Assembly (NCBI GenBank): GCA_947475525.1
Contig: CANJMI010000014.1
Coordinates: 62,001 to 126,000 of the forward strand
Direction: 5' to 3'
DNA: 64,000 nt
Source: Polyangiaceae bacterium
Lineage (GTDB): Bacteria; Myxococcota_A; Polyangia; Polyangiales; Polyangiaceae
Shown here: piece after piece, positions 1 through 64,000 of the stretch
How positions within the stretch are numbered: the first letter of the stretch is position 1
Layout: the number at the start of each line of letters is the position of its first letter
Notes under the pieces: model-generated
The model's input: the letters and a program-made list of their open reading frames with translations, nothing else
The model's database searches: none
What the model was told of the DNA's origin: nothing
Program-made: the position numbers and the translations under genes

Positions 1-1
1 G

Positions 2-73
2 GTACTCGACGAGGTGCAGGCTGACGTGGCGGCGTCCGATCACTTCGGCGTGTTCGCAGAGCTCGAACTCTAG
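2..73 (+). CDS. C-terminal fragment of an unidentified protein
   Basis: An open frame runs from base 2 to a TAG at 71-73 and gives 23 residues beginning VLDEVQADVAASD and ending FAELEL. Codon use looks like the surrounding coding DNA, and the frame is open to the window edge, so this is most likely the tail of a plus-strand gene that starts outside the window. It converges on the Hsp70 operon, with only about 39 bases between the two stops. Too little is visible to name a family. Confidence 0.5.
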   Translation, partial: VLDEVQADVAASDHFGVFAELEL

Positions 74-112
74 TCACGCGGCACGGTGGCTGCGCGCGCG
101 CGACGCTGTGGC

Positions 113-2818
113 TCAATCGGTCGGCACGAGGCGCAAGCCGCTCGGTAAGTCATCTCCGAAGAACGCGGAATGGTCCGCGGAGCGAAGCGCAACGACATCG
201 TGGAGCGGGGCGCGGAACGCCTCGTCGAGATCGAGAGCTGCGAGCTTTTTGTCGACGAGTTCGCGCGTTCGGTCGGCGACGTCGCGCTCCCTGTCGCCGG
301 TGAGACGGCACATCGCGATCGCCGCGGCTGGGGCTGTCGGCACGGCGTCCCATTTCTCGCGGACAAGGTGGTCAACCCAGCGCGAGACGGTCTCCGCGCG
401 AACCACCTGGTGGACGCTCCCGTAAACGGGGATGCGCCCCCCCGTGCGACCGAGCGCAGCCCAGAGCCGCGGATCGCGTTCGGTCCAGGTTCGCTCGACT
501 GTCCAGCTTCCGAGCTCGGCGCGGCGCAGCGAGGGGACCCGTTCGAGGCTCGCCGCAAGCTCGAGCATCTCCGCCGCGGCGTCATTGCGAAAGCCCTTGT
601 CGCGTTTCAATCGGAGCTCGGTCGGCGCGAGCTCCGGATCGAGGACATCACGCACACGAGCTTGAGCCGTCTCATCGAGACCGGCAGCCACGCGACGCCA
701 CGCGATCCAAAATTGCTGCCAGCTGCGCGTCTCGGGATGCGCGAGGCGCACGTCGAAAAGACGGAAGAGCAAGGCTGCGCGTTCAGGATCGCGAGCGGCG
801 CCAGCACCCGGCCTAAGCGTATAGCCGGCAACCTGCCAAAACACGCGCTCGTGCGTTTTCGATTGGCGACGCCCTTTGTGAAAGACCATCAGCCGATCGA
901 AAAGACTTCGGCAAACCTCGCCGTCCCAGCTCTCGCGTTTGCCGCAGCAGCGCTCGAGTTCGCGCAGCAAATCCTTGACCTCGCGTTCCGTGGCGCTCGC
1001 GGCTTTGCCGAAAACCTTGTCGAGCACCGCGGTCGCAAGCTCCATCGACTTCGGCGCGGCGCCCCGAATTGGCGCGCGGCGCGACGTGAGCGATGCGCCA
1101 TCGAGCCCCGGAACGCGACCCGCCGACCGAAGCTCGAATGACAGCGCGAAGCTTCGCCCGTCAGCCGCAAGGCATGCAAGCTCGAGGGTGCCGACCGCCG
1201 ACAGCTGAGCTTCGAGCGTGACCTCCACGGTGCCCGCCCCATCGAGGGCCGCGACGAGCGGCGGCAAGGGCTCATACGACTCGTCCTCGGTCGACACGGC
1301 ACCAACGGAGTCGAGAGCCTCCCGACTCCAGAGCTCGAACTGGACGGTCTCCCCGAGCACGAGCGCGAACGTCTGGGGCGCGCGATGCAACGTGCCGTCC
1401 TCGGCGCCGAGCGGCAGCACGCACACGGTCTCTCGCTGCCCTTTTTTATTGGTGATCCCGACGTAAAAGCTGCGCGTGCTCCCCGCGCGAATCCGCAGGC
1501 CACGACCCGCAAGGGCAAGCGCATAACGAACGGCACCGCAAGCGACGGCGAACTCCGGACGCGCCGCCGGCAACCGCACGAGGGGAGCCTCGCTGAAACT
1601 CGCGACGACAGCCTGAAGACGCTCCGCGAACGCCCGCGCGTGGAACACGCCACCGTTGACGAGCAGCGCGGTTGGCTGCCCGTATTTTGCGCAAAATGCA
1701 GCCACATGCCGCGTAATCGCGACGTCGCGCTCGAACGGCAAGCCAAACGCGACGACGGCCGCACGGGTGCGAATAGGCTCGGCGTCTTTCGGGACGTGCG
1801 GGAAAAATCCGTCGACGAGCAACGCGGTCACTTCAGCACGCTCGAGGGTCGTGGTCCGCGCGCCACCGAGAAGCTTCGAGCCGCCGCCGCGCAGCACCAC
1901 GGTCACGGCCTCCGGCGCATCGGGTGCAAAGATACGCTCCTTCGCGTGCCGGCACGCCACCGCGAGCTCCGCAAAGCGCGGTGCGGCGAGCCTCTCCTCG
2001 CCCATCATTCGCGCTTCGCAGAGGTGAGCGAGCGTGAGATCCATGTTGTCGCCCCCGAGCAAGAGATGCCGACCAACGGCCACGCGCGACAGAGCAAAGC
2101 CTTGCGCTTCGCGACTCACCCGAATCAGTGAGAGGTCGGTCGTGCCACCGCCGACGTCCACGACGAGCACCGTTCCCTCCGACGCGCCTTTCGGGATCGC
2201 CGCTTCGAGCCCACCGCCCCGATGGGACTCCGCAGAATCGTTGATGGAGGCTGCTGACGCCCAATCGAGAAACGCCGCCTGAGGCTCTTCCAAGAGCACG
2301 GGCGAGAGGCCAACCGCACGCGCCGCACGGATCGTAAGCTCGCGCGCCGCGGCGTCGAAGGAGGCGGGCACCGTCAGCACGACGCGTTGCTCCCCGAGCG
2401 GCTCGTTCGGGTAGCACTCGTCCCAGCCGCGACGCACGTGCTCGAGCAAAATGCGGGCAGCGTCGAAAGGCGAGATGCGCGCCGTGCCCTCAGCCGTGTC
2501 GGCGCGCCATGGCAAGATCGCCGCGGACCTATCCACAGCCGCGTAGGAGAGCCAGCTTTTCGACGACACGATCGCCGCGCCGGTCGTCTCGGCGGCCCGC
2601 GCACGCGCAAACTCGCCGGCTACCCACCCGGAGACGAGCCTTGGAGCGGCACATTCACCGCGCTCGGGGGCGTAGAGCACCGAGGGCAAGAGCGGGCGGC
2701 GATCCGTGAGCTCCGGCCCAACGAGCTGAGGCAGCGACACGACCTCGACAGCATCGCCACGCGCCACCGCGACGGTGACGTTGCTCGTACCGAGATCGAT
2801 TCCAACAAATCGCGTCAC
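113..2818 (-). CDS. Hsp70 family protein with DUF3731-like C-terminal domain
   Basis: A 901-residue DnaK-like protein. The actin-fold ATPase domain is clear: phosphate-1 loop GIDLGTSN at residues 6-13, LTVPASFD at 148-155 and the phosphate-2 loop VVDVGGGTTD at about 219-228. After about residue 470 it does not follow the DnaK substrate-binding domain. From about 600 on it is helical and Arg/Leu-rich, with VFWQVAGYTLRPG and WIAWRRVAAGL segments that match the DUF3731 'DnaK-related' domain as I know it. It is the last gene of a three-gene minus-strand operon, 18 bases after a second Hsp70 gene. No DnaJ or GrpE is nearby, so it is probably a dedicated chaperone-like ATPase, not the housekeeping DnaK. 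The DUF3731 call is from memory of the family pattern. Confidence 0.85.
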   Translation of the reverse strand: MTRFVGIDLGTSNVTVAVARGDAVEVVSLPQLVGPELTDRRPLLPSVLYAPERGECAAPRLVSGWVAGEFARARAAETTGAAIVSSKSWLSYAAVDRSAAILPWRADTAEGTARISPFDAARILLEHVRRGWDECYPNEPLGEQRVVLTVPASFDAAARELTIRAARAVGLSPVLLEEPQAAFLDWASAASINDSAESHRGGGLEAAIPKGASEGTVLVVDVGGGTTDLSLIRVSREAQGFALSRVAVGRHLLLGGDNMDLTLAHLCEARMMGEERLAAPRFAELAVACRHAKERIFAPDAPEAVTVVLRGGGSKLLGGARTTTLERAEVTALLVDGFFPHVPKDAEPIRTRAAVVAFGLPFERDVAITRHVAAFCAKYGQPTALLVNGGVFHARAFAERLQAVVASFSEAPLVRLPAARPEFAVACGAVRYALALAGRGLRIRAGSTRSFYVGITNKKGQRETVCVLPLGAEDGTLHRAPQTFALVLGETVQFELWSREALDSVGAVSTEDESYEPLPPLVAALDGAGTVEVTLEAQLSAVGTLELACLAADGRSFALSFELRSAGRVPGLDGASLTSRRAPIRGAAPKSMELATAVLDKVFGKAASATEREVKDLLRELERCCGKRESWDGEVCRSLFDRLMVFHKGRRQSKTHERVFWQVAGYTLRPGAGAARDPERAALLFRLFDVRLAHPETRSWQQFWIAWRRVAAGLDETAQARVRDVLDPELAPTELRLKRDKGFRNDAAAEMLELAASLERVPSLRRAELGSWTVERTWTERDPRLWAALGRTGGRIPVYGSVHQVVRAETVSRWVDHLVREKWDAVPTAPAAAIAMCRLTGDRERDVADRTRELVDKKLAALDLDEAFRAPLHDVVALRSADHSAFFGDDLPSGLRLVPTD

Positions 2819-2836
2819 ACGCCGCGCCCTCTCGCC

Positions 2837-4639
2837 TCACTCCCCGCGAACGGAGAGCTCGACTTTCCACTTTTCGTCAGGCTTTTTTGGCGCGAGCGGC
2901 AACGCCTCGATGAGGAGCGTTCCTATCGCCGTCACCGTCGCGCGAAGCCGCACCGGAACGACCTCGCCATCCGCACGCCCTTCGGCCGGCAAGACGACCT
3001 CCACCGGCGGAAGCTCTGCAACTTCATCTTTCGCGAAGTGCTCGAGGGCCGCGCCCACCAGGTCACCACGACGCACGGATGAGCCGAAAAATCGGAATCG
3101 GACGCTCTCGCCAACGACCACCGCGAGCTCCGCCTCGAGATCGACCGACGTGCCCTCTTCCATCCCGAACGGTGCCACACAGACGAGGGTCAGCGGCGGC
3201 TCGAGCCCGGGCACGGCAGGCACCGCGCCTTCGACCCCAACGTAATGCGCCTGCGCGGTTCCGCCGCGGATCCGGAGGCCGCGCCCTTCACGCACGCGCC
3301 CGTAACATGCAGCCCCGCGCGCGACCGCGAGATCGAGGTCGGCCCCGCCGAGAACGCGAACCGCCGCGGCCCCGTCGCTTGCAAGCCAACCGTCCAATGT
3401 GGAGCGCAAACGCTCGCGCAAAAGCTCGCTTTTCATCACGCCGCCATTGAAGAGCAGGCACGTCGGATGCAGGAGCGCACCACCTCCACCGACGGCAGCC
3501 GAATGCCTTGCGAGAAACGAAGCGAGATGCCGCGTGATGCCCGCATCCGAGGCGTAAGGCAGACCGAATCGCGTGAGGGCGGCTCGCGAGCGCGCGGCGG
3601 GACGGACCTCGGCGGCGACCTCGGGAAAAAAACCGTCGAGCAGCAGCGTGCCCAAGTCGGCTCTCTCGAGGTCCGTGCGAATCGCACCGCCGACGAGCTT
3701 CGAGCCGCGCCGTGGGATGACGATCGGTGCCTTCGCGAGGTTTGCTTCACCGAGCAGACGCTCCTTCGCGGCGCGACAGCCATGGACGAGCGAAGCCATC
3801 TGCCACGAGTCGAGCTCGGTGCCTTCCCCCGCGAGCCGCTGCCGCACGAAGTAAGCGAGCGCGAGGTCCATGTTGTCACCGCCGAGCAAAATGTGCTCGC
3901 CGACCGCGAGCCGTTCGAGGACCAACGAGCCCTCGACCTCACTCACCGCGATGGCGGAGAAATCACTCGTGCCACCCCCAATGTCGACCACCAACACGAC
4001 ATCGCCGGGTCGCAGCTCGGCTCGAAACGCGTCGCCGACCTGTTCGAGCCACGCGTAGAGCGCCGCTTGTGGCTCTTCGAGCAACGTCAAGTTGTCGATG
4101 CCGGCCGCGAGCGCAGCCTCCACCGTCAGCTCGCGCGCTGACGCGTCGAAAGATGCCGGAACGGTCAGCACCACCGGAAGCTCTGCGAACTTCGGACCGT
4201 CACTGCCGAAGCGTGCGTCGTAGGCCTCGCTCAAATGCTCGAGGTAACGCCACGAGGCCTCGACGGGCGAGATGCGCTCGAGCCCAACGGGCGCTTCAAG
4301 CGGTAAGAGGCCCGAGCGCCGATCAGCCGTCGGGTGGCAAAGCCAGCTTTTTGCGCTCGATACGACACGGCCCGGTGCTTCCGCCGCGCGTGAACGGGCA
4401 TGACTACCGACTGCAAACGCGCGCGCCGCATCCCAAGGCAATGGCAGCGGTCGCTCGGCGTCGGTGGGCACATAGAGGAACGAGGGCAAGAGCGGCTGTC
4501 GCTCGAGTGAGGTCGGTGTGACGAGCTGCTCGATGTCGATGACTTCACTCGTAGCCGCGTCTCCGTCGAGCTCGATGCGCGCGACCGCGCAGTGCGTCGT
4601 GCCGAGATCGATGCCGATGGCGAACCGTCGCGCGCTCAT
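2837..4639 (-). CDS. Hsp70 family protein
   Basis: A 600-residue Hsp70-type ATPase, with GIDLGTTH at residues 9-16, LTVPASFD, and a VVDIGGGTSDFS phosphate-2 loop. Its length is near that of DnaK (about 640), but the C-terminal part is short and beta-rich and lacks the acidic EEVD-like or helical lid tail of housekeeping DnaK. It resembles its downstream neighbour along the whole ATPase domain, including a shared SSAKSWL/SSKSWL block and EEPQAA, so the two look like an ancient duplication. Its ATG overlaps the stop of the DUF2760 gene by 4 bases, which points to translational coupling. The two Hsp70s may act as a pair. The client is unknown. Confidence 0.88.
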   Translation of the reverse strand: MSARRFAIGIDLGTTHCAVARIELDGDAATSEVIDIEQLVTPTSLERQPLLPSFLYVPTDAERPLPLPWDAARAFAVGSHARSRAAEAPGRVVSSAKSWLCHPTADRRSGLLPLEAPVGLERISPVEASWRYLEHLSEAYDARFGSDGPKFAELPVVLTVPASFDASARELTVEAALAAGIDNLTLLEEPQAALYAWLEQVGDAFRAELRPGDVVLVVDIGGGTSDFSAIAVSEVEGSLVLERLAVGEHILLGGDNMDLALAYFVRQRLAGEGTELDSWQMASLVHGCRAAKERLLGEANLAKAPIVIPRRGSKLVGGAIRTDLERADLGTLLLDGFFPEVAAEVRPAARSRAALTRFGLPYASDAGITRHLASFLARHSAAVGGGGALLHPTCLLFNGGVMKSELLRERLRSTLDGWLASDGAAAVRVLGGADLDLAVARGAACYGRVREGRGLRIRGGTAQAHYVGVEGAVPAVPGLEPPLTLVCVAPFGMEEGTSVDLEAELAVVVGESVRFRFFGSSVRRGDLVGAALEHFAKDEVAELPPVEVVLPAEGRADGEVVPVRLRATVTAIGTLLIEALPLAPKKPDEKWKVELSVRGE

Positions 4640-5190
4640 AGCTCCACCTCGGCGGGCGCGAGGATCGTGGCATCGTGGCCGGCAAGTGCGACAGGCAATC
4701 GGAAGTTCGACACGCGCCAGCCCGCGTGGCGCAGCGTGCCGCGGTACGGCGGCTTCGAGCCCACGTTCCCCGTCAGCTTGAGCGTATTCGGATCGTACCC
4801 TTCCTCGATGGTGACGACGCTGTCTTCAGGCTCGCTGCGAACCGGCGACACGGTGGCGTGACCGCGCAAGGCTTTGCGACAACCTTCGTGCACGAGCCGT
4901 GCTGCCGCGCCGACCTCGGCGTCCGGAAACGCCGTGATGTCCTGCTCGAGAAAATCGACAAGCCGCCCTTCGCGCTGAAAGAGGCCGAGCACCACGAGGC
5001 CCGGTGACGCATCCGTCACGACGGGGAGCGCCCGGGCAGACGGCGGCGGAGTTTCAGCGGGTAGGCGCGCTCGAAAAACCCTTGCGGCAAACTCCGCATC
5101 GAAGAGCGTGCGAAAAAAGCAGCCGAACGCGAGCGCGACGCGGGCAATCCATCCAGGTCGAAGGTCAGACACGCCGCGACCATACGACAT
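4636..5190 (-). CDS. DUF2760 domain-containing protein
   Basis: A protein of 184 residues if started at the ATG at 5190. A longer reading frame extends to 5385 but would run over the divergent gene at 5245, so I reject it; a GTG at 5172 is an alternative. The N-terminus has RVALAFGCFFRTLFD, typical of DUF2760 proteins. The rest carries FLEQDITAFPDAEVGAAARLVH and ends with a conserved NFRLPVALAGHDATILAPAEVEL-type segment. DUF2760 genes are known neighbours of non-canonical Hsp70 genes, and here it is the first gene of such an operon, overlapping the next by 4 bases. The function is unknown; a cofactor role for the Hsp70 pair is inferred from context only. Confidence 0.8.
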   Translation of the reverse strand: MSYGRGVSDLRPGWIARVALAFGCFFRTLFDAEFAARVFRARLPAETPPPSARALPVVTDASPGLVVLGLFQREGRLVDFLEQDITAFPDAEVGAAARLVHEGCRKALRGHATVSPVRSEPEDSVVTIEEGYDPNTLKLTGNVGSKPPYRGTLRHAGWRVSNFRLPVALAGHDATILAPAEVEL

Positions 5191-5229
5191 CCGCGGCGGG
5201 CGGGCACGGCCGAGCGGCGCCAGCTCTGC

Positions 5230-5235
5230 TAGACT
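5230..5235 (+). promoter_or_regulatory. Candidate -10 box for the decarboxylase gene
   Basis: TAGACT lies 9 bases before the ATG at 5245. No Shine-Dalgarno sequence is visible between the two, and no good -35 is seen. If used, transcription would begin within a few bases of the start codon. Confidence 0.3.
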
Positions 5236-5244
5236 GTCGCCCCG

Positions 5245-6747
5245 ATGCCCGAACGAATTCGCATTCCAGAGGTTGGCCGCGCCCACGACGACGTCTTGAT
5301 GACGATGGACGGATTCCGCGCCGGCGATGCGGACTGGCGCGACGGCCGAACGTGGAGCCTCGTCTACTACGCGGGCGAGGCGCACAGCGAGCTCTTAAAG
5401 AAGGCTGCCGCGCTTTTTTTCGCGGAAAACGCACTGAATCCGATGGCCTTCCGCAGCTTGAAGCGGATGGAAGCCGAGGTCGTTCAGATGAGCGCCTCGA
5501 TGCTGAACGGACCCGACACGTGCGTCGGCACGATGACGACCGGCGGCACCGAGTCCGTGCTGATGGCGGTGAAGGCCGCACGCGACCGCGCGCGCTCGAA
5601 GCAGCCATGGATCCGCAACCCCGAGATCGTCGCTCCATCGACCATCCATGTCGCGCTCGACAAGGCCGCGCACTACTTCGGGTTGAAGGTTCGCTACGTC
5701 GACGTGGGGCCCGACTTTCGGGCCGACCCTGAGGCCATGGCGCGTCGCATCAACCGCAACACCGTGTTGATTTGCGCGTCCGCGCCGCAGTACCCGCAAG
5801 GCGTCGTCGATCCGATAGTCGAGATCGGCGCCATCGCAGAAAAGCGCGGCATTCCGTTCCATATCGACGCGTGCATCGGCGGCTTCATCCTGCCTTGGGT
5901 CGAGAAGCTCGGCTACCCCGTGCCCGTGTTCGACTTCCGTGTTCCCGGCGTGACGAGCATCTCCGCCGACGTTCACAAATACGGATTCGCCGCAAAAGGC
6001 GCGTCGGTCATCCTCTATCGCGACATGAGCTACTTGAAGCACCAGTTCTTCGTGTCGACCGATTGGACCGGCGGCATCTACGCTTCACCGAGCATGACCG
6101 GTACGCGCGGGGGTGCACCTATCGCCGCGGCGTGGGCTTCACTCGTCGCGATGGGAGAGGCCGGCTTTCTCGAGCATGCCGACCGCGCCATGAAGGCCAC
6201 GGCTCGCCTCGCCGCCGGGCTCCGCGCGATCCCCGATGTGCAAGTGTTCGGTGAGCCGCACGCAACACTCGTCTCGTGGGGCGCGAAGCTCGATGCGCGC
6301 GACGGCGGAGTGAACCTCTTCGCGGTCGCCGACAGACTTCAAGCGAAAGGTTGGAGCATCGATCGGCAGCAGAATCCGGCGAGCATCCATTGCACGGTGA
6401 CGTCGAACCACGACACGGTGATCGACGACTATCTACGCGATGTTCGCGAAGCCACGGCCTACGTCCGCGCGAACCCCAACATCGCGGCGAGCGGCAACGC
6501 GGCAATGTACGGAATGATGGCGAAGGTGCCCTTTCGCGCGCTCGTGAAAAAGAGTGTCCTCGGCGTGATGGAGTCACTCTATGGCACGTCGATCGAGCCC
6601 CCCGATCCCGACAAGCTCGCCGCGGCCGACGCAGGCCCACTGATGAAGCTTGTCAACGAATACGGGGGAACAATCGACGCCGCCCTCGGTAAACTCGAGG
6701 CCGCTCGCGGCAAGCTCTTCGGCAAGCGACCGGGATCGCGCTCATGA
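5245..6747 (+). CDS. PLP-dependent group II decarboxylase / sphingosine-1-phosphate lyase-like
   Basis: A 500-residue fold-type I PLP enzyme. TTGGTESV (98-105) binds the PLP phosphate, HIDACIGGF (206-214) carries the aspartate that contacts the ring nitrogen, and SADVHKYGF holds the Schiff-base lysine at K245. The order and spacing of these, the MKAARDRAR-type helix and the short N-terminus without a membrane anchor fit the sphingosine-1-phosphate lyase/DGPL branch better than glutamate decarboxylase. S1P lyases cleave phosphorylated sphingoid bases into a fatty aldehyde and phosphoethanolamine. Polyangia are known to make sphingolipids, so this is plausible, but an amino-acid or polyamine decarboxylase cannot be excluded. 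It overlaps the next gene by 4 bases (ATGA). Confidence 0.85.
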   Translation: MPERIRIPEVGRAHDDVLMTMDGFRAGDADWRDGRTWSLVYYAGEAHSELLKKAAALFFAENALNPMAFRSLKRMEAEVVQMSASMLNGPDTCVGTMTTGGTESVLMAVKAARDRARSKQPWIRNPEIVAPSTIHVALDKAAHYFGLKVRYVDVGPDFRADPEAMARRINRNTVLICASAPQYPQGVVDPIVEIGAIAEKRGIPFHIDACIGGFILPWVEKLGYPVPVFDFRVPGVTSISADVHKYGFAAKGASVILYRDMSYLKHQFFVSTDWTGGIYASPSMTGTRGGAPIAAAWASLVAMGEAGFLEHADRAMKATARLAAGLRAIPDVQVFGEPHATLVSWGAKLDARDGGVNLFAVADRLQAKGWSIDRQQNPASIHCTVTSNHDTVIDDYLRDVREATAYVRANPNIAASGNAAMYGMMAKVPFRALVKKSVLGVMESLYGTSIEPPDPDKLAAADAGPLMKLVNEYGGTIDAALGKLEAARGKLFGKRPGSRS

Positions 6748-8312
6748 AACGCCTGCGCATCGCCTACGGTCGCCTCGCCCAAGAAACGAACGCGCTAAGC
6801 CCCGTGTCAACGACGCTCGAAGACTTTCGACGCGCGGTGTTGATGGAAGGCGACGAGGTCGCGCGGGCGGCCAGTCGCACCGGCGAAGAAGCACCCGGTT
6901 TCATGAAGAACGCCGAGCTCTCGGGCTTCGTTCGCGCCGCCGAACGCGCCAAGAAACGCCACGGCGTCGAGGTAGAAACCATCCCGACACTCTCCGCGTG
7001 GGCGATCCCCGCAGGTCCACTCGAGCGCCCCGCGTTCGATGAGCTCCTCGGGCGGCTGCTCGCGCGACTCCGTGCGGCGGGCCCCGTTGATGGCGTCTTT
7101 CTCAGTCTGCACGGAGCCCTCGGCGTCCAAGGTCTCCGCGATCCGGAGTCCGTGATTTTGGAAGCCGTGCGCGAGGCAACCGGCGGCAAGCCCGTGACGG
7201 TGACCCAGGATTTTCACGCCAATCTCACCGAGCGGCGCGTCCGTTCGGCCGAGGCCATCGTCGCGTACCGCACGAACCCACACCGGGACCACGCGACCGT
7301 CGGTGCCGAGGCGGGCGACATTTTGATTCGCACGCTGCTCGGAAAGGTTCGCCCAACGAACGCGTGGCGCTCCTTGCCGATGCTACTTGGCGGCGGCACC
7401 ACACTCGACGTGTTGCCACCATTCCTTGGCCTCTACGCGCGCATGGCCAACATGCGTCGCAACCCGAAGATCCTCGCCACCTCCGTCTACGGTTGCCATC
7501 TCTGGAACGATGACCCCGATCTCGGCTGGTCGGCGCACGTCACCACCGACGGTGATCGGGACCTCGCCGAGCGCACCGCGGACGACCTCGCCGAGCGACT
7601 CTGGGCGATGCGCACGCAAATGCCGCCGCCGTTCTCCAGCGTCGAGGACGCGATCGCCGAAGCACGGGGCGCACGCATCGCACGCAAGCTCGGCGTCGTG
7701 GTCTTCGCAGACGCGTCGGACGTGGTCTCCGCGGGCTCGACGGGCGAGAACACGCGCATCCTCGCGGCGCTGCTCGGCGAAGGAGCGGACCTCGTGAGTT
7801 ACGTCCCCCTGCGCGACCCCGAGATCGTCGGGCGCCTCTGGGACGTGCCCGTCGGCGAGACAGTGACCGTCACCGTCGGAGGCAAGCTCGATCCCAAGAC
7901 GAACGAGTCACTCGTGGTGACCGGTCGCGTGCTCCGCGCCCAACGCATGCTCGCACTCGGGCGGATGGTCGTGCTCGATCTCGGCCCGGTGAAGCTGGTC
8001 CTCACGGAGCTCGCGGCGTTTTCCGTCAAGCCCGCGTTCTACGCCGACCTCGGCCTGCCCATCCTCGATGCCGACGTAGTGGTCGTGAAAAACTTCTTCC
8101 CGTTTCGCATCTTCTACCTCCCCTACGCGCGCCGCACGATTTACGTCAAAACGAAGGGCATCACCGATTTTGATGCCTCCTACGCGCTGACGTTCACCGA
8201 CCCGATGCACCCGCGAGACGAGGTCCTCGATTGGCGTCCCGCGGACCGCCGCCGGAGGGGAATCGCCATTGCGCCCTCCCCGTCTCTTGCCGCCGCAAGC
8301 GGTATTCTCTAA
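6744..8312 (+). CDS. M81 family metallopeptidase (MlrC/microcystinase C-like)
   Basis: A 522-residue protein of the MlrC family, zinc peptidases named for the last step of microcystin degradation but widespread in bacteria with other substrates. Visible metal-site segments are SLHGALG (121-127), QDFHANLT (155-162) and YRTNPHRDHATVG (175-187), and the N-terminus (RIAYGRLAQETNALSP) is typical. The C-terminal domain, with DLGPVKLVLTE and NFFPFRIFYLPYARR, completes a usual-length protein. The ATG overlaps the stop of the upstream PLP-lyase gene, so the two are translated together. The physiological substrate is unknown. Confidence 0.88.
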   Translation: MKRLRIAYGRLAQETNALSPVSTTLEDFRRAVLMEGDEVARAASRTGEEAPGFMKNAELSGFVRAAERAKKRHGVEVETIPTLSAWAIPAGPLERPAFDELLGRLLARLRAAGPVDGVFLSLHGALGVQGLRDPESVILEAVREATGGKPVTVTQDFHANLTERRVRSAEAIVAYRTNPHRDHATVGAEAGDILIRTLLGKVRPTNAWRSLPMLLGGGTTLDVLPPFLGLYARMANMRRNPKILATSVYGCHLWNDDPDLGWSAHVTTDGDRDLAERTADDLAERLWAMRTQMPPPFSSVEDAIAEARGARIARKLGVVVFADASDVVSAGSTGENTRILAALLGEGADLVSYVPLRDPEIVGRLWDVPVGETVTVTVGGKLDPKTNESLVVTGRVLRAQRMLALGRMVVLDLGPVKLVLTELAAFSVKPAFYADLGLPILDADVVVVKNFFPFRIFYLPYARRTIYVKTKGITDFDASYALTFTDPMHPRDEVLDWRPADRRRRGIAIAPSPSLAAASGIL

Positions 8313-8323
8313 CCTTCCGCCCG

Positions 8324-8881
8324 ATGGCCAGCAATACCACCGTCGTCAACTGCCCGTCCTGCGGCGCGAAGAACCCGAGCGACTCGAAACGCTGCGCCTC
8401 GTGCGGCGCGAGCACCGAAGAACTCGGACCAATCAACGACGAAGTCCGCAACAAAGAGCGCCGATACCAACAAGAAGGTTTCAACATGACCTGGGCCGCC
8501 GTTGCCCTCGCCGTGCAAGCCGTCCTGACGGCGGCCATCATCGTGGCCCTGCCGCGCGCCGTCACTGCCCTCGACTTCGAAGGGTACTACGGCATGACGC
8601 TGGCGATTCCGGTTTGGTTTGTCGGCGGCGCACTCGTCGGACTGATCTCACCCGGCAAGACCTTCATCGAGCCGGTCATCGCGGCGCTGGTCGTCGCGCT
8701 CCCGACGATTTTTTATCTCTACAATGGCCTCTTCGGCGCACTTGGTAGCGGACAGACGGTCCGCACGATGCCGATCTTCATGTACGTGATCATGGCCATG
8801 ATCGGCGTGATGTTCGCGCTGATCGGCTCGTACTGCGGTGAGCGCATCCAAATGGGCGCGCCGCCCCCATCCGAAACCTGA
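8324..8881 (+). CDS. Zinc-ribbon membrane protein
   Basis: A 185-residue protein starting at the ATG at 8324; the frame is open further upstream but that part has no coding character. The N-terminus is a four-cysteine zinc ribbon (CPSC at 10-13, CASC at 24-27), followed by a short charged linker. Four hydrophobic segments follow, at roughly 55-75, 85-105, 112-130 and 145-165, so it is an inner-membrane protein with a cytoplasmic zinc ribbon. It sits 11 bases after the peptidase gene and 9 bases before the next gene, so probably in the same transcript. The function is unknown. Confidence 0.7.
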   Translation: MASNTTVVNCPSCGAKNPSDSKRCASCGASTEELGPINDEVRNKERRYQQEGFNMTWAAVALAVQAVLTAAIIVALPRAVTALDFEGYYGMTLAIPVWFVGGALVGLISPGKTFIEPVIAALVVALPTIFYLYNGLFGALGSGQTVRTMPIFMYVIMAMIGVMFALIGSYCGERIQMGAPPPSET

Positions 8882-8890
8882 GAGCAGTTC

Positions 8891-9301
8891 GTGTCGAACC
8901 CCGGGGCGCTTCGGCTGACGCGTCAGCGCTCGAGAAAGTGCGTCCTTCTCGCGGCGCTCTCGCTTCAGGCGTGCGTGTCGGCTGACGTGCGCGAAGGCAA
9001 ACGCGTCCTCGGCATGCTCGAACATCTTCGCGACGCCGAAGGTCCCGCGCGCGACGCCCAACTTGGCGCCATCTCATCGCTGAAAACCACCGTGCCCGTA
9101 GCCGAGACCGCCCGCATCGCGTGCGCCGACGCCTACCGCGCCCTCGCCGACACCCAACGTTCGATCGAGGAAGCGAAAGGTCCGCCTGTCGATCGGGCCA
9201 AGCTCGACCAGGCCCAGGAGTCCCTCGGTCGCGCCAAGACGGGCCATGAAGCGTGCAATTCGGCGCTGATGACGCTCCGCCGCTGGGTCGAGCACCGCTG
9301 A
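8891..9301 (+). CDS. Small putative lipoprotein
   Basis: A 136-residue protein from a GTG start at 8891, 9 bases after the preceding stop. The N-terminus has basic residues (RLTRQRSRK), a hydrophobic stretch and a lipobox-like LQAC with the cysteine at 28. The mature part is alpha-helical, with alternating charged and alanine residues. Two further cysteines (in ACADAY and EACNSAL) could form a disulphide in the periplasm. There is no recognisable domain. It lies just upstream of ffh with 89 bases between. Confidence 0.6.
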   Translation: MSNPGALRLTRQRSRKCVLLAALSLQACVSADVREGKRVLGMLEHLRDAEGPARDAQLGAISSLKTTVPVAETARIACADAYRALADTQRSIEEAKGPPVDRAKLDQAQESLGRAKTGHEACNSALMTLRRWVEHR

Positions 9302-9372
9302 CGCTGGGGCGTTATTTGGCCCAACCGTTGGGGCCTGGCCGCGCGGCATACGTCACGCCGCCGGGGCCGTGC

Positions 9373-9378
9373 TATGAG
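9373..9378 (+). promoter_or_regulatory. Candidate -10 box for ffh
   Basis: TATGAG, preceded by GC, lies 12 bases before the ffh ATG at 9391. There is no Shine-Dalgarno sequence at the usual distance. A -35 is not evident. Confidence 0.3.
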
Positions 9379-9390
9379 GACCGACCGCTC

Positions 9391-11085
9391 ATGTTCGAGA
9401 CGATTTCCAAGGGTTTCCGCCAAGCTCGCAACCGCCTCGCAGGGTTGACCGAGCTATCCATAGCGAACATCGAGCCCGCCCTCCGCGAGGTTCGCTTGAG
9501 CCTCCTCGAAGCGGACGTCGAGCTCGGTGTCGCGAAGGCCTTCCTCGCCCGCGTCAAGCAGAAGGCCGTCGGCCAGACGCTCGAGACGCGCGTCAAAAAA
9601 GACGGCATCGTCCACGAGGTCGGCGCGGCCGAACGCTTCATCAAGATTTGCCATGACGAGCTCGTCGGCTTGATGGCGTTCGACGGTGAACCCGTCACGT
9701 GGGCCACGAGCGGCCCAACGAAGATCGTGATGATCGGCTTGCAAGGCTCCGGCAAGACGACGACCTGCGCGAAGCTCGCGACCTACCTGCGCGATCACGA
9801 AGAGAAGACGCCGCTCCTCGTCGCCGCCGACATGCAGCGCCCCGCCGCAGTCGAGCAGCTGCAAATCCTCGGCAAACAGATCGGCATCCCGGTCTTCAAC
9901 ATCTCCGGCGAGACGCCCATCGCGATCTGCGCGGCCGCCGAGGCCGAAGCGAAAAAACTCCGCTGCGACGTCATCATCTACGACACCGCGGGTCGCCTCT
10001 CGATCGACGAGCAGCTGATGGGCGAGCTCGAGGCGGTGAAGAAGGCGGTCACGCCGGAGAACATCTACCTCGTCGTCGATGCGATGATCGGCCAGGACGC
10101 CGTGCAGACGGCGCGCAATTTCAACGAGCGCCTCGACATCACCGGCGTCATCCTGACGAAGCTCGACGGCGATGCGCGCGGCGGCGCAGCCCTCAGCGTC
10201 AAGGAAGTCACCGAGGCACCGATCCTCTTCTGCGGGATCGGTGAAACACCCGACAAATTCGAGCGATTTCGCCCGGACGGCATGGCGAGTCGCATCCTCG
10301 GCATGGGTGACGTCGTCGGTTTGATGCACGATTTTGAGCGCGTCGTCGACGAGAAGAAGGCGGAGAAGGACGCCGCGCGCCTGATGAGCGGCAACTTTAC
10401 GCTCGACGACTTCCTCGAGCAGATCTCGATGATCCAGCAGATGGGCTCGCTGCGCGATCTCGTCGACAAACTTCCGCTCGGAGGCATTTTGCCCGGCGGC
10501 CTTCCTGACAACATCAACCTCGACGACCGTGAGCTCGTGCGCATCCGCGCGATCATCCAGTCGATGACGCGCACCGAACGAGTCGATCCCTACATCCTCG
10601 TCCGTGAGCCGAACCGCGCGCGGCGCATCGCCAAAGGCAGCGCCACGAATGAACAGCAGGTGACGGGCGTCGTTCAGCAGTTTCTGTTCATGAAACAGAT
10701 GATGGGCGCGATGGGCTCGGACCTTGGCATGCTCGGCAACATCCCTGGAATGAAGGGGATCGCCAGCATGCGCAAGATGAAGAAAATGATGCAAAAGCAG
10801 GGCGGCGGCATGCCCGGCATGGGCGGCATGCCCGGCATGGGCGGCATGCCCGGCATGGGCGGCTTCCCCGGTATGGGCGGCATGCCCGGCATGGGCGGCA
10901 TGCCCGGTATGGGCGGCTTCCCCGGTATGGGCGGTATGGGCGGCATGCCCGGTATGGGCGGCTTCCCCGGTATGGGCGCGGGTCCGACCGCGGCGCCGAA
11001 GGTTCCGCAGACCATCCAAGAACGCAACGCGAAGAAGAGCGATCGCAAACGCCAGCGCGACGCACGCAAGAAGGGTCGCAAGTGA
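9391..11085 (+). CDS. ffh: Signal recognition particle protein Ffh
   Basis: The 54-kDa SRP GTPase that, with 4.5S RNA, carries signal-peptide-bearing ribosomes to FtsY. It is 564 residues from the ATG at 9391. The N domain ([15 protein letters not shown]) is followed by the G domain, with P-loop GLQGSGKTT at 116-124, [15 protein letters not shown] and the closing GIGE. The methionine-rich M domain starts near residue 310 and carries the RNA-binding SMTRTER motif. The M domain ends in about 60 residues of Met-Gly-Pro repeats (GMPGMGG units), longer than in E. coli, then a basic tail rich in Lys and Arg. The usual core is complete, so this should be the functional housekeeping copy. Confidence 0.97.
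10801..10978 (+). repeat. In-frame GGCATGCCCGGCATGGGC-type repeat in ffh
   Basis: Imperfect tandem repeats of 9-18 bases (units GGCATGCCC, GGCATGGGC and GGCTTCCCC) encode the Gly-Met-Pro-Phe-rich tail of Ffh. All units keep frame, so unit-number changes would alter only tail length. Confidence 0.85.
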
Positions 11086-11086
11086 C

Positions 11087-11926
11087 GTGACGGTCCACCA
11101 CCTCGACTGCTGCAGGATGCATCCGCTCGGACGGCGGCTGCTGTCGGGCGAGGGGTCCGTGTTCGAGCGCGCCACGATGGTGTCGCACGTCCTCGCGGTC
11201 GAGTCGAAGGAGGGCATTGTCCTCGTCGACAGCGGCATCGGCATGGACGACGTAAAGGAGCCCCAAAAACGACTTGGCAAGAGTTTCCTCGATGGTCTGC
11301 GCCCCGAGCTTGACGAGTCACGGACAGCCCTGCGCCAGCTCGAGGGCCTCGGCTACGAAGCCCGCGATGTTCGGCACATCGTGCTGACACACCTCGACCT
11401 CGACCATGCGGGCGGGTTGTCCGATTTTCCCGATGCGCACGTGCACGTTCTCAAGAGCGAGTACGACGCCGCAACCCAACGCCTGACCCGCAACGAGGCC
11501 CACCGCTACCGGCCGATCCAGTGGGCGCACGGTCCCAAGTGGGAGCTCCACGAGGTTGCCGGTGGCGAGCGTTTCCACGGCTTCGAACGCGTCCGCGCGA
11601 TCGTCGAACCCGACGTCCTCCTCCTGCCCGCCGGTGGCCACACGCGCGGGCACGCGGTCGTCGCCGTTCGGACGGGCGACACGTGGCTCGCGCACGCCGG
11701 CGACGCTTACTTCCACCATGGCGAGGTGGCCGACCCGCCGCACTGCCCGCCGGGCCTCGCGCTCTTTCAGCGAATGCTATCGGTCGACAACGCCGCGCGG
11801 GTCGCAAACCAAACGCGGCTCCGCGAGCTCAAGCGCGAAGCCGGCGGAAGCGTGCGGGTGTTCTGCGCCCACGACGAAGAAGAGTGGGCGTCCTTTACCG
11901 GTGCAAGCGGCGCTCGCGCGAGCTGA
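11087..11926 (+). CDS. MBL-fold metallo-hydrolase
   Basis: A 279-residue protein from a GTG start one base after the ffh stop. The metallo-beta-lactamase signature is [10 protein letters not shown] (about residues 103-112), followed by a later histidine in [10 protein letters not shown] and an aspartate in HAGDAYFH. Together these form the two-metal site. The N-terminus ([11 protein letters not shown]) and overall length resemble the lactonase/AHL-lactonase-like branch, so a hydrolase acting on a small ester or lactone is likely. The true substrate cannot be told. There is no signal peptide, so it is cytoplasmic. Confidence 0.8.
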
Positions 11927-11953
11927 GCTTCGAGCGCCGCATCCCGGCCTCGC

Positions 11954-12937
11954 TCAGTTCGGCTTCTGCGCGTCCTCGACTTCGGGCTCGTCTTCGCCGT
12001 CGAGTTCTTCGCCATCCTCATCGAGGTCGTCCTCATCGAGGTCGTCATCGTCCTCGTCGTCCTCGTCGTCCTCGTCTTGCGCGGCTTCGTAGGCCTCGCG
12101 TGCCGCGCGGAGCTCCTCTTCGGCGAGCGCAACGGCCGCCATGTCGCCCATCTCGCGGTAGATCTCGATGATCCGCACGAGAGACTCGATCAGCACCGGA
12201 TGTCCGGCTCCGAGCCCGGTGTCCATGAACTCGGTGGCGCGCTCGAGAAAGTCCTTCGCTTCAACGTTCTTGCCGAGCTGCACCGCAGCGGCGCCGAGAC
12301 CGAGAAATGCTTTTCCCGTAAGGGCGTTGAGTCCGCGTGCTTTGGCCTCCGACTCGGCATTCGCGTCGCCAAGCACCTCGAGCACGCGCGCGAAAAGCCG
12401 CTGCGCCGCGTCCGGCTCGCCGACTTCGAGACTGACCTCGCCCATCGTGATCAACACCGACGCGAACACGTCGAGGTTCACCGGTGACTGCGCTTCGAGC
12501 AGCTTTGCCGCGCGGTCGAGGAGCAGCATCGCACCGTCGACGTCTTCGCGATCGAGCTGGATCAGCGCCGTCGTGTAGATGGCTCCGGACAGCGCTCGGA
12601 CACCCTCTTCGCCGAGTGCCTCGAGCGCGGTGACGGCGCGAGCGGCATGCTCCGCGGCCACATCGAGATTGCCGAGGCAACGCTCGAGCTCCGCCTGTGC
12701 CGACTCGAAGCGTGCGCGCAGGATCGGGTCATCGAGCTGGCCCGAGTCGAACGCCGCATGCGCCACCGCGACCATCATGGCCGCCTCGTCGAAGGCGCCT
12801 TCCGCGGCCGCGACTTCAATCGTCTCGAAGAGCTCCTCGGGGGTGAGTTCCTCGTCGTCCTCGCCTGAATGGTCGTGCCCGCAGCTAGCGTGGTCGTGGT
12901 CGTGATCGTGATCGTGCTCGTCGTCCTGGTCGCTCAT
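11954..12937 (-). CDS. TPR-like helical protein with acidic tail and His-Asp-rich N-terminus
   Basis: A 327-residue protein. The first 30 residues alternate His and Asp (DEHDHDHDHDH, then CGHDH) and could bind divalent metal. Residues about 40-280 are alanine-rich helical hairpins with TPR-like spacing (for example AAMMVAVAHAAFDSG and LNALTGKAFLGLGAAAVQLGK). The last 45 residues are almost all Asp and Glu. Its ATG overlaps the rsmI stop by 4 bases, making it the last gene of the rpoH-rsmI operon. The function is unknown; a scaffold or protein-interaction role is inferred from the TPR fold. Confidence 0.7.
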   Translation of the reverse strand: MSDQDDEHDHDHDHDHASCGHDHSGEDDEELTPEELFETIEVAAAEGAFDEAAMMVAVAHAAFDSGQLDDPILRARFESAQAELERCLGNLDVAAEHAARAVTALEALGEEGVRALSGAIYTTALIQLDREDVDGAMLLLDRAAKLLEAQSPVNLDVFASVLITMGEVSLEVGEPDAAQRLFARVLEVLGDANAESEAKARGLNALTGKAFLGLGAAAVQLGKNVEAKDFLERATEFMDTGLGAGHPVLIESLVRIIEIYREMGDMAAVALAEEELRAAREAYEAAQDEDDEDDEDDDDLDEDDLDEDGEELDGEDEPEVEDAQKPN

Positions 12938-13935
12938 GGTGCATCTTCTCCCGACGTGCGGGGGTCTTGTCCTCGCTCAATGATCCTCGAGTAGAGCTCG
13001 CGGACCGAGAGCTTGGTCTCCTCTGCCAACATTTTCGCGACGTCTTTGGCTCGACCACCGGCGGAGAGCAACTCTTCGATTCGTGCGTCGACGTCAACCG
13101 GTGGGCCCACCGCGGGGTCGTGGGGACCAAGCACGATCGTGAGCTCACCGCGCCAGCCTCGGCGCGCAGCAAGCGTCGTGAGCGTCCCGCGGACGAACTC
13201 TTCATGGAGCTTGGTAAGCTCCCGGGCGACGACCGCATCCCGCTCGGGGCTCGCTTCCGCGAGGGCCGCCAAGGTCGTCGCCGCGCGCTGAGCCGACTCG
13301 AAAAACACCACCGTCTCGGGTGTGGCTGCGATCACGCGGAGGGCCTCGGTGCGACCACCACCTTTGCGCGGCAAGAAGCCGAAGAAGCGAAACCTGTCCG
13401 CGGGGAAACCCGCACCAGCAAGGGCCGTGATCACGGCGCTCGGCCCGGGGATGGGTACGACGTCACGCCCGTGATCGGCCGCTGAGCGTACGAGCGCGGA
13501 GCCTGGATCGCTTATCGCCGGCGTACCGGCATCGGTGACGAGGGCGATGGTCTCTCCGCCCCCGAGACGCGTCACCCAACGGTTGACGGCGTGCCGCTCG
13601 ACATACGCGTCGAGGCGTTCGATGCGCTTGCCCGTGATCCCTAGGTGAGTCAGGAGCGCGCGCGTCCGTCGGGTGTCCTCCGCGAGGATCACATCCGCGG
13701 AAGCGAGTGATTTTACTGCACGCTGCGAAATATCTTCGAGGTTGCCGATGGGCGTCGCGACGATCAAAAGCTGCCCGCGACCGGGCTCACGGGTCGGGAC
13801 CTCCTCCGGGAGGCCCTCCTCGTCAACCGCGCCCTCCGCGCCCTCCTCGTCCTCCAAAGGCTCGTCCTCCAAAGGCTCGTCCTCCAAAGGCTCGTCCTCC
13901 AAAGGCTCGTCCTCCACAGCCTCGTCGCTCATCAC
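12934..13935 (-). CDS. rsmI: 16S rRNA (cytidine1402-2'-O)-methyltransferase RsmI
   Basis: RsmI methylates the ribose of C1402 in the 16S rRNA decoding centre using S-adenosylmethionine. The core begins near residue 55 with LLIVATPIGNLEDIS and contains ILAEDTRRTRALL, VTDAGTPAISDPGS and PGPSAVITALAGAGFP, all diagnostic. The protein is 333 residues, longer than the E. coli one (286). The extra length is an acidic N-terminal extension with four or five EDEPL repeats, encoded by 15-base DNA repeats. The gene overlaps the sigma-factor gene upstream and the TPR gene downstream by 4 bases each, so all three are co-translated. Confidence 0.94.
   Translation of the reverse strand: MMSDEAVEDEPLEDEPLEDEPLEDEPLEDEEGAEGAVDEEGLPEEVPTREPGRGQLLIVATPIGNLEDISQRAVKSLASADVILAEDTRRTRALLTHLGITGKRIERLDAYVERHAVNRWVTRLGGGETIALVTDAGTPAISDPGSALVRSAADHGRDVVPIPGPSAVITALAGAGFPADRFRFFGFLPRKGGGRTEALRVIAATPETVVFFESAQRAATTLAALAEASPERDAVVARELTKLHEEFVRGTLTTLAARRGWRGELTIVLGPHDPAVGPPVDVDARIEELLSAGGRAKDVAKMLAEETKLSVRELYSRIIERGQDPRTSGEDAP
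13847..13921 (-). repeat. 15-base tandem repeat at the rsmI 5' end
   Basis: Four perfect copies of TCGTCCTCCAAAGGC (plus-strand reading) run from 13847 to 13906, and a fifth imperfect copy ends at 13921. They encode the EDEPL repeats. The unit is a multiple of three, so copy-number slippage would not break the frame. Confidence 0.9.
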
Positions 13936-15098
13936 ACGCCCAACTCGACGGCGTCACCGAGCTCGCTCTTCAAATAGTCGCGGAGCTTACCCGCGAGGCG
14001 CGCTTCGAGCTGACGCACTCGCTCGCGCGAGACGCCAAATTCCTCACCAAGCTTTTGGAGCGTGAGCGGCTCTTCGGCGACCAGACGTCGATCGAAGATC
14101 AGCAAATCTTTTCCCGAAAGCGTCGCGCGGAAACGCACGAGTCGCTCGTTCAACATCGCGCTCAACTGATTGTGCGCCACCGTTTCGTCCGCGCCGCGAT
14201 CGTCGCTCGCCATCATCTCGATCCGCGGGATCGTGCGCCCCTCCGCATCACCGAGCGGCGCATCGAGTGAGGCTTCGCCGGAGCCGAGCCGGCGATCCAT
14301 CTCCTGAACTTCGGACACCTTCACGCCGAGGCGCCCCGCAATTTCATCGGCGGTCGGCTCAATGCCCAACGCCGTGAGCTTCGCCTTTTGTTTGTTCAGG
14401 TTGAAAAAGAGTTTTCGCTGAGCCTGCGTCGTACCGAGCTTGACGAGGCGCCAGTTGTTCAAGATGTAGCGCAGCATGTACGCGCGAATCCACCAAGCGG
14501 AGTAGGAAGAGAGCTTCACGCCGCGGTACGGATCGTAGCGCTGCACCGCCTGCATCAACCCGATGTTCCCCTCTTGAATGAGGTCCATCATGTTCTTGTA
14601 GGCACGGCGATACTCGTAGGCGAGCTTGATCACGAGCCGCAGATTCGCGGTGACGAGGCGCCGCGCGATCGCGGGGTCACCCGTCTCGACATACTTCGTC
14701 GTAAGCTCGCGTTCTTGGTCGCTCGTCAGCAGCGGGTAGCGCTGCACCTCGCGCAGGTAAGCGTAAAACGGGTCGCGTACCGAGAGCGCTTGCCCGGCCC
14801 CGAGCGACCCGCGAACTTCGTCGGTGGCGCCTTCGGATTCATCCTCGGCAGGCTCTTGATCGCCGTCGACCAGCTCACCATCGAACGACACGCCATCCGC
14901 GCCCGCCCCATCGGCGAGGTCTTCTCCGCCGTCGCCGACGAGGGTCGCCTCGAACTCCTCGTTCTCGCCCTCGGCGGCTCCCTCGGCTGCGCCCTCAACG
15001 TGCGCGTCGCTGGGGTCCTCCGAGCCGCTGGGGTCGGAACTCGTACGGTCCTCCGGACTCGAACCTCCGGAGCTTCGATTACGCGGTCGCTTCGCCAT
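13932..15098 (-). CDS. rpoH: RNA polymerase sigma factor, RpoH (sigma-32) type
   Basis: A sigma-70 family factor of the heat-shock group. Region 1.2 (DPFYAYLREVQRYPLLT), region 2 (VTANLRLVIKLAYEYRR, DLIQEGNIGLMQAVQRYDP, AWWIRAYMLRYILNNW), the RpoH-typical QRKLFFNLNKQKAKL after region 2.4 and region 4.2 (LGEEFGVSRERVRQLEA) are all present. I chose the ATG at 15098 because GGGGAAT lies just before it; ATGs at 15119 and 15161 are possible but have no ribosome site. At 388 residues it is about 100 longer than E. coli RpoH. The extra N-terminal part is Glu/Asp/Gly/Ser-rich and looks disordered. First gene of a three-gene operon. Confidence 0.9.
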   Translation of the reverse strand: MAKRPRNRSSGGSSPEDRTSSDPSGSEDPSDAHVEGAAEGAAEGENEEFEATLVGDGGEDLADGAGADGVSFDGELVDGDQEPAEDESEGATDEVRGSLGAGQALSVRDPFYAYLREVQRYPLLTSDQERELTTKYVETGDPAIARRLVTANLRLVIKLAYEYRRAYKNMMDLIQEGNIGLMQAVQRYDPYRGVKLSSYSAWWIRAYMLRYILNNWRLVKLGTTQAQRKLFFNLNKQKAKLTALGIEPTADEIAGRLGVKVSEVQEMDRRLGSGEASLDAPLGDAEGRTIPRIEMMASDDRGADETVAHNQLSAMLNERLVRFRATLSGKDLLIFDRRLVAEEPLTLQKLGEEFGVSRERVRQLEARLAGKLRDYLKSELGDAVELGV

Positions 15099-15194
15099 AT
15101 TCCCCGATGCTTTAGGCATACTTAGTACGGAACGCCAGCGCCACCTACGCTTCTCGACCACCCACCGGCGTACGGTCCATGCTAAGGCCCGACC

Positions 15195-15968
15195 GTGGAG
15201 TCACCGCGATCGAACCGCACCGTGGATGCGCCTCAGGCGCCGAATCGACGGTCGAAGCTGTTCGTCGTGGCCATGTGCCTGATGTGGCTCTTCGGCATGA
15301 CGACCTCCGCGGGCGGCTGCTCGAATGTGAGCTTTTTACGGGGCTCCCATGAACTGCCCGACACGATTCAACGCCTCCTCGACGAAGCGGACGCAGCCTC
15401 GGCAGAGGAAAAGCAGGGCGCGACCGGGACGAAGACCGAGGGCACGCCTGCTGTCTCGGCACCGTTTGCCGTCGGCGTTGCGCGCCCAATCGTCCGCGCG
15501 AGCCTGGTTCGCGAGCAAGCCCGCCTCACCGCCATGGGCGAAGTGCAACACCGGGCCTTCCCGATTGCATTGGCTCAGGTCATCCTCGGGTTGCTCCTCG
15601 TGCTCGCGGCAAGCGCGATGCTTAACCGCAAAGCGGGCTGGCGCAGCTTCGCGGTCCAGGTGATCGCGGCCAACGCGGCGCTGGCCATCGTAGCTTTCGT
15701 CGTACTCGCTCCGGTGCGGTACGCGATGGCCAATGCCGTCGCGACCGAGCTCGTCTTCGCACCCGAGGCCGAGGCCCCACCGGAAACCCGCGATGCGGCA
15801 CTCGAATCGCGGCGCGCGGAAGTGGCGGCAACGGAGCTGCAGCTGCTCGTGGCCCAACTCGCGTTGTTCGGCTTCGCGGCGTACGTCCTCCTTCGCCCGC
15901 GCACCGTCGCATACTTCGCGAGCGCCGCCGCGGCCGCCGCCCTCGAGTCCGACTCCGACGAGCCATGA
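15195..15968 (+). CDS. Hypothetical membrane protein upstream of mutL
   Basis: A 257-residue protein from a GTG at 15195. Residues about 21-40 form a first hydrophobic segment ending near a cysteine (SAGGCSN). A charged periplasmic-looking region follows, then hydrophobic segments at about 122-142, 150-172 and 213-235. Alanine and glutamate are abundant in the loops. It resembles no family I know. Its stop overlaps the mutL start (TGA within ATGA), so the two are translationally coupled, but nothing suggests a repair role. Confidence 0.6.
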   Translation: MESPRSNRTVDAPQAPNRRSKLFVVAMCLMWLFGMTTSAGGCSNVSFLRGSHELPDTIQRLLDEADAASAEEKQGATGTKTEGTPAVSAPFAVGVARPIVRASLVREQARLTAMGEVQHRAFPIALAQVILGLLLVLAASAMLNRKAGWRSFAVQVIAANAALAIVAFVVLAPVRYAMANAVATELVFAPEAEAPPETRDAALESRRAEVAATELQLLVAQLALFGFAAYVLLRPRTVAYFASAAAAAALESDSDEP

Positions 15969-17737
15969 CGTCGCGGCCCCGCGTCCAGCGCCTTGCCGCG
16001 CACGTCGCGAATCAAATCGCTGCCGGTGAGGTCGTCGCCCGTCCGGCGAGCGTCGTGAAGGAGCTTGTCGAGAACGCGCTCGACGCGGACAGCCGTTCGA
16101 TCACGGTTGCCATCGAAGGCGGGGGCGTGGGCCTCGTTCGCGTCGTCGATGACGGCGCCGGCATGGGGCGCGAGGATGCAACCTTGGCCCTCGAGCGCCA
16201 TGCGACGAGCAAGCTCCGTGAGTTCGATGATCTGCGAGACCTGCGTACCCTCGGCTTTCGAGGCGAGGCCTTGCCCAGCATCGCGTCGGTGAGTCGGTTC
16301 ACGCTCCGTACCCGAACGGCCGGCGAGGATGAAGGGACCGAGCTTACGGTCGAAGGCAACGGCGAGTTCAGCTTGCGTCCATGCGGCACGCCCATCGGCA
16401 CGACGATCGAAGTACGCGACCTCTTTTTCAACGTCCCTGCCCGACGGAAATTCCTACGAGCCCTCGCGACCGAATCGGCGCACGTAGGCGACGCTGTGCG
16501 GGAAACGGCGTTCGCGCACCCCGGTGTGCAATTCGAGCTATGGCGCGACGGACGCATGCACAAACGCTGGCTGCGCGCACGCGACGAGGGCGAGCGGGCC
16601 CGCGATATTCTCGGCGATGAGGCCACCCTCCGGGTCGCAGACACGCGCGGCCCCCTGACAATCGAAGCCTATCTCTCGCCACCCGAGCGGGTGCGGAGCG
16701 GGGCTGCCGGGCTGACGATCCTCGTCAACCGTCGGCCGGTGCAGGACCGCGCCATCGCCCGGGCCGTGGCTGCCGCTTACGGTGACCGCATCGAGCGAGG
16801 AAAATACCCGTTCGGCGTCGTCTTGCTCGAGCTTCCGACCTCCGACTGCGACGTCAATGTCCACCCGCAAAAATCCGAGGTGCGTTTCAGCGAGCCGCGC
16901 GCGGTCTCCGACGCGGTCTTCGGCGCGGTGCAGCGAGCCCTCTCATTGGCGACGACCAGTGTGCCCGACTCCTCGACGGCTCGCGGGCATGACGGTCCGT
17001 CTTTTTCGCCGACGCCGTATGCGAAGCCGGCCTCGACGTGGGCCCGCCATCCCCAAGCGAGCCCCATTCACGAGACCCGCGAACCGTGGAGCTGGAACGG
17101 TCCACTCGATGGGGCGGCAGCACGACCGACCGAATCGCGCGAGCCACCGAGCCGCACGGAGCTCCACCGCGGAGCTCCTGTCGAACACGCGTTGACGTGG
17201 GTCGCCGAGCTTGAGGGCTGCATCCTCGGGCGCGACGCGCGGCATGTGTTTTTCGTCGATCGGCGCGCCGCCCTGGTGCGCATCACGTCGCACCGCGCGC
17301 ACGGTGAGCTGCAAGCCGGAGCGCTCGCGTCTACGCCCCTCCTCTTTCCGCAGCACGTCGAGCTCAGCGTCCCGAGCGTCGCCGCTCTCGACGAGCACCA
17401 CGACACGCTCGAGCGTCTGGGCTTCGAGGTGCGCGCCGTCGGTCCGCGCACGGTAGCGCTCCACGCCGTGGCGAGCGTGTGGCAAGGCGCCTCCGCCGAA
17501 GCCCTCGTACGACTCGCACTGGAAGCGCGCGCGTCCCTCGAAACGACCGAAGGGGTCGCCGCGTTCCTCACTCAAGCAAGCGAACTTGCGGTAGGTGAGG
17601 CTCACGCCACCCGCGAACCGCAAGCCCTCCTCGATCAGTGGCACGCTGCGCTCGACGGTGCGGATCCGCGCGACGCCGAGGCGACACGCCACCACCTCGC
17701 CGTCTCGGAGCTCGCCCCTCGACCGAGGCGCGTGTGA
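15965..17737 (+). CDS. mutL: DNA mismatch repair protein MutL
   Basis: MutL links mismatch recognition by MutS to strand incision. It is 590 residues. The GHKL ATPase domain is intact: ANQIAAGEVVARPASVVKELVENALDA, VVDDGAGM and FRGEALPSIASV, then the transducer with NRRPVQDR and DVNVHPQKSEVRF. The linker (about 330-400) is Pro/Ser/Arg-rich. In the C-terminal dimerisation domain, the place where endonuclease MutLs have DQHAxxExxxxE reads DRRAALVRITSHRA, and no C-P-H-G-R-P element is seen near the end, so the nuclease site appears lost. The stop overlaps the miaA start by one base. Confidence 0.95.
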   Translation: MTSRPRVQRLAAHVANQIAAGEVVARPASVVKELVENALDADSRSITVAIEGGGVGLVRVVDDGAGMGREDATLALERHATSKLREFDDLRDLRTLGFRGEALPSIASVSRFTLRTRTAGEDEGTELTVEGNGEFSLRPCGTPIGTTIEVRDLFFNVPARRKFLRALATESAHVGDAVRETAFAHPGVQFELWRDGRMHKRWLRARDEGERARDILGDEATLRVADTRGPLTIEAYLSPPERVRSGAAGLTILVNRRPVQDRAIARAVAAAYGDRIERGKYPFGVVLLELPTSDCDVNVHPQKSEVRFSEPRAVSDAVFGAVQRALSLATTSVPDSSTARGHDGPSFSPTPYAKPASTWARHPQASPIHETREPWSWNGPLDGAAARPTESREPPSRTELHRGAPVEHALTWVAELEGCILGRDARHVFFVDRRAALVRITSHRAHGELQAGALASTPLLFPQHVELSVPSVAALDEHHDTLERLGFEVRAVGPRTVALHAVASVWQGASAEALVRLALEARASLETTEGVAAFLTQASELAVGEAHATREPQALLDQWHAALDGADPRDAEATRHHLAVSELAPRPRRV

Positions 17738-18630
17738 TGCGAATCGCCGAGCTCGCGCCGCCCGCCGAGACGGAACTCATCGTCGTTGTCGGACCCACGG
17801 CGAGCGGCAAGACCGAGCTTGCGCTCGACCTCGCCGAGCGCTGGAACGGCGAGATCATCGGAGCGGATAGCGTGCAAATTTACACGCGATTCGACCTCGG
17901 CTCGGGCAAACCTACGCCCACCGAACGCGCCCGCGTTCCGCACCACGTCGTCGACATCCTCTCTCCGCTCGAACCTGTCGACGCGGCCTCGTTCGTGGCA
18001 AAAGCGGACGCCGCCATCGCGAGCATCCACGCGCGCGGCAAGTGCGTCATCGTCTGCGGCGGCACGTTCCTGTGGGTCAAGGCGCTGCTTCAGGGGCTCG
18101 CCGCGCTGCCGCCAGGCGACGCGTCAATCCGCGCGCGTCATCAAGCCCTAGCGGAAGCGCACGGTCGCGCAGCACTCCACGCAGAGCTCGCCAAAGTCGA
18201 TGCCGCCGCCGCTCAGCGCCTCGCCCCGAACGATCTGGTGCGCGTCAGCCGTGCACTCGAGGTGTTCGAGCTTTCAGGCAAGCCGCAGACCGCCTGGCAC
18301 GCGGAACACGCTTTCGGTGAGACGCGCTACGCGGCGAGGTTGGTGGGTGTGCACCGCGCGCCAGGCGAACTCGACGAACGCATCGCGAGACGGACCGCGG
18401 CATGGCTCGTCGGCGGTTTCAAAGGCGAGGTGCGCGGCCTCCTCGATGGCGGATTCCGCGACGCGCGCGCAATGGGTTCGGTCGGCTACCGCCAAGTGCG
18501 CGAGCACCTCGACGGCGAACTCCCCGAAGACGCGCTCGCTACGGCCATCGTGAGAGCGACGCGGGTCTTCGTCCGCCGGCAACGCACCTGGCTGCGCGAC
18601 GAGCCGGTGACCTGGCTGCACCCAAGCTGA
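17737..18630 (+). CDS. miaA: tRNA dimethylallyltransferase MiaA
   Basis: MiaA adds an isopentenyl group to N6 of A37 in tRNAs that read UNN codons. The start is the ATG at 17737 (1-base overlap with mutL), giving 297 residues, the usual length. Diagnostic segments are VVVGPTASGKTELAL (P-loop), GADSVQIYTRFDLGSGKPT (family DSxQ-Y motif), VPHHVVDI, GGTFLWVKALLQG and, near the end, GSVGYRQVREHL. A mutL-miaA pair is a common arrangement in Proteobacteria. Confidence 0.95.
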   Translation: MRIAELAPPAETELIVVVGPTASGKTELALDLAERWNGEIIGADSVQIYTRFDLGSGKPTPTERARVPHHVVDILSPLEPVDAASFVAKADAAIASIHARGKCVIVCGGTFLWVKALLQGLAALPPGDASIRARHQALAEAHGRAALHAELAKVDAAAAQRLAPNDLVRVSRALEVFELSGKPQTAWHAEHAFGETRYAARLVGVHRAPGELDERIARRTAAWLVGGFKGEVRGLLDGGFRDARAMGSVGYRQVREHLDGELPEDALATAIVRATRVFVRRQRTWLRDEPVTWLHPS

Positions 18631-18696
18631 CGCTATGGTCGCGAGAACGCGAGGACACTCGGGTGGGAGAGGACCCTCGACACGAGGCCGACCGCC

Positions 18697-19095
18697 TCAT
18701 TCCACGGCGGGTGGCGTAGCAGCCTTGATGTTCGAGCGCGCCCAGCTGACGGCTTCGCCACGCGACTCGAAGATGCGGTAGGGACACGGCATCGGCCCTA
18801 GCGCCAGGAGCCCCCGCAGAAAGCCACCCTGACCTTCGGTCTTCGTGACCGCGGCTATTCCCGCGCACATTCCGAATCGCCCGCCTTTTCCCGAGAAAAA
18901 GTCGCGGAGGTCGCCACGCTGCTGTGCCGTGCCGCCATCGTTTTCAGTGAGATCGATCACCAGCGCAATCGGCGCGGTCGCCTCCTGCAAGTATTTCTTT
19001 ATCCCCTTAAAGAAGTACCCGAGGTCCTCTTCGGTCGTCACACCGGAGAGCGTGATTTGTACGAGGCGGAGCGACTCATGAATCTCGATGGCCAC
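18697..19095 (-). CDS. STAS/SpoIIAA-like domain protein
   Basis: A 132-residue single-domain protein. The pattern beta strand, ETLRLVQITLSG-like opening, a helix containing YFFKGIKKYLQ, then IALVIDLTENDGG fits the SpoIIAA-like/STAS fold, where such proteins bind lipids or anti-sigma partners. The central region FSGKGGRFGMCAGIAAVTKTEGQGGFLRGLLALGP is Gly-rich. There is no kinase or anti-sigma gene next to it. It lies alone between miaA (convergent) and the sbcDC operon. The assignment rests on fold-level resemblance only. Confidence 0.5.
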   Translation of the reverse strand: MAIEIHESLRLVQITLSGVTTEEDLGYFFKGIKKYLQEATAPIALVIDLTENDGGTAQQRGDLRDFFSGKGGRFGMCAGIAAVTKTEGQGGFLRGLLALGPMPCPYRIFESRGEAVSWARSNIKAATPPAVE

Positions 19096-19177
19096 GAGGA
19101 TTGAGTCGCATCAACCGGAGCCCAACGCAAGAACTCGGCACGGCTGCATGGCCCACGGGGGAGCGCGGCCGGATCGC

Positions 19178-22100
19178 TCAGCCCTCGATCCGTAGCTGGC
19201 TCGGGCCGCCGGGCGGACCCTCGACGCGCACCTTCGTACGTATTTGGTCATCGAGCCCCGAGACGTGGCTGATGATGCCAACCTTCGCGCCACTCGTCTG
19301 AAGCGCATCGAGTACCGAGGTGGCGACCGCGAGCGTGTCGGCATCGAGCGAGCCGAAGCCTTCGTCGATGAACATCGTTCCTATTGGCGACTCGTGGCTC
19401 GCGAGCTGTGCCAGGCCGAGCGCGAGCGCGAGTGAAACAAGGAACCGTTCACCGCCGGACAAGGTGCTGACGGGCCGCACCTGCGCTGCAAACTCGCGGT
19501 CCACGACGACGAACTCGAGCTGTGGCCCTTGGGCCGAGCCCGTGTCCAACCGCTCGAGCGCGTAACGAGGGCGAAGCCTCCGAAGTTCGGCGTTTGCCGA
19601 GGCGAGCAGCGCCTCGAAGGAGAGCACCTGCGCGAACTCGGCGAAGGTGTCGCCGGCGGAGTGTCCGATCACGCTTGCGAGCTCACCCCACACGCCTTCG
19701 GCGTCTTTTATATGTGCAAGCTCGCGCTGAAGCTGCTCGCGGCGCTCCAGCTGTGAACGGTGTTCATCGGCGCGTTGTTCGCACCGCCCCACGCTATTGG
19801 CGGCCTGCTCGAGTGCTTCTTGTGTTGCGACTTCGGCCTGCGCGAGCGAGGCGTCATCCAACTCGGGTGCTCCGGCCTGGAGCTCCGCGAGGACCTTGCG
19901 CGCATCGGCCAGGCGCTGCGATTCTTGCTCGAAACCCTTCTCCACCTCGACCACGCGCGACCTCATCGCAACGAGCTCTACCTCGGGCAAAGCGAGCCGC
20001 CGCGACGCCTCCGCAGCGTCTACTCCGACGTCGGCGAGCAACGCCGCAAAGGACTCGTCGCACGCCGCGCGCTCCCGCTGCAGCTCGCCCACTTCGCGAG
20101 CGCGCTCCACCTGCGTGGCTTTGAGCCCGACCACCTGCGAGCTGCCCACGTCGAAGCTCGCGCGCGCACGCTCGAAGGCCGCAGATGCGCTGTCGGAACG
20201 GCTGATCAGGTCGGCCTCAACGACGGCGACCGTGCGTCCTGAAAAAAACGACGCCTGCTCGACCGCAAGCGCCGCGAGTCGCCGCTCGAGGTCTCCGAGC
20301 GTATCGAGGAGGGGCTTGCGGTTGGCACCGAGCAGGGCCTCCTCGTGAACGAGCCGCTCGTGCGCCTTGAGTTGCGCTGCGGCTTCTTCCTGATGCGTGG
20401 CAAGCGCGCCCGCAACTCTTTGGTAGTCGCTGACCTGCGACCGGAAGTGAAGCACCGCGCCTGGGGGATCGGCCTCGAGGCGACCACGCGCATCGGGCAG
20501 CGCCGCGAGTACAGGCGCCGCGTCCTCCAACGCCTGCGACATGCCCGCTTCGCAGCGCGCCTTCGCCTCGGCGTGCCGCTCGACGTCGCGCGACGCATCG
20601 CCGCGGACGCGCTCGCTCTCGCGGTGACCGGTCTCGCACGCCGCGAGGTCGGCCGCGGCGCGTCCGGCCTCATCCGACGCGGCGGCCTCGGCGCGGTCGA
20701 GCGCTTTGGCCTCATGGTCCGCGCCTTCGAGCGCCGCGAGCGCTGCCCGGGCCTGCTGCGCGCGGGCTTCGAGCTCTTTCGGGACGTCGAGCATGACCTC
20801 GGCCGAGGGCAACGAATCGAAGCCAACGCGAGCCTTTTCCCAGCGTGCACGTTCTCGGCCTTGCGACTCACGCGCCGCGGACACGGCCCCGCGCGCGTGC
20901 TCGAAGCTCGAGCGCGCCTCCGCCTCGCGCGCACGCCCATCCGTCACGTTCGAGCGCGCAATGGCGACAACGGCTTGCGCGCTGATGCGGGCTTCACCTA
21001 CCGCATCGAGTGTCGGCCGCCCATCCGCCGACGAGAACGGATGCTCCGCACTCCCACACACCGGACACGCCTCGCCATCGACCAAGTCGGCGCGGAGCTT
21101 CTCGAAGCTCGCGTGGAGCATTGAACGGGACCACGCGCTCTCGGCCTCCTTTTCGGCAGCCACCGCTACGCTCTCGAGCGCGACGAGCGCGGCGAGCGCG
21201 GCGCGCGCGGACAAGCCGGCCTGCTCGGCCTCCGCTTGCCGCCCCTCACACTCGAACAGGTCCAGGCCCAATGCGACGAGCCGCGTGGCGAGTTCCGAGA
21301 GGTCTTCGTGGGCTCGCAATGTTCTACCGGCTTCGAGCGTTCGCTCAACCGACACGCGGCCCCGAGCGAGCCGCGCGAGAACGCTCGCCTCTTCGAACAC
21401 GTTCTTTGCACGCGTGCTCTCGTCTTGCGCCGCGTGCACGCGCGCCGCCGCCCTCGCCGAAGCAAGCTCCATCGCCGCGGAAAGCTCGCGCGCGCGTTCG
21501 AGCGACTGCGCCATCCCCGATCGCGCGGTCGCGTGCTCGACATAGCGCGCGAACGGCACGGACCACGCGTCGACGCGCGTCGCGAGCGCCGTGGCCGCGG
21601 GATTCTCGGCGAGCCACTTCGAGCCTACGTCACTCGCCGCGACCGCAGCTCCGAGCGCGCCACGGACGACCGCGAATTCCGTCTCGATTCGCGACGCCTC
21701 GGGGAGCAACGCTTCGAGCGCCGCCAGCTCGGCTACGCGTTCCTGCGTGCGTCGCCCAAACTCCTCCTCGAGGCGCCGCAACGTCTCGAGGACTGGCGCC
21801 GCCGTTCGCCGTTCCGACGCGACGACAGCGACGGCCGACGACGCCTCGTCGCGGGACCGCGTCAGTTCGTCGAGAACGCGAATCGCCCGCGCAAGTTCAT
21901 CGGCCGTTTCCGTGTACGCGCGCTCGGCTTTCGCATGGCGTTCCGTCACTCGCGCGCGCTCGGCCTGCGGCACGCGCAGCGGCGCCACCTGCAACACACC
22001 GAGCAGGATCGCCGCAACCGGGGCAACCGCCGCCTGAAGGCGCCGGGCCTCCTCGACGAGACGAAGCCCCTCGGCGATGTGGCGCGAGGCGTCCTCGATG

Positions 22101-22900
22101 GCGCGCCAGCGAAGCCTCGCGTCACGAACGAGCGAGAGTTTTTGGGACGCCTCGCGCAGCGCCTCTTGGTTTCCTGCCTCCTCGGCCGAGAGCGTTGCAA
22201 GCTCCTCGTCAGTGAGCACCGCGCAGGCTGCCACGTTCTTACAAAGCGTATCGATCGTGCCCGCTGACTCGGCGCCGCGCTGATGCGCACGCACCGACAA
22301 GCGTCGGTAAAGCCCCAACGGATCCGTCAGCGTTTCGAGGAGTTTCGTGCGCTCTTTCGCGTTCGCTTGAAGGAACGCGGCGAACTCCCCCTGGGCGAGC
22401 AGCACGGACCGACGAAAGTTCTCGAACTCGAGCCCCGTTAGCCGAACGACCGCCTCGACCGTTTGCTTCTTCGCGTTCGCGATGACCTCGCCGTTCGCGC
22501 CGTCCACGAGCGTCATCGTCGCTTCGCTGAGCTGGCCTTTACGCGTGCCCCGCCCCACCCGGCTCACCGACCACTTCGCAAGGTACTGCTTGCCTCGCAC
22601 CTCGAAGGCGACGCACGCGTAAGCGTCAGCCGCGCCGCGCCGAACGACGTGCCGCGGATCCTGGGCGGTGAGGACGCAACCCTCGCCCGTCGCGACCTTG
22701 AACGTGCCAGCGCCCGTGCTGCGCGGCGTCTCGCCATAGAGGGCGAGGCACATGGCATCGAGAATCGTCGACTTGCCGGCGCCGGTCGCCCCGACGATTG
22801 CAAAGAGCCCGGTCCGGGCGAGAGGCCCGGAAGCAAAGTCGAGCTCAAACGGGCGGGCGAGGCTCGCCAGATTTTTACCCCCAATCGAGAGAAGCCTCAC
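19178..22900 (-). CDS. sbcC: Exonuclease subunit SbcC (Rad50-like ATPase)
   Basis: The SMC-like ATPase of the SbcCD nuclease, which cuts hairpins and protein-blocked DNA ends. It is 1240 residues. Walker A GATGAGKST is at 37-45, a long coiled coil rich in Ala, Arg and Glu follows, and the zinc hook CPVCGSAEHPF is near residue 610. The C-terminal lobe carries the signature LSGGERFLVSLALALGLA, Walker B GTMFIDEGFGSLD and a final HVSGLDDQI. It is longer than the E. coli protein (1048), mostly in the coil. The ATG overlaps the sbcD stop by 4 bases. Confidence 0.95.
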   Translation of the reverse strand: MRLLSIGGKNLASLARPFELDFASGPLARTGLFAIVGATGAGKSTILDAMCLALYGETPRSTGAGTFKVATGEGCVLTAQDPRHVVRRGAADAYACVAFEVRGKQYLAKWSVSRVGRGTRKGQLSEATMTLVDGANGEVIANAKKQTVEAVVRLTGLEFENFRRSVLLAQGEFAAFLQANAKERTKLLETLTDPLGLYRRLSVRAHQRGAESAGTIDTLCKNVAACAVLTDEELATLSAEEAGNQEALREASQKLSLVRDARLRWRAIEDASRHIAEGLRLVEEARRLQAAVAPVAAILLGVLQVAPLRVPQAERARVTERHAKAERAYTETADELARAIRVLDELTRSRDEASSAVAVVASERRTAAPVLETLRRLEEEFGRRTQERVAELAALEALLPEASRIETEFAVVRGALGAAVAASDVGSKWLAENPAATALATRVDAWSVPFARYVEHATARSGMAQSLERARELSAAMELASARAAARVHAAQDESTRAKNVFEEASVLARLARGRVSVERTLEAGRTLRAHEDLSELATRLVALGLDLFECEGRQAEAEQAGLSARAALAALVALESVAVAAEKEAESAWSRSMLHASFEKLRADLVDGEACPVCGSAEHPFSSADGRPTLDAVGEARISAQAVVAIARSNVTDGRAREAEARSSFEHARGAVSAARESQGRERARWEKARVGFDSLPSAEVMLDVPKELEARAQQARAALAALEGADHEAKALDRAEAAASDEAGRAAADLAACETGHRESERVRGDASRDVERHAEAKARCEAGMSQALEDAAPVLAALPDARGRLEADPPGAVLHFRSQVSDYQRVAGALATHQEEAAAQLKAHERLVHEEALLGANRKPLLDTLGDLERRLAALAVEQASFFSGRTVAVVEADLISRSDSASAAFERARASFDVGSSQVVGLKATQVERAREVGELQRERAACDESFAALLADVGVDAAEASRRLALPEVELVAMRSRVVEVEKGFEQESQRLADARKVLAELQAGAPELDDASLAQAEVATQEALEQAANSVGRCEQRADEHRSQLERREQLQRELAHIKDAEGVWGELASVIGHSAGDTFAEFAQVLSFEALLASANAELRRLRPRYALERLDTGSAQGPQLEFVVVDREFAAQVRPVSTLSGGERFLVSLALALGLAQLASHESPIGTMFIDEGFGSLDADTLAVATSVLDALQTSGAKVGIISHVSGLDDQIRTKVRVEGPPGGPSQLRIEG

Positions 22901-24165
22901 TCTTTTCCTCCCGGCGTAGACACGCTCGCGAGCAGCGACTGAAACGCGGTCACCAAGGCCTCGGACGGTCCTTCGTTTTGATACCGTCGCTGGTAGTGCG
23001 CGCGAAAGACGTCGACGGGATCGAGCTCTTTCAGGCTGCGCCCTTCGCCGCTGTAACCGGACGACACCGTGGTGGTCTCGGGGAAAACGGCACGCACGGC
23101 GGTGAGCCGGTAACCCTTTCCTTCGAGCGCCGCTTCGACCTCAGCGTGAAACTGCGGTCGCGGTCCGTCCGCGAGGTACCGCACCTCGACGTAGGGGCGC
23201 GCGGTCGCCGGCAACTCCGCGCGGCTCGGCAACGCGAGGAGCGCCGTCAACGCGTCGTCCATCGACGCGGGCTTGTTGCCTCGGGGCACGCGCTCGACGG
23301 CAACCCACTTCGGTAGCAGCAACGATTCGACCGCCGTTCGTACCGAGCCCTCGCTTGTGACCCGCACGACGCGATGCCGATAGTCGGCTTCGCTGACATG
23401 CATGGGCAGCGGCGAGCCCGCGTAGCACACGCCTTGACGGCCGCCGACCTGTTGCGGCCGGTGCAGATGCCCGAGCGCCACGTACGTCAACTCCTCGGGA
23501 AAGACATCGACCGGCACGCCGTCGACGTTGCCGATTCGCACATCCCGCTCGCTGTCGCTCGAGCGCTGGGTCCCCAAGAGCACCCCGTGGCCAATGGCAA
23601 AACGCGCGTGTTCGGGTCCCGCTCGCCGCGCGAGCTCGGCAAAGACGGCCTCGTGACGCGCGCGCGTCAGGGTCAGAAAAGCATCCGCCTCTTGAAGGGC
23701 CGTCAGCGTGCCGAGGTCGTCGTGACGAAGGAAGGGCACCGCTGCGACGTAGCCCCAAGGTTCGCCGTATCGAGCCCCGAGCGGAATGACGAGGCGCGCG
23801 GGGTCAAAACAGCCATCCGCCGCGCGGGCCGCGCCCACGATGTGGAGGCCAAGCGCCCGCGTCAGCGCCTCCGGAGCATCGAGCCGCGCCGCCGAGTCAT
23901 GGTTGCCCGCGATCGCGACGACGTCGCACGCTGGTCGCATCCGCACAAGCTCGGCGAGAAAGTCAAACCACAGCCGTTGGGCCGCGCTCGATGGGGCGAC
24001 CGTATCGAAGACATCGCCCGCGATGAAGAGCGCATCCGCCTCGTGCTCGCGCACCGCAAGGAGAAGCCACGCGAGGAACTGCTCGTGCTCCCATGTTCGG
24101 TCGTAGCCGTGAAAGCTCTGGCCGAGATGCCAGTCGGCCGTGTGAAGGATGCGACGCGCCTGCAT
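22897..24165 (-). CDS. sbcD: Exonuclease subunit SbcD (Mre11-like nuclease)
   Basis: The metallophosphoesterase partner of SbcC. It is 422 residues. Two-metal site motifs are HTADWHLGQ (8-16), IAGDVFD, AGNHDS and, later, IGHGVLLGTQR and ALGHLHRPQ, all in the family order. The capping domain follows from about residue 270. The C-terminus ends with SLKELDPVDVFRAHYQRRY, where SbcC usually docks. It is the first gene of the operon. TAATAT, a candidate -10, lies about 15 bases before its ATG. Confidence 0.95.
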   Translation of the reverse strand: MQARRILHTADWHLGQSFHGYDRTWEHEQFLAWLLLAVREHEADALFIAGDVFDTVAPSSAAQRLWFDFLAELVRMRPACDVVAIAGNHDSAARLDAPEALTRALGLHIVGAARAADGCFDPARLVIPLGARYGEPWGYVAAVPFLRHDDLGTLTALQEADAFLTLTRARHEAVFAELARRAGPEHARFAIGHGVLLGTQRSSDSERDVRIGNVDGVPVDVFPEELTYVALGHLHRPQQVGGRQGVCYAGSPLPMHVSEADYRHRVVRVTSEGSVRTAVESLLLPKWVAVERVPRGNKPASMDDALTALLALPSRAELPATARPYVEVRYLADGPRPQFHAEVEAALEGKGYRLTAVRAVFPETTTVSSGYSGEGRSLKELDPVDVFRAHYQRRYQNEGPSEALVTAFQSLLASVSTPGGKE

Positions 24166-24180
24166 GATGAACCGGCGCGC

Positions 24181-24186
24181 ATATTA
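24181..24186 (-). promoter_or_regulatory. Candidate -10 box for sbcDC
   Basis: TAATAT on the minus strand, 15 bases before the sbcD ATG, in an AT-richer patch between the divergent sbcD and fadD-type genes. Confidence 0.3.
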
Positions 24187-24236
24187 CCTCGGCTCGCTGA
24201 AACTTTCCGGCCATCGCCAAACCCACCACATCGGAG

Positions 24237-24242
24237 TAGCAT
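24237..24242 (+). promoter_or_regulatory. Candidate -10 box for the acyl-CoA ligase gene
   Basis: TAGCAT ends 9 bases before the ATG at 24252. No Shine-Dalgarno sequence is seen. The divergent intergenic region is only 86 bases. Confidence 0.25.
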
Positions 24243-24251
24243 TCGCCACCG

Positions 24252-25913
24252 ATGTCCAAGCTCATCCTCGACTACGTTTACGACAAGGAAGCAGCCCACC
24301 CCGATCGCGTCTATCTGACGCAACCTATCGGCAACGGCGAGACCCGTGACTACACGTGGAGTCAGGTCGTTGGCGAGGCTCGACGCATGGCCGCGCACCT
24401 TCAGTCACTTGGCCTCGAGCGCGGCGACAAAATCGCGATTTTGTCGAAAAATTGCGCACATTTCTTCATGGCAGAGCTCGCCATCTGGATCGGTGGATAC
24501 ACCACCGTCGCCATCTTCCCGACCGAAAACGCCGCCACCATCGGCTACGTGCTCGGGCACAGCGAGGCCAAGGCGATCTTCATCGGCAAGCTCGACCCCA
24601 CGTGGCCGCAGCAAGAAAAGGGGATCGGCGACGGGCCAAAACGCATCGCCTTCCCGCTCGCGCCGAAGAACGACGCGCCCAAGTGGGACGACCTCGTCAA
24701 GCAGAGCAAGCCCGTCGCCGGTAGGCCCGCGCGCCAAGGCGACGACCTCGCGATGATCATCTACACCTCCGGCTCGACGGGTCAGCCGAAAGGCGTGATG
24801 CACTGCTTCGAGAACGTGACCCGCGCGACCGAAGGCATCGTCAAAGGCGTAGCTTTCGGCGCGGACGAGCGAGCCCTCTCTTACTTGCCGCTCGCACACG
24901 TCTTCGAGCGCGCCTACATCGAGTGCGCCTCCTTCGTCGCCGGCGGCCACATCTTCTTCGCCGATTCCCTCGACACCTTCGTCGCCGATCTCAAGCGCGC
25001 CAAGCCCACTTTGTTCATCTCGGTGCCGCGCCTCTGGCTCAAGTTTCAGCAAGGCGTCCTCAAGAAGATGCCACCGAAGAAGCTCGCGAACCTCCTCAAG
25101 ATCCCAATCTTGAACAAAATCATTGCGAAGAAGATCCTCACTGGGCTCGGCCTCGAACAGGTTCGCCTCGCCGGCAGCGGCTCAGCCCCGATCCCCGCGG
25201 AGCTGATCGCCTGGTACCGCCGCCTCGGCCTGAACCTTCTCGAGGGCTACGCCATGACCGAGGACTTCGCGTTCTCGCATCTCTCGTCGAAGGAAAAAAA
25301 CGCACCCGGTTACGTCGGCTCGCCCTACGAAGGCGTGCACGTGAAGCTCAGCGAGGAGGGCGAGGTGCTGATCAAATCCCCGGGGCGTCTCGTCGGCTAC
25401 TTCAAGCAGCCTGAGCTCACCGCCGAGGTGCTCACCGAGGACGGCTACTTCCGCACGGGCGACAAAGGTGAGCGCCGCTCGGACGGCCTCTTGAAACTGA
25501 CCGGCCGCGTGAAAGAGCTCTTCAAGACCGCGAAGGGCAAGTACGTCGCCCCCGCGCCTATCGAGAACCGCATCAACGAACACGAGCTCGTGGAGCTTTC
25601 ATGCGTCTCGGGCGTCGGTCAGCCCGCCGCGTTTGCGCTGCTCGTGCTCGCCGAGGACATCCGGAACAACCTGAGCGATCCGGCGACGAAAAAACGCGTC
25701 GAAGACGAGCTCGCGCCGTTTCTGAAAACCGTCAACGCGCAGCTCTCCAATTACGAACAGCTGCAGATGTTCGTCATCGCGAAAGAGCCCTGGACGGTCG
25801 AGAACGGGATGCTCACCCCGACGCTGAAGATCAAGCGCACACCGATCGAGGCGGAAGCCAAGCCACATCTCGACGCGTGGTTCGACAACAAAAAACCGAT
25901 CATCTGGGCGTGA
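24252..25913 (+). CDS. Long-chain fatty acid--CoA ligase / AMP-binding protein (FadD-type)
   Basis: A 553-residue adenylate-forming enzyme. The AMP-binding P-loop IIYTSGSTGQPKGVMH (about 168-183), LPLAHVFERAY, the GSGSAPIPAELIAWYR helix, EGYAMTED, the GYFRTGDKGE hinge and the C-terminal LKLTGRVKELFKTAKGKYVAP are all present. These are the landmarks of long-chain acyl-CoA synthetases (the eukaryote-like FAA/ACSL branch, which reads FKTAKGKYVAP). It activates fatty acids to acyl-CoA for membrane lipid synthesis or beta-oxidation. It stands alone, convergent with the efflux operon with 18 bases between. Confidence 0.9.
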   Translation: MSKLILDYVYDKEAAHPDRVYLTQPIGNGETRDYTWSQVVGEARRMAAHLQSLGLERGDKIAILSKNCAHFFMAELAIWIGGYTTVAIFPTENAATIGYVLGHSEAKAIFIGKLDPTWPQQEKGIGDGPKRIAFPLAPKNDAPKWDDLVKQSKPVAGRPARQGDDLAMIIYTSGSTGQPKGVMHCFENVTRATEGIVKGVAFGADERALSYLPLAHVFERAYIECASFVAGGHIFFADSLDTFVADLKRAKPTLFISVPRLWLKFQQGVLKKMPPKKLANLLKIPILNKIIAKKILTGLGLEQVRLAGSGSAPIPAELIAWYRRLGLNLLEGYAMTEDFAFSHLSSKEKNAPGYVGSPYEGVHVKLSEEGEVLIKSPGRLVGYFKQPELTAEVLTEDGYFRTGDKGERRSDGLLKLTGRVKELFKTAKGKYVAPAPIENRINEHELVELSCVSGVGQPAAFALLVLAEDIRNNLSDPATKKRVEDELAPFLKTVNAQLSNYEQLQMFVIAKEPWTVENGMLTPTLKIKRTPIEAEAKPHLDAWFDNKKPIIWA

Positions 25914-25931
25914 AGGCCACTCCCATCAGCC

Positions 25932-27434
25932 CTACCGAGGCTGACTCGTCGTTGACGTAGGCCCCACGAGCGCGGCCCCGTCCGTGCCCTTCCCGCTTGC
26001 AGACGCGGCATCACGCCCGACCGCATGGGCGAGGCGCGCGCGCGCGATGCGCTGATCGACCCTCGCGCCAAGGGCATCGATTCGGGCACGCGTAAGCTCA
26101 GCCTCCGCGTCCAGAAGCTCGACGCTGGTCGCGCGGCCAACCTTGAAGAGCTCACTTCGGATCCGGTAGGAATCCTCCGCCGCCTTGAGTCCACGGCTCG
26201 TGGCGCCGACCGCAAAGTCGGCTTCGCGCACCGCGGTGTAGGTGCCCGTCACTTCGGCACGGAGGCCGTCGAGAAGGGCCGAACGCTGGGCTTCGAATGA
26301 CGCCGCGCGGGCATCCACGGCCGCCCCGCCCGCAGCGCTCGCCGCCGCGTCGTTCGGCGACCAGCTGAGCCGCAACGAGACGTCCCACGTCGTGCGAAAC
26401 TCGGCGACCTGAGGAAAAATGCGCTGATTCGGGTTCGCCGTGGTCACGTTTGCGACCGCATCCAGCCGCGGCCAAAGGCCGGCAGTCGCGACGCGCTCCT
26501 GGAAGCGTTGCGCGAGGACGAGCTCACCGACGGCCTTCACCTCGAGCCGCTGGTTTCTAGCTTCCTCCCAGAGCTTCCGCAGCTCCAATCCGGAGAACGC
26601 AGGCAGCACCTCCTCGACGCTCTCTCCGAGCTCGTAAGCCTTGCCGCTCGTGTCGTGCATCAGCGAACGGAGCCGGTCCTCGGTGACGCTGACGAGGTTC
26701 TTCGTCTTCTCGACCACAAGTTCCATCGCCGCCACTTGCGACTCAACACGCGCGATGTCCGCCGGTGACGCGTGAGCCACCGCCACGCCAAGGTGGGCTT
26801 TCGTTTGCTCCAACGCGAGCGTGGCGACCACGCCCGAGAGTCGCGTGCGAAGCCAATTGTAGTAGAGCGTGCGCGCATCCACCGCGGCCTGCAAACGCGT
26901 CGCTTCCGCGTTGAACTTTGCGGCATTCGCGGCGTTCTTCGCGGACGCGTACGCCTGCGGGATGCGCAAAAACAGGTCGGTCAGCGGAACCGCGAGCGAG
27001 CCTTGGACAACTCCGCTGTCGAGGAACACGGGAAAGCGAATCGGCGAACCATCCGCCGCCACGCCGATGACCGGCTGCACGATCGGGGAGAGCCGCGTGT
27101 AGGTAGCCGCGACCGAAAAGCGCGGGAAATAACCCAACCACGCCTGCCTGACGCCGGCTTCCGCGGCCTGCACCTCGAAGTCCTTCGCGCGGGCTTCATG
27201 GCTCGTCGTCATCGCGGCTGCGGCCACCGCGTCGGCAACGAGCCCCCCCGGCACCGTCGCGAGCACGCCTTCGGGACCGCGACCCGTGCCCACCACGGGA
27301 GCCACATCATCGGCACGCGCCGCAACCACGGGAGCCACATCATCGGCACGCGCCGCAACCGAGGTCGAGACGACACCAGCAACTGCCAGGGCGCCAAAAC
27401 AAGCGTTGATCAAACCGGTATCCATTCGCCTCAC
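25932..27434 (-). CDS. TolC-family outer membrane efflux protein
   Basis: A 500-residue outer-membrane channel. The N-terminus has a signal-like stretch (LINACFGALAVAGVVSTSVAARA), then a Pro/Val linker with an 11-residue direct repeat (ARADDVAPVVA). The remainder shows two internally similar coiled-coil halves typical of TolC/OEP proteins: QAAEAGVRQAWLGYFPRFS early on and AQRFQERVATAGLWPRLDAVANV later, plus AEDSYRIRSELFKVGRATSVELLDAEAELTRAR near the end. It is the last gene of the RND operon; its start overlaps the pump gene's stop by 4 bases. Confidence 0.9.
   Translation of the reverse strand: MRRMDTGLINACFGALAVAGVVSTSVAARADDVAPVVAARADDVAPVVGTGRGPEGVLATVPGGLVADAVAAAAMTTSHEARAKDFEVQAAEAGVRQAWLGYFPRFSVAATYTRLSPIVQPVIGVAADGSPIRFPVFLDSGVVQGSLAVPLTDLFLRIPQAYASAKNAANAAKFNAEATRLQAAVDARTLYYNWLRTRLSGVVATLALEQTKAHLGVAVAHASPADIARVESQVAAMELVVEKTKNLVSVTEDRLRSLMHDTSGKAYELGESVEEVLPAFSGLELRKLWEEARNQRLEVKAVGELVLAQRFQERVATAGLWPRLDAVANVTTANPNQRIFPQVAEFRTTWDVSLRLSWSPNDAAASAAGGAAVDARAASFEAQRSALLDGLRAEVTGTYTAVREADFAVGATSRGLKAAEDSYRIRSELFKVGRATSVELLDAEAELTRARIDALGARVDQRIARARLAHAVGRDAASASGKGTDGAALVGPTSTTSQPR
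27293..27358 (-). repeat. 33-base direct tandem repeat in the TolC-family gene
   Basis: Two perfect copies of a 33-base unit (27293-27325 and 27326-27358) sit just after the signal peptide region and encode the 11-residue repeat. A recent in-frame duplication is the simplest explanation. Confidence 0.9.
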
Positions 27435-30400
27435 GAAGTCACCTGCGGGGTCGCGTCGCCGCGACGAAAGAGCTTAACAACGAAGCGGCGCGCTCCCTCG
27501 ATGGCGAGGTAGAGCGCCGGGACCACAACGAGCGAGAGCAACGTCGAGCTGATGACGCCACCGATGACCGCAATGGCCATCGGCGAGCGGAACTCGCTGC
27601 CATCACCGCGCGACACGGCCGTCGGAAGCATCCCGAGGATCATCGCGGCGCTCGTCATCAGAATCGGTCGTAAGCGCTCGGGCCCCGCCTCGAGGATGGC
27701 TTGCAACGGCGACTCTCCGTGCTCACGGACGCGCTCGATCGCTCGATCAACGAGCAAAATCGCGTTCTTTGTGACGAGACCCATCAGGAGGATTATCCCG
27801 ATGAGCGCGCCCATGGCGATGGTGTTTTTCGTGAGAAAAAGCGCCACGACCGCGCCGACGATCGCAAGCGGCAGGGTCGCCATGATCGTGAGCGGGTGGA
27901 TGAAGCTCTCGAATTGCGACGCGAGCACGATGTAGATGAAGAGCACACCGAGCAGCAGCGCGAGCCCCATGGCGCCGTTGGTCTCGGCCATCTGTTTGAT
28001 TTGGCCGTCGTATCGAAGAGCGACACCCTGCGGCAGGTCGAGCTTCGCGATGTTCGCCTGAAGCTCCTTGGTGACTTCGCCGAGCGAGCGACCACGCGGC
28101 CGTGCCCACACTCCGATGTACCGGTTGCGATCCTCGCGCTGAATCACCTGCGGCCCTTCACCCGGCTCGATGTGCGCAAGATCGCCGAGCGCGACGGGAC
28201 CCTTTGGCGACATCAACGTCGTCCTGAGAAGTGACGCGGCGGTTGCGCGATCCTCGGGGCGAAGGCGAACGCGGACAGGCACCTGGTCGTCGCCGAGGCG
28301 CAGCTTGACCGAGTCGTCTCCATCGACGGCCGTACGCATGGCCATCGCAACTTGCGCGACGGAAACGCCCTGATCCGCAGCGCGCTCGCGGTCGATCTCG
28401 ACTTGATACTCGCGTTTTCCTGGGGTGTGCTTCACCTGGATGTCGACGATGCCGGGCACCGCTCGCAGCGCCCCCGCTACCTGATCGGCTGCCTTCTCGA
28501 GGTCGCCGTAGTTCTCGCCGCGCACGTTGATCATGATCGCGGCTTGGCCCATCGCGCCTTCGATCATCTGGACGTCCTGAACGGAGACCTTCGCATCCGG
28601 AATCACTTTGGCGAGCTCACGGGTCCGGTTCTGGATTGCGACGAGGGTCGTTGTGCGCTGGTTTTTTCGCACGGTGAGGATGCGCAACCGCGCCTTGTTC
28701 GCGTCGCCGTCCGCGCCAACGGTGTTCATCACGGTGACGACGAGTTTGTCCTCGCGAATTTTATCCGCCAGCGCAAGGGTGTGTCGGGTCGTCTCTTCGA
28801 GTGAGGTGCCCGCGGGCAACTCGATCTCCAGGTTGAACTGCGCGCGGTCCTCCGGCGCTACGAAGTCCGAGCCCATCGCCCCGGTGATCGCGCCTGTACC
28901 GACGAGGCTCCCAATCGCGAGGGCACCGACCACGAGTTTGTGGCGCACGGCCCAACCGAGGATCACGCGGTAGGTTGCATCCATCCAGCGAAAGAGCGCC
29001 TCGAACGGGGCTTTGATCGCCGCAAACTTATCGACCGCGCCATGCACGATCGACTTCGAGAAGCGCGAGGAGAGCATCGGATCGAGCGTGAACGCGACGA
29101 GCAATGAGACGAGCACCGACGCGGAGACCGTGACCCCGAATTGCTTGAAAAACTGGCCGATCATCCCGTCCATGAAGGCGACCGGAAGGAACACGGCCAC
29201 CACCGTGAGGGTCGTCGCCATGACGGCGAGCGCGATCTCCTTGGTCCCCTCGAGGGCGGCCTGCATCGGCGGCACCCCCCGCTCCAGGTGCTTGAAGATG
29301 TTTTCGCGAACGACCACCGCGTCATCGATTAGCAGGCCGATGGCCAACGACAACCCGAGCAGGGTCATCATGTTCAGCGTGTAGCCGAGCACGTACATCA
29401 CGAAGAAGGTGGCGATGACGCTCGTGGGCAGCGCGACGGCGCTTATCAGCGTGGAGCGAAGATCGAGCATGAAAAACAGGATGATCAGGATCGCCATCGC
29501 TCCGCCGAAGAGGATCGCCACCTCAACTTCATGCGCGTTCTCCTTGATGTAATCGGCCTGGTTCGAGATCAGCGCCGCGCGCATCTCGTCCGGCCATGAC
29601 TTCTCCATCTTCTCGACTTTGAGGCGAATGCCCTCGGCCACGGTCATCGTGTTGCGCCCGGACTGCTTGACCACCTCGAACGCCACGGCTTCCTGACCGT
29701 TGACGAAGATGCGTGATTTCATCTCCTCGAACGAGTCATCCACCGTGCCCACTTCACGCAGGCGCACGGCCGCGCCATCGGACTTGGTGGCGACGACCAG
29801 CTCCCGCAGGTCCTCGACGCCGAGCAAATCTCCGACCGTTCGCACGGCGATGTCCTGCGTACCGAGGGTGAGTTTACCGGCTGGGACGGTGAGTCCACCC
29901 GTGCGGAGCGCGTGAACGATGCGGTCCGGTGACAGGTGCAGCGCGTCGATGCGCGCTTGATCGAGGTTCACATGGAACTCGCGGTCCGCGCCGCCGTTCA
30001 CGGAAACCTTCGCGACGCCATCGACCTGCTCGAGCTCGGGGCGCACCACATCATCGACGAATTTCCGAAGCTCATTCAAGCTGCGGTTGCCGCGCACCGT
30101 GTAGACGATCACCGGCGCGGCCGTCGTGTCGATGCGACCGACGCTCGGCTCGAGCACGTCGGCCGGCAGCTTCATGCGGTTTCGCGCCACGCGTTCGCGG
30201 ACCTGGGTGGTCGCCTCCTCGATGTTCACGCCGAGCTTGAAGAGCGCGATGACGGTGGAGACGCCCTCTCGGGAATTGCTCATCACCCGATCGATGCCGT
30301 TGAGCGAGACGATGTCGTCTTCGAGGGGCCTCGTGACGAGGCTCTCGACCTCGGCTGGCGCGGCACCCGGATAGACGACGGTGACGGTCACGACCGGAAA

Positions 30401-30523
30401 GGAGACATCCGGAAAGAGATCGGTCCCGAGGCGCGAGAGCCCCATGATCCCGAGCACGATGAAGCCGAAGGCCACCATCACCGTGAACACCGGACGCTTT
30501 ACCGCGATCGCCGAGATGCTCAC
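27431..30523 (-). CDS. RND efflux transporter permease (HAE1/AcrB-like)
   Basis: A 1030-residue inner-membrane proton antiporter. It begins with the canonical AVKRPVFTVMVAFGFIVLGIMGL and has GTDLFPDVSFPVVTV. TM4 carries SLAIGLLIDDAVVVREN with the paired aspartates used for proton transfer. Two large periplasmic loops separate the two six-helix halves, and TM10 has GLVTKNAILLVDRAIERVREHG. The length and the paired-Asp motif fit the multidrug HAE1 family and not heavy-metal CusA. It works with the adaptor and TolC-type channel encoded in the same operon, but the substrates cannot be told from sequence. Confidence 0.94.
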   Translation of the reverse strand: MSISAIAVKRPVFTVMVAFGFIVLGIMGLSRLGTDLFPDVSFPVVTVTVVYPGAAPAEVESLVTRPLEDDIVSLNGIDRVMSNSREGVSTVIALFKLGVNIEEATTQVRERVARNRMKLPADVLEPSVGRIDTTAAPVIVYTVRGNRSLNELRKFVDDVVRPELEQVDGVAKVSVNGGADREFHVNLDQARIDALHLSPDRIVHALRTGGLTVPAGKLTLGTQDIAVRTVGDLLGVEDLRELVVATKSDGAAVRLREVGTVDDSFEEMKSRIFVNGQEAVAFEVVKQSGRNTMTVAEGIRLKVEKMEKSWPDEMRAALISNQADYIKENAHEVEVAILFGGAMAILIILFFMLDLRSTLISAVALPTSVIATFFVMYVLGYTLNMMTLLGLSLAIGLLIDDAVVVRENIFKHLERGVPPMQAALEGTKEIALAVMATTLTVVAVFLPVAFMDGMIGQFFKQFGVTVSASVLVSLLVAFTLDPMLSSRFSKSIVHGAVDKFAAIKAPFEALFRWMDATYRVILGWAVRHKLVVGALAIGSLVGTGAITGAMGSDFVAPEDRAQFNLEIELPAGTSLEETTRHTLALADKIREDKLVVTVMNTVGADGDANKARLRILTVRKNQRTTTLVAIQNRTRELAKVIPDAKVSVQDVQMIEGAMGQAAIMINVRGENYGDLEKAADQVAGALRAVPGIVDIQVKHTPGKREYQVEIDRERAADQGVSVAQVAMAMRTAVDGDDSVKLRLGDDQVPVRVRLRPEDRATAASLLRTTLMSPKGPVALGDLAHIEPGEGPQVIQREDRNRYIGVWARPRGRSLGEVTKELQANIAKLDLPQGVALRYDGQIKQMAETNGAMGLALLLGVLFIYIVLASQFESFIHPLTIMATLPLAIVGAVVALFLTKNTIAMGALIGIILLMGLVTKNAILLVDRAIERVREHGESPLQAILEAGPERLRPILMTSAAMILGMLPTAVSRGDGSEFRSPMAIAVIGGVISSTLLSLVVVPALYLAIEGARRFVVKLFRRGDATPQVTS

Positions 30524-31680
30524 GGCCGCCTCCCGTCCGAGATGCTGGTACCGCGAACGGCGTCCCCTTCGTGCAGCGCCTGGCCCGCCGCGAGGATCAC
30601 GTCATCCTTCTCGGTCACGCCAGCTCGAACGTAGAGCGCGCCGTCTTCACCCGTCGTGAAGACGAGGTGCGCCGTGGCGGCTTTGCCCTCGTGAATCAGC
30701 CACACTTCATCCTGCGAGCCCGCCTTCAACGCGGCCGCGGGGAGCTTCAGGACACGGCTCTCGCTTGGGGCCGTGATGTGGGCGCGAACGAAGACGCCGG
30801 CGAGGAGCGGCGCGCTCGGATCGTTTGGAATTTCCGCGTAAATTGGTACGCGACGGGTCTGCGCGTCGACCGACGGAAACACCACCGTGACCTTGCCGAG
30901 GAGCTTGCGCTCACCTTCGAGTTCGACCGTCGCACCGAGGACGATGTTCGCGACGTCCGAGGGATGCACGGTCGAGGCGAGGCGAAGCGCGGAGGTGTCC
31001 TCCAAACGGAAAAGCGGCGTGCCCGGCATCACGACCGCGCCCGCGGCGCTCGGGGCCTCCACGACCGTTCCTGCGAACGGAGCGATGAGACGGGTGTTCG
31101 CCACGGCCACGCTCGACGCCGCCGACTGCGCCTTCGCGGTATCGAGCCTGGCCCGCGCACCGTCGAGGCGCTGCTGCTCGCCGCGGTACTCGGTGGGTGA
31201 GATCGCCGACTGGTCGACGAGCTTCTTCGAGCGCTGCTCGTTTTCCTCGGAGATCGAGACGTCGAGCTCCGCCGCCTTGACCATCGCGAGCGCCGTGCCG
31301 GCCTGCGCCGTGGCATCGAGTGGATCGAGCAGCGCGAGGAGCTGCCCTGCCGTGACCTTGTCGCCGAGCGTCACGGCGACAGTTGCAAGCCGGCCCGGCT
31401 GCTTGAAGCTGAGTGCCGTCCTGCGGATCGGGGCGACCTCGCCCGTGACCTGGACGACCGCCTGCCAGGTCCACGGCGACGGACGCACGCTCTTGACTTC
31501 GCGCGGTCCGCCCGTGGCTGCCACCACCGACGCGTTCGCAGCCGTCACCGCGTTGCTGTCGGCCTTCGCTTCGACAAAGCGTTTGCCGATGGCCCCGAAC
31601 AGCAGCAACACGCCGACCCCACCAACGACGAGACCCAAACGAACCCCACCCTGCCCTTTTTTCACAACTGAATCCGACAT
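30520..31680 (-). CDS. RND periplasmic adaptor (membrane fusion protein)
   Basis: A 386-residue adaptor. The frame is open further upstream into the regulator gene, but the ATG at 31680, overlapping the regulator stop by one base, gives a proper N-terminus: KKGQGG then a single membrane anchor GLVVGGVGVLLLFGA. The lipoyl/barrel-sandwich part shows GRLATVAVTLGDKVTAGQLLALLDPLD and, after a short coiled coil, NTRLIAPFAGTVVEAPSAAGAVVMPGTPLFRLED. A beta-barrel and membrane-proximal domain follow. It bridges the RND pump and the TolC-family channel. Confidence 0.93.
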   Translation of the reverse strand: MSDSVVKKGQGGVRLGLVVGGVGVLLLFGAIGKRFVEAKADSNAVTAANASVVAATGGPREVKSVRPSPWTWQAVVQVTGEVAPIRRTALSFKQPGRLATVAVTLGDKVTAGQLLALLDPLDATAQAGTALAMVKAAELDVSISEENEQRSKKLVDQSAISPTEYRGEQQRLDGARARLDTAKAQSAASSVAVANTRLIAPFAGTVVEAPSAAGAVVMPGTPLFRLEDTSALRLASTVHPSDVANIVLGATVELEGERKLLGKVTVVFPSVDAQTRRVPIYAEIPNDPSAPLLAGVFVRAHITAPSESRVLKLPAAALKAGSQDEVWLIHEGKAATAHLVFTTGEDGALYVRAGVTEKDDVILAAGQALHEGDAVRGTSISDGRRP

Positions 31681-32399
31681 CAACCGCTTCTCCGACGTGT
31701 GAGGTTGCTCTTTTTTGCGACGCTCTGCTTGGCGACGCTCTTCTTGGTGACGCTCTTTTTGGTGACGCGCGTCTTGCCAGGGGCTCGGACGGTGCCCACC
31801 CCGTGCAGGAACACATCCCGCACGGCCTCGACCTGGTCGACGAACCACGCCGTAGGGCGCTCGGTCATCCACTGAAGGTGAAAGGCTTGCGTGACAGCCA
31901 AGTAGACCAAGGCGGCATCCTTCGCGCTGAGGCGACCGACACGCGGGGAGCCCGCCGCATCGGCGAACCATGCCGTGAGGAGCGCCATCAACCGCTGATA
32001 CCCTTCGGGCTGCTGAGGGATCGCCGTGGACGGATGAGGCTCGGGCGGCGTCACCTGTGCCGACAAGAGGACTCGGAAGGTATCGGTGCGACGATCGGCG
32101 AGCGCGAACTGGCGCCGCATCAGTGCCTCGAGCCGTCCGCCAAAACGCTTCGCAACGGGAGCGTCGTCGACGAGCGTGGCGATGATCTCCTCGAAAGTTC
32201 GCGCGAGGAGCGCCTCGTAGAGTTCCTCTTTGCCAGCAAAGTAATTGTAAAAAGCGGGCGCCGTGTACCCCGCCTCGACCGCGATCTCCTTCATCGTCGC
32301 GGCGGCGAAGCCCTTTTTCGCGAACACCCGCGTCGCCGCATCGACCATCGCGTCGCGCACGGCATTCGCCACTTCGGGGGTTCTCGGGCGCTTCGACAT
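31680..32399 (-). CDS. TetR/AcrR family regulator of the efflux operon
   Basis: A 239-residue repressor. The N-terminal helix-turn-helix is typical: VRDAMVDAATRVFAKKGFAAATMKEIAVEAGYTAPAFYNYFAGKEELYEALL (about 10-60). The ligand-binding domain follows. The last 30 residues are an unusual basic extension of repeated KKSV/AKQSV units ending RRRSG, encoded by 15-base near-repeats. It is the first gene of the efflux operon and overlaps the adaptor gene by one base. With the palindrome in its own promoter this implies autoregulation relieved by a pump substrate. Confidence 0.93.
   Translation of the reverse strand: MSKRPRTPEVANAVRDAMVDAATRVFAKKGFAAATMKEIAVEAGYTAPAFYNYFAGKEELYEALLARTFEEIIATLVDDAPVAKRFGGRLEALMRRQFALADRRTDTFRVLLSAQVTPPEPHPSTAIPQQPEGYQRLMALLTAWFADAAGSPRVGRLSAKDAALVYLAVTQAFHLQWMTERPTAWFVDQVEAVRDVFLHGVGTVRAPGKTRVTKKSVTKKSVAKQSVAKKSNLTRRRSG
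31695..31775 (-). repeat. 15-base near-repeats encoding the basic tail of the TetR regulator
   Basis: Four units resembling GACGCTCTTCTTGGT (plus-strand reading) encode the KKSVT, KKSVA, KQSVA and KKS tail. The units differ by a few bases, so the repeat is older than the perfect rsmI repeat. Confidence 0.7.
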
Positions 32400-32438
32400 T
32401 GAAAAAAAAGGAACGGCTTAAAAGGTGAACGCACGTTA

Positions 32439-32466
32439 ACCTTAACGATCGTTAACCAAGCGTCAA
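32439..32466 (-). promoter_or_regulatory. Promoter and palindromic operator of the tetR-RND operon
   Basis: On the minus strand, -35 TTGACG (32466-32461), a 16-base spacer and -10 TAAGGT (32444-32439). The perfect 14-base palindrome TTAACGATCGTTAA (32442-32455) fills the spacer and enters the -10, which is the classic site for a TetR-type repressor to block RNA polymerase. A second GTTAAC lies next to it at 32435-32440. The site is 40 bases before the regulator start and could also affect the divergent oxygenase gene. Confidence 0.65.
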
Positions 32467-32546
32467 GGGCGATTGGGCGCACGTTCGAGGCGCGACCAGA
32501 CGCGGGCGGATGACTCGCAACGCGACCCGTGCAAGAGAGCGCGTCC

Positions 32547-33647
32547 ATGTCCGATCCGAGCATTCCCGTCGTCTGTCTCAACGATGTCTCCAGCCACGAC
32601 GAGGCCGCACGCATGCGTGCAAGCACCGCCCTCCGCGAGGCCTTCGGTACCTACGGGCTCGTCTACGTCACGGGACACAAGGTCAGCCGCGATGCGCTGC
32701 GGCCTTTCTACGACGCGTTCCGAAGTTTCGTTGCAAAACCCGTCGAGCAGAAGACCGCGTGCCGCCGAGCCTCCGATTGGTACCAGCGCGGCTGGACCCC
32801 AGCGAACACGGAGACCGCCGTCGCCGCGGGCGGTCAACCGGACTTCAAAGAATGCTACTTCGCGTCGCCTTCCCCGCGCGATGCCTCCTACGCCGCCCAG
32901 TATCCGGAGCTCTATCCGGAGAACGTCTGGCCCGAGCCGCCAGTGCCCGGTTTCAAGGAAGAGTACCTGCAACTCGGCACGTCCCTGCACGAGGCCGGGC
33001 TCACCTTACTCATCGCAGCGGCGCGCGCCCTCGACCTCCCCGAAGACACGTTCACGCGGCGAATCGCTGGCGGTGCGCACGTGACGCGCGTGCTCGACTA
33101 CTTGCCCCTCGACGCTTCGCAAGTGGGCTCGGGCATCTTGTGGGGCGAAGAGCACACGGACTTCAATCTTCTGACGCTCCTGCCGGGCGGGCAGTTCTAC
33201 AGCCCCGAAGGCGAGCCTTCCGCGCGCCCCGACGACCAGAGCGGGCTCTACCTTCGGACGCGCGCCACCCCGGAATTTCCACAAGGGCGTCGCGTGCGCG
33301 GAGCCGTTCCCGAAGGCTGCCTCGTCGCCCAAGTGGGGCAACAACTCGAGATCCTCACCGGTGGCAGGTTTCTCGCTACGCCACACGAGGTCACGGCTCC
33401 CGGCGTCCCCGGTTGGTCGCGGCTGTCTTCCGCGCATTTCGTTCACATGGCCCCGAACGAGGTGTTGTTTCCGCTCGAGCCGTTCCGTGACCCCGACGCT
33501 GTGGCCGCGTACGCGCCCCCCGTTCTCGCGGGGACTTACGCCATCAAGACGCTCGTGGACATCGGCCTCGCGCCCCGTGCAGCGCTCGATAAGCTAGGTT
33601 ATCGTCATTACGACAGGCTCGACGCCATGAAGTCGGCCGAGCGTTGA
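32547..33647 (+). CDS. 2-oxoglutarate/Fe(II)-dependent oxygenase (isopenicillin N synthase family)
   Basis: A 366-residue protein from the ATG at 32547; an in-frame GTG at 32529 is an alternative. The N-terminal DIOX_N region (IPVVCLNDVSSHDE, GLVYVTGHKVS) is followed by the double-stranded beta-helix with Fe(II) ligands H203 and D205 (EEHTDFNLLTLL) and H280 (ATPHEV). RLSSAHFVH holds the RxS that binds 2-oxoglutarate. Such enzymes hydroxylate or desaturate small molecules; plants use them in hormone metabolism and bacteria in antibiotic pathways. The substrate is unknown. It diverges from the efflux operon, sharing a 147-base region. Confidence 0.88.
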   Translation: MSDPSIPVVCLNDVSSHDEAARMRASTALREAFGTYGLVYVTGHKVSRDALRPFYDAFRSFVAKPVEQKTACRRASDWYQRGWTPANTETAVAAGGQPDFKECYFASPSPRDASYAAQYPELYPENVWPEPPVPGFKEEYLQLGTSLHEAGLTLLIAAARALDLPEDTFTRRIAGGAHVTRVLDYLPLDASQVGSGILWGEEHTDFNLLTLLPGGQFYSPEGEPSARPDDQSGLYLRTRATPEFPQGRRVRGAVPEGCLVAQVGQQLEILTGGRFLATPHEVTAPGVPGWSRLSSAHFVHMAPNEVLFPLEPFRDPDAVAAYAPPVLAGTYAIKTLVDIGLAPRAALDKLGYRHYDRLDAMKSAER

Positions 33648-33733
33648 ACGAGCAGTCGCTTTGCCGCTGCAATCGAGGCGAACGAAGGTGAGTTCGTAAA
33701 CTCGGACCTCCACCCATCTGAGGCGTTGTGCGC

Positions 33734-33739
33734 TATAGA
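33734..33739 (+). promoter_or_regulatory. Candidate -10 box for prfC
   Basis: TATAGA within GCTATAGAAG lies 10 bases before the prfC ATG at 33750. No ribosome-binding sequence is visible between. Confidence 0.35.
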
Positions 33740-33749
33740 AGCGCCGGTC

Positions 33750-35396
33750 ATGTCGTCCACCGATCCCCGTCTCGCCCAAGAAGTCGCGCGCCGGAAGACG
33801 TTCGCCATCATCTCGCATCCGGACGCGGGCAAGACGACCCTGACGGAAAAGCTGCTGCTCTACGGAGGGGTTATCCAGCTCGCCGGGGCCGTGAAGGCGA
33901 AGCGCGGACGCGCCGGGGCCGTCAGCGACTGGATGGAGATGGAGCGCGAGCGCGGGATCTCGATCACCACCAGCGTGATGCAGTTTCCTTATCGCGGGCT
34001 CTACATGAACCTGCTCGATACGCCGGGCCACGCCGACTTCAGCGAGGACACCTACCGTACGCTCCACGCCGTCGACGGCGCGGTGATGCTCCTCGACTGC
34101 GCGAAAGGCGTCGAGGCCCAGACGCAGAAGCTCTTCCGCGTGTGCCGTCAGCGCAAGATCCCGATCTTCACGTTCGTCAACAAGATGGACCGCCCCGGCC
34201 GCGACGCGTTCGAGCTCGTAGGCGAAGTCGAGCGCGTGCTCGGGATCGGCGTCTATCCCGTGACCTGGCCCATCTTCCGGGGCGGAACCTTCCGCGGCGT
34301 CTACCACCGCCTGGAAAAACGCGTCTATCTGTTCGATCATCGGCGCGCCGGCTCGAGCGCAGCGCTCGGGGCCGAGGTCGCTCCCGTCAAGGTGACCGGG
34401 CTCGACGATCCGCTCGTCAGGCAAGAGCTCGACGAGGACGGCTACGAACGCCTCCTCGAAGAGGTGGAGTTGCTCGAAGCGGCAGGCGACGACTTCGACA
34501 TGGAGCGCTTCAAGTCCGGCGACGTCTCGCCGATGTTCTTCGGAAGCGCCATCAACAACTTCGGCCTCGAAGCGTTCCTCGAAAAGTTCTGTGAGCTCAT
34601 GCCTCCGCCGGCGCCGCGCAACACGAGCGAAGGCCCCATCGCACCGGATGACCCGAGGTTCAGCGCGTTCGTCTTCAAGATCCAAGCGAACATGGACCGG
34701 GCTCACCGCGATCGCGTGGCCTTCGTGCGCATATGCTCCGGAAAGTTCAATCGAGGCATGAAGGTTCGGCACGTCCGTAGTGGCCGTGACCTGCGCCTCG
34801 CGAACCCCACCCAGTTCCTCGCGCAAGAGCGCAGCATCGTCGATGAGGCGTTCGCGGGGGACGTCATGGGCATCCACGATCCGGGCGTCTTCGAGATCGG
34901 CGACACCTTGACCGACGGCGCCGAATTTCGATTCGACGACATCCCGAGTTTTGCGCCGGAGCATTTTTCGCGACTCGAGATGCTCGATCCGCTGCGCCGC
35001 AAGCAGCTGACGAAAGGCATCGAACAGCTCGCGCAGGAGGGAACGATTCAGCTCTACCGTCCGCCTGCGGGTCGAAGCGGCGACGTCGTCCTCGGCGCGG
35101 TCGGACAACTTCAGCTCGAGGTGGTGAAGTACCGCTTGAAGGCCGAGTACGACGTCGAGGCCTCGCTCGCGAGCATCGCCTGCTCGTTCGCGCGTTGGGT
35201 CACCCGCGACGATGGCGCCGAGGTCGACATGGAAGCGCTGCGCCAAGCCCGTGTAGGGCTCGCGGTCGTCGATGTGCGCGGACGTCCGGTGCTGCTCTTC
35301 GAAGGCGACTGGCAATTGCGCGCTGCGGTAAAATATTTGCCGGCGCACTACGTGCTGAACGAGACCGCGCACGGCGTCGTTCGCCGCGGTGGCTGA
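33750..35396 (+). CDS. prfC: Peptide chain release factor 3
   Basis: RF3 is the GTPase that removes RF1/RF2 from the ribosome after termination. It is 548 residues from the ATG at 33750; the E. coli protein is 529. The GTPase motifs are ISHPDAGKTTLTEKLL (21-36), ERGISITTSVMQF, DTPGHADFSEDTYRTL and VNKMDRPGRD. SPMFFGSAINNFGLEAFL and, later, GAVGQLQLEVVKYRLKAEYDVE are RF3-specific and separate it from EF-G. Single gene with its own candidate promoter; an acyltransferase gene follows after 27 bases. Confidence 0.96.
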   Translation: MSSTDPRLAQEVARRKTFAIISHPDAGKTTLTEKLLLYGGVIQLAGAVKAKRGRAGAVSDWMEMERERGISITTSVMQFPYRGLYMNLLDTPGHADFSEDTYRTLHAVDGAVMLLDCAKGVEAQTQKLFRVCRQRKIPIFTFVNKMDRPGRDAFELVGEVERVLGIGVYPVTWPIFRGGTFRGVYHRLEKRVYLFDHRRAGSSAALGAEVAPVKVTGLDDPLVRQELDEDGYERLLEEVELLEAAGDDFDMERFKSGDVSPMFFGSAINNFGLEAFLEKFCELMPPPAPRNTSEGPIAPDDPRFSAFVFKIQANMDRAHRDRVAFVRICSGKFNRGMKVRHVRSGRDLRLANPTQFLAQERSIVDEAFAGDVMGIHDPGVFEIGDTLTDGAEFRFDDIPSFAPEHFSRLEMLDPLRRKQLTKGIEQLAQEGTIQLYRPPAGRSGDVVLGAVGQLQLEVVKYRLKAEYDVEASLASIACSFARWVTRDDGAEVDMEALRQARVGLAVVDVRGRPVLLFEGDWQLRAAVKYLPAHYVLNETAHGVVRRGG

Positions 35397-35423
35397 GCGG
35401 GGTTACGCCGAGCGAGCACAGCG

Positions 35424-36320
35424 ATGCGAGCCCTCTGGAGAACCCGCGCTGTAGCCGCGCCGGGGCGAGTATCGGCGGAACTCATCGCCCTCGTGAAACG
35501 CGTTCTACTGCCGCTCGTGAGGCTCTGCCACAGGCCAACGCTCGAAGGCACCGAGAACCTCCCCGAAGGGCCCTTTCTGCTCGTCGCCAATCACTCCGGT
35601 GGGCTCGGATTGGCCGAGCTCCTCTGCTTTCTCGCTCGTTACGTCGAGCGTTACGAGAACACGCGACCACTCGCCGCATTCGCGCACCCGCTAAGCTTCG
35701 CGATTTATCCCGCGAGCCTCGTCATGCGTCATGTCGGTGCGGTGCCCTCGACCTACGAGGCTGCCGACGCCGCGCTCGCTGCGGGCGTGCCGTTGCTGGT
35801 TTTCCCCGGTGGAGATTACGAGACGACGAGGCCGCTCTGGCACGCGCGTCGCGTCGACTTCGGCGGACGACGAGGGTTTCTCAGACTCGCAAAAAAGCAC
35901 GGCATTCCCATCGTTCCTATGGGCATTGCTGGGAGCCACATCACAGCTCCAATTCTCTTTCAGTCCACCTGGCTCCTGCCGCGCCTGCTCGTTCTGCCGC
36001 ACCTGATCGGATTGAAACGCTGGTGCGTCACGCTGCTCGGCGTCGTCGTCACCGTGCTCCTCGCGCTCGGTTCACTCGCCCTCTGGGCGAAGCTCGTGCT
36101 CGGGTGGCTGTGGCTCACGTCACCCTTCGTGTTCCTGCCGATCGTGATGTCAACGATCCGGATGCGCATCGGCCAACCGCTCGCACCGGAGACGCTCTTT
36201 CACGATGACGATCCCACGTTCACGCGGGCGCTCTCCGACGTCGAAGCGGCCGTGCGAGAACTTGCGAACGGCGTCCCTCACGGAGCCATGGCCACGGAGT
36301 CACCCGCCGAGCACGCCTGA
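35424..36320 (+). CDS. Lysophospholipid acyltransferase family protein
   Basis: A 298-residue PlsC-like enzyme. The acyltransferase signature is ANHSGGLGLAELLCF (about 53-68), in which the usual HxxxxD reads H-SGGL-G. It is followed by FPGGDYETTRPLW (about 127-139), which corresponds to the glycerol-phosphate-binding FPEG element, and by IVPMGIAGSH. A C-terminal hydrophobic stretch (WCVTLLGVVVTVLLALGSLALWAKLVLGWLWL) anchors it in the membrane. It probably transfers a fatty acyl chain onto a lysolipid. The altered HxxxxD puts it in the divergent DAGAT-like subgroup. Confidence 0.78.
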   Translation: MRALWRTRAVAAPGRVSAELIALVKRVLLPLVRLCHRPTLEGTENLPEGPFLLVANHSGGLGLAELLCFLARYVERYENTRPLAAFAHPLSFAIYPASLVMRHVGAVPSTYEAADAALAAGVPLLVFPGGDYETTRPLWHARRVDFGGRRGFLRLAKKHGIPIVPMGIAGSHITAPILFQSTWLLPRLLVLPHLIGLKRWCVTLLGVVVTVLLALGSLALWAKLVLGWLWLTSPFVFLPIVMSTIRMRIGQPLAPETLFHDDDPTFTRALSDVEAAVRELANGVPHGAMATESPAEHA

Positions 36321-36394
36321 CGCCCTCTTAGGTCGTTGGCGAAGACGCGCGGCCCTTCTCCACCACATGCCAGGCGAGCCCCCGCCCTTGCGGC

Positions 36395-36400
36395 TATAAT
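36395..36400 (+). promoter_or_regulatory. Consensus -10 box directly before the copper ATPase gene
   Basis: A perfect TATAAT (in GGCTATAATGCC) ends 6 bases before the ATG at 36407, so the transcript start would fall on or next to the start codon. No -35 consensus is seen, which could mean an activator such as a MerR-type copper sensor, though no such gene is adjacent. Confidence 0.5.
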
Positions 36401-36406
36401 GCCGCC

Positions 36407-38710
36407 ATGGGCCCCGAGCGCTCGGACCACGAAGACCTCCCTCTCGTCACCTTGAACGTCGGTGGCATGTCGTGCGCGCGCTGCGCGGGCCACGTCGAGA
36501 AAGCCCTGCGCTCCGTGTCGGGTGTCCTCGACGCGACCGTGAACCTCGTCACCGAGCGTGCAACGGTGCACCTGGCGCATCCCTTACCGACAGTGCTCCT
36601 CGTCACCGCTGTCGAAGCGGCGGGCTACCAGGTTAGGCCCGATGAAACTCAGCCGAAGGCGCATGACGGCCCAGCAACGGGTGCCGCGGCGCGCGCCGCA
36701 GACGACGCCAGCTCGGGCGACCGCGCGTTCGTCATGGCACTGGTCCTCTCGCTGCCGCTACTCGCCTTTGGAATGGCGCACGACCTCGTTCCGAGCGCGT
36801 GGCTGGGCGCGTCCCGTTGGGCCCAGCTCGTCCTCGCGACCGCCGTGCTCGCTTTCCCGGCTCGCCGTTTTTTCGTCGGTGCATGGCGCGCCCTCGTGCG
36901 GAAGACGGCCGACATGAACACGCTGGTTGGGCTCGGCATAGGCGCAGCGTGGGTCTACTCAACGACCGCCGTGCTCGCGCCCGCGCTCTTCACACACGGC
37001 GGGCATGCGGTCCACGGAGCGATGCCCCCGGTGTACTTCGAAGCGATCGGCGCCATCGCTACGTTCGTTCTACTAGGTAAAAAGCTGGAAGCGCGGGCGC
37101 GGGCGCGATGCGCGGAGGCGGTGCGGATGCTCGTCAGCCTGACCCCCGTGACGGCGCGGCGGCTTGTGGAGACAGAGCGCGGACGCTCGGAGCAAGACGT
37201 TCCGCAAGAGAGCCTGCGCGTCGGCGATCGCATCGTCGTGCGACCAGGCGAGCGCGTGGCCGCGGACGCGAGGGTGGTCGAAGGCCGCTCGTTCATCGAC
37301 GAGTCGATGCTCACCGGCGAGAGCGAGCCGGTCCCCAAGCACGAAGGCGCGTGGATCTTCGGCGGGACGCAGAACCAAAGCGGGGCGCTTGTCGCGAGAG
37401 TCGCACGCGTTGGCAAGGACACCGCGCTCGCCCGGATCGCGCAGGCGGTGGAGGCGGCCCAAGCCTCGAAGCCACCGATAGCGCGTCTCGCCGACGTCGT
37501 CGCAAGCGTGTTCGTGCCCATCGTGCTCGGCATCGCCGTGCTCACACTCACCGTGTGGGTCGCCCTCGATCCGACCGCGGCCGGACTCGCCGTGGGGCTA
37601 GAGCGATTCGTCGCGGTGCTCGTCATCGCCTGCCCGTGTGCCGTCGGCCTCGCGACCCCGGCCGCGGTCGCCGTGGCCACCGGGCGCGGGGCCGAGCTCG
37701 GTGTGCTGATCCGCGGGGGCGAGGTGCTCGAGGCTGCGAGCCGCATCGACACGGTGCTGTTCGACAAGACCGGCACGCTCACCCGAGGCAAGCCGGAAGT
37801 GGCAGAGGTGCTCGCCATGAACGGCGTTGACGGGCCCACGCTCATCGCCTCCGCAGCCGCGGTCGAACAACGCAGTGAACATCCGCTAGGCTGCGCGATC
37901 GTCGCGCGCGCGCACGCCGATGGCCTCACCCTCGGTGCGGTCACGGGGTTCCTAAGCGAAGCCGGCGCAGGCGTCGAAGCGCGGGTCGATGGACGCCTCG
38001 TTCGGGTGGGCACCGCCGCCTGGCTCGAGGCCGCCAGCATCGATGTGGCCTTGGGCGTCGAGGCCGCAGAGCGCACTTCAAAATGTTCAAAAACGCCGGT
38101 TTTCATTGCAATCGATGGCCAATTCGCTGGGCTCATCGCGCTCGGTGACCGTCCCGCGCTCGGGGCGCGAAGCGTGGTTGCGATGCTGCTTGGGCACGGG
38201 ATCGCGGTAGCGATGGTATCCGGTGACAGAGAGGCCACCGCACGCGCCCTCGCCGCCGAGCTCGGCATCGCGGACGTCACAGCGGAGGTGCGGCCCGAAG
38301 GCAAAGCGGAGCTCGTGCGCGCCCGGCAGCAACAAGGCCGCCACGTCGCCATGGTCGGGGACGGCATCAACGATGCCCCTGCCCTCGCGGCCGCGAACGT
38401 GGGCATCGCGGTCAGTGGTGGCACCGACATCGCCCTCGCGACCGCCGACATCGCCCTCTTGCGGGGCGGGCTCAAGAATGTGCCCGTGGCGCTCGGCCTC
38501 GCCCGCGCGACGATGCGCACGATCCGCTGGAACTTGTTCTGGGCCTTCGTCTACAACGTCATCGGGATCCCCATCGCGACGGGAGCCTTGCACCGCCTAA
38601 CGGGGTTTCAACTCTCCCCGGTCTTGGCCAGCGCGGCCATGTCGTTGTCGAGCGTGTCGGTCCTCGCAAGCTCGCTACGGCTGCGTCGCTTCGGGCGAAA
38701 CGCGGTATAG
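36407..38710 (+). CDS. copA: Copper-translocating P-type ATPase (CopA-like)
   Basis: A 767-residue P1B-type ATPase that exports Cu(I) from the cytoplasm. One N-terminal heavy-metal domain has GMSCARC at 20-26. The membrane metal site is CPC (409-411, in IACPCAVGLATPAAV), the phosphorylated aspartate is D453 (DKTGTLT), the HP motif is SEHPLG and the hinge is GDGINDAPALAAANVGIA. The TGES loop (MLTGESEPV) is present. CPC with a trailing N/MSS-rich helix (SAAMSLSSVSV near the end) indicates monovalent copper or silver. It stands alone between an acyltransferase gene and tsaC, whose ATG follows 15 bases after its stop. Confidence 0.95.
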   Translation: MGPERSDHEDLPLVTLNVGGMSCARCAGHVEKALRSVSGVLDATVNLVTERATVHLAHPLPTVLLVTAVEAAGYQVRPDETQPKAHDGPATGAAARAADDASSGDRAFVMALVLSLPLLAFGMAHDLVPSAWLGASRWAQLVLATAVLAFPARRFFVGAWRALVRKTADMNTLVGLGIGAAWVYSTTAVLAPALFTHGGHAVHGAMPPVYFEAIGAIATFVLLGKKLEARARARCAEAVRMLVSLTPVTARRLVETERGRSEQDVPQESLRVGDRIVVRPGERVAADARVVEGRSFIDESMLTGESEPVPKHEGAWIFGGTQNQSGALVARVARVGKDTALARIAQAVEAAQASKPPIARLADVVASVFVPIVLGIAVLTLTVWVALDPTAAGLAVGLERFVAVLVIACPCAVGLATPAAVAVATGRGAELGVLIRGGEVLEAASRIDTVLFDKTGTLTRGKPEVAEVLAMNGVDGPTLIASAAAVEQRSEHPLGCAIVARAHADGLTLGAVTGFLSEAGAGVEARVDGRLVRVGTAAWLEAASIDVALGVEAAERTSKCSKTPVFIAIDGQFAGLIALGDRPALGARSVVAMLLGHGIAVAMVSGDREATARALAAELGIADVTAEVRPEGKAELVRARQQQGRHVAMVGDGINDAPALAAANVGIAVSGGTDIALATADIALLRGGLKNVPVALGLARATMRTIRWNLFWAFVYNVIGIPIATGALHRLTGFQLSPVLASAAMSLSSVSVLASSLRLRRFGRNAV

Positions 38711-38725
38711 AGCGCCGAGGAGGCC

Positions 38726-39724
38726 ATGAAGACGGAAGTCGTGCGCGTCGATCCCTTACGCCCCGAGCCGGACGTGATCGCGAGGGCCGTGCGCATTTTA
38801 ACTGCGGGTGGACTCGTCGTGCTGCCGACCGAAACCGTCTACGGCCTTGGAGCGGCGGCCGACGACGCGGCATCGGTGGCGCGGATCTTCGAGGCGAAAG
38901 GCCGCCCAGCCTACAACCCGCTTATCGTTCATGTCGCGAACGTGAGGGCGGCGCGCGACCTTGCTTCACGGTGGCCCGAGAGCGCCGAGCGCATCACGCA
39001 CCACGCGTGGCCAGGACCACTCACCGTGGTCGTCCCACGAAACCGCGCGAAGGTGCCCGACGTCGTCACGGCCGGCGGCGACACCGTGGCGTTGCGAATG
39101 CCGGACCACCCCGTCGCCCTCGCCCTGCTCAGCGCGCTCGGCCGCCCGATTGCGGCACCGAGCGCGAACCGCTTTCAAGCGCTCTCGCCGACCACGGCGG
39201 CCCACGTATTGAAGAACCTCGACGGGCATGTCGAGCTCATCCTCGACGCGGGCCCGTGCGACCGCGGGATCGAGTCCACCGTGGTCGACTGTACCGGCGA
39301 GGTCCCCGTCGTGCTGAGGCATGGCGCGTATTCACTGGCGACGCTGCGACGGCTCGCGGGGGGCCTCCAAAGTGCTCACGAACCGAACGAGAACGACGCT
39401 GCGGCGCTCCGCTCGCCAGGCCTGCTGCGTTTGCACTACGCACCGAACGCGCGCCTGGTGATCGCACGACCGGAGACCCTCGCTCATGCGCTGCGCGAGG
39501 CGGGCGAAAGGAGAGCCCTCGTCACACACCGCGCGTCGACCGCAAACTTCGCTCCAGCCGAAGTGTGCACGCTACCCAGTGATCCGGAAGGCTACGGCGC
39601 CGCGCTTTACGCCACGCTGCACCGACTCGACGACGCGGGCGTGCATACGATCGTGGTCGAGGCCGTCCCCGACGACGAGGCGTGGAGTGCGATTCGCGAT
39701 AGGCTTGCGCGAGCGTCGGGTTGA
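38726..39724 (+). CDS. tsaC: L-threonylcarbamoyladenylate synthase (Sua5/TsaC)
   Basis: This enzyme makes threonylcarbamoyl-AMP from threonine, bicarbonate and ATP, the first step of the t6A37 tRNA modification. The YrdC domain has VVLPTETVYGLGAAADDAASVARIFEAKGRPAYNPLIVHV, WPGPLTVVVPR and PIAAPSANRFQALSPTTA. At 332 residues it is the long Sua5 form, with a C-terminal Sua5 domain (SPGLLRLHYAPNARLVI, then LHRLDDAGVHTIVVEAVPD). A GAGGAGG ribosome site sits before the ATG. It is probably also reached by read-through from copA, whose stop is 15 bases upstream. Confidence 0.95.
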   Translation: MKTEVVRVDPLRPEPDVIARAVRILTAGGLVVLPTETVYGLGAAADDAASVARIFEAKGRPAYNPLIVHVANVRAARDLASRWPESAERITHHAWPGPLTVVVPRNRAKVPDVVTAGGDTVALRMPDHPVALALLSALGRPIAAPSANRFQALSPTTAAHVLKNLDGHVELILDAGPCDRGIESTVVDCTGEVPVVLRHGAYSLATLRRLAGGLQSAHEPNENDAAALRSPGLLRLHYAPNARLVIARPETLAHALREAGERRALVTHRASTANFAPAEVCTLPSDPEGYGAALYATLHRLDDAGVHTIVVEAVPDDEAWSAIRDRLARASG

Positions 39725-39768
39725 GCGAGCGTCAACCGCACACGCCGGCGAAACTGGGGTTTCCCTAA

Positions 39769-42072
<2,304 letters not shown>

Positions 42073-42113
42073 CTTGTTGCCGTCCTGTGACACAGCGTAG
42101 CGAGGACGTGCGG

Positions 42114-42119
42114 TATGTT
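42114..42119 (+). promoter_or_regulatory. Candidate -10 box for the desaturase gene
   Basis: TATGTT lies 11 bases before the ATG at 42131, with GTGACA about 21 bases upstream, too far for a standard -35. Confidence 0.25.
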
Positions 42120-42130
42120 TCCCGCACACC

Positions 42131-42934
42131 ATGTACGTCCTCGCCTGCCTCGCCGTGTTCTTCGTGGCCTACCTCGTCAACATCACGACGATCACGGTGC
42201 TCTACCACCGTGGTCTCGCCCACGAGGCGGTGACGTTATCACCGGCCGCGCGACGCTTCGCCATCGTGATGGGCAACTGGGTCACCGGCCTCGATCCGAA
42301 AGGCTGGGTCTGCATGCACAGGCTCCATCACGTGCATTCGGACACCAAGCGCGACCCGCACAGCCCGCAGCACGCCGGCATCTTCGGTGTGCTCCTAAGC
42401 CAACTGCGCTCGTACAACCGCGTCCTCGTCGGCCTCGCGAGGCGCCATGAACCCTACGTCTCGACGGTCAAAGATCTCGAGTTCGACATCAGCTGGCTCA
42501 ACAAGAAGCGCGTTTGGTTCCTGCCTTACCTGATCCATCTCGCGATTGCCGTCGTGCTGTTTGCATTCGGCTATGGGCTCCTCGGCGCAGCCTATTTCAT
42601 TGGGATCATGGGCCATCCCGTCGAAGGCTGGCTCGTCAATTCCCTCGGTCATGCGATCGGCGGGCGGAATTTTGAAACCCCCGACAACTCGCGCAACAAC
42701 CACTTGGTTGCCTGGTTCATCTTCGGTGAGGGCTACCAAAACAACCACCACCGCTATCCTTCGTCCGCGAAGTTCTCGTACCGCTCTTGGGAGATCGACC
42801 CCGGCTACGCGCTCTGCCGCGCGATGCAGTCGCTTGGCCTGCTCACCATCAACGCGAGCCAGCTTATCCCGTCGCCGACCGAGCCCCCACGCGCCGCTCT
42901 CGACGCGGTTGCGGCGAGCGAACTTCATTCCTGA
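42131..42934 (+). CDS. Acyl-CoA/acyl-lipid fatty acid desaturase
   Basis: A 267-residue membrane di-iron desaturase. The three histidine boxes are HRGLAH (26-31), HRLHH (63-67, followed by HVHSD) and NNHHRYPSSAKF near residue 198, matching the delta-9 stearoyl-CoA/acyl-lipid family. Hydrophobic stretches occur at about 1-24, 130-150 and 150-170. It inserts a double bond in a saturated acyl chain to adjust membrane fluidity. It is a little short for the family (about 300), which is common in bacteria. No redox partner gene is adjacent. Confidence 0.88.
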   Translation: MYVLACLAVFFVAYLVNITTITVLYHRGLAHEAVTLSPAARRFAIVMGNWVTGLDPKGWVCMHRLHHVHSDTKRDPHSPQHAGIFGVLLSQLRSYNRVLVGLARRHEPYVSTVKDLEFDISWLNKKRVWFLPYLIHLAIAVVLFAFGYGLLGAAYFIGIMGHPVEGWLVNSLGHAIGGRNFETPDNSRNNHLVAWFIFGEGYQNNHHRYPSSAKFSYRSWEIDPGYALCRAMQSLGLLTINASQLIPSPTEPPRAALDAVAASELHS

Positions 42935-42953
42935 ACCAGGTCAAGCCTCGGTC

Positions 42954-43442
42954 ATGCGCCTGCCCATCGATCCCGCACTCGCCCTCGTGGCGCTCTCGTT
43001 CCTTTCGGCATGCGGGGACAACCAAGATCCCGCCGGCGCCGACGAGCTCTTTCTGCGCATCCAAACGCTCGACTACCGCGCAACCTTTGCCAAGGCGCCC
43101 GGCTACGAAACCCAGCAACCGAGCAACACGTCGCACTCGGCGTTCAGCGACATTTTTCTCAATCCGATCAGCGCCAAGGTCATCGCGGACAACACGGCGA
43201 TCAGCGCGTGGCCACTCGGTTCGTTGATCGTGAAAGACGGTTACGATGACGATGGGATCATCGAGCTCATCGCCGTGATGGAAAAACGGAGCGACGGTTG
43301 GTATTGGGCTGAGTACCTCGATCCCACAGCGTCAGCTGGTGGCGCAAGCTATTCGGGCAAACCCTCGGTGTGCATCGATTGTCACCAATCGGCGGCGGAC
43401 GACGGCAATGACTTTACCCGCGCGATCGTCCTGCCAAAGTAG
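42954..43442 (+). CDS. Cytochrome P460-like lipoprotein with CxxCH
   Basis: A 162-residue exported protein from the ATG at 42954. The signal peptide ends in the lipobox LSAC (cysteine 20). The fold resembles cytochrome P460: RATFAKAPGYETQQPSNTSHSAF, WPLGSLIVKDGYDD, IIELIAVMEKRSDGWYWAEY, then SGKPSVCIDCHQSAADDG with the haem-binding C140xxC143H144. Such proteins are periplasmic c-type haem proteins whose role outside ammonia oxidisers is unclear. It starts 19 bases after the desaturase stop, so it could be co-transcribed. Confidence 0.7.
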   Translation: MRLPIDPALALVALSFLSACGDNQDPAGADELFLRIQTLDYRATFAKAPGYETQQPSNTSHSAFSDIFLNPISAKVIADNTAISAWPLGSLIVKDGYDDDGIIELIAVMEKRSDGWYWAEYLDPTASAGGASYSGKPSVCIDCHQSAADDGNDFTRAIVLPK

Positions 43443-43484
43443 CTGCCCTGCTTGCGACTGTTTCGGTACGCCAGTTTCAGCGCG

Positions 43485-44102
43485 CTAAGGAGTCATGACC
43501 TCGACCACGGCGCATTGCCCTTTGACGCACGCGGCCGATAAGTTCGCAGGCGCGGCCGGTTCGCACTCACTGCACACGTGATCGGCGGCGCACACGAGGG
43601 CGGCGAGCTCACCGAGTTTCTTGTTCGCGACGGCCACCCACGGCCCGGCTGCGCCACACGTGCAGCAGTCGAGCCCGAGCCGCAGCGTGCAATCTCCGGC
43701 GACGGCACACTCCGAATAAGGCGACGCCCCGATGTCCGCGCCACGGCACGAGCCGGCCGCGAGGTCGCAGTATGCGAAGAGGTTCCCGTTCGGCTCCTCG
43801 GGACAACCGGGACACAAGAGCTGCTCGGGACATACCGCCTCGCGATGGGCGTCCACGGAGGGCAAGGCCACGGCATCGAAGTCCGTAAGCTCAGGCTTGC
43901 CGCATACCCCGCAGCACGTGCGGTCCGCCAAGATGCATGTTCCAGGCTGCGAGCACGCGCCAAACTCCGTCATCCCCGTGCCCGACGATGTGCCCATCGC
44001 GGTGGAGTTGGTCGTGCCGACTCCCGAGCTCCCGCCGCCGCCCGCGTCGTCTTGTACCTGTCCGCCGCACACCGCGAGCGCAAGCAACAGACCCGACATC
44101 AT
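43485..44102 (-). CDS. Cysteine-rich secreted protein
   Basis: A 205-residue protein from the paired ATGs at 44102/44099; the longer reading frame upstream has no coding look. A short hydrophobic segment (GLLLALAVCGG) could be a signal or lipoprotein peptide, although valine before the cysteine is unusual for a lipobox. The linker is Gly/Ser/Thr-rich. The mature part has about 20 cysteines arranged in pairs (CCGVCG, CPGCPEE, CCTCGAAG, CSEC), suggesting disulphide-bonded repeats. This type is common in Polyangia as surface proteins of unknown function. It diverges from the phospholipase-D-like gene. Confidence 0.6.
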   Translation of the reverse strand: MMSGLLLALAVCGGQVQDDAGGGGSSGVGTTNSTAMGTSSGTGMTEFGACSQPGTCILADRTCCGVCGKPELTDFDAVALPSVDAHREAVCPEQLLCPGCPEEPNGNLFAYCDLAAGSCRGADIGASPYSECAVAGDCTLRLGLDCCTCGAAGPWVAVANKKLGELAALVCAADHVCSECEPAAPANLSAACVKGQCAVVEVMTP

Positions 44103-44237
44103 CAGCGCCCTTGGGTAGGCCACGTGGTTCACGCTACGAGCAACATCAGAGGTCGCACGTGAGCGCAAGCACACATCATGCGCCGCGCGATAAGGTTGAA
44201 GCCCAGCCATGAGTTAGCGCACGATGGCGCTCCCAAC

Positions 44238-45128
44238 ATGGCATCGTTTTTCGCCTTCCGTCGCTGGCTCGCACACAAGTTGCTACCGCTCGACGTCACT
44301 CCACCGCCATCGTTGCCGCCAAAACTCGTAGCGCCTCTGCCTATCCCCGAGGTCATCGACACGCGCGACGCACGCGTTCAGGAGCTCGAGGGTTGTGTCG
44401 CCTCGCTCAACGCCGCACTCAACGCGGCGAAGCAAGACGCGAAGGAGAAGGAAGACGCGAACGAGAAGGAAAAGGAGAAAGAAACAGACAAGCCTACGCC
44501 AACAACGTCGGCCGACGGCCACACCAAAGACCGCGGCAAACGGATGGCCGAGCTCGAGCGCCGCGTCGAGGACGCCGAGAGCGCAGCGGCACGCCATCGA
44601 GGTCGCGCCGACGATGCCGAAGGTCATGCCGCCGACCTCGAGCAGCAGCTTCACAAACTCAGGGCCCCTGGTGGCGAACCCGCGGGAGACGGACTCTCCG
44701 AGGTGTGGTGGAGCCCGGGCGACGCGTGCGTTGACGCCATCCTTCGTGAGCTCGAGCGCGCTGAAGAGACCGTGGACGTGTGCGTGTTCACCATCACCGA
44801 TGATCGCCTCGCGCAGGCGCTCGTCAGCGCGCACCGTCGTCGCGTGCGGGTGCGCATCCTCACCGACAACGACAAGTCCTACGACGAAGGTTCAGACATT
44901 GCGCGCCTGAGCGACGCGGGCATCGAGGTCCGTGTCGATCGAACCGAGTACCACATGCATCACAAATTCGCGGTATTCGACGGGCGTCGCGCCCTCACCG
45001 GGAGTTACAACTGGACGCGCGGCGCGGCGCGAAACAACGAGGAACACATCGTCGTCACAAGGGACGCCCACCTCACAGCCGAGCTTGCCCGTGGCTTCGG
45101 CAAGCTGTGGCGCAAGTTCGAACCGTGA
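44238..45128 (+). CDS. Phospholipase D-like protein with N-terminal coiled coil
   Basis: A 296-residue protein. Residues about 35-140 are strongly charged and predicted coiled coil (KQDAKEKEDANEKEKEKE, LEQQLHKLRA). The C-terminal half is a single PLD domain: DVCVFTITDDRLAQALVSAHRRRVRVRILTDND, the HKD motif H241-K243-D248 in HMHHKFAVFDG, and SYNWTRGAARNNEEHIVV. One HKD motif means the protein must dimerise to form an active site, as in the Nuc endonuclease and mitochondrial cardiolipin hydrolase. The activity could be on phospholipid or nucleic acid. No toxin or immunity partner is seen nearby. Confidence 0.8.
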   Translation: MASFFAFRRWLAHKLLPLDVTPPPSLPPKLVAPLPIPEVIDTRDARVQELEGCVASLNAALNAAKQDAKEKEDANEKEKEKETDKPTPTTSADGHTKDRGKRMAELERRVEDAESAAARHRGRADDAEGHAADLEQQLHKLRAPGGEPAGDGLSEVWWSPGDACVDAILRELERAEETVDVCVFTITDDRLAQALVSAHRRRVRVRILTDNDKSYDEGSDIARLSDAGIEVRVDRTEYHMHHKFAVFDGRRALTGSYNWTRGAARNNEEHIVVTRDAHLTAELARGFGKLWRKFEP

Positions 45129-45327
45129 CGCAGCTCTAGAAACGCATGGCTCATCCGGCGCGATGGTCGAGATGAGAGCGCCGGAGAAATCGTCGATAGC
45201 TCGTCCGATTTTTTGATGAAACGAAGCGGACCCGGCCATTCATCTCTTGGTTGAACGCAGCGGCAGACAGGGCCGCTAGCGCGACGAGTTGCGCGGCCAG
45301 AAGCCGCATTGAGAAAGAACCATCGCC

Positions 45328-46806
45328 ATGAAAACGACGCCTTCACTTCGCTCGCGAACTGCGTTGCTCTCGACGGTCTTCGCCTGCGCCGGAGCGCTCC
45401 TCCTCGGGGCGTGCGCCGTGGAAGCCGACGACCCGGAGGAACTCACCGGCGAGGACGCAGCGGCGCTCTCCTGCACGAATCCGTCCCTCAACAACACCCG
45501 TTCGCTGTTCGTCACGGACCCGGCGGCGCTCGCCAAGTTCCCCTTCAAGACCGTGATGGACACGATCATCGCCACGGCCGGCACGGGGGCGCAGCAGAGC
45601 GCGCTTCAGCTCTATCAGCAGTGGTGGGATCTCAACAACGACACCGCGACCGCGAAGACCACCGGACCTCATTGCAACGACATCGCCCAGCCGTTTGACT
45701 GCCCACGTCAGGAGGGGGTCCTCGCAACCACCAACCCGTTCACGGGCGTGGGGACGAACCCGGACTCGTATCTCCCGATCGGGCTCGTCAACCGCTTTGA
45801 CCTCGCGCCGACGAACGGGGCGAACTGCGGGGAGTACCGCGTCGTATTCGGCAAGGTCTCGGGACTGACGAAACCGAACGACCGGAACCTCATCATCTTC
45901 GAGGCGAAGCTGCCGAACCCGAGCCCGTCGCTGGGGATCGCGGCGTGCAAGCCGGTCGCCAAGTTCTGGGCCGATCTGTCGACGGAGGCGAACGCGAACA
46001 TCCGTGCGACCAAGCTGCAAAAGTTCTACTTCACCGGACTGACCGGCTTCCAGCCCGTTATCCACTTCTCGCACTACCGCGGGACAGCGGTCGACGCGAA
46101 CTCGGGGCAGATCAGGACGAATCAGTTCATGAATCGGGTGAGCGGCCAGAACTGGGGGCTCCGAGAATACAAGCTCACGAAAACCTGCGCGATCCCATCC
46201 ACCTGCACGCTCGTGATGAATCAAAGCCAAGTGAAGATTAACCCACTGGGCTCCTTCTTTGCCCAGGTGGCGCCGGGCGGGGCACTCACGCCTTTCCAGA
46301 CCGATTTCGTCAACAACCAGGTGCCGCGCTTGCTCGGGAAGAGCGTGTCGGCCATCGGGATGGTGACGCCTGCCGAGTTCAACGGGTTCCAGAGCGACGC
46401 GCAGGCCGGCGATAACGATTATGGCCCCCAGCTCCCCACGACCGGGGCCTTCAACACCGCCATCCAGAAGAAGCTCACCGCGCTGAAGTCGAACCTTACC
46501 CCGAGGAACGTCGTGGACCGGGCGACCACCCAGTCGTGCGCCGGATGCCACGAACTCAGCACGGGAATGCCCCTCGGCGGCGGGTTCACCTGGCCGTCGA
46601 GCAATGGATTTACCCAGATCTCCGAGGCCAGGCAGCTCTCTCCTGCGCTGGCAGGCGCGGACGGCTTCCTGGCGAATCGCAAGTCGGTGCTCATCAAATT
46701 CCTCTGCACTCCTCCGGCCCCGAGCTCAGTCGGCGCGAGCTCGGTGAGCCCGAGCGCCGAGATATCCGGCGCACTCGAGACCCTCGGTGGCTCCGTGAAC
46801 GAATGA
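45328..46806 (+). CDS. Lipoprotein with single CxxCH motif
   Basis: A 492-residue secreted protein. The signal peptide ends with LLLGAC (lipobox, cysteine 29). The large middle region has no family I recognise, with segments such as PIGLVNRFDLAPTNGANCGEYRVVFGK and FHFSHYRGTAVDANSGQIRTNQFM. Near the C-terminus TTQSCAGCHELSTG gives one C404xxC407H408 haem-binding motif. It resembles a myxobacterial family of outer-membrane lipoproteins of unknown role. A purine-rich GAGAAAGA precedes the ATG. Confidence 0.65.
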   Translation: MKTTPSLRSRTALLSTVFACAGALLLGACAVEADDPEELTGEDAAALSCTNPSLNNTRSLFVTDPAALAKFPFKTVMDTIIATAGTGAQQSALQLYQQWWDLNNDTATAKTTGPHCNDIAQPFDCPRQEGVLATTNPFTGVGTNPDSYLPIGLVNRFDLAPTNGANCGEYRVVFGKVSGLTKPNDRNLIIFEAKLPNPSPSLGIAACKPVAKFWADLSTEANANIRATKLQKFYFTGLTGFQPVIHFSHYRGTAVDANSGQIRTNQFMNRVSGQNWGLREYKLTKTCAIPSTCTLVMNQSQVKINPLGSFFAQVAPGGALTPFQTDFVNNQVPRLLGKSVSAIGMVTPAEFNGFQSDAQAGDNDYGPQLPTTGAFNTAIQKKLTALKSNLTPRNVVDRATTQSCAGCHELSTGMPLGGGFTWPSSNGFTQISEARQLSPALAGADGFLANRKSVLIKFLCTPPAPSSVGASSVSPSAEISGALETLGGSVNE

Positions 46807-46869
46807 GAGGATGCGCCGGAGGTGAAACGCGCTCCACGGCGAACGTCGCGCTCGCGTGCAGCAACAAGC

Positions 46870-48237
46870 TCAGGGGCTCTCGCGCAAGACGTAATGCGCC
46901 TCGGTCGGCGCCTCGAAGGTGAATTTCGCGCGCTTGTAGAAGGGCACCGCGAGGCCTTTGGCCACCACCTGAAACGGCCCGCTCGGACCTGGACCCGCGA
47001 CGAGCTCGTAGGTCTTTTTCGGGTCGAGGGACGTCGTATCGAGGACGATTCGCTCACGCGTCGCGTCGACTTTCGTGCCCCAAGGACGCGCGAGCGGATC
47101 GCCGACGAAGACGCCCTCCCCTGGCCAGCGCACGCTCTTCCAGTAGGCCTCGAGTACCGTCTCGCCTCGAAAATAGTGGGGCAACATGACCTTCGGGCTC
47201 GGAAACTTGGTGGGGTAGTTGCACGGCTCGAAGGCCGTGCCGTAGCTCGCGGTGGCGCCCGCTTCGAGCCACTTCGCGATGCTCATTTGCCCGCTCGTCG
47301 GAACCTGACCACCGAACGACGTCAGGTGATCGGCGACGGCGCCCGGTCGGTAGGTGTTGGTCTCGAGCGCGGGCACGTCGGCGAGCCCGGTGAAGTAGAA
47401 GAGGACGTCCTTCGTATTCTCGAGGTAGTCCTTTCCGGCGCCGGACGCGTTGTCGAGGTACGTGAGCTTGAGCCCGTCCGGATGGTCCCACAGGTTCGTC
47501 GTCGCCATGAAATCCGGCCAACGCACGCTGCGCGCCACGTCCGTCGTGCGGAGGAGGTAGCCGTCGCCCGGCGGGAAAGTGCCATCGGCGGCGACGCCGC
47601 GATCGATGAGGGCGAGAGCACTCGCGGTGTCTTTGCCGACGAGCGCCATCGCGGGACGAAGGCCGTGATCTTGGAACGGCGCGGACGATGGCGAATCGAA
47701 ATACGGCGATGGAGCGGTTGGGCCACACGCGCCGCCGGTCGTGTTGCAATACTTGGTGTCGAAGCCTAAGGCGAACGCCGACGTGAGCGACATGCAGCCG
47801 ACCGCGTAAGGCTGCGTCCACGTGATGGCCCACGCTTGCACGGCCGGATCGACCGCGGCATCGAGGGTTTTCTTGGCGGCGTCGAACTCCTCCGCCGTCA
47901 CCGAGGCGGCAACCGTTAGCTTGACCTCATAGACGTGCGAGGCCGGAATGTTGCGCGCCTCGACGTAGTGCTTGGCGACCGCGACGGACTGGGGATCGTC
48001 CGGGTTCACGAGAACGCCGACCGCGTCCGCGGAGAGCGACACCGTGGGGACCTCGACGGTTGGAGGCGGGAGCTGCGCGCCACCGCCAGCGCCTGCAGCG
48101 CCGCCAGCTGGACCGGTCGAGGCGCTCGTGCTCACGCTCGCGACGGCACCAGCCGCGTCGGTCGGCGCCGAGTCTCCGCCGCATGCCGCGTAGAACGCGA
48201 GGGCCGTCGCACCGACGAGAAGAAACGTAGTCCGCAT
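46870..48237 (-). CDS. TIGR03790 family lipoprotein
   Basis: A protein of about 455 residues from the ATG at 48237; in-frame starts at 48252 and 48255 are possible. The signal peptide ends in YAAC (cysteine 19), followed by a Thr/Ser/Gly-rich linker. The mature part shows the family pattern: VSLSADAVGVLVNPDDPQSVAVAKHYVEARNIPASHVYEVKL near the start and GATASYGTAFEPCNYPTKFPSPKVMLPHYFRGETVLEAYWKSVRWPGEGVFVGDPLARP near the end. The family is uncharacterised; members are typically exported by myxobacteria and planctomycetes. The assignment is from memory of the TIGR03790 pattern. Confidence 0.75.
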   Translation of the reverse strand: MRTTFLLVGATALAFYAACGGDSAPTDAAGAVASVSTSASTGPAGGAAGAGGGAQLPPPTVEVPTVSLSADAVGVLVNPDDPQSVAVAKHYVEARNIPASHVYEVKLTVAASVTAEEFDAAKKTLDAAVDPAVQAWAITWTQPYAVGCMSLTSAFALGFDTKYCNTTGGACGPTAPSPYFDSPSSAPFQDHGLRPAMALVGKDTASALALIDRGVAADGTFPPGDGYLLRTTDVARSVRWPDFMATTNLWDHPDGLKLTYLDNASGAGKDYLENTKDVLFYFTGLADVPALETNTYRPGAVADHLTSFGGQVPTSGQMSIAKWLEAGATASYGTAFEPCNYPTKFPSPKVMLPHYFRGETVLEAYWKSVRWPGEGVFVGDPLARPWGTKVDATRERIVLDTTSLDPKKTYELVAGPGPSGPFQVVAKGLAVPFYKRAKFTFEAPTEAHYVLRESP

Positions 48238-48417
48238 CAGCGGAGGATACATCAAGGCGCGAGTGGAGCCCGTCGGTCATTCAAGCCTGCAAGCCGACCC
48301 CGTCGGTGGCTTTGGTAGCGTCGGCCGGGAAAGCCGTAGACCAACGTCGTAAGGATTCAAACCCCCGCGCACTGGGGCCGTGACGACATCTTAATGGTGC
48401 GCTAGTGCTCGCTTTCC

Positions 48418-48735
48418 GTGCCGCTCGTCTCCACCATCGTCGATCTCTGCCGCGGTCATGACGGTTGCTCGCCGCGCCCTTTTTCAACGGCGAGCGACAA
48501 CGTCCACGTCGAAGGGTTCCGCGTGACGCGAGAGGCCGATGCGCTGCAGAACCATGGCTGCTCGGAGCACGCGTCGCACGACGCGGAGGTCACGCGCGGG
48601 TACCCGAGCGTGTGTGTGAATGGCTCGCCTATCGCGTACGTCGGCGCGGACGTATCGTGTTCGTCCGGCGTTATCGATACGGGCCGGCCGAGCGTGATGG
48701 TCGGCGAAGGTGCGCGAATCGCGTGGACCGGGTGA
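48418..48735 (+). CDS. PAAR-domain spike-tip protein
   Basis: A 105-residue protein from a GTG at 48418. The PAAR pattern is visible throughout: PLVSTIVDLCRGHDGCSPRPF, DNVHVEGF, READALQNHGCSEHASHDAEVTRGYPSVCVNGSPIAYVGADVSCSSGVIDTG and a final SVMVGEGARIAW. Such proteins cap the VgrG spike of type VI secretion systems with a zinc-stapled cone, and the H and C residues here supply the zinc site. Its stop is followed by a good ribosome site and the DUF2169 gene 8 bases later. It leads the T6SS tip module. Confidence 0.85.
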   Translation: MPLVSTIVDLCRGHDGCSPRPFSTASDNVHVEGFRVTREADALQNHGCSEHASHDAEVTRGYPSVCVNGSPIAYVGADVSCSSGVIDTGRPSVMVGEGARIAWTG

Positions 48736-48740
48736 AGGGA
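48735..48740 (+). promoter_or_regulatory. Ribosome-binding site deciding the DUF2169 start
   Basis: AAGGGA overlaps the end of the PAAR stop codon and ends 3 bases before the ATG at 48744. The frame is open far upstream, but this site and the PAAR overlap decide the start. Confidence 0.5.
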
Positions 48741-48743
48741 GCG

Positions 48744-50789
48744 ATGGTGCAGTCCTCCGAAGTCCTGCCTCACCCTGCTGCGTGCGCCGCGTTCTACGAG
48801 CTGCTCCCTGGCGGACGCGTCCGATTCACCTGCTTCGCGAAGGTGACCTACGAGCTTAAGCCAAGCGCGTCGACTTACGCGGCCTACCAGGAGCCGCTGT
48901 ACGCAACCGAACAGCGCTGGGAGCCGCGTTACCGGAACCGCATCGACCGCGCCGCCGACATCCGCCCTGCACGTCCGCGCATCGACGTGGTGCTCCTCGC
49001 GCCGCCCTCGGGATTCCCCGGGGCACCTGTGCGCTTTGCGCTCGGTGCCGTCGACTGCGCGCAACCTCGGCCCAGCTCGGACGCGCCAAACGGGGGAGCT
49101 GGCCCGTTCGGACCGAAGTCCGTTCGCAACAACTCGCTTGAGACCGTCGCGCCCATCGGTCAACAGCTCGACGCGTTCAGCGCGAACGAACCGCTTTCCC
49201 TTGAAAACGTGCTTAAGAGCGCAGCTCGGCTGACGACAAAGCTCCCATCGCCGGGGCTTACCGGGCTCGTATCCTCCGTCGATAAGGCGACGTTCCCCAT
49301 CGTACTACGACCGAGCCTGGTCACGCTCGACGCCGAACGCGAGACGTCGACCATCACCTACCGCGGCGAGCTTGAGTCCGACACCTGGCCGAGTACCGTC
49401 CGCGTCGCGATTGCCAACCGTGACGGGGCCTCGCTCGCCGTCGAGCTGCGACCGCTCCCGGGGTGGGGCGAGCTCGACAACCCCTCGGGGCCCGATAGCT
49501 TGATGGTTTTGGGAAGCCCCAACGCGCCCGAGGCTCGCTCGAACGACGAGGTCACCTCCTTCCTTTACTACGATGCGGTTCTTCCAACGCCCCCGGCGGT
49601 ACCGTTCGGCGGCTCCGCGCCGCTCGCGCCCAGCTCCGAAGACGCGCCGAAACGCTCGCCTTTTGTCGATCTCGCCTCACTACGCGCGGAGCTCGACCGC
49701 AGCATTCAAAGCGCCGCGCATCGGACCGAGATGTCCCGCGAAACTCGCGGAATAGAGCTCCCCTCGCTCGCCGACCGGCCCACCGCCATGGCGGGACGCC
49801 CGGTCGCACCCGGTGACGGCCATGGCGTCTCCAAGCGTTCTCTCTCTGCTTTGCTGCGGCAGCCTATTGGTCCCAGCGCAGTCGTCGCCGATGTCCCCGA
49901 GCCTATGGGCCAAGACGACGACGCCCCGCCCAGCGGCGAACTCGACGTCCCGTTGCGGCGGCTGCCGCTCGAGTTTCTTTGGCTCGACTCGGCCTCACAC
50001 CCGCGCCTTCGCAAGCACGATGAGTGGAAGAGCGTTCTGCCTCCACCCCCGGCGCGCCCGGCGCCGAAGCGCGGCGAGCCTCCTCCTCCGCCTCCCAGCC
50101 ACGCCGAGCTCGAGGCCATCGAGCGTGCGGACGCGATGGCGCTTCTGAGTCAGCCCGAAGAGCGGCCACTGTTGCTCGACGCGGAGTCGACGCGGACGGC
50201 ATCCGACGGCAGCGGCGCGCTGCTGCAGTTGGTTACGGGAACGCTCGCCCTTCCGTTCGACGAGTTCGAGTTGTTGAAAGTGACGATTGCCGTCGCACGA
50301 CCACTCGCCGCGAGCGACAAGGCGCTGCGCGACCGGCTCGACGTCACCTCGGTCCTCCTCGAGAACCCGCTGGCCGTAACGCCCGAGACCGCGCTGATCG
50401 CCGTTAAACAAGTCCGCGACGCCTGGCGAGCCGCGAATCGCACGCTCCCGCCGGAATTTCTCGTGACGCAGGCGGAGCGGGTGCTCCTCACCGAGCGAAA
50501 ATATCAACGACGAAAGCTGCTCGGCAACGACATGCTCCGCGCCTGGTTCACGAGCCGAGAGCTCGCGAACGGACTCCCGGCTTACCTACCCGCGCAGCTC
50601 GACAAGCGACTGCCGCTTTTTCCGGAGTTGCCCGTCCGCGCCATCGTCGAGTTGCTCCCAAAGCAAGACGCCTACGAAGCCCGTCCCCTCGCGCTGCGCA
50701 TCGTCGCGCTAAGCCGCGTGCTCGAAGATGCCCCTTCGGGCGCCTCGTCGGCCAACGCCGAAATCTCCGCCGCCAGAGCCATACCATGA
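48744..50789 (+). CDS. DUF2169 domain-containing T6SS accessory protein
   Basis: A 681-residue protein. The N-terminal half matches the DUF2169 pattern: CAAFYELLPGGRVRFTCFAKVTYEL, LYATEQRWEPRYRNRIDRAADIRPARPRIDVVLLA and, later, STITYRGELESDTWPSTVRVAIANRDGASLAVELRPLPGWGELD. The second half is Pro-rich, with a helical C-terminal region (TSRELANGLPAYLPAQLDKRLPLFPELPVRAIVEL). DUF2169 proteins sit between PAAR and VgrG genes and probably act as adaptors that load cargo on the spike. The stop overlaps the VgrG start by 4 bases. Confidence 0.82.
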   Translation: MVQSSEVLPHPAACAAFYELLPGGRVRFTCFAKVTYELKPSASTYAAYQEPLYATEQRWEPRYRNRIDRAADIRPARPRIDVVLLAPPSGFPGAPVRFALGAVDCAQPRPSSDAPNGGAGPFGPKSVRNNSLETVAPIGQQLDAFSANEPLSLENVLKSAARLTTKLPSPGLTGLVSSVDKATFPIVLRPSLVTLDAERETSTITYRGELESDTWPSTVRVAIANRDGASLAVELRPLPGWGELDNPSGPDSLMVLGSPNAPEARSNDEVTSFLYYDAVLPTPPAVPFGGSAPLAPSSEDAPKRSPFVDLASLRAELDRSIQSAAHRTEMSRETRGIELPSLADRPTAMAGRPVAPGDGHGVSKRSLSALLRQPIGPSAVVADVPEPMGQDDDAPPSGELDVPLRRLPLEFLWLDSASHPRLRKHDEWKSVLPPPPARPAPKRGEPPPPPPSHAELEAIERADAMALLSQPEERPLLLDAESTRTASDGSGALLQLVTGTLALPFDEFELLKVTIAVARPLAASDKALRDRLDVTSVLLENPLAVTPETALIAVKQVRDAWRAANRTLPPEFLVTQAERVLLTERKYQRRKLLGNDMLRAWFTSRELANGLPAYLPAQLDKRLPLFPELPVRAIVELLPKQDAYEARPLALRIVALSRVLEDAPSGASSANAEISAARAIP

Positions 50790-53431
50790 GCCTCAATCTC
50801 AACGACGCCCCCCTGACGCGCATCGCCCTGGCCACTTCGGATCACCTCCTCGAAGTGCGCCGGTTCGACATCGAGGAGTCGATGAATGGCCTCTTCCGGG
50901 TCGCGCTGCGAGCGATAAGCCCGCGCCCCGATATCAACCTTTCACCGATCGTCGGCGGCCGGGGGGAGTTCGCGTTCGTCGCATCATGCGAGCGGCGCTT
51001 CCGCGGAATCGTCGCCGACATGACGTTCGTCCGCGTATCCGACGATGCGCAAGGCCTCGCAAGCTACGACCTCGTCATCGTCCCCACGCTCTGGCGACTT
51101 ACGCAGCGACGCGGCAATCGGCTCTTTCAGCACGTCGCAATCCCCGACATCGTGACGTCCCTTCTCGAAGAGTGGAACGTTACGCACGAGTGGGAGATCG
51201 ACCGCGCTGCTTATCCGAAGCTCGAGCTTCGCACCCAGTACGACGAGACCGACTTCGCGTTCTTGTCGCGCCTACTCGAAGAAGCCGGCATCTCGTTCTG
51301 GCTGCGTGATTCCGGCGACGAAGACGCCACGCTCATCCTTGGCGACGCGCCGCACGCAAACGCTGCAAGACAGGGTGCTCCCATCGCATTCATCGACGAG
51401 GTTGCCCAAGCCTTCGCGGGCCGCACCGAATTCGTGACGAACGTGAACCTTCGGGAGACCTCGCGACCTGGCCGCATCACGTTGAGAGACCATGATCCGT
51501 CGCGACCCCGAGCGCCGCTGTTCGCAAGCACCGAATCCGAGCGCGAGGCCGAGCGCGCGCACGAGCAGTTCCTGTTCGTGCCCGGCATCGGCCTGAACGA
51601 GTCCCTCGCGAGCGCCGGAAGCACGAGTACGCCCGTCGCCGACGATCGAGGGGTGGCGCGTCACACCGAGGAACGTGTGAAAGACGAAAGTCGGCGGCTC
51701 CTCGCCGCGCTGCACGCCGACCGCCGGCAGCTCTCGTTCGAGTCGAGCGTGAACGATTTGTCGCCCGGTATTGTCTTCGCCATCGCCGGGCATCCACGAG
51801 ACGACATCTCGGGCGAACCAGGCTTCCTCGTGGTAGCCGCCCACTTTCAGGGAGAAGTCGCGAAGGCGTCCGAATGGCGCTTCTCGGCGAACGCTGTCAG
51901 CACGCGTGAGCCCTACCTCCCACCCCGCAGAACCCAGAAGCCACGAATGTTCGGGCTTCAGACGGCGGTCGTCGTCGGAGAAAGCCCGTCGGACGCTGTC
52001 CACACAAAGCGGGCGGGGGATGTCGGGTCGCTCTCCGCCACCGCGCTCGATGAAGCGCGTACCGCCGCTCGGCTCGTCGACGAAGACATTTATGTCGATG
52101 AATATGGCCGCGTCCGAGTTCAGTTCCCGTGGGACCGCGAACACGCCTTCGGCCCAGAGAGCTCAGTCTGGATGCGTGTTAGTCAAGGATGGGCGGGCGT
52201 CGGCTATGGGATGTTCGCCATCCCTCGAGTCGGTCACGAAGTGCTGGTCGCGTTCCTCGATGGCAATCCGGACAGCCCGCTGATCGTCGGCCGCGTGCAT
52301 AACGTGCGAGAGCCCGTCCCATTCGCCCTGCCTGAGAACAAGACCGTCAGTACATGGAAGAGCGCAAGTTCTCCCGGCGGCGAAGGGTTCAACGAGCTGC
52401 GTTTCGACGACGCGGCTGGGCGTGAGCACGTCTACCTGCAGGCACAGCGCGACATGGATCGCCTGGTGAAGCACGACTCGAAGGAGGCCATCGGCGGAAG
52501 CGCCGCGCGCTTTACTCAAGGCGTCGAAGCGAGCGCAGTGGGCGCAGTGCGCACACACTTCACCAACCTCGACGACGTCGAGGTGACGGGTCTCAATCGA
52601 ACCACTTTCGTCGGCCTCAATCGCGCCGCGAGCGTCGGCTCCGAAGACAGCGTGACCGTCGGGAGCCGGTGGTCGGTAACGATCGCCCGTGGACTGACGC
52701 GTCGGCTCGTCACCGAAATCGAGACGGCGGCGCAGACCCTCGGCGCAACCCTTCGCGGAGTCGCTACGGTGGCGATGGGAGGCATTCAGCGCGACCCGCT
52801 GGTCCCGGCCTCTTCCGCGCCCCTTGCCTCGTTCGGAACCGCCGCCTTCGCTCGCCTACGCAATCTTGGGGATGCGCTGCATGGCTTCAAGCTCGACCCC
52901 GGCCCTCCGCCAACCTCCATCGAGATCGTGGATCGCCGCATCACCTTCACGACAGGCGAAGCGTCGATCGTGCTCGACGGGCCCAACGTGACGATCAGCG
53001 CGCAGGGGGTGATAGCCGTGCATGCGCACGACAACATCTCCTTGCTTGGTGAACGCGAAGTCGCCGTCGGCGCGCGTGGCAAAGCCGCCATCGTCTCGGC
53101 AACCGACGAGATCGTTCTGCAAGCCGCGAAGAATCTCCACTTGAACCCCTATGGTGGTGGTGGCCTCTCACCCATTCAGACCCCGCGCGGCGAGGTCGGC
53201 GGTGAAGCCATGAGCTACGACCTGTGCGACGACTGCGGAGCGCCACGCACGAGTGGAACCGAGCATATTTGCGCGACTGACGAACCTCGATCGCCGAGCA
53301 CCGGTGGAAGCACGTCGCCTTCCGCGACCGCGGCAGCGGAATTCGACGACGACGCCACGCCACTGTCGAAGGACGATCGCGCTTACCTCGACGCGCTCGG
53401 AAAGGCGAAACGTGTCTCGACGTCCATCTAG
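50786..53431 (+). CDS. vgrG: Type VI secretion tip protein VgrG with cysteine-containing C-terminal extension
   Basis: An 881-residue spike protein. The gp27-like part (LEVRRFDIEESMNGLFRVALRAISP, YDLVIVPTLWRLTQRRGNRLFQHVAIPDIVTSLLEE, TQYDETDFAFLSRLLEEAGISFWL), the gp5/OB part (DEYGRVRVQFPWDRE, WMRVSQGWAGVGYGMFAIPRVGHEVLVAFLDGNPDSPLIVGRVHN) and the following beta-helix (EDSVTVGSRWSVTIARGLTRRLV) are clear. After about residue 790 it does not end as usual: from 809 it has CDDCGAPRTSGTEHIC, a Ser/Thr/Pro linker and a short helix DRAYLDALGKAKR. The extension may dock cargo. The ATG overlaps the DUF2169 stop. Confidence 0.93.
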   Translation: MSLNLNDAPLTRIALATSDHLLEVRRFDIEESMNGLFRVALRAISPRPDINLSPIVGGRGEFAFVASCERRFRGIVADMTFVRVSDDAQGLASYDLVIVPTLWRLTQRRGNRLFQHVAIPDIVTSLLEEWNVTHEWEIDRAAYPKLELRTQYDETDFAFLSRLLEEAGISFWLRDSGDEDATLILGDAPHANAARQGAPIAFIDEVAQAFAGRTEFVTNVNLRETSRPGRITLRDHDPSRPRAPLFASTESEREAERAHEQFLFVPGIGLNESLASAGSTSTPVADDRGVARHTEERVKDESRRLLAALHADRRQLSFESSVNDLSPGIVFAIAGHPRDDISGEPGFLVVAAHFQGEVAKASEWRFSANAVSTREPYLPPRRTQKPRMFGLQTAVVVGESPSDAVHTKRAGDVGSLSATALDEARTAARLVDEDIYVDEYGRVRVQFPWDREHAFGPESSVWMRVSQGWAGVGYGMFAIPRVGHEVLVAFLDGNPDSPLIVGRVHNVREPVPFALPENKTVSTWKSASSPGGEGFNELRFDDAAGREHVYLQAQRDMDRLVKHDSKEAIGGSAARFTQGVEASAVGAVRTHFTNLDDVEVTGLNRTTFVGLNRAASVGSEDSVTVGSRWSVTIARGLTRRLVTEIETAAQTLGATLRGVATVAMGGIQRDPLVPASSAPLASFGTAAFARLRNLGDALHGFKLDPGPPPTSIEIVDRRITFTTGEASIVLDGPNVTISAQGVIAVHAHDNISLLGEREVAVGARGKAAIVSATDEIVLQAAKNLHLNPYGGGGLSPIQTPRGEVGGEAMSYDLCDDCGAPRTSGTEHICATDEPRSPSTGGSTSPSATAAAEFDDDATPLSKDDRAYLDALGKAKRVSTSI

Positions 53432-53447
53432 TTGGAAAGCCTCAGCG

Positions 53448-53453
53448 AAGGAG
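53448..53453 (+). promoter_or_regulatory. Ribosome-binding site after vgrG
   Basis: AAGGAG lies 8 bases before a GTG at 53462 and supports that start over the TTG at 53432 directly after the vgrG stop. Confidence 0.55.
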
Positions 53454-53461
53454 CCCGGCGC

Positions 53462-54094
53462 GTGACCTTTCGTATGCGACTGTACGGTGGAAGCCCCTAC
53501 CGAGTCCTTCGCGCGAGCGAAGAACTCGTCTCCGGTCGCCGGGCTCACGTGCCCGCTGCTCCGCCGTCCACAGAGCCGATTCTCGGCTCGCTCGACATCT
53601 CGACGGTCGAAGATCCATTACGCACGTTCCGCTGTCAGGTGGCGCTCGCCTCCGAGCCCGCGAGACACGAAGACGAGAGCGGGTCGTCCTACGAGCACCT
53701 CGGCCGACTCGCATTCGAACAAGCGCCCGAGCCGAACGAATCACGTGGCCCGGGAGTCGTCCTCTTCACGGAAGACGCCCAGGTTCCCGAACCTCGGACA
53801 ATTCCGAACCCCGCCGAGCTCTTCGGCCCATGCTTACTTCTCGTTCCGAGTGGCCGACAACATCGCGGCCTGCACGGGGTCTACTTGATGCTCAGTGCCC
53901 CCGAGGGGACGCGCGATCGCGTGTCGGACGGCCACCTGCCAGAACCTTCGCACTTTCGCTTCGCGGCGTTCCTGGGGGACCAACATCGGTTCGCGACGGC
54001 CGACCCCATTCCCTTCATAATCCGCGCGGGTATCGTCACGGCCATCGTGGAACAACCGACGGGCTCACCCGTCACAAGGCCTGAGCTTTTGTGA
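53462..54094 (+). CDS. Unknown protein encoded downstream of vgrG
   Basis: A 210-residue protein from the GTG at 53462; a TTG at 53432 would add 10 residues and an ATG at 53474 would remove 4. It has no signal peptide or membrane segment. The sequence alternates short hydrophobic stretches with acidic and proline-rich parts (PEPNESRGPGVVLF, TIPNPAELFGPCLLLVPSGRQHRGLHGVYLML) and a C-terminal half that is weakly beta-rich. I do not recognise it. Its position, 30 bases after vgrG and 30 before the next gene, suggests a spike accessory, cargo or chaperone. Confidence 0.6.
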   Translation: MTFRMRLYGGSPYRVLRASEELVSGRRAHVPAAPPSTEPILGSLDISTVEDPLRTFRCQVALASEPARHEDESGSSYEHLGRLAFEQAPEPNESRGPGVVLFTEDAQVPEPRTIPNPAELFGPCLLLVPSGRQHRGLHGVYLMLSAPEGTRDRVSDGHLPEPSHFRFAAFLGDQHRFATADPIPFIIRAGIVTAIVEQPTGSPVTRPELL

Positions 54095-54111
54095 CGACGA
54101 GGTTCAACAAA

Positions 54112-54116
54112 AAGGA
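54112..54116 (+). promoter_or_regulatory. Ribosome-binding site before the 54125 gene
   Basis: AAGGA ends 8 bases before the ATG at 54125, in a short AT-richer gap. Confidence 0.45.
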
Positions 54117-54124
54117 TTGCCCTC

Positions 54125-54886
54125 ATGCCGCAAGATGAAGAACAGAGTCGACGCGAACACGACGGGACACCGCGGTTTGGAAGCATCTGGTACGCGACAA
54201 AAGCAGATCCGCTTCTCGCGCTTGAACCGGTGCTTTGGGTGCGCTCGCCCGATGGGGAAGTGACGGTGCTCGAGCCCGTAGGAAAGTCGGGCTCGGCTCC
54301 TCCTTCAGTGGTCCAGGCGGTGCTCGGCGCAGCCGGATTCCTCACGCCGCCGAAGCACGCGATGACGGTGAAGTCGCACGATGAATCGCTCGAAATCGTG
54401 AAGCACTTCGGCTTCGACGTGCCCGAGAGCCATTGGGGCCCCGCGTTCGGCGCAGTGGGCAGCCTCTCCGGTAGCCTTGGAGGATGGACGACCGTGCTGG
54501 TCGGCCAGACTGGATTTCACGCGCCGACGCACGTCGCAGAACTCCTTGGCGTGATCTGGGACCGCGCTGGATGCCCTGCGTTCACGGTAGGACACGCAGC
54601 TCCGCCGACCCCTGCGCATGGCAATGGACCACCTGCCGTCCTCACGCCCCATGCGCTTGGCGACGTGCGCGTTCGCGCCATCGCGAACCGCTTCGGTGGA
54701 CTCGACGCTGGCGGCAGTGGAAGCCTCGTTCGGCAAAAGTCGCGGCTCGAGGTGCACGGCGACCTCAAACTTGCGCCCGAAACGTGTCCTCGCTGCGGTG
54801 GGCGACTCTACGAGGAGGACGGCATTTACTTCTGCGAGAATGCCGCCGACGAGGCCGTCGAGCCGGACGAGCAGGTGGTGGAATGA
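54125..54886 (+). CDS. Unknown T6SS-associated protein with partial zinc ribbon
   Basis: A 253-residue protein. The first half is mixed alpha/beta (SIWYATKADPLLALEPVLWVRSPDGEVTVLEPVG, ESLEIVKHFGFDVPESHW). The middle is Gly-rich (GAVGSLSGSLGGWTTVLVGQTGF). Near the end CPRCGGRLYEEDGIYFC gives two cysteines of a rubredoxin-like knuckle and a third 12 residues on, but the fourth is missing, so the ribbon may be broken or completed by another residue. The tail is acidic. I do not recognise a family. It sits in the PAAR-DUF2169-VgrG transcription unit. Confidence 0.6.
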   Translation: MPQDEEQSRREHDGTPRFGSIWYATKADPLLALEPVLWVRSPDGEVTVLEPVGKSGSAPPSVVQAVLGAAGFLTPPKHAMTVKSHDESLEIVKHFGFDVPESHWGPAFGAVGSLSGSLGGWTTVLVGQTGFHAPTHVAELLGVIWDRAGCPAFTVGHAAPPTPAHGNGPPAVLTPHALGDVRVRAIANRFGGLDAGGSGSLVRQKSRLEVHGDLKLAPETCPRCGGRLYEEDGIYFCENAADEAVEPDEQVVE

Positions 54887-54910
54887 GCGGCAGTCGCACA
54901 ATCGCAAAGC

Positions 54911-54916
54911 GGAGGA
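54911..54916 (+). promoter_or_regulatory. Ribosome-binding site before the 54923 gene
   Basis: GGAGGA ends 6 bases before the GTG at 54923 and confirms that start. Confidence 0.55.
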
Positions 54917-54922
54917 ACTGAC

Positions 54923-55804
54923 GTGGGAATCAAGCTCAAATCTGGCGGCGTTGTGCGCGACTTTGCGCGGCACTCGAACTGGGTGTGTGCGAGCGACGTC
55001 GACACCAAGTCCGCCCCGCCGCTCGAAGTCGGCTTCAAAGCCGCCGTCATCGGCAAGGTCCAGCTAACGATCTCCGCGAGCCCCCACTTCCAAGTGGCGC
55101 TCGCCAATAGCCGCAACCCAACGGCCGCACAGATCGCCTTCGACGGCGGCTATCTTCCGCGCTGGCCGCGGCGGTACCTGTTTGACTGCCACCAGATCGA
55201 GCTCAACGGTGGACTCGGCGTCGGCCTCTCGCTCGAACCAGGGCTCAGCGTCAACACCGACGTAACGTTGTGGGAAGACACGAAGACCTCGCCCATTTAC
55301 CGGCTGAACGGCGCACCTGTCGCGCAAGATTCTCAGCACAACTACGTCGCCGGCGATCCGACCGGGTTCCTTGGACTCGCGCTCACGGCGTCGATTGGCG
55401 GCGGAACCCAGCTCGGCCCCGCGACAGCAGGTGTCTCGACGCGCATCACCCTGATGAATTCGAACTACCAGCGAGCGCTTCAAGAGGCCGCGACCGGGAA
55501 ATACCGCGAAGCCGGAGGGCGGCTCCTATCGACGCTCTTCCTAGGGAATCACCTTCAGTTCGCCTATGCCGGCTTGAGCTTTACGCGCGACATGAAAGTG
55601 ACCATCGGCACCGGCTCGGCGACGCTGGGCGCGGCGTCCGGCAAGCTGTCCTTTGGCTACATCTTCATGCGGGCGTTTCATCTTCTCGTGCGCAATCCGA
55701 AGTCCCGCAAGTGGAAGTACGTCTACACGCGGCACATCGAACCGAACGTCACCGTGAGCGCTCCCTACCGCCCCGCGAAGGCCGGTCCATTTCAACTCAC
55801 GTAA
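54923..55804 (+). CDS. Unknown protein, candidate T6SS cargo
   Basis: A 293-residue protein from a GTG with a strong GGAGGA site 6 bases upstream. It has no signal peptide. The body is Gly/Ser/Thr-rich with repeated beta-strand-like pieces (VQLTISASPHFQVALANS, NGGLGVGLSLEPGLSVNTDVTLW, GFLGLALTASIGGGTQLG, MKVTIGTGSATLGAASGKLSFGY), suggesting a beta-barrel or beta-sandwich. The end is basic (KSRKWKYVYTRHIEP). No catalytic motif of known T6SS effectors is visible. Last gene of the unit, convergent with the kinase gene. Cargo or effector is an inference from position. Confidence 0.6.
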   Translation: MGIKLKSGGVVRDFARHSNWVCASDVDTKSAPPLEVGFKAAVIGKVQLTISASPHFQVALANSRNPTAAQIAFDGGYLPRWPRRYLFDCHQIELNGGLGVGLSLEPGLSVNTDVTLWEDTKTSPIYRLNGAPVAQDSQHNYVAGDPTGFLGLALTASIGGGTQLGPATAGVSTRITLMNSNYQRALQEAATGKYREAGGRLLSTLFLGNHLQFAYAGLSFTRDMKVTIGTGSATLGAASGKLSFGYIFMRAFHLLVRNPKSRKWKYVYTRHIEPNVTVSAPYRPAKAGPFQLT

Positions 55805-55825
55805 CGCCGGCGACCGCGGCGTCGT

Positions 55826-57709
55826 TTAAGCACCGCGAAGCGCCAAGGTCAGCCGATCCTCGACGAGCGTGTGGGCGTACTTGAACGCCGGCTCTCTGCG
55901 GTAAGCGTCAAGCGCAGAGCATGCATCGAGCCACCGCAAGTCGGAAAGCGGAGCTTGCGCTGCATGAACAATGTAGCGAAGGCCCTCAGGGCGACCGAAA
56001 GCACCGCAAAACTCAGCCCAAAGTTGATAGTAGAACGCACGCCGTTTCGGACTGGTTTGAACCGACTCCAGCGTCGCAATGTACGCGTGCGCCTCGTCGA
56101 ACGACACCGTCCCCAAGACCACATCGAGCATCCGAGCAAACGCACCACCGATGGCAGGAACTTGGGCGGGAAACATCGCACGCACGCGCCGGGCGGCACC
56201 AACATCGCGTGCCCAAACGGCGATTCGGCAACGGAGCGAACGCGCCTCGCTCGTGTCGGGACGGATCCGGTCGAGCTCGTCGAGGAGATTGGACGCGCCG
56301 TCGACGTCACCCGAGAAGTGGAGCTCACGCGCAACGAGTGCGAGGACGGCGACCCGATTGCCATCGAGCGCAAGCGCGAGGCGAAGCCGCTCGATTCCGC
56401 CGATACCAGCCTCGATTTCGATGCGCCCGAGCACTTCGTGAGCGAACGCGTGCATCGGATCGATGGCGATTGCGCGACGAAGCGCGCGCGCCGCGTAGGC
56501 AAAGTTCCCCGAATAATCCGCTACGAGAGCATCCGCGACGTGGGAAGTAGCGAGATGGGACGCACCGCGCAACGCAGCCGCAACCGCCTCGGCCGCACGC
56601 TCTGCGACGTCATCCCGCCCCTCGAACGACGTGAGGTGCCACTTGCGCGTGAGCGCGAGGGCGCGCAGGCCGAGCGCCACATCGTGGCAAGGGTCCCGGG
56701 CAAGAACGGCATCCGCAGCAGCGATGGCCTGGGATTCGTGGCCAACTGTCGCGAGTGCGGCGTGCCCTTCGGCGAGTGCGACACCGAGACCGTCGGGTAG
56801 AGCTCCGAGATCGCTCGACCGAGAGACCCTCGCGGTCGGCGGCTCCACGGAACCCAGTGATGGGGGCGACGTCGCTACGCCCGGAACGGTATACGGAAGA
56901 TCGAACATGTTGCAGAGCAGCCGCTCGATTTCGGCCGCGGTCGGCCTCGCTTCCGGTTGACGAGCGAGCATCGCGCCCACGAGCGAAGCCAACTCGAAAG
57001 GAGCCATCCCCGCGAGCGAAGGCGGAGCCGTCAGCAAGCGCGCCATCGCCCGGCCCTGCGCGCTCTCGCCTTCAAAGGCTCGCTGCTGCGCGATCAATTC
57101 GTAGAGCACCAAGCCGAGCGAATAGATATCCGATGCGCCACCCAGCGGTTGCTTCGCGATCTGCTCCGGCGACACATAGTCCGGGGTACCGAACCCCGCA
57201 CTCGTGGTGCCCAACACCTGCGCGATCCCGAAGTCGACGAGCACCGCGCGCAGCGTGCGTGTGGACGACAGCATCACGTTCTGAGGCTTCAGGTCGAGGT
57301 GAAGCACCCCGACCTCGTGCGCCGCGAGCAGGGCCGATGCGAGCTGCCGCCCGATGGTGACGACTTCACCGAGGGAGAGTGGCGCGGTCCGCTGCCGCGC
57401 GAGGAGGTTCGGGCCATCGACGAACTCCATGGTTAGAAACATCGTGGAGTCAGCCACACCGAGGTCATGCACCCGCGCGACGTTCGGATGCGTCACCTTG
57501 CGGGCCATCGCGACTTCGCGCCGCTGCTCGTCGGTCACCAGAATTCGGCCACCGGCATTCGATGGCGCGACCGAGACCTTGAGAGCAACGGTCTCCCCGA
57601 GCAGCTCGTCCACCGCGCGGTACACCGCACCCATCCCGCCTCGGCCCAACGTGCTTACGACCGTGTAGCGCTCCGCGAAGCGCTGCCCAAGTGCGAGAGT
57701 CTGCCCCAT
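55826..57709 (-). CDS. Ser/Thr protein kinase with TPR-like C-terminal half
   Basis: A 627-residue Hanks-type kinase. The kinase domain is residues about 13-270: P-loop LGRGGMGAVY (21-30), catalytic K44, E65 of helix C, HLDLKPQN (137-144) in place of HRDLKPQN, DFG at 159-161 and GTPDYVSPEQ at 174-183. HLD makes it a non-RD kinase, so activation-loop phosphorylation may not control it. There is no membrane segment. The C-terminal 330 residues are helical repeats with TPR-like spacing. Kinases next to T6SS genes often regulate secretion. It converges on the module with 21 bases between stops. Confidence 0.9.
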   Translation of the reverse strand: MGQTLALGQRFAERYTVVSTLGRGGMGAVYRAVDELLGETVALKVSVAPSNAGGRILVTDEQRREVAMARKVTHPNVARVHDLGVADSTMFLTMEFVDGPNLLARQRTAPLSLGEVVTIGRQLASALLAAHEVGVLHLDLKPQNVMLSSTRTLRAVLVDFGIAQVLGTTSAGFGTPDYVSPEQIAKQPLGGASDIYSLGLVLYELIAQQRAFEGESAQGRAMARLLTAPPSLAGMAPFELASLVGAMLARQPEARPTAAEIERLLCNMFDLPYTVPGVATSPPSLGSVEPPTARVSRSSDLGALPDGLGVALAEGHAALATVGHESQAIAAADAVLARDPCHDVALGLRALALTRKWHLTSFEGRDDVAERAAEAVAAALRGASHLATSHVADALVADYSGNFAYAARALRRAIAIDPMHAFAHEVLGRIEIEAGIGGIERLRLALALDGNRVAVLALVARELHFSGDVDGASNLLDELDRIRPDTSEARSLRCRIAVWARDVGAARRVRAMFPAQVPAIGGAFARMLDVVLGTVSFDEAHAYIATLESVQTSPKRRAFYYQLWAEFCGAFGRPEGLRYIVHAAQAPLSDLRWLDACSALDAYRREPAFKYAHTLVEDRLTLALRGA

Positions 57710-58203
57710 CGTGCCTAGCCTTCCGTCGCGAGGTCAGAGCGTCGCACGCCGGGTGTACGTTGAGAAGGGCTGGGAACGCGGCGCCACCGATTCGGCGGGG
57801 GAAGCCAACGCGTCCCCACCCCTTCGCCTCGGATCGGCTTCGGCGGCAGCACGGGCCTGTTCATAGACGTGCTCGGAACCGTGATCGCGGTGTCTTTCTC
57901 GGTGGGTGCGTTCATTGGCGCGCCGATAACGCTGGCCGGACGGTTGCGTCGCTAACCGTCAGCGTGAGCTTGGTGCGCTGCGGGCGCTCACGGACGAGCC
58001 AGGCCCAGGGAGCTCCGGCCAGGGGGATGTCGGTGAACCTTCCGGGAGCGTCATTTGGTTGCGGGGTGTCCACCGGTGTCCACCGAAGCGGAGCAGACTC
58101 ACCACCCGACTGGCGCGACCCTCGATGCCGATGCTTGAAGACCTGGGGGGCGAATTCGTGGTTGGCTTGCCCTAGGCACTGAACCGACTTCAGGGGTGAA
58201 CGG
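57710..58203. other. Gene-poor stretch, possible remnant sequence
   Basis: No convincing gene in 494 bases. On the plus strand, 57830-57955 is open and encodes a hydrophobic 41-residue end (GLFIDVLGTVIAVSFSVGAFIGAPITLAGR, then stop) that resembles a membrane helix of an FtsX-type ABC permease, but nothing upstream fits. On the minus strand a 66-codon frame (57715-57915) abuts the kinase start and is Pro/Ser/Arg-rich; I do not accept it as a gene. The rest, around 57960-58200, shows frames in both directions but no recognisable domain. A decayed remnant is possible. Confidence 0.4.
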
Positions 58204-58371
58204 ATGCCGCCAATCAAGAAGAAATCCGAGTTGCCTCAGAAGACCTGTGTAGCCTGTGGCAAACCCTACACTTGGCGAAAGAAGTGGGCTCGAGACTGGG
58301 CGCAGGTGAAGTATTGCTCCGAGAAGTGCCGACGCAACCCAGTCGACCCGAGTGCTCGCCATGAAACCTGA
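58204..58371 (+). CDS. DUF2256 family small zinc-finger-like protein
   Basis: A 55-residue protein beginning [19 protein letters not shown] and continuing with [25 protein letters not shown]. This is the DUF2256 pattern: two Cys pairs (CVAC at 15-18, CSEKC at 38-42) around a basic Trp-rich centre. It is short and easily missed. DUF2256 genes are often found near photolyase/cryptochrome genes; here the neighbour (convergent, 130 bases on) is an FAD-dependent oxidoreductase. The function is unknown. Confidence 0.85.
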
Positions 58372-58501
58372 GCGCGTGAGGATGAGTCCTCTGCCAAGGG
58401 CTGCCCGAGAAGTTGCCAGGAAAAACTCGTTGCACTCCGACTCCAAAAAGCCCACCGCCGACTAGGTGCGGGTTCTCGATTCGAGCATCGTCTGAGACTC
58501 C
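58372..58501. other. Short gap between convergent genes
   Basis: 130 bases between the DUF2256 gene and the FAD oxidoreductase gene, which converge. I see no gene, hairpin or repeat in it. Confidence 0.5.
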
Positions 58502-59743
58502 TCAACCCAGTTCTGCCAACAAACGCTCAGCACAACGCCGGCCCGAAACCATCGCACCGTTGATGGAGGCGTTGTCGCGGTGGTCGCCGCAGACATACAC
58601 GCCCGTACTCGTTCGAATCGGTCGTTCCATCTCGGCGAGTGCCGGCGGGGATTGCCGGGGCAGTGCATGGGGAATGCGGTAGGTCCGAAGGTGCCGCCAA
58701 CCTTCCGCATGTGCGCCGAACCAGTCTTTCAATTGGGTTTGCACTTTTGCTTGAAGGGCGGCGGCATCCGGATGGATGCCCAGCACCGTCACCGAGACGA
58801 GGCTCGAGCCAGCCGGGCCGTAGGACGGCGCGACCGTCGTGAGTACGCACAGATTGTTGATGGGGCCGGCACCGTCGCCGTTGAGCACCAGAATGGGCCG
58901 TTCGACCGGCGGCGTCGGTGCGGCGAAGTAGAGGCATGTCACGCCTTGCGAGGCCACGGGTTCGGCGTCACCCAGCAGGCGTCCCGCTACAACGCCATCG
59001 GTTGCGACGACAACTCTTTTTGCGTGAAGCTCCTCACCCGATTCGAGTGTCACACCGTTCGATCGAACATGGGCCACTTTGGCACCAAAACGAATACTAC
59101 CTTGGGGCAGCGTAGCCGCGAGCTGCCGGGGGATAGCTTCCATGCCCTCTTCCGGGAGGCATGCGTTGCCGAGCGAAAACATACGGAACACGAACTGGAA
59201 CATCCGGCTGGAGGTGAGCAGGTCGCCGTCCAGAAAGATGCCGCCGAGGAACGGCCGGAAGAAGCGGTCGATCATCGAATCCGAAAAGCCGTTCTCCCGA
59301 AGTGTCTGGAGAGTGGTCGTTTCAGGGTCGCGGAAACGTTCCTCCAGGCTGCCTCGAAGAATGCGAAATCGAAGGCGGGCAACACGCAGTTTGTCCGCGA
59401 TAGAACCGATTGGCGAGACCAACGATGGCAGCGCGGCAGAGGGCCGACGCCAAGGATCGGCCAGCTCGTAGAACTTGCCGCAGTAGCGGATCAAGGCCCC
59501 GGGGAGGACCGGCTTCAATCGAAGAGCAGGGTAATCGAGCTGCTGCTTCGCTTCGGGGTAGCTCGTGAGAAAAACCTGGAAACCACGGTCGAGGCGATAG
59601 CCCTCCACCATGTCGGTTCGTATTCGGCCGCCAACGCCGTCCGATGCTTCGACGATCAAGAATCGAGTGCCCTCTTGATGGAGTCGCCGCGCGCAGCACA
59701 ACCCGGCCAGACCGGCACCAACGATCAACACATCAGGTGTCAT
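58502..59743 (-). CDS. FAD-dependent oxidoreductase of the amine oxidase/phytoene desaturase fold
   Basis: A 413-residue flavoprotein. The N-terminal dinucleotide fold is VLIVGAGLAGLCCARRLHQEG (5-25), followed by EASDGVGGRIRTD, the second FAD-contact motif of the family. GFSDSMIDRFFRPFLGGIFL lies mid-protein and VYVCGDHRDNASINGAMVSGRRCAERLL closes the FAD site near the end. These landmarks place it among the protoporphyrinogen oxidase, carotenoid desaturase and amine oxidase proteins. Its substrate is unknown, and no carotenoid gene is adjacent. The nearest gene is the DUF2256 gene. Confidence 0.85.
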   Translation of the reverse strand: MTPDVLIVGAGLAGLCCARRLHQEGTRFLIVEASDGVGGRIRTDMVEGYRLDRGFQVFLTSYPEAKQQLDYPALRLKPVLPGALIRYCGKFYELADPWRRPSAALPSLVSPIGSIADKLRVARLRFRILRGSLEERFRDPETTTLQTLRENGFSDSMIDRFFRPFLGGIFLDGDLLTSSRMFQFVFRMFSLGNACLPEEGMEAIPRQLAATLPQGSIRFGAKVAHVRSNGVTLESGEELHAKRVVVATDGVVAGRLLGDAEPVASQGVTCLYFAAPTPPVERPILVLNGDGAGPINNLCVLTTVAPSYGPAGSSLVSVTVLGIHPDAAALQAKVQTQLKDWFGAHAEGWRHLRTYRIPHALPRQSPPALAEMERPIRTSTGVYVCGDHRDNASINGAMVSGRRCAERLLAELG

Positions 59744-60043
59744 CTGTCTGCCCCCAAGAACGGCTCATCCACGGCGTCCACCGCGAGGACCGGCGGGTCA
59801 GCTCGTGTTTGCGTTTCGGTGAGAGCCACCGAAGAGACGCTGCGGGACTTCGCGAGAGCGAAGCGGCCGGCGGCTGGGGAGAGTGCGGCATGAGTGAAGA
59901 AAAGCGGTGTTCGAGGAGGGAAAACGCTCGTTGAAACGAAGGCGAGTGGGGTCGGCGGCGCGTTTGGGAAGTGTTCGCGGAAAACGGCCTCTTGGCAAGG
60001 CCGGATGAGCCGCGGCTTGGCGCTTTTGGGGATTCTCGGCGAG
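59744..60043. other. Gene-poor stretch upstream of the oxidoreductase
   Basis: No gene is supported. Minus-strand frames through this part are Arg/Pro/Ser-rich and lack coding character. The end near 60044 borders the transposase remnant. Confidence 0.4.
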
Positions 60044-60480
60044 GACACTCTTTAACCCGTAGAGGCGCTTGGACCGACGACGCCGTGAGCCGGTCACCTC
60101 GCTGATGGACCCGCCAATGATTTCCGGGCACAAATCACCGGCATTACCAAAAAAATAACGCAATCGCCACGGCAGCGAGCACACCCACTTGAGCCAGGGC
60201 ACCTCGGGCAAGACGCTCTCGACCACGTGACGCGCCGTGTCGATCATGCGTGGGCCGATACAGCTCGAGCAGACGGCATGTCGCTTTTATGAAAATATTT
60301 TTAGTTGATTGAAATCGTAGCGGTTGAATGTGAGTTGGAATAAATGTGTTTGATCGGGTTGCGACGGAGGCTCCCCCACCTCGCGCAACGTGAACTTCGG
60401 CAGTTCGCCCTGCTCGTTGGACTGCTCCCGAAATGCGGGCCAGCGCCGCGCCGCGGTAAAGCGCTGTCTCTTCGAGGCGA
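60044..60480 (-). pseudogene. Decayed IS91-family transposase fragment
   Basis: Pieces of an IS91-type (Y2) transposase are readable in different frames. In one frame (60287 to 60044) KRHAVCSSCIGPRMIDTARHV continues VVESVLPEVPWLKWVCSLPW and RLRYFF, matching the zinc-finger and the 'DTAAHLVDxVLPxVPVRQWVLSLPxRLR' segment of these transposases. Upstream, ETALYR is in a second frame and AARRWPAFREQSNEQGELPKF in a third, matching the 'LYRxVxxHWPAFRERAEExGGLPKF' N-terminus after a frameshift near 60460. Between them is an AT-rich stretch at about 60290-60370. It cannot make a working enzyme. Confidence 0.6.
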
Positions 60481-60682
60481 TGGCGGGCATCGGCTTCGGC
60501 CCTTTCCGTGCGGCGGGCGTATGGTCTCCACCATCGCGGCCAACCTTCGTCCCGAGCCCCCTGAAACGGCATAGCACGGGTAGTGCGCCAGCTTTGGGAG
60601 CTAGACGTCGTCGGTGGCGCCAAACCACAGCGGTTTTAATTGCCAATTCACAGCCGGTGAACTATCGCCTTTCACGACTACG
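60481..60682. other. Upstream of the Gly-Ala surface protein
   Basis: No gene seen in this stretch. Together with 60290-60370 it includes the most AT-rich DNA of the window, which contrasts with the GC-rich surroundings. Confidence 0.35.
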
Positions 60683-61573
60683 ATGAAAAACATAACAACT
60701 AGTGGATCTCGCGAGCCGAGCGTGACAGCGACACTCGGGCGCACGGGACTTCTACTCGGGACAGCCTTCGCACTCGCACTCGCAGCCGGCAGCGGCGCGT
60801 GTGGCGACGGAGAGACGATTGCAGAGGCGACCGGCACGCAGACGGCCGTGACCTCGACCGCGAGCGGTGGTGGCCAGATGGCTTCGACCAGCACCAGCGG
60901 CGCAGGCGGCGAGATGGCCACGACCAGCACCGGCGGCGCGGGTGGCGCGGGCGGCGAGATGGCTGCGACCAGCACCGGCGGCGCGGGTGGCGCGGGCGGC
61001 GCAGGTGGCGCAGGTGGCGCAGGTGGCGCGGGCGGCGCAGGTGGCGGAGGCGGCGCATCGGGCGCCGGGATCGCCTTCATCGGTGTCGCGAACAGCGGCT
61101 CTCAGGCCTGGGGCGGGAACCTGGGAATGGTCTTCACCGTGAGCCAGCCCATCGCCGTGGACTACATGGGCGTCTTTAACAACAATGGCGGGGCTTCACT
61201 CGTGTCTCCCCTATCGGTCGTGATCTTCGATGTCGGAACGAAGCTGCCCGTAGCTGGAACCCTCGTGAAGTTCGAGGCTGGTGTGAACTACGTGCAGCTG
61301 GACGCCACGGATCTGTTTCAATCCATTGCTCCTGTGACGCTTAATCCCGGAACGACCTACATGGTCAACGCGGTGGGCTTCAACAGCCAGCAGTTGAACG
61401 GGAATACCGACACCGGAGTCGGCGCGACTTTGGGTGGTTCGCCTTTTATTCAGTCCATCAACAACAACCAATTTGGTTATTACAACACCAATACGTTGAT
61501 AGAGTTCCCTGAAAACCTGGACGGATACAGCTACGCCGCGGGAACATTTCACTTCACCGCTAACGGCGGCTGA
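60683..61573 (+). CDS. Gly-Ala-repeat secreted protein
   Basis: A 296-residue exported protein. A hydrophobic signal region (LLLGTAFALALAAGSGAC) ends at cysteine 40, although the preceding residues do not form a canonical lipobox. A long Thr/Ser/Gly-Ala linker follows (GGAGGAGG units, residues about 75-130). The C-terminal domain begins AFIGVANSGSQAWGGNLGMVFTVSQPIAVDYMGVFNNNGG and is beta-rich, like a DUF4082-type or lectin-like domain. Such linkers with a beta domain are typical of Polyangia surface proteins. The function is unknown. Confidence 0.65.
   Translation: MKNITTSGSREPSVTATLGRTGLLLGTAFALALAAGSGACGDGETIAEATGTQTAVTSTASGGGQMASTSTSGAGGEMATTSTGGAGGAGGEMAATSTGGAGGAGGAGGAGGAGGAGGAGGGGGASGAGIAFIGVANSGSQAWGGNLGMVFTVSQPIAVDYMGVFNNNGGASLVSPLSVVIFDVGTKLPVAGTLVKFEAGVNYVQLDATDLFQSIAPVTLNPGTTYMVNAVGFNSQQLNGNTDTGVGATLGGSPFIQSINNNQFGYYNTNTLIEFPENLDGYSYAAGTFHFTANGG
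60976..61056 (+). repeat. GGCGCGGGTGGC-type repeat
   Basis: Tandem units of 9 bases (GGCGCAGGT, GGCGCGGGC) encode the (GGA)n linker. In-frame, so length variation is tolerated. Confidence 0.8.
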
Positions 61574-61651
61574 GGCGAGTGAACTTAGAGATTCGCCCCT
61601 ACTCTCGGCCGACGCGCCACGTGACTCGCTAAACGCCCGCGCGCATCGCTT

Positions 61652-62944
61652 CTAGAACCCACCTGCTGCGACGTGCAGGACGGTCCGTTCCACGAGGCGA
61701 AGAAACGCACGGATCGATTTGTCGAGGTGTACAATCGGCGTGTCCTCGAGGCGCGTGTGGGAGATGCCCGGCGACGACTGCGCGAACACCATCACCGTCG
61801 GGAGGATCCCGGCCATTTCAGCGGCGTCGTGGAGCGGACCTGACGGCAACTCGGGCGCGGAGCCGGCGAACTCTTTTACCGCCTCCGAGCAGAAGGCGAG
61901 CAGCGTTGGGTCAAACGGACGCGGCTCGATCGAGAGCAGCGGCGTCCACTCGACCGTGCAGCGGTTTTTCTTCGCCGCCGCGCGTGACGCCTTCTCGGAT
62001 GCCTGCTGCATCTTGCCGAGAACCTTCGCGTCGAGCGCACGTAAATCGAGGGAAATATCGGTCAATCCGGACACCGCCGTCACGAAGCCAGGCTCGACCT
62101 TAACGACGCCGCACGTCGCCACGACGCGAGTCTTCGGCGTTCGACCGGAGAACGCGAGGCCGATGTCGCGGCACGCAAGCGCAAACTCAGCCGCCGCGAG
62201 AAACGCATCCTGACGCAGCGGGATTGGCGTCGCCCCAGCATGCACGGCCTGCCCCTTGAAGCGCACCATGTGCCGCTCGACCCCCATCGTGCCGAGGACG
62301 ACTCCGACAGGCTTCTTCATCGCCTCGAGCACGGGCCCCTGCTCGATGTGGAGCTCGAGGTAGGCCTTCGCGCGTAGCTCGTTAAAGTAACCATGAGCCT
62401 CGTGCATGCGCGAAAGTTCGATGCCGTTTTCGCGAAGTGCGTCGGGCAACTTCACTCCATTGCGATCCACCAGGTGAGCGAGCTCTTTCGGCGCATCGAG
62501 CGTGCCGGCCGAGGCCGCGGAACCCGTCAGGCTGCGTCCGTAGCGGGCGCCTTCTTCATCCGCCCAGTCCACGAGGTGGAGGGTCACCGGGGGCGTCCCT
62601 GCGGCCTTGTGTCGACGCAGCGCTTCGATGCCGGCGGTGACGCCGAGCACGCCGTCGAGCCAACCGCCACCGGGCACCGAGTCGAGGTGACTTCCGAAGA
62701 CGACGCTGTCCTTCGACTCACCGGGGAGCGTGACCCATGCGTTGCCCGCCGGATCGACGACGACGGGCAGACCGAGGTCACGGGTCACCGTCTCGGTAAA
62801 CCACGCGCGCGCCTCGCGCCACACCGGTCCCCATGCGACACGCTGCGCGCCGCGCTCCGTCGACGTCCGCTTCGCGAGCTCACGGAGATCGCGAATGACG
62901 CGTTTAGAAGTCGGGACTGCGAGCTTTTTATGGGCTTTCGGCAT
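61652..62944 (-). CDS. M20-family amidohydrolase (N-carbamoyl-amino-acid hydrolase/allantoate amidohydrolase-like)
   Basis: A 430-residue binuclear zinc hydrolase. Metal and catalytic landmarks are GSHLDSVPGGGWLDGVLGV (H86 and D97), WADEEGARYG (E130/E131) and, later, ELHIEQGPVLE and VHAGATPIPLRQDAFLAAAE from the dimerisation domain. These fit the carbamoylase/allantoate amidohydrolase (HyuC/AllC) family and not general M20 peptidases. Such enzymes release ammonia and CO2 from carbamoyl or ureido groups in nitrogen or purine catabolism. Which substrate is used here is unknown. Transcribed alone. Confidence 0.88.
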   Translation of the reverse strand: MPKAHKKLAVPTSKRVIRDLRELAKRTSTERGAQRVAWGPVWREARAWFTETVTRDLGLPVVVDPAGNAWVTLPGESKDSVVFGSHLDSVPGGGWLDGVLGVTAGIEALRRHKAAGTPPVTLHLVDWADEEGARYGRSLTGSAASAGTLDAPKELAHLVDRNGVKLPDALRENGIELSRMHEAHGYFNELRAKAYLELHIEQGPVLEAMKKPVGVVLGTMGVERHMVRFKGQAVHAGATPIPLRQDAFLAAAEFALACRDIGLAFSGRTPKTRVVATCGVVKVEPGFVTAVSGLTDISLDLRALDAKVLGKMQQASEKASRAAAKKNRCTVEWTPLLSIEPRPFDPTLLAFCSEAVKEFAGSAPELPSGPLHDAAEMAGILPTVMVFAQSSPGISHTRLEDTPIVHLDKSIRAFLRLVERTVLHVAAGGF

Positions 62945-63102
62945 GGCAAAGCATCTCCAAAGGACGATGGCCGATTAGGCTAACGCAAAGACCGCATGCG
63001 CGTGAAGGGTCAATGCCCCACCCCGGCGTCGCGGGCGCGCGTCACCCTCAACGACGCAGGGGCGCTTCGGTGAGGCGGAGAGCGAGCGCCATCGTCGCGC
63101 AC

Positions 63103-63522
63103 TCACCAGGCGCCGACGTTCGGCATCGAGGCCCAAGGCTCCGCGGGTGCGAGTGCGCCTCCCGCTTGCAGCAACTCGACCGAAATTTGGTCGGGCGAGC
63201 GCACGAAGGCCATGCGGCCGTCACGCGGTGGCCGGAGGATGGTCACGCCATGGTCGACGAGGCGCTGGCACGCGACGTAGATGTCGGGCACCGCGTAGGC
63301 GAGATGCCCAAAATTACGGCCCCCTGCGTACACTTCGGGATCCCAGTTGTGGGTAAGCTCGACTTGCGCGGCCTCGTCACCCGGTGCGGCGAGGAACACG
63401 AGCGTAAAGCGACCCTGCGGCGAGTCCCGTCGCGACAGCTCCCGCAAACCGAGGGCATCGCAGTAAAATCGAAGCGAGTCGTCGAGGTCGGTCACCCGCA
63501 CCATCGTATGAAGGTATTTCAT
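63103..63522 (-). CDS. gloA: Lactoylglutathione lyase (glyoxalase I)
   Basis: A 139-residue VOC-fold metalloenzyme that converts the hemithioacetal of methylglyoxal and glutathione to lactoylglutathione. The four metal ligands are in the expected places: H5 (KYLHTMVRV), E55 (AAQVELTHN), H73 (NFGHLAYAV) and E116 (SVELLQ), close to H5, E56, H74 and E122 of the E. coli enzyme. The start is the ATG at 63522; the longer frame above it has no coding look. The length matches the family. Confidence 0.88.
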   Translation of the reverse strand: MKYLHTMVRVTDLDDSLRFYCDALGLRELSRRDSPQGRFTLVFLAAPGDEAAQVELTHNWDPEVYAGGRNFGHLAYAVPDIYVACQRLVDHGVTILRPPRDGRMAFVRSPDQISVELLQAGGALAPAEPWASMPNVGAW

Positions 63523-63547
63523 AGCGCGAGAGCGTACCTCCCCGGGC

Positions 63548-64000
63548 TCACTTGATGATGACGAACGTCTGCCGATTGAGCGCGACGAGCCGTCCCGCTT
63601 CGTCGAAGACTTCGCGATCCTCGACGACGTAACCGTCACGCCCGGCGATCGAGCGCGACGCGACGAGGAACGTGGTCGCCGGGGAGAGCGTTCGCGGATC
63701 GACGAGAATATCGAGCGAAAACGAGAGCGTCGCCGTCGGACGAAGCATCGGTTCGGTGGTGAGTAGCGTCGGCCAGTACGCGTCGGCAATGGCCGCGAGG
63801 TAGGCCGTATCGACGCACGGAGGGGCCTCCTTCAATCGCACGTAACCGAGCGCGCGCGCCTCCCCGTCGGCGAGGCCGCCAGGCGCGCTCATCGGCAAGC
63901 CAGACACCGGCCTAAAGTCGACGTGCTGCGCAAACTCGGGCCCAAGCGGCGGACCTATTGGAATCGCATCGACGAACGATGGGGGCGGAGCATCCGGCGC
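63548..64000 (-). CDS. Acyl-CoA thioesterase-like protein, N-terminus beyond window
   Basis: An open minus-strand frame reaches the window edge, so the N-terminus is missing; a GTG at 63907 could be mistaken for the start. About 150 residues are visible, with CVDTAYLAAIADAYWPTLLTT, TLSFSLDILVDPRTL, FLVASRSIAGRDGYVVEDREVFDEAGRLVALNRQTFVII. This is the second half of a hot-dog thioesterase of the TesB/4HBT_3 type. The likely role is hydrolysis of acyl-CoA or a similar thioester. It lies 25 bases before gloA on the same strand, so the two are probably co-transcribed. Confidence 0.7.
   Translation of the reverse strand, partial: APDAPPPSFVDAIPIGPPLGPEFAQHVDFRPVSGLPMSAPGGLADGEARALGYVRLKEAPPCVDTAYLAAIADAYWPTLLTTEPMLRPTATLSFSLDILVDPRTLSPATTFLVASRSIAGRDGYVVEDREVFDEAGRLVALNRQTFVIIK

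Follow-up and report, generated by a model that had tools for sequence, protein, structure and literature searches.

Paired candidate operator over the putative promoter of a TetR-type regulator and RND efflux pump operon in a Polyangiaceae bacterium

How is an efflux pump operon controlled when a TetR-type gene heads it and a palindrome lies within its apparent promoter, and does the oxygenase gene that diverges from it share in that control? The window, i.e., the whole stretch of 64,000 nucleotides that was analysed, holds such a locus. The reading favoured here, to which we assign a probability of about 0.8 on the basis of sequence, is a local autoregulated operon in which a TetR-type repressor would act at a paired operator lying over its own promoter. 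The genes concerned are:

31680..32399, minus strand: tetR-type repressor gene (putative), first in the operon, 239 amino acids, Pfam TetR_N
30520..31680, minus strand: mfp, periplasmic adaptor, TIGR01730 RND_mfp at 190 bits (cutoff 94.9)
27431..30523, minus strand: rnd, efflux permease carrying a DD pair, ACR_tran E 1e-253
25932..27434, minus strand: omf, TolC-type outer-membrane channel, OEP E 4.4e-27

The mfp ATG overlaps the tetR stop (TGATG), the rnd GTG that of mfp (GTGA) and the omf GTG that of rnd (also GTGA). With overlaps at every one of these junctions in the window, the four genes are likely to be on one transcript, and the placing of the repressor gene first in an earlier note on this DNA holds in silico, as a TetR-family gene heads a four-gene RND operon. 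What sort of pump is it? The best PDB relative of the permease is MdtB (E 5.6e-129), with CmeB and AcrB also matched, and in its segment LIDDAVVVREN the DD is at residues 400-401. A DD pair in the proton-relay segment, as opposed to the heavy-metal motif, marks the HAE type of RND pump, and here permease, adaptor and channel occur together, in what the overlaps point to as one operon, along with the DD pair. Convergent with the pump operon, and 18 bp from omf, is a gene for a fadD-type AMP-binding ligase (24252-25913); in G003, a genome of the same genus, an 82%-identical fadD-type gene is on the same side of omf but 6,130 bp off.

Upstream of tetR the following elements can be discerned:

32466-32461, minus strand: -35-like TTGACG, read directly, its TTGAC part invariant in three species
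32460-32445, minus strand: spacer of 16 bases between TTGACG and TAAGGT
32444-32439, minus strand: -10-like TAAGGT, at the joint of O1 and O2, a weak consensus match
32442-32455, no strand: candidate operator box O1, TTAACGATCGTTAA, exact match, conserved
32426-32439, no strand: candidate operator box O2, TGAACGCACGTTAA, from a repeat search, conserved

Direct reading of the minus strand upstream of the TetR-type gene bears out the TTGACG, 16 bases, TAAGGT arrangement that had been proposed. TAAGGT agrees with TATAAT at 3 of 6 bases, its counterparts being TAAGTT in G001 (also of the genus) and GAAGGT in G003, and a scan at a consensus threshold returned no promoter-like site on either strand in either direction. 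O1 is a perfect 14-bp palindrome. It had been described as filling the spacer and, while it is located as described, the wording was slightly loose: 11 of the 16 spacer bases are spanned together with three bases, half, of the -10. Similarly, the idea of an operator within the promoter stands in silico, in that there is a conserved candidate operator over it, but a single box was an incomplete description, O2 having been missed. The centre of O2 is 16 bp from that of O1, on the tetR side, and in the repeat search the two jointly form a larger inverted repeat. The tetR ATG is at 32399, 39 bases beyond the -10. By eye, no ribosome-binding site is evident ahead of tetR (32400-32425 in the window) in the three species, an absence that may keep the repressor scarce.

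What would such an arrangement do? Repressor dimers would sit on the two 14-bp boxes, O1 covering the greater part of the spacer plus three bases of the -10, and O2 beginning on the final -10 base and extending over the site at which transcription would be expected to start. With the boxes occupied, RNA polymerase would be excluded, and both repressor and pump kept low. A small ligand, probably a substrate of the pump or a related metabolite, would enter the helical domain and lower the affinity for DNA, on which regulator and pump would rise jointly, and export of the ligand would allow repression to return. That the repressor binds, fills both boxes, represses and answers to a ligand, and that the promoter is active, we infer from the letters of the DNA. 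As a Gram-negative pump operon it would be a clear and ordinary example of a well-known mode of control, to which O2 is added; no general view is altered by it, and what it offers is a well-delimited candidate repressor-operator pair from a little-studied lineage.

How much weight can a palindrome bear? Perfect 14-bp palindromes are not rare: the window has 13, against a mean of 7.85 in 20 mononucleotide shuffles, and when the 147-bp intergenic stretch was itself shuffled, 123 of 20,000 shuffles held one. Within the window the O1 pattern with up to 3 mismatches is matched 3 times where 0.67 is expected, a count attained by 3 of 100 shuffles. Across the 5.15-Mb genome O1 is the sole site at up to 2 mismatches, whereas the control, the same pattern read backwards, has 5 matches; taken with that control, the uniqueness points to a small regulon and not to site enrichment. 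Stronger evidence for the boxes than these chance counts comes from their conservation in two related species.

For that, relatives of tetR were sought in 59 related genomes and in 183 genomes of the order. Those above 60% identity occur, across both sets, only in G000, G001 and G003, which are of one genus, the orthologues being 70% identical in G001 and 67% in G003. Matches of any kind at E up to 1e-18 are found in 8 of the 183 order genomes, and a search of plasmid records gave 97 with a match, every one below 60% identity. Gene order in G003 is tetR-mfp-rnd-omf with the divergent oxygenase and prfC, and in G001 it is tetR-mfp-rnd with oxygenase and prfC, the contig ending inside rnd. Two further members of the genus, G002 (67% complete) and G004 (85%), have a pump at 58-59% identity, but in neither was an orthologous tetR or the paired box found. 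The footprint sample comprises three species of the one genus, and in it 28 of the 41 columns from TTGAC through the end of O2 are invariant, compared with 31 of the remaining 106 intergenic columns. The Fisher P of 2.6e-5 for that comparison is optimistic as the block was picked after looking, and hence a sliding scan was added: the block is the best 41-column stretch (28 invariant columns, tied only by its own one-base shifts, the best elsewhere being 20). In all three species TTGAC lies at the same distance from the boxes.

Could the palindromes nevertheless serve another regulator, or a structural role in the DNA, with tetR acting elsewhere? In its favour, the tie between this TetR protein and these boxes is an indirect one, through sequence, and yet the company that the boxes keep makes it very unlikely. 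The paired box (up to 2 mismatches) and tetR at more than 60% identity are in the same 3 of the 183 order genomes, always adjacent, and the core of the box agrees with a known TetR-type operator, that of PaaR, described below. In a phylum sample of 377 genomes, which overlaps the order set and is without G001, paired box and tetR are in the same 2 genomes, always at this locus. The paired pattern read backwards, as a control, was matched in 1 of the 183 genomes, G037. With the paired box marking only this operon in the genomes searched, the regulator, in the autoregulated operon that we favour, looks dedicated to one pump.

What kind of regulator would it be? Its match to TetR_N (PF00440) scores 60.8 bits against a cutoff of 24 (E 1.1e-16), and an AlphaFold model from 30 sequences is all-helical, with nine helices and a mean pLDDT of 86.5; confidence is good for the greater part of residues 1-200, residues 121-130 being at 67. 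An N-terminal helix-turn-helix domain and a predicted all-helical two-domain fold are as expected of the TetR family. Most of the top 50 entries from VIA-align 2 (Z 15.0-19.4) bear titles that name a transcriptional regulator, TetR-type or other. In the lead are five Bacillus FadR entries (5gp9, 5gpa, 5gpc, 3whb and 3whc), at Z 18.3-19.4 over 184-188 residues, and an untitled regulator, 1vi0, at 18.7; others are at 17.2 or below, MtrR reaching 16.2, AcrR 16.0, SaFadR of S. acidocaldarius 15.4 and TtgR 15.3. By predicted fold Bacillus FadR is two to three Z units ahead of the efflux repressors. However, its identity with the window regulator is 17-18%, and the FadR family score is far under cutoff (NF053878, 32.6 against 200). 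Moreover, when a sequence profile of the regulator and four relatives was searched in the PDB, the scores were TtgR 63 bits, MtrR 56 and FadR 46, the reverse of the fold order, which argues against a FadR-like reading, as does the low Z of SaFadR; the PaaR box, taken up below, is in its favour. Also below their NCBIfam cutoffs are MtrR (50.6 against 280) and AcrR (32.6 against 271).

The best NCBIfam match is FasR, though at 52.7 bits it is far under the cutoff of 330, and FasR, which is also among the nearest predicted folds, is an activator in the extract of PMC7382501. Is the window regulator then an activator, or a dual regulator, of the operon and not a simple repressor? That is very unlikely given that O1 and O2 both overlap the core promoter. 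Activator sites are usually upstream of the -35. The regulator, which we continue to regard as a probable repressor, ends in a lysine-rich, repeated basic tail (residues 204-239; 31683-31790), with 13 K/R and zero D/E in 36 residues. Those of the two orthologues are different in sequence and K/R-rich too (9/36 and 13/45). The tail may add non-specific DNA affinity.

To which known systems, as extracts of the papers cited here describe them, is the proposed one akin? For the box itself there is PaaR (TTHA0973) of Thermus thermophilus, a TetR-type repressor concerned with phenylacetate degradation, whose effector is phenylacetyl-CoA and whose homology-derived box is CNAACGNNCGTTNG (PMC6651687, PMC9493321). 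The core of the window boxes, AACGNNCGTT, is the centre of that box, though the selection-derived PaaR consensus, AACnAACGTTnGTT, departs in the middle, and the two systems are likened by box core alone. For placement there is PA3973 of Pseudomonas aeruginosa, whose own promoter has two 14-bp (pseudo)palindromes flanking or overlying its predicted -10; the boxes are, however, 11 bp apart as against 2 bp in the window, and of other sequence (PMC9736018). For the circuit as a whole there is SmeT of Stenotrophomonas maltophilia, which is TetR-type, represses both the RND pump SmeDEF and itself, blocks polymerase and is released by ligand, but has one pseudopalindromic region for the smeT and smeDEF promoter regions (PMC3128119), whereas regulator and pump in the window appear to be on one shared transcript. 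PmeR of Pseudomonas syringae, the TetR-type autorepressor of the RND system MexAB-OprM, has two palindromic sites and gives two gel-shift complexes; it differs in that its sites overlap and pmeR is divergent from the pump (PMC12421961). RaaS (Rv1219c) of Mycobacterium tuberculosis is an efflux-pump regulator with DNA binding responsive to oleoyl-CoA, but the pumps are ATP-dependent, and the likeness is drawn from description (PMC4155686). In the QacR/CprB type two dimers bind overlapping palindromes cooperatively, as dimers of dimers (PMC6018408), to be compared with two side-by-side boxes, centres 16 bp apart, in the window.

What might the ligand be? The PaaR-box core, together with a predicted fold nearest to FadR, leads to the testable guess of a CoA-thioester or lipid. 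A common fold or box does not mean a common ligand. A fuller version, in which the regulator would be a CoA-thioester or fatty-acid sensor driving an RND pump via a genus-specific paired operator, is quite unlikely; if true, the substrate exported would be the cell's own lipid or aromatic acid and not a foreign drug. The fadD-type neighbour was also considered as support for a lipid ligand, but its distance from omf, 18 bp here, is 6,130 bp in G003, and this makes it weak support.

There remains the gene on the other side of the boxes:

32547..33647, plus strand: divergent 2OG-Fe(II) oxygenase gene, DIOX_N E 2.7e-17, 2OG-FeII_Oxy E 1.3e-5

Its product has HxD at 203 and RxS at 292. Might O1 and O2 also govern this gene, so that pump and oxygenase would be one regulon? 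The divergent order of tetR and oxygenase is retained in all three operator-bearing genomes, and in Streptomyces, according to an extract of PMC3511530, 5 of 5 tested TetR regulators within 200 bp of a divergent neighbour repressed it, a range that takes in the tetR-oxygenase gap of 147 bp in the window and of 141 bp in G003, but not that of 249 bp in G001. Against co-control, the oxygenase is in 54 of the 183 order genomes (E up to 1e-40) and the orthologous regulator in 3. Then there is G029, with an 82%-identical oxygenase and neither the orthologous regulator nor the paired box; in the 15 kb taken from it, no relative of tetR, the pump genes or prfC was found. Across the window, G001, G003 and G029, the 60 bp ahead of the oxygenase ATG have 15 invariant columns, and when the G029 stretch was shuffled the mean was 9.6, with 1 of 100 shuffles reaching 15, all of which suggests that the oxygenase has a leader of its own. 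No conserved oxygenase-directed promoter was seen by eye in the intergenic alignment; the promoter scan, being empty in both directions, does not discriminate for or against one. With the oxygenase far commoner than the regulator, and its leader partly kept in the operator-less G029, co-control looks weaker, and we consider it unlikely on balance, if by no means fanciful. In the autoregulated pump operon that we prefer, the oxygenase is probably a neighbour outside the circuit, and so a divergent neighbour is not to be assumed co-controlled.

Is the single box core used more widely? Of the 42 loci of homologues entered, four rows were orthologues (L004 and L032 being one locus), and L015, L022, L026, L040 and L041 had no row and were left out. 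Within 150 bp upstream of the 33 distant TetR homologues (24-30% identity), AACGNNCGTT occurs at 3; the half-site background in the same 33 has a mean of 0.11 over all 256, and CGCG likewise reaches 3. It was absent from 4 of 4 additional loci, L085-L088. Wider use of the single box is suggestive only. In G058, G077 and G009, AACGNNCGTT was not found in the 150 bp upstream of distant TetR genes near RND genes, so that the box is not general for TetR-RND pairs. For two of the three box-bearing homologues, the surrounding DNA (16 kb at L044, 14 kb at L081) showed no relative of the window pump. At L081 (6130-6861, G120) the TetR gene is 29% identical and has upstream of it TTGACG and then, closely, GAACGAACGTTC, a layout like that in the window.
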